Part shown: positions 1 through 9,185 of the stretch, one piece after another
Numbering within the stretch: position 1 is the stretch's first letter
How the letters are laid out: each line of letters starts with the position of its first letter
Assembly (NCBI GenBank): GCA_003697085.1
Contig: RFFU01000136.1
Coordinates: forward strand, 1-9,185
Origin: Candidatus Hydrogenedentota bacterium
Lineage (GTDB): Bacteria; UBA8481; J006
Reading direction: 5' to 3'
Length of the DNA stretch: 9,185 nt
Position numbers and translations under genes: made by a program
Notes under the pieces: generated by a model
Told to the model about the DNA's origin: nothing
The model's database searches: none
What the model saw: the letters and a program-made list of their open reading frames with translations, nothing else

Positions 1-2
1 CG

Positions 3-392
3 GCGGAGGAATACGGACTGGAATTTTTGGAGAGAAACATCGAGGATGTCGCCGGGAATACAACTCGCTTTCTCGTTCTCGACCGAGCCCGCGACGGTGA
101 CGGTCTTGTCGCTCGCACCGGTCGGGACAAGACCTCGGTGGCGTTCGCCATGAAGGATCGTCCCGGGGCTTTGTCGCGAATGTTGCTTCCGTTTCGGAAG
201 GAGAACGTAAACCTGACGAAGATCGAGTCTCGGCCCTCGCGCGTGAAGAGTTGGAAATATATTTTCTTTCTCGATATGGAAGGGCATGCGAGGGACGGAA
301 AGGTTTCGCGCGCGCTGGCGGCGCTGGAAAAGGAATGTTCCTTCTACCGTCTCTTGGGATCCTATCCCCGCGCGGTGGAGGATGCCATTTGA
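3..392 (+). CDS. pheA: Prephenate dehydratase, C-terminal part (5' truncated by window edge)
   Basis: Prephenate dehydratase converts prephenate to phenylpyruvate in phenylalanine biosynthesis in the cytoplasm. The frame is open from the window edge, and about 129 C-terminal residues are visible. The first part (YGLEFLERNIEDVAGNTTRF) is the end of the catalytic domain: the IED-x-x-x-NTTRF stretch contains the conserved TRF motif. An ACT regulatory domain follows. It starts at KTSVAFAMKDRPGAL and includes the GAL (in DRPGAL) and ESRP (in NLTKIESRPSR) motifs that bind phenylalanine in this family, so feedback inhibition by Phe is expected. Whether a chorismate mutase domain precedes it (bifunctional P-protein) cannot be seen. 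The TGA stop at 390-392 overlaps the TTG start of the downstream lipoprotein gene, which implies co-transcription and coupled translation. A TTG at 27 is an internal codon, not the start. Confidence 0.95.
   Translation, partial: AEEYGLEFLERNIEDVAGNTTRFLVLDRARDGDGLVARTGRDKTSVAFAMKDRPGALSRMLLPFRKENVNLTKIESRPSRVKSWKYIFFLDMEGHARDGKVSRALAALEKECSFYRLLGSYPRAVEDAI
377..381 (+). promoter_or_regulatory. Ribosome binding site deciding a TTG start
   Basis: GGAGG lies inside the end of pheA, 7 nt before the TTG at 389. There is no ATG or GTG nearby that would place a lipoprotein signal peptide at the N terminus, so this site supports TTG 389 as the start of the next gene. Confidence 0.7.
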
Positions 393-952
393 AGCGGGAG
401 TGGGCCATAGTCCTTCTGGTCGGAATCTTCTCCGGCGGATGCTCGCCGGCGGGCAGCGCCGTCCGAAGAGACGACAGGTGGGCGAATCTCGAGGCGAACG
501 CCGTCTTCGATCGAGCGGAGCAATACTATGCGATGGGGAGATATTCGTCGGCGCTGGTGGAGTACCGTAAGTACCTCGATCGTTATGCGGACCTTTATCG
601 GGGGGATGACGCCTCTTTTCGCACGGCGCAGTGTCTGGAGGCGATGGGAGAGCGAATCGAAGCGGCGGACGTCTATCGAGCTACCGCGATGCTCTATTCC
701 CGTTCGAGTGTTGCCCCGGCGGCCCTTCTCCGTTCCGGAGAACTTTATGAGATGGAGGGATGGCTGGAGGAAGCGTTGTGGAGTTATCGGAGGGCGATGA
801 AGTATTACCCGGATACCGAACCGGGAAAGACCGCCAAGGGACGTTACGAGGTTTTGAGGAAACGTGTCGAGGAGGAGACCAAGAAACGCAGAAAGGTCCG
901 GCGGTTTCCTCCGGAAGGAAAGACCTTGAACGAGGTGATTCAGGGGAAATAG
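389..952 (+). CDS. TPR-repeat lipoprotein, BamD/YbgF-like
   Basis: The product is a 187-residue probable envelope lipoprotein. The start is taken as TTG 389, overlapping the pheA stop (TTGA) and preceded by GGAGG at 7 nt. An upstream in-frame start at 251 would bury the signal peptide. The N terminus is MKRE, then a hydrophobic stretch (AIVLLVGIF) and SGGC with Cys18, a slightly non-canonical lipobox because Ser rather than Leu sits at -3. Three TPR-like helix pairs follow at about residues 37-70 (FDRAEQYYAMGRYSSALVEY), 73-107 and 110-143 (SGELYEMEGWLEEALWSY), each with the small/aromatic TPR pattern. The tail at 150-172 is very basic. TPR lipoproteins of this size include BamD (outer-membrane protein assembly), but the protein is shorter than typical BamD, so the exact role is unproven. 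Its link to pheA looks like a transcriptional convenience rather than a shared pathway. Confidence 0.75.
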   Translation: MKREWAIVLLVGIFSGGCSPAGSAVRRDDRWANLEANAVFDRAEQYYAMGRYSSALVEYRKYLDRYADLYRGDDASFRTAQCLEAMGERIEAADVYRATAMLYSRSSVAPAALLRSGELYEMEGWLEEALWSYRRAMKYYPDTEPGKTAKGRYEVLRKRVEEETKKRRKVRRFPPEGKTLNEVIQGK

Positions 953-970
953 TTGTGAGAGCCTTTCAGG

Positions 971-994
971 AACCGCCGAGGGAAAGGCGGTTTT
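971..994 (+). terminator. Terminator-like hairpin after the lipoprotein gene
   Basis: AACCGCC (971-977) and GGCGGTT (986-992) form a perfect 7-bp stem around an 8-nt loop, followed by a short T run (TTTTG with two Ts in the stem). It begins 19 nt after the stop of the lipoprotein gene and probably ends the pheA-lipoprotein transcript, at least partly. The T tract is short, so read-through into the small membrane gene is possible. An outer arm pair (CCTTTC 962-967 with GAAAGG 997-1002) could extend the structure. Confidence 0.6.
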
Positions 995-1005
995 GTGAAA
1001 GGAGA

Positions 1006-1011
1006 AGGAGG
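1006..1011 (+). promoter_or_regulatory. Strong Shine-Dalgarno, AGGAGG
   Basis: A consensus AGGAGG sits 5 nt before ATG 1017. A GTG at 1011 is in frame but overlaps this site. It has its own AAAGGAG (998-1004) 6 nt upstream, so the product could begin two residues earlier. ATG 1017 is preferred. Confidence 0.6.
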
Positions 1012-1016
1012 TGGCT

Positions 1017-1325
1017 ATGGTAAGAGTCATTCTCGCGCTGATTGTAATGGGGACGTTCAACGCGATGGCCGTGATGTTGTTTCTAAGCCGGTATTCCGGA
1101 CCGTTGGCGGAAATCATCTCGTACAAGTTTGCCCTGTATCTCTCGGTGCTTTTCCTTCTGGGCGCGGACCTCTGCGTGCTTTACGTGATGTTGATGTGGC
1201 ATGGAGCGGCGAAGGCGATGCCGTCTGAGGATTTTCAGCGTCTCTATCGGAAGTACTATGATGGAACAAACCACCATTCGGCCTACGAGCGCGCCGTGCG
1301 GGAGTGGCGGCGGAGAAACGAGTAA
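1017..1325 (+). CDS. Small membrane protein of unknown function, two predicted helices
   Basis: The product is a 102-residue protein that I do not recognise. Residues 3-25 (VILALIVMGTFNAMAVMLFL) and about 37-62 (KFALYLSVLFLLGADLCVLY and on to MW) are strongly hydrophobic and should span the inner membrane twice, joined by a short loop (SRYSGPLAEIIS). The C-terminal 35 residues are polar and rich in Arg, Tyr and Glu (EDFQRLYRKYYDG, AYERAVREWRRRNE). By the positive-inside rule this tail is cytoplasmic, giving a hairpin with both ends inside. There is an excellent AGGAGG ribosome site. The gene follows a terminator-like hairpin and converges on pfp, with 30 nt between the stops. It could be expressed by read-through from the pheA operon or from its own weak promoter; none is obvious. 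Coding status is supported by the ribosome site and the coherent hydrophobic pattern. Confidence 0.65.
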   Translation: MVRVILALIVMGTFNAMAVMLFLSRYSGPLAEIISYKFALYLSVLFLLGADLCVLYVMLMWHGAAKAMPSEDFQRLYRKYYDGTNHHSAYERAVREWRRRNE

Positions 1326-1355
1326 GAACGAATAAGGGGGAAGAAGGGCGGAAGT

Positions 1356-2696
1356 TTAAAAGAGCGGTTCTCCATCGAGGAAATCATAGAGCGCCTCCGC
1401 GCTCTCGTCGTCGCGGCTCTGGATCGCGAAGGCGGGATCAGCGAGATATTGGAAGCGGTTACGGAAGGTTTCGGGGAGGACCCCGGCCGCTGTCGCCAGG
1501 CGTTCCAGAGCGAATTCGTCCGCGAAGTCGGAGGGTTCCAGACGAATCATATATTTCCGAGCGATGCGGTATTGAAGAGCGTTGGTGTCCACATGGCGGA
1601 CCTTTGTGCGTCCCGTCTCCGGATCCCGGATTTTTTCGAACGGAATCGGAACGATCTTATTGTTCTGAATCGATATCAAGGCACGGTTGCCGCCTCGCAG
1701 AAGGAAATCGACGGCGGCGTACCCGAGGTTTCTGGTGTATTCGACATCGAAGGCGACCGGCGGAGCACAGCGTAATTCGTATCCGATTTCTTTATCCACC
1801 AATGTCAGGGAAATCCCAAACTCTTCCAGGACACGTTTGACGGCCTTCTTGATGATGTCCGAGAAATTGACTTCGGCCAGTCGGATATGTCCGTGCGCGT
1901 CGCGCTCGATTCCCTCGATGATCTCGAGATCCTCGGCGGCGAGTTTTTCGAGAAGTCCTTCCGCCAGGACAGCGACGCCGTACCGCCGATCGAAACTGAG
2001 GCGTTTTATGATGGAGCCGGCGAGAATATCGGCGATGTGGTTGATCCGGACCTTCTCCTGGAATTCCTCCGGAATGATCGTGATCGTCGCTCCGGCCGAC
2101 TTCCCTGCACCCAGCGCCAGGTGTCCCGCCGTTCGTCCCATCATCACCGCGAGAAACCACCGGCTGCTCGTCTTCGCATCTTCCATAAGGTTTCGGATCA
2201 GTTCCGTCCCGATCTCGCGAGCCGTTTGATAGCCGAAGGTGGGGATTCCTTGAGGAAGGGGAAGATCGTTGTCGATCGTCTTGGGGACGTGGGCGACGTG
2301 GAGCGAAAGGCCCATCTTCTCCTTGGCGAATTCGGAGACCTTGGAGGCGGAGAAAGCGGTGTCGTCGCCGCCGATGGTCACGAGGTGGGTGACGTTGAGG
2401 CCGACGAGTGTGCGGACGACGTTTTCCAGGTGCGCCGGATTCTTCGTCGGATTGACCCGCGAGGTTCGCAAAATGCTTCCGCCCGTGTTCTGAATTCGGC
2501 TGACCGACTCGATCTTGAGATTGTTAAAGTTCCTTACTCCCTCGGACAGATGGGCGAAACCATCATAGAAGCCGTAGACTTCGAATCCCGAGTTGATCGC
2601 CTCGATGGTGACGGCGCTGATGACTCCGTTGATTCCCGGCGCCGGCCCGCCTCCGACGACGATTCCAATACGCCCCTTAGGTCCTGCCTTCAGCAT
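1356..2696 (-). CDS. pfp: 6-phosphofructokinase, probably pyrophosphate-dependent
   Basis: A 446-residue phosphofructokinase phosphorylates fructose 6-phosphate to fructose 1,6-bisphosphate in cytoplasmic glycolysis. Visible motifs in order are GIVVGGGPAPGINGV (11-25, phosphate-binding loop), TIGGDDTAFSA (107-117), VPKTIDNDLPLP (137-148, with catalytic Asp in TIDND), TFGYQTA (153-159), MMGRTAGHLAL (185-195), IPEEF (208-212) and GYELRCAPPVAFD (305-317). ATP-dependent enzymes carry GGDG and PGTIDND. Here the second position is Asp112 (GGDD) and Lys139 precedes TIDND, the residue pair associated with PPi as phosphoryl donor. Such enzymes are reversible and serve glycolysis and gluconeogenesis. 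The length suits the non-plant, long-type PPi-PFK clades. The ATG at 2694-2696 has GGAGGAA (2702-2708) 5-7 nt upstream on the same strand, which fixes the start. The gene stands alone, 175 nt downstream of the SH3-protein gene on the same strand. Confidence 0.93.
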   Translation of the reverse strand: MLKAGPKGRIGIVVGGGPAPGINGVISAVTIEAINSGFEVYGFYDGFAHLSEGVRNFNNLKIESVSRIQNTGGSILRTSRVNPTKNPAHLENVVRTLVGLNVTHLVTIGGDDTAFSASKVSEFAKEKMGLSLHVAHVPKTIDNDLPLPQGIPTFGYQTAREIGTELIRNLMEDAKTSSRWFLAVMMGRTAGHLALGAGKSAGATITIIPEEFQEKVRINHIADILAGSIIKRLSFDRRYGVAVLAEGLLEKLAAEDLEIIEGIERDAHGHIRLAEVNFSDIIKKAVKRVLEEFGISLTLVDKEIGYELRCAPPVAFDVEYTRNLGYAAVDFLLRGGNRALISIQNNKIVPIPFEKIRDPETGRTKVRHVDTNALQYRIARKYMIRLEPSDFADEFALERLATAAGVLPETFRNRFQYLADPAFAIQSRDDESAEALYDFLDGEPLF

Positions 2697-2871
2697 CGCT
2701 GTTCCTCCGACTCCAAGGATAAATTCGCGCGTAGCGGCGCGACTTCAAGGCGCCCCCCTTGGCTGGATCAAATTCCATCGCCCGGCAACGGGTGTATTGA
2801 AAGGGAAGGTCCCCCCCGACGTCAAGAGGAAAGGGCGCTGAGGAAAACGAAAAGTACGGGAATGCGCAATT

Positions 2872-3732
2872 TCAGCGGGGGACCCAACCCCAGCGTGTCC
2901 AGCGCCCTTGCGGATAAGCCTTCAGGCGCGACAAAGCGCCGAAGAATTCCGGCGCGACGAAGACGGAACCCGCGGTGTCGGCGAGAGGAGAGAAACCGAG
3001 GGAGTCCGAAGGAGATTTGGAAGCGGAACCCGAGAATGCTGATTCTGGGAGGTATCCGATTTGTCGGCGCGAGGTGATGACGAGGTACCAGCCGTTGCGG
3101 TGTTCCACAATGCGGACGCGTTCCCCTTTCCCGAGAATTCCCAAGATTCTCGATTGAGGGTCCGGAAGATAACGTAGGGGAAAGTTCGAGGGGAGGGCGG
3201 TTGTTGAACCCGCTTCGAAGGTCGCGTTGTTCCGCATCGCAAGAGTCCAGGCTTGCGATGATGGTGATCTGTCGAGCGCGGCGCCGGGATTTTGACGTCG
3301 GACCATCAAACTTTTCCACGTGGGTGAGGCCTCCGTGGGGCGCAACGGATAAGACGGAAGTGCGGTCTCGACGCCTTCCACGGCGAGTGGACCGAACCGC
3401 AATTCCGTCTCGAAGACCCAATTCGTCCATCGAATCCGTGGAACGGGCGTCGTCGGGTCGGAAAGATCGCGATCAGTTAGATAGAGGCGTTCGCGAAGGA
3501 GGCTTTCGAGAAGCGGGTTTGAGGAAGAGGCTTGGCGGAAGTCGGGATCGGAGAGAAGGCTCCAGATTTCGGAGGAGGAGCGGGCCGTGGCGACGTCGAG
3601 GAGATATTGTCCGGCTTGTTCCGTTGCGGCCGAATGGACGGAACCAGACGAGAAAAAGAGTAGAATCGCTCCGAGAATACGGACCGACATCGCACGGAGG
3701 CAGGAGGAACTTATCCGAGGAGTTCTTTTCAT
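2872..3732 (-). CDS. Exported protein with C-terminal bacterial SH3-like domain
   Basis: The product is 286 residues from ATG 3732, or 272 from the in-frame ATG at 3690. The N terminus (MSVRILGAILLFFSSG, then SVHSAA) is a Sec signal peptide, probably cleaved near HSA-A, so the mature protein is periplasmic or secreted. Residues about 40-180 have no motif I recognise. They include a Trp/Pro-rich stretch (RIRWTNWVFETELRFGPL). About 183-233 (LRYLPDPQSRILGILGKGER then VRIVEHRNGWYLVIT and IGYLPESAF) has the SH3b pattern: a conserved GxRVRIV strand, NGWYLV, and a closing GYLPESAF. SH3b domains usually bind cell-wall peptides or mediate envelope contacts. The C-terminal 50 residues are Ser/Pro-rich and end in RWTRWGWVPR. 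Neither start has a good Shine-Dalgarno. A TATAAT at 3747-3752 on this strand would give a very short leader for ATG 3732. The gene is divergent from the CPBP protease gene. Confidence 0.7.
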   Translation of the reverse strand: MKRTPRISSSCLRAMSVRILGAILLFFSSGSVHSAATEQAGQYLLDVATARSSSEIWSLLSDPDFRQASSSNPLLESLLRERLYLTDRDLSDPTTPVPRIRWTNWVFETELRFGPLAVEGVETALPSYPLRPTEASPTWKSLMVRRQNPGAALDRSPSSQAWTLAMRNNATFEAGSTTALPSNFPLRYLPDPQSRILGILGKGERVRIVEHRNGWYLVITSRRQIGYLPESAFSGSASKSPSDSLGFSPLADTAGSVFVAPEFFGALSRLKAYPQGRWTRWGWVPR

Positions 3733-3746
3733 ACGAGTCGTTTCGG

Positions 3747-3776
3747 ATTATAAGGGGAGGCGAAGCGGAATGGGAA
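3747..3776 (-). promoter_or_regulatory. Possible promoter of the SH3-protein gene
   Basis: Read on the minus strand, a perfect TATAAT lies at 3752-3747. A weak -35-like TTCCCA (4 of 6 to TTGACA) lies at 3776-3771, spaced 18 nt. Transcription would begin only a few bases before ATG 3732, so translation would be nearly leaderless or start at the internal ATG 3690. The -35 lies over the start codon of the divergent gene. This is a pattern match only. Confidence 0.35.
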
Positions 3777-4723
3777 AGAAAAAAAATCGGGACACATTGG
3801 AAACGGAGCAGACTTCGGCGCCGGGCGAACGGATCCAGAATTGGCTGATTCTTACGGCGATTCTAGCGGTTTACTCGTTGGTAGGGGGAAGTGGGAAAGC
3901 GGAGGGCGCTGTAAGGAGTTTGCCCGTGGAACGGATCGCGAATTACGGCGTTATTGTTTCGCCGATCCTCTTGATTCTGTCCGGAATGCTTTTCCGGCTT
4001 TGGCGGAGAAGGTGTTCCAAAGAGAAGAGGGAATCCCCGCGGAGAGCGACGGCGATCGGTTCCTTGCGCCCGGCCGGATTGCTGGAGGCCTTCGGTGCGG
4101 GGATCATCGCCTTGGGATTTCTCCGGCTCCTTCCCGGCGCCCATTCCTCAACTGCGTCTCTGGGGGCCGCTCTTGGTTTGACCGCTCTTCTTCTACAAAA
4201 TCGCGCGGGTGTAAGCCTTCGGATCCTGCCGCCGGAAAAAGGGGAGACGGTATCGGATCTTCTTGCGGTCGTTCTTGCCGCTTCGATCCTCCTGGGGGCA
4301 TTGAGTCTGGGAATTCTCCTGATGAAGGCAGCGATTTTCGAGAAGACGGCTCTGCCCGTCTTTCGTTCCGTCTGGGCTCCTCGCAAACTGTGTTGGGAGT
4401 GGTTGTTATCGATCGTGGTCGTTCCCCTTCTCGAGGAGGTTGTTTTTCGGGCGGGGGTTTTAGGCGTGTTGTACGGAGCGATACGGCCGTATTGGGGGCG
4501 AATGGCTTCCCCCGTGGCGATTCTCTTTTCGGCCGCCGTCTTTTCTTTTCTCCATTTCCAGCCGGAAATCTTCTGGGCACGCTTCCTTGCCGGAATCGCA
4601 TTAGGGGCGCTTTACGTCTTTTCCGGAAGGCTCCTTGCTCCCTGGCTCCTTCATTCGCTGATGAATTTCTCGATCACCTTTCTTCCGTTCCTTCTCGAAA
4701 AAGGTGTCATTCTTACAATTTGA
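3770..4723 (+). CDS. CPBP-family intramembrane metalloprotease (Abi/CAAX-like)
   Basis: The product is a 317-residue polytopic membrane protein. The chosen start, ATG 3770, follows GGGGAGG (3754-3760) at 9 nt. Longer in-frame starts would run inside the divergent gene. The N terminus is basic and polar (MGKKKNRDTLETEQ), followed by hydrophobic segments at about 24-40, 56-77, 104-122, 130-144, 162-188, 209-236, 246-262, 268-288 and 290-312. The family signature is complete: EEVVFR (222-227, catalytic Glu pair and Arg), FLHF (260-263, His262) and HSLMN (295-299, His295 and Asn299). These are the conserved motifs of CPBP/Rce1-type glutamic intramembrane proteases. Bacterial members cleave prenylated or other membrane substrates, or are linked to bacteriocin self-immunity; the substrate here is unknown. 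The divergent exported SH3 protein is a conceivable partner, but this is only context. A repeat-rich tract follows and no clear terminator is seen. Confidence 0.85.
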   Translation: MGKKKNRDTLETEQTSAPGERIQNWLILTAILAVYSLVGGSGKAEGAVRSLPVERIANYGVIVSPILLILSGMLFRLWRRRCSKEKRESPRRATAIGSLRPAGLLEAFGAGIIALGFLRLLPGAHSSTASLGAALGLTALLLQNRAGVSLRILPPEKGETVSDLLAVVLAASILLGALSLGILLMKAAIFEKTALPVFRSVWAPRKLCWEWLLSIVVVPLLEEVVFRAGVLGVLYGAIRPYWGRMASPVAILFSAAVFSFLHFQPEIFWARFLAGIALGALYVFSGRLLAPWLLHSLMNFSITFLPFLLEKGVILTI

Positions 4724-4750
4724 CAGTTTCGGCGGACACGGAAGGGAAGG

Positions 4751-4782
4751 AACCACGGAACACACGGAATGGCACGAAAAGG
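4751..4782 (+). repeat. Repeat A, copy 1
   Basis: A 32-nt unit beginning AACCACGGAACACACGGA and ending CACGAAAAGG. It shares the core GGAACACACGGA exactly with the copies at 4848 and 5033. Confidence 0.8.
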
Positions 4783-4788
4783 GGATTT

Positions 4789-4828
4789 GCCACAGAGGCG
4801 CAGAGACACAGAGAGAAAGGAAAAAAGG
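4789..4828 (+). repeat. Repeat B, ACAGAGGCGCAGAGACACAG unit
   Basis: A single copy in this window, built from CAGAG/CACAG words and running into an A/G-only tail (GAGAGAAAGGAAAAAAGG). The internal CAGAGGCGCAGAGACACAGAG is periodic. It sits between A1 and A2, as one module of the mosaic. I recall near-identical units being dispersed in other bacterial genomes, which a search would have to confirm. Confidence 0.6.
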
Positions 4829-4847
4829 TGAGGAGGGGGGGAGAGGG

Positions 4848-4879
4848 AACCGCGGAACACACGGAGCACACGAAAAAGG
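4848..4879 (+). repeat. Repeat A, copy 2
   Basis: The unit starts AACCGCGGAACACACGGAG. It differs from copy 1 at the fifth base (G for A) and in the middle, where GCACA replaces TGGCA, and it ends CGAAAAAGG. Confidence 0.8.
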
Positions 4880-4883
4880 AAAG

Positions 4884-4915
4884 GAAAAAATCAAAATCCA
4901 AAATGCAAAAGGAAA
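4884..4915 (+). repeat. AT-rich CAAAATCCAAAATGCAAAA unit
   Basis: Three tandem variants of an eight-to-nine-base word (TCAAAATC, CAAAATG, CAAAAGG) form a short A-rich tandem repeat, unlike the GC-rich surroundings. Its CAAAAG word also occurs in the D units (GGCAAAAGGCAA), so the two may be related. Confidence 0.5.
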
Positions 4916-4936
4916 GAGAGAAAAGGAAATGGGAAG

Positions 4937-4956
4937 CGCGGACACACTTGTCTGCG
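4937..4956. repeat. Small hairpin unit around ACACTTGT
   Basis: CGCGGACA (4937-4944) and TGTCTGCG (4949-4956) are complementary except for one G-T pair and enclose the 4-nt loop CACT. The stem is compact and REP-like, and it is not followed by a T run, so it is not an evident terminator. Confidence 0.5.
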
Positions 4957-4994
4957 AAGAAACGGCCCGGGTTTCCGAGCGCAATCGGCTAGAA

Positions 4995-5032
4995 GACGAA
5001 GAACGGTAAACGAAAAACGGTAAACGAAGAAG
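4995..5032 (+). repeat. Repeat C, copy 1: tandem AACGGTAAACGAA
   Basis: Two adjacent units, AACGGTAAACGAA and AACGGTAAACGAA, preceded by GACGAAG and followed directly by repeat A copy 3. The same words recur at 5200-5231 and, inverted, at 5131-5162. Confidence 0.75.
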
Positions 5033-5064
5033 AACCACGGAACACACGGAATGCACGGAAAGGG
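5033..5064 (+). repeat. Repeat A, copy 3
   Basis: AACCACGGAACACACGGAAT is identical to copy 1 over these first 20 bases; only the 3' part (GCACGGAAAGGG) differs, by a small indel and substitutions. Confidence 0.8.
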
Positions 5065-5069
5065 ATGGT

Positions 5070-5122
5070 AAGGGCAAAGGCAAGGGCGGGGAGGGCAAAG
5101 GCAAAAGGCGAAAGGGGAAAAG
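5070..5122 (+). repeat. Repeat D, copy 1: GGCAAAGGCAAGGG tract
   Basis: Tandem six-to-seven-base words of the form (A)GGGCAAA, GGCAAGG and GGCAAAA, ending GGCGAAAGGGGAAAAG. The tract contains no T apart from its edges. It matches the D tracts at 5262-5330 and 5382-5410. Confidence 0.65.
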
Positions 5123-5130
5123 TGATGTTC

Positions 5131-5162
5131 GTTCATCGTTTATCGCCCACCGTTTAACGTTT
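5131..5162 (-). repeat. Repeat C, inverted copy
   Basis: Thirty-two bases starting GTTCATCGTTTATCG and ending CGTTTAACGTTT match the reverse complement of 5200-5231 at 24 of 32 positions by hand alignment without gaps. It is the only unit in the tract lying in the opposite orientation. Confidence 0.65.
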
Positions 5163-5199
5163 GAGCCTTGATTTCTGCCGCTCAACGTGCCGTAGCGAA

Positions 5200-5231
5200 A
5201 AACGAATAACGGTGGACGAACAACGGTAAAC
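5200..5231 (+). repeat. Repeat C, copy 3
   Basis: Contains AACGGTGGACGAA and CAACGGTAAACGA, variants of the unit at 4995-5032. Together with the inverted copy 37 nt upstream it could form an imperfect long hairpin. Confidence 0.7.
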
Positions 5232-5239
5232 GAGGAAAT

Positions 5240-5268
5240 CCACCGAAGACGCGGAAAAAGAGAAAGGC
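5240..5268 (+). repeat. A-like unit, CCACCGAAGACGCGG
   Basis: Begins CCACCGAAGACGCGGAAAAAG, a diverged relative of repeat A (CCACGGAACACACGGAA) with the same spacing of the CCAC and CGGAA words, and runs straight into repeat D copy 2. Confidence 0.5.
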
Positions 5269-5330
5269 AAAAGTCAAAAGGCAAAAGGCAAGGGGAAAAA
5301 AGAAGGGGAGGTGCAAGGGCAAGGACAGGG
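5262..5330 (+). repeat. Repeat D, copy 2
   Basis: AGGCAAAAGTCAAAAGGC followed by AAAAGGCAAGGGG, then a run of purines and GGGCAAGGACAGGG. It is the longest of the D tracts, and nearly all bases are A, G or C on the plus strand. Confidence 0.65.
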
Positions 5331-5344
5331 CAGGAGCGAGGCCA

Positions 5345-5385
5345 ACGTAGGGGCGCCCCCTGAGCGCTGCCGGAATAGAAGGCGC
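5345..5385. repeat. GC-rich palindrome GGGGCGCCCC and flank
   Basis: GGGGCGCCCC at 5350-5359 is a perfect 10-bp palindrome, closely followed by AGCGCT (5363-5368). TAGGGGCG-type words also recur in intergenic repeats of other bacteria, from memory. No T tract follows, so termination is not indicated. Confidence 0.4.
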
Positions 5386-5410
5386 AAGGAAAGGGGCAAA
5401 GGCACGGGGG
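5382..5410 (+). repeat. Repeat D, copy 3
   Basis: A short tract with GCAAGGAAAGGGGCAAAGGC, related to the two longer D tracts. It is the last repeat unit before the his operon leader. Confidence 0.5.
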
Positions 5411-5449
5411 AAGGACGAGGGCCGGGGGAGCGTGGTTCGTATCGCGTTC

Positions 5450-5476
5450 TTCTCACGGGCGGAGTGATCGTATAGA
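5450..5476 (+). promoter_or_regulatory. Weak candidate promoter of the his operon
   Basis: TTCTCA (5450-5455, 4 of 6 to the -35 consensus) and TATAGA (5471-5476, 4 of 6 to -10) are spaced 15 nt, which is short. They lie about 40 nt before the hisG start, in the only repeat-free part of the tract. No leader peptide with a run of His codons and no attenuator hairpin were found. The call rests on position more than on sequence. Confidence 0.25.
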
Positions 5477-5513
5477 GTGCGCGCTTTAGGGAAGGAGAGG
5501 GAGAGCGAGGATC

Positions 5514-6164
5514 ATGGAAAACGTGATCAGGATTGCCTTACCGAAGGGGCGCTTGATGGAAGAGACGGTCGCGGCGCTGGCGCGCGTGGGGATAACGTTT
5601 CCCGATCTTGGGAAGACAAAAACTTTGACGTTGCCGGATCGTTCCGGTCAGGTCGAGGCCCTGGTGGTTCGTGCCGCCGATGTTCCGACTTACGTGGTTC
5701 ACGGGGCGGCGGATATCGGCGTTGTCGGTGAAGACACACTTTGGGAGTTCGCGGAGAGAGCGGAGTTGTACGAATTGATGACTCTTGATTACGGTTTCTG
5801 CCGTCTGGTATTGGCGGTGCCGGTGGAATCCGCGGCGGAGCCAATTGCGAGGGTAGCGACGAAGTACCCGCGAACGGCTGAAGACTACTTTCGCTCGCGC
5901 GGCCGGACCGTCGAGGTGGTCAAACTCGCGGGTTCAGTCGAATTGGCGGCGCGATCGGGGATCGCCGACGGGATCGTTGATCTCGTTGAGACGGGGGAGA
6001 CGCTGAAGGCGAATCGTTTGAGAATCGTTGAGGAGATTCGAACCTCGCGCGCCCGCCTGATTGCGAATCGGACGGCTTATCGAACGCGGTACTCCAGAAT
6101 CGACGAGACGGTGCGCTTGTTGGAGGAGATTGCGGGATGGAAGGGAGAGGAGAAGAGGACGTGA
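5514..6164 (+). CDS. hisG: ATP phosphoribosyltransferase, catalytic subunit, short form
   Basis: HisG joins ATP and PRPP to give N1-(5-phosphoribosyl)-ATP, the first and controlled step of histidine synthesis. At 216 residues this is the short form, which lacks the C-terminal ACT-like histidine-binding domain of the ~300-residue long form. Motifs are LPKGRL (9-14), VVRAADVPTYV (51-61), GAADIGVVGED (64-74), ATKYPRTAEDYF (115-126) and the PRPP-binding signature DLVETGETLKANRL (156-169). NRL replaces the more usual NGL/NNL. Short HisG normally needs HisZ, a class-II aminoacyl-tRNA-synthetase paralogue, for activity and feedback. No hisZ lies in this window. The ATG at 5514 is preceded by a purine-rich stretch with AGGAGAGGGAG, about 10 nt away. 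It is the first gene of the his operon here and its 3' end overlaps hisD. Confidence 0.95.
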   Translation: MENVIRIALPKGRLMEETVAALARVGITFPDLGKTKTLTLPDRSGQVEALVVRAADVPTYVVHGAADIGVVGEDTLWEFAERAELYELMTLDYGFCRLVLAVPVESAAEPIARVATKYPRTAEDYFRSRGRTVEVVKLAGSVELAARSGIADGIVDLVETGETLKANRLRIVEEIRTSRARLIANRTAYRTRYSRIDETVRLLEEIAGWKGEEKRT

Positions 6165-7504
6165 GCGTATCGAGGGGCCGTCGCGCGCGCGCCGCGAGGC
6201 GGTTGGAGTCTTCACTGATCACCGTCGTTTCGTTCAACGAGGGACTTCGTCGTTTGAGCGGCCGTATTTCTTTTACGGAGGAACTGCGTGCGCAGGTTGC
6301 GGAGGTGATAGCCGCTGTGCGATCCGAGGGGGACGCGGCGGTGAAGCGGTACACGCGGTTATGGGATGGCGTGGTGTTGAGGAGGGTTCGGGTCGGGGCT
6401 CGGTCTCCTCGCGGCATATCGAAACAATTTCGAGAGGACATGGAGGCGGCATGGAGGCGGATTCTGGATTACCATTCCCGTTTTGCGGCGGAGAGCGGGA
6501 TTGAATCGGACGGCGAGGGAGGACGGTGGGGGAGAATCGTGCGGCCGCTGGACCGCATCGGAATCTATGTCCCCGGCGGATCGGCCCCCCTCTTCTCGAC
6601 GCTTCTGATGGCGGCGGGGGCGGCGCGCGCGGCGGGCGTTTGCGATATCGTCGTGGCGAGTCCACCGCCGATCGGGGAGGAGATTCGCGCGGCCGCGGAG
6701 GTCGCGGGCGTGACGGAGATTTACGCAATGGGGGGCGCTCAAGCGATCGCGGCCTTGGCCTTCGGGACGGAATCCGTGAGGCCGGTCGAGAAGATCGTCG
6801 GTCCCGGCAACCGCTATGTCACGGAAGCCAAGCGGCAGGTCTTCGGAGTCGTCGGGATCGATATGCTGGCCGGTCCGACGGAATTGCTCGTTCTTTCGGA
6901 TGGTTCCTCGCCGGCGGAAGTCATCGCGGCGGATCTTCTCGCGCAAGCGGAGCACGATCCGGCGGCGGCGCCGGTGCTGGCGACGACGTCCTCGAGGGAG
7001 ATTCCGGCGGTGATGGACGAATTGCGCCGTCAACTTCGAAAACTACCGCGGTCGTCGATCGCCGAGCGTGCTTTGGGAGATCGTGGAATGGTGATTCGCT
7101 GCCGTTCACGGCGGGAACTGATCGAGGTTGCGGATGCGATGGCACCGGAACATCTCGAAATCCTCACAAGAAATCCCTGGGAAATCGCGGTGAGGGTGCG
7201 CGCGGCCGGAGCGATCTTCATCGGGGAATTCGCACCGGAGGTTTTGGGCGATTATGTGTCCGGCCCGAATCATATTCTTCCAACCTCCGGTACCGCGCGT
7301 TTTCGGGGACCGCTCGACGCCTCCGATTTTCAGAGGATCTCCTCGGTTCAGGAATTCACGCGGGCGGCTTTTCGGAGATTGGCTCGGGTCGGCGAGCGGC
7401 TTGCGCGGGCGGAGTCGTTGGAAGGGCACGCGAGGTCGCTGCGGGTCCGAAGAGAGACCTTGGGAAAGAATCGGAGGAAAACCGGAAGGCGCGTCGGGAG
7501 ATGA
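6137..7504 (+). CDS. hisD: Histidinol dehydrogenase
   Basis: A zinc enzyme that oxidises L-histidinol to L-histidine in two NAD-dependent steps, the end of the pathway. The product is 455 residues from ATG 6137 (GGAGGAG 8 nt upstream, 28-nt overlap with hisG) or 447 from GTG 6161 (AGGAG at 8 nt, GTGA overlap with the hisG stop). Both starts are plausible and ATG is listed. Conserved parts are RIGIYVPGGSAPLFSTLLM (140-158), YAMGGAQAIAALAFGT (196-211) and VGPGNRYVTEAKRQVFG (221-237), followed by IDMLAGPTE (241-249). The zinc ligands Gln270 and His273 (AQAEHDP), Asp372 (GDYVSGPNH) and His431 (EGHARS), and the catalytic Glu338-His339 (PEHLE), are all present. The N-terminal 25 residues (RGRRARAARR) and the last 20 (ETLGKNRRKTGRRVGR) are unusually basic and extend beyond the core. 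The TGA overlaps the hisC ATG. Confidence 0.96.
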   Translation: MEGRGEEDVSVSRGRRARAARRLESSLITVVSFNEGLRRLSGRISFTEELRAQVAEVIAAVRSEGDAAVKRYTRLWDGVVLRRVRVGARSPRGISKQFREDMEAAWRRILDYHSRFAAESGIESDGEGGRWGRIVRPLDRIGIYVPGGSAPLFSTLLMAAGAARAAGVCDIVVASPPPIGEEIRAAAEVAGVTEIYAMGGAQAIAALAFGTESVRPVEKIVGPGNRYVTEAKRQVFGVVGIDMLAGPTELLVLSDGSSPAEVIAADLLAQAEHDPAAAPVLATTSSREIPAVMDELRRQLRKLPRSSIAERALGDRGMVIRCRSRRELIEVADAMAPEHLEILTRNPWEIAVRVRAAGAIFIGEFAPEVLGDYVSGPNHILPTSGTARFRGPLDASDFQRISSVQEFTRAAFRRLARVGERLARAESLEGHARSLRVRRETLGKNRRKTGRRVGR

Positions 7505-8571
7505 AGAACGGAGAAGTACCAGAATCCTTCCTGCGTTCCTCCCTTCAAGGACTTGAACCGTATGTACCCGGGGAACAGGGAGCGGGGAATCGGATCAAGT
7601 TGAACACGAACGAATCCCCGTATCCGCCTTCTCCGCGTGTCCGAGAAGCGATTTCGGCGGCTGTTGCGAGGCTGAACCGTTATCCGTCACCGGCGGCGGA
7701 CGAGGCGAGGGATGCGGCGGCGGAAGCCTGGCGTGTCGATCGAAGGAATGTCTTCGTTGGAAACGGATCGGATGAAGTATTGCGGCTTCTTTTTCAAGCC
7801 TATGTGGAGCCGGGGGATAGGGTGGCATGGTCCGTCCCGACCTACACTCTTTACGCGGTTCTCGCTCGGCAGGTTGGAGCCCGCGTGATCGAAGATTCCC
7901 GACGCGGCGATTATTCGGTGAATGCGGAGCAACTGGCCGGCGCCGGCGCGCGAATGGTTCTTCTCTGTACGCCGAATTCGCCGACCGGAACCGTCACGCC
8001 GCGGAAGGATATCGAGGAACTGTGTGCGCGTACGGAAGGGACAAGGAGTTTGGTGGTTGTTGACGAAGCGTACGCGGATTTCAGCGGCGAGACGGCGATA
8101 CCGTTGATCGAGAGGTTTGCGCATCTGGTCGTTGTGAGAACGTTGTCGAAGTCGTATGCGTTGGCGGGATTGAGAGTCGGGTTTGCGATAGCGGATCGCC
8201 GCCGCATCGACGAACTTCTTTTGTTGAAGGATTCTTACAATGTCGGGGTGCTTTCAGCGGCCGGAGCGGCGGCGGCGCTGCGGGACGAGGAGTACGCGCG
8301 GGAGATAAGGGAGAAGATCGTTGCGGAGCGGGAGAGATTGGCCGAGGGTTTGACGGAGGCGGGGTGGAAGGTGTATCCGAGCGGCGCCAACTTCGTTTTC
8401 GCGGAGCCGCCGGATCGGGAAGGGGGGCGGGCGTATGAGTTCTTGAGAGCGCGGGGGATTTTGGTACGATGGTTCGGTCGGGAACCGCGGACGGCGGCGG
8501 GGGTGAGGATCACGGTCGGAACGGCGCGGGAGACAAAGAGGCTTTTGGAGGTCATTCGAGATTATGGTTGA
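7501..8571 (+). CDS. hisC: Histidinol-phosphate aminotransferase
   Basis: A PLP-dependent class-I/II aminotransferase that converts imidazole-acetol phosphate plus glutamate to histidinol phosphate. The product is 356 residues, normal for the family. Motifs are KLNTNESPYPP (33-43), FVGNGSDEVL (85-94, cofactor phosphate), TPNSPTG (157-163, Asn159), VVVDEAYADF (185-194, Asp188 binding the pyridine N), TLSKSYALAGLRVGF (214-228, Lys217 forming the Schiff base, Arg225) and VRITVG (335-340, Arg336 for the substrate carboxylate). The start is ATG 7501, four bases overlapping the hisD TGA (ATGA). There is no well-spaced Shine-Dalgarno (GGAAGG is 11 nt away, GGGAG abuts the ATG), which fits re-initiation by ribosomes finishing hisD. 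The related AroH-type or tyrosine transaminases are less likely given the operon. Confidence 0.95.
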   Translation: MKNGEVPESFLRSSLQGLEPYVPGEQGAGNRIKLNTNESPYPPSPRVREAISAAVARLNRYPSPAADEARDAAAEAWRVDRRNVFVGNGSDEVLRLLFQAYVEPGDRVAWSVPTYTLYAVLARQVGARVIEDSRRGDYSVNAEQLAGAGARMVLLCTPNSPTGTVTPRKDIEELCARTEGTRSLVVVDEAYADFSGETAIPLIERFAHLVVVRTLSKSYALAGLRVGFAIADRRRIDELLLLKDSYNVGVLSAAGAAAALRDEEYAREIREKIVAERERLAEGLTEAGWKVYPSGANFVFAEPPDREGGRAYEFLRARGILVRWFGREPRTAAGVRITVGTARETKRLLEVIRDYG

Positions 8572-9154
8572 GCGCATCGCGCGGAGGGAACGAAAGACAC
8601 GGGAGACGGAGTTAGCGGTGACGGTCCGGTTGGACGGATCCGGTGAGGTGAAGGCGGAGACGGGGATAGGCTTTTTCGACCATATGCTGGATCAGCTGGG
8701 CCGACACGGTTTGATGGACATTATAGTGCAGGGGAGTGGAGATAGGCACATTGACGATCACCACACCGTCGAGGATGTGGGGATTCTTTTGGGGCAAGCA
8801 TTCCGGCAGGCTTTGGGCGAGAAGCGTTCGATTCGGCGTTTCGGTTCCGCCGCCGTTCCTCTCGACGAAGCGCTCGTCGTCGTCGACCTCGACATCTCCG
8901 GCCGGGGCGGCTATTTTCTCGCGGGTGAATTCCCGAAGGAGAAGACGGGCACCTTTGACTCATACCTCGCGGAGGATTTCTTTCGGGCGTTCGCAACGAA
9001 CGCCGAGATCACAATGCATATGGAGATTCGGCGGGGCATGAATCCGCATCATATCGTGGAGAGTGCCTTCAAATCGACGGCGGTTGCGTTGAGGGACGCG
9101 GTGGTCGTGGATAGCCGCATCGTCGGCGTCCCCTCGACAAAAGGGGTGTTGTAG
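8564..9154 (+). CDS. hisB: Imidazoleglycerol-phosphate dehydratase (monofunctional)
   Basis: A Mn-dependent enzyme that dehydrates imidazole-glycerol phosphate to imidazole-acetol phosphate, the substrate of HisC. The product is 196 residues, the size of the stand-alone dehydratase, with no N-terminal histidinol-phosphatase domain such as E. coli HisB has. The metal-binding repeats are intact: GIGFFDHMLDQLGRHG (34-49, His40), DDHHTVEDVG (64-73, His66, His67, Glu70) and GMNPHHIVESAFKS (158-171, His162, His163, Glu166). RFGSAAVPLDEAL (92-104) and DLDISGRGG (108-116) also match the family. ATG 8564 lies 8 nt inside the end of hisC. GGAGG at 8547-8551 is 12 nt away, so translation is probably coupled. 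The phosphatase for the pathway is not in the window and must be a separate gene. A strong ribosome site after the stop indicates that the operon continues. Confidence 0.97.
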   Translation: MVERIARRERKTRETELAVTVRLDGSGEVKAETGIGFFDHMLDQLGRHGLMDIIVQGSGDRHIDDHHTVEDVGILLGQAFRQALGEKRSIRRFGSAAVPLDEALVVVDLDISGRGGYFLAGEFPKEKTGTFDSYLAEDFFRAFATNAEITMHMEIRRGMNPHHIVESAFKSTAVALRDAVVVDSRIVGVPSTKGVL

Positions 9155-9176
9155 GCGGGCGAAGGGGGGGAAAGAA

Positions 9177-9185
9177 GGGGGAGGA
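9177..9185 (+). promoter_or_regulatory. Shine-Dalgarno of a gene beyond the window
   Basis: GGGGGAGGA at the very edge, 22 nt after the hisB stop, is a strong ribosome site whose start codon would fall just outside. By common his operon order, hisH or another his gene is a reasonable guess. Confidence 0.6.

Follow-up and report, generated by a model that had tools for sequence, protein, structure and literature searches.

A polar, composite repeat element beside the histidine genes of a Hydrogenedentota bacterium

The repeat-rich DNA that adjoins the histidine genes represents a single copy of a non-coding dispersed element, polar and composite, which is present dozens of times across the genome and behaves as if copied in blocks and then worn. 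We found it in a window of 9,185 nt (the whole stretch of DNA that was analyzed), which is one contig (C35) of a 145-contig, 3.2 Mb assembly. The copy number of unit A, and the exact-pattern counts for modules K and D, refer to the whole genome. The statistics on module order and on islands refer to a 727 kb subset, chosen from contigs with matches to unit A, so coverage and density are biased upward.

Parts of the island

A first-pass annotation of this DNA had described a mosaic of short repeats at 4735-5410. In that interval, 77 positions begin a repeated 10-mer; in 300 shuffles that kept the dinucleotide content, the mean was 6.0 and the maximum was 28. The repeats are as described, but the island starts earlier, with module Z (AAAAGGTGTCATTCTTACAATTTGACAGTTTC, 4699-4731). 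This is the terminal inverted repeat that brackets the only Y1 transposase gene of the genome, here as a solo copy, and it also provides the final codons and the stop of a CPBP gene. (All features are on the + strand unless noted.) Next come the first copy of unit A (4750-4782), with CACGGAA heptamers iterated at a period of about 9 nt, which forms the left edge of the composite element; unit B (4785-4828), whose CACAGAG and CGCAGAG iterates vary this heptamer design; and a second copy of A (4847-4879). A D-type tract of heptamers follows (AAAATCC / AAAATGC / AAAAGG, 4883-4930), then module F, a dispersed hairpin (GCGCGGACACACTTGTCTGCGAA, 4933-4962), the direct arm of unit C (heptamers ACGGTAA / ACGAAAA, 4996-5031), a third copy of A (5032-5064), and E and D tracts (GGGCAAAGGCAAG / GGCAAAAGG, 5070-5122). 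The core GGAACACACGGA is present in each of A copies 1-3.

The C element at 5126-5235 consists of iterated heptamers in two inverted arms, at 5126-5162 (- strand) and 5196-5235 (+ strand), around a loop of about 35-40 nt, and has a DNA fold z of -2.8. Possibly, this inverted pair is a nested insertion. Beyond it are a degenerate fourth copy of A (5238-5258), a D tract (5260-5305), and a degenerate E tract (GGCAAGG, 5303-5415). The pattern matched at 5263-5287 in the D tract has 15 further exact matches across the whole genome. Within the degenerate E tract, GTAGGGGCGCCCC at 5349-5361 may be a worn G module, which is a tentative reading from inspecting the sequence.

The first-pass annotation had correctly placed units A, B, and C (direct and inverted) and the D/E tracts, and had noted that all but one unit share an orientation; the exception is the inverted arm of C. 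It had allowed for a little unique DNA between units, but the seemingly unique gap at 4930-4962 is also occupied, by hairpin F, which it had missed.

A fixed order of modules across the genome

The pattern for unit A (CCACGGAACACACGGA, up to 2 mismatches) has 206 copies in the 3.2 Mb genome, while the reversed control has 1. The units are indeed dispersed, and their neighbors are again units of the same set. By searching the 727 kb for over-represented 12-mers, with no prior models, we found modules beyond those first described: Z, F, G, H, I, J, and K. F, J, and K have 34, 23, and 35 copies in the 727 kb (reversed controls, 0). All three have an arm-loop-arm shape with differing stems and carry GGAGCGC as a common foot. 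The G module is rarer and begins with GTAG.

When islands are oriented by A, the modules run (Z)-A-D-F, followed by C-A-D or by G/H-J-K. Among islands that hold both modules, A precedes D in 31 and follows it in none; D precedes F by 25:0, and A precedes F by 21:1. F lies on the same strand as A in all cases (27:0) and D in nearly all (68:3). None of the 24 islands with several A units has them in mixed orientation. Alignment of the islands to each other yields multi-module blocks, 150-390 nt long and 75-88% identical, and 1407 of 1582 island-island matches have the same orientation. For the window, the alignments to other islands cover 161-335 nt, with 66-74% identity. Sequence information is near zero immediately to the left of A and rises sharply at A (36 islands). 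Other genomes (127 loci) and genome G128 (discussed below) show the same sharp left edge. The fixed order and polarity, together with the multi-module blocks, imply that one composite element spread, rather than independent families inserting at random.

The islands are also oriented relative to GC skew, which we used as a proxy for the direction of replication. The orientation agrees with the sign of the local skew, measured outside the islands, for 30 of 37 A islands (p = 0.0002) and for 23 of 29 copies of F (p = 0.002), p-values that are optimistic because the islands are partly copies of each other and not fully independent. J has no such bias. Single A units in other phyla show a weaker tendency in the same direction (35/52, p = 0.018), and in G128 the agreement (13/19) is not significant.

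Module Z and the Y1 transposase gene

The source genome has a single gene from PF01797 (Y1, IS200-like; E = 1e-7). It scores 46 bits against the NCBIfam model for REP-associated tyrosine transposases (REP_Tyr_transpos), which is under the cut-off of 80. Copies of Z in inverted orientation lie at either end of the gene (L102:868-1911, - strand), at L102:838-864 and 1890-1916 (G000:C64). About 15 further solo copies of Z are found in about 750 kb. Z borders just 4 of 34 A islands, at the left edge (the island in the window is one of these), so Z is not a marker of the whole element. The Y1 gene has Z alone at its flanks, and none of F, J, and K. Z also reads into adjoining genes: it makes up the C-terminus of the ABC transporter ATPase frame beside the Y1 gene (L102) and, in the window, that of the CPBP protease.

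For the C-terminal half of the Y1 protein, a Pfam search with a limit as loose as E = 10 gave no match to a DnaA_C or HTH-like domain or to any other, and a resemblance to such a domain is seen only by eye. This C-terminal domain has no sequence relative in the PDB.

PF01797 is present in 23 of 25 genomes with A, as compared to 59 of 97 sampled genomes (p = 0.003), but genomes with A tend to be larger, which is a confounder. Two genomes (G264 and the genome of L118) contain A and no detectable Y1 gene, so Y1 is not strictly required. IS200/IS605 enzymes target and insert into the lagging-strand template (PMC6006769), which would fit the strand bias of the islands. We infer that the Y1 enzyme might move more than Z. 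In the genome of Nitrosomonas halophila (G390, with locus L114), many identical 34-residue pieces of the C-terminus of a Y1 transposase lie at contig ends; these probably reflect an IS200-like element that breaks the assembly.

Turnover of unit A within a genus

We compared G128 to its congener G264. At up to 2 mismatches, about 165 A units are present in G128, for which the reversed control gives 15, and nine in G264, for which it gives 3. Behind the A head, G128 carries purine-rich arrays, the repeat unit of which is 7-11 nt long and varies among loci. These arrays (at L294, L296, L302, L304, L306, L308, L313, and L321-L323) share the conserved head GAGTCCACGGAAAACACGGAA and often lie right after a stop codon. 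Such locus-specific arrays are a natural system for studying how arrays grow.

At six orthologous sites with flanks that are 84-97% identical, G264 lacks A at four and is rearranged at one. At the sixth, both genomes have A, and the array in G128 has exactly one additional 9-nt unit. At these six sites, which are rearranged, neither a target-site duplication nor a precise empty site is evident; the intergenic DNA appears to be replaced, not cleanly interrupted. Thus, the comparison shows gain or loss of A and unit-wise change, rather than clean insertion with target duplication. At two pairs of loci (L298/L340 and L306/L342), intergenic DNA was replaced wholesale while the flanking genes are about 92-97% identical, and one of these sites has a tandem repeat of about 66 nt with A inside the unit.

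Unit A in other genomes

The first-pass annotation mentioned similar units in unrelated environmental bacteria. This holds for A, but the set does not travel together: near A in 117 loci of other genomes, the source genome's other modules are essentially absent. A stricter, triple-A pattern matches at least 117 stretches of named genomes. These include Planctomycetota, Kiritimatiellae, Lentisphaeria, Verrucomicrobia, Hydrogenedentota, Latescibacteria, Riflebacteria, and Sumerlaeota; the Desulfobacterota Desulfobacter latus and Desulforhopalus vacuolatus; Gammaproteobacteria (Wenzhouxiangella, Halochromatium, and Sedimenticola), Nitrosomonas halophila, and Alphaproteobacteria; and, among the archaea, Methanosarcina. 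In methanogen archaea (L105, L113, and L151), A units have in common an extended left flank (ACGTAAATATTTACACTTACTTTATAACC), which makes A a component of a larger repeated element there.

The distribution is patchy. The exact A core is found in 8 of 385 other sampled genomes (control, 0), mostly in 1-2 copies but with 41 in G128. G001 is the only relative from the same order in our sample (the remaining sampled genomes share only the domain), and it lacks unit A. Hairpin K is absent from 172 other genomes. Long exact patterns for units C, D, and F had no match in viral contigs. Collections of plasmids, phages, and E. coli had no match to the A element or to the island, so these collections do not support a plasmid or phage carrier. 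It is possible that A spread horizontally between species. What the data show is patchiness, not transfer, and the alternative is that A is old and was mostly lost.

In other genomes, A usually has an inverted partner within 250 nt (70/125 versus 2 in the control), whereas none of 92 units in the source genome does. In itself, unit A is not a perfect hairpin. The inverted arms in other genomes are imperfect and about 30 nt long: the heptamers pair, and the spacers between them vary freely. When we searched near A for 7-mers that are iterated three times with unequal spacers, we found, besides A itself, mostly heptamers of the type CRCRRAN; block shuffles gave none. Unit B of the window is an iterate of this type. 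In viral contigs, inverted partners accompany 24% of matches for CACGAAT, 43% for CGCAGAG, 33% for CACAGAG, and 51% for A, versus 3% for the reversed control. The viral-contig matches for the first three heptamers are also in non-coding settings more often than in the control. The reversed heptamer AAGGCAC also has many iterated matches in viral contigs, which are largely coding and form inverted pairs in 3% of cases (versus 24-51%), so we did not take iteration alone as evidence.

These results lead us to suggest, tentatively and with the odds leaning slightly against us, that A and B belong to a mobile non-coding superfamily of bacteria and archaea. Its members would consist of at least three iterated CRCRRAN heptamers, usually in two inverted arms. 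They would be sporadic across phyla, with over 100 copies in a few genomes, and would be moved by machinery that is tied to the replication fork.

Unit D has a distribution of its own. In an unrelated complete genome, G048, which carries HIP1-like GCGATCGC sites that are typical of cyanobacteria, there are 13 exact matches to the 25-nt D pattern. This places D with the heptameric repeats (STRR) that are known from cyanobacteria. At two loci in G048, D tracts and their inverted partners adjoin a GTAGGGGC-type palindrome, much as D adjoins G in the source genome. Heptameric D tracts with inverted partners around this type of palindrome were seen at L742, L744, and L746.

How the islands may have arisen

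Our best explanation, to which we assign a probability of roughly 50%, is that the polar, composite dispersed family to which the island belongs is propagated by block copying through single-stranded DNA at the replication fork, with Y1 acting on the hairpins and slippage acting in the tracts. Under this explanation, the elements would be non-autonomous, and blocks would reach new intergenic sites by copying. Among the modules, the hairpins (F, J, K, and C) would be substrates for an HUH Y1 transposase (of the TIRYT or RAYT type). The leading candidate for the agent is this enzyme, whose terminal repeat Z borders several islands. Points that weigh against the explanation are the missing target-site duplications and precise empty sites, the few islands bordered by Z, the flanks of the Y1 gene without F, J, or K, the two A-bearing genomes in which no Y1 gene was detected, and the shape of A, which is no perfect hairpin and lacks its inverted arm in the source genome. 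The tracts with units of 7-9 nt would lengthen and shorten in place through slippage, and the mosaic look would be due to later rearrangement and decay of the copies.

Perhaps there was no transposition at all: a short seed at each intergenic site could expand and rearrange by slippage and unequal recombination, and occasional gene conversion could spread blocks. This is what one might conclude from the G128 arrays, in which one A head precedes units of 7-11 nt that are specific to each locus, from the difference of exactly one 9-nt unit at an orthologous site, and from heptameric tracts such as D, which are typical products of slippage. But growth in place does not explain why the same module order is found at many unlinked sites, why blocks of up to 390 nt are shared, why there is a sharp left edge, why orientation is tied to GC skew, or why palindromic modules lack tandem structure. 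We consider it unlikely, though it deserves to be taken seriously.

A reverse transcriptase or another template-directed copying enzyme could, in principle, write the units. Near-identical heptamers that are iterated behind a polar head, with a variable tail, have this look, as do the diverse tracts that follow a conserved head in the unrelated genus of G128. Yet the spacers between heptamers vary freely, which is not expected for the product of a fixed template, so we give this idea little credence. The first-pass annotation had mentioned template-based tract expansion; expansion by units has partial support from the 9-nt difference in that genus, and the fixed template does not fit.

The first-pass annotation's other suggestion, that short elements repeatedly and independently inserted into a tolerated site, must contend with the fixed order and polarity (A before D 31:0, D before F 25:0) and with the blocks that share the junctions between modules. 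The modules are unlike one another, and K, J, and Z are also found on their own, as separate elements would be. Still, the module order contradicts this as the main process, and we consider it very unlikely that several unrelated small elements assembled independently at this site.

It is similarly improbable that selection for a function, rather than parasitic spread, maintains the islands. The function might be a bidirectional terminator, or hairpins at the ends of genes that stabilize mRNA. Islands are enriched between convergent genes (19/70 versus 79/543, p = 0.014, from crude gene calls), as such a function would predict, but 15 of the 70 lie between divergent genes. In the window, the terminator signal is not above chance (3 found versus 2.0 expected), and a search of the window against Rfam gave no match. 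Furthermore, A is gained and lost rapidly at orthologous sites in G128 and G264.

Finally, the island is almost certainly not a decayed gene: open frames do span it, but they have no match to Pfam or NCBIfam families, the dispersed repeats account for the sequence, and the related his operon of G001 has just about 93 nt at the corresponding position, with no island. (The upstream gene in G001 differs, so its his operon does not offer a clean empty site.) The long open frames across the island (4704-5009 and 3841-4992, both on the + strand) encode low-complexity peptides such as TEHTE and ATEAQRHRE. Frames like these are likely a source of spurious protein annotations, and islands account for the low-complexity false proteins that are predicted over such regions.

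Comparison with known systems

CRISPR arrays, with a constant repeat and unique spacers of constant length, do not resemble the island, whose units are unlike each other and irregularly spaced; the first-pass annotation was right on this point. It had also set MITEs aside because it saw no terminal inverted repeats, an argument that fails: the C element is an inverted pair, and A forms inverted pairs elsewhere in 70 of 125 cases. In most other genomes, A is MITE-like in being short, with imperfect inverted arms of about 30 nt and a sharp end. Unlike for MITEs, no target-site duplication is evident at the six G128/G264 sites, which are rearranged, no autonomous partner with the same ends was found, and A in the source genome has no inverted arm (0/92).

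The heptanucleotide D tracts resemble the STRR repeats of cyanobacteria: they are intergenic tandem heptamers, (AAAGGCA)n, with a period of 7. But here D belongs, as a single module, to an ordered composite, and A and B have periods of 8-10 nt with variable spacers instead of exact heptamers.

REP, BIME, and REPIN sequences, with their RAYT transposases, have more in common with the islands. Both involve short intergenic palindromes in high copy and in mosaic clusters. Palindromes of 20-40 nt with these properties occur here (F, J, and K, with 34, 23, and 35 copies in the 727 kb chosen for A), the genome has one gene for a Y1-family transposase, and the G module starts with GTAG. On the other hand, the foot of F, J, and K is GGAGCGC, not GTAG or CGTC; the islands are polar, with many different modules in a fixed order; the Y1 gene is flanked by Z and not by the island palindromes; and an island is mostly heptamer tract, not palindrome.

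In TIRtrons, a Y1 gene is bracketed by inverted terminal repeats (PMC3733652). The TIRtrons, or TIRYT, of that study are probably subclass 2.1 in PMC6006769. The Y1 gene within inverted copies of Z, together with the dispersed solo copies of Z, matches this arrangement. However, the motif GGGGWSAS is a feature of the majority of TIRtron terminal repeats (PMC3733652), and Z reads AAGGTGTCATTC, without that motif. Any DnaA_C or HTH domain in the C-terminal half of the Y1 protein is below Pfam's thresholds. The likeness to TIRtrons holds for module Z alone, not for the composite.

We searched the open literature by motif and by description. We found no account of these sequences; the motifs led only to unrelated medical papers, and the description only to REP, RAYT, and TIRYT. 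The composite appears to be a small mobile DNA of a type that is almost undescribed so far. If this is correct, then phyla as distant as Planctomycetota, Proteobacteria, and Methanosarcina have in common short non-coding repeats of one class, alike in heptamer code and inverted architecture. Genera like that of G128 and G264 allow gain, loss, and change of units to be tracked site by site. And the question that REP and RAYT pose, of how repeats without genes multiply and persist, would extend to far more genomes.
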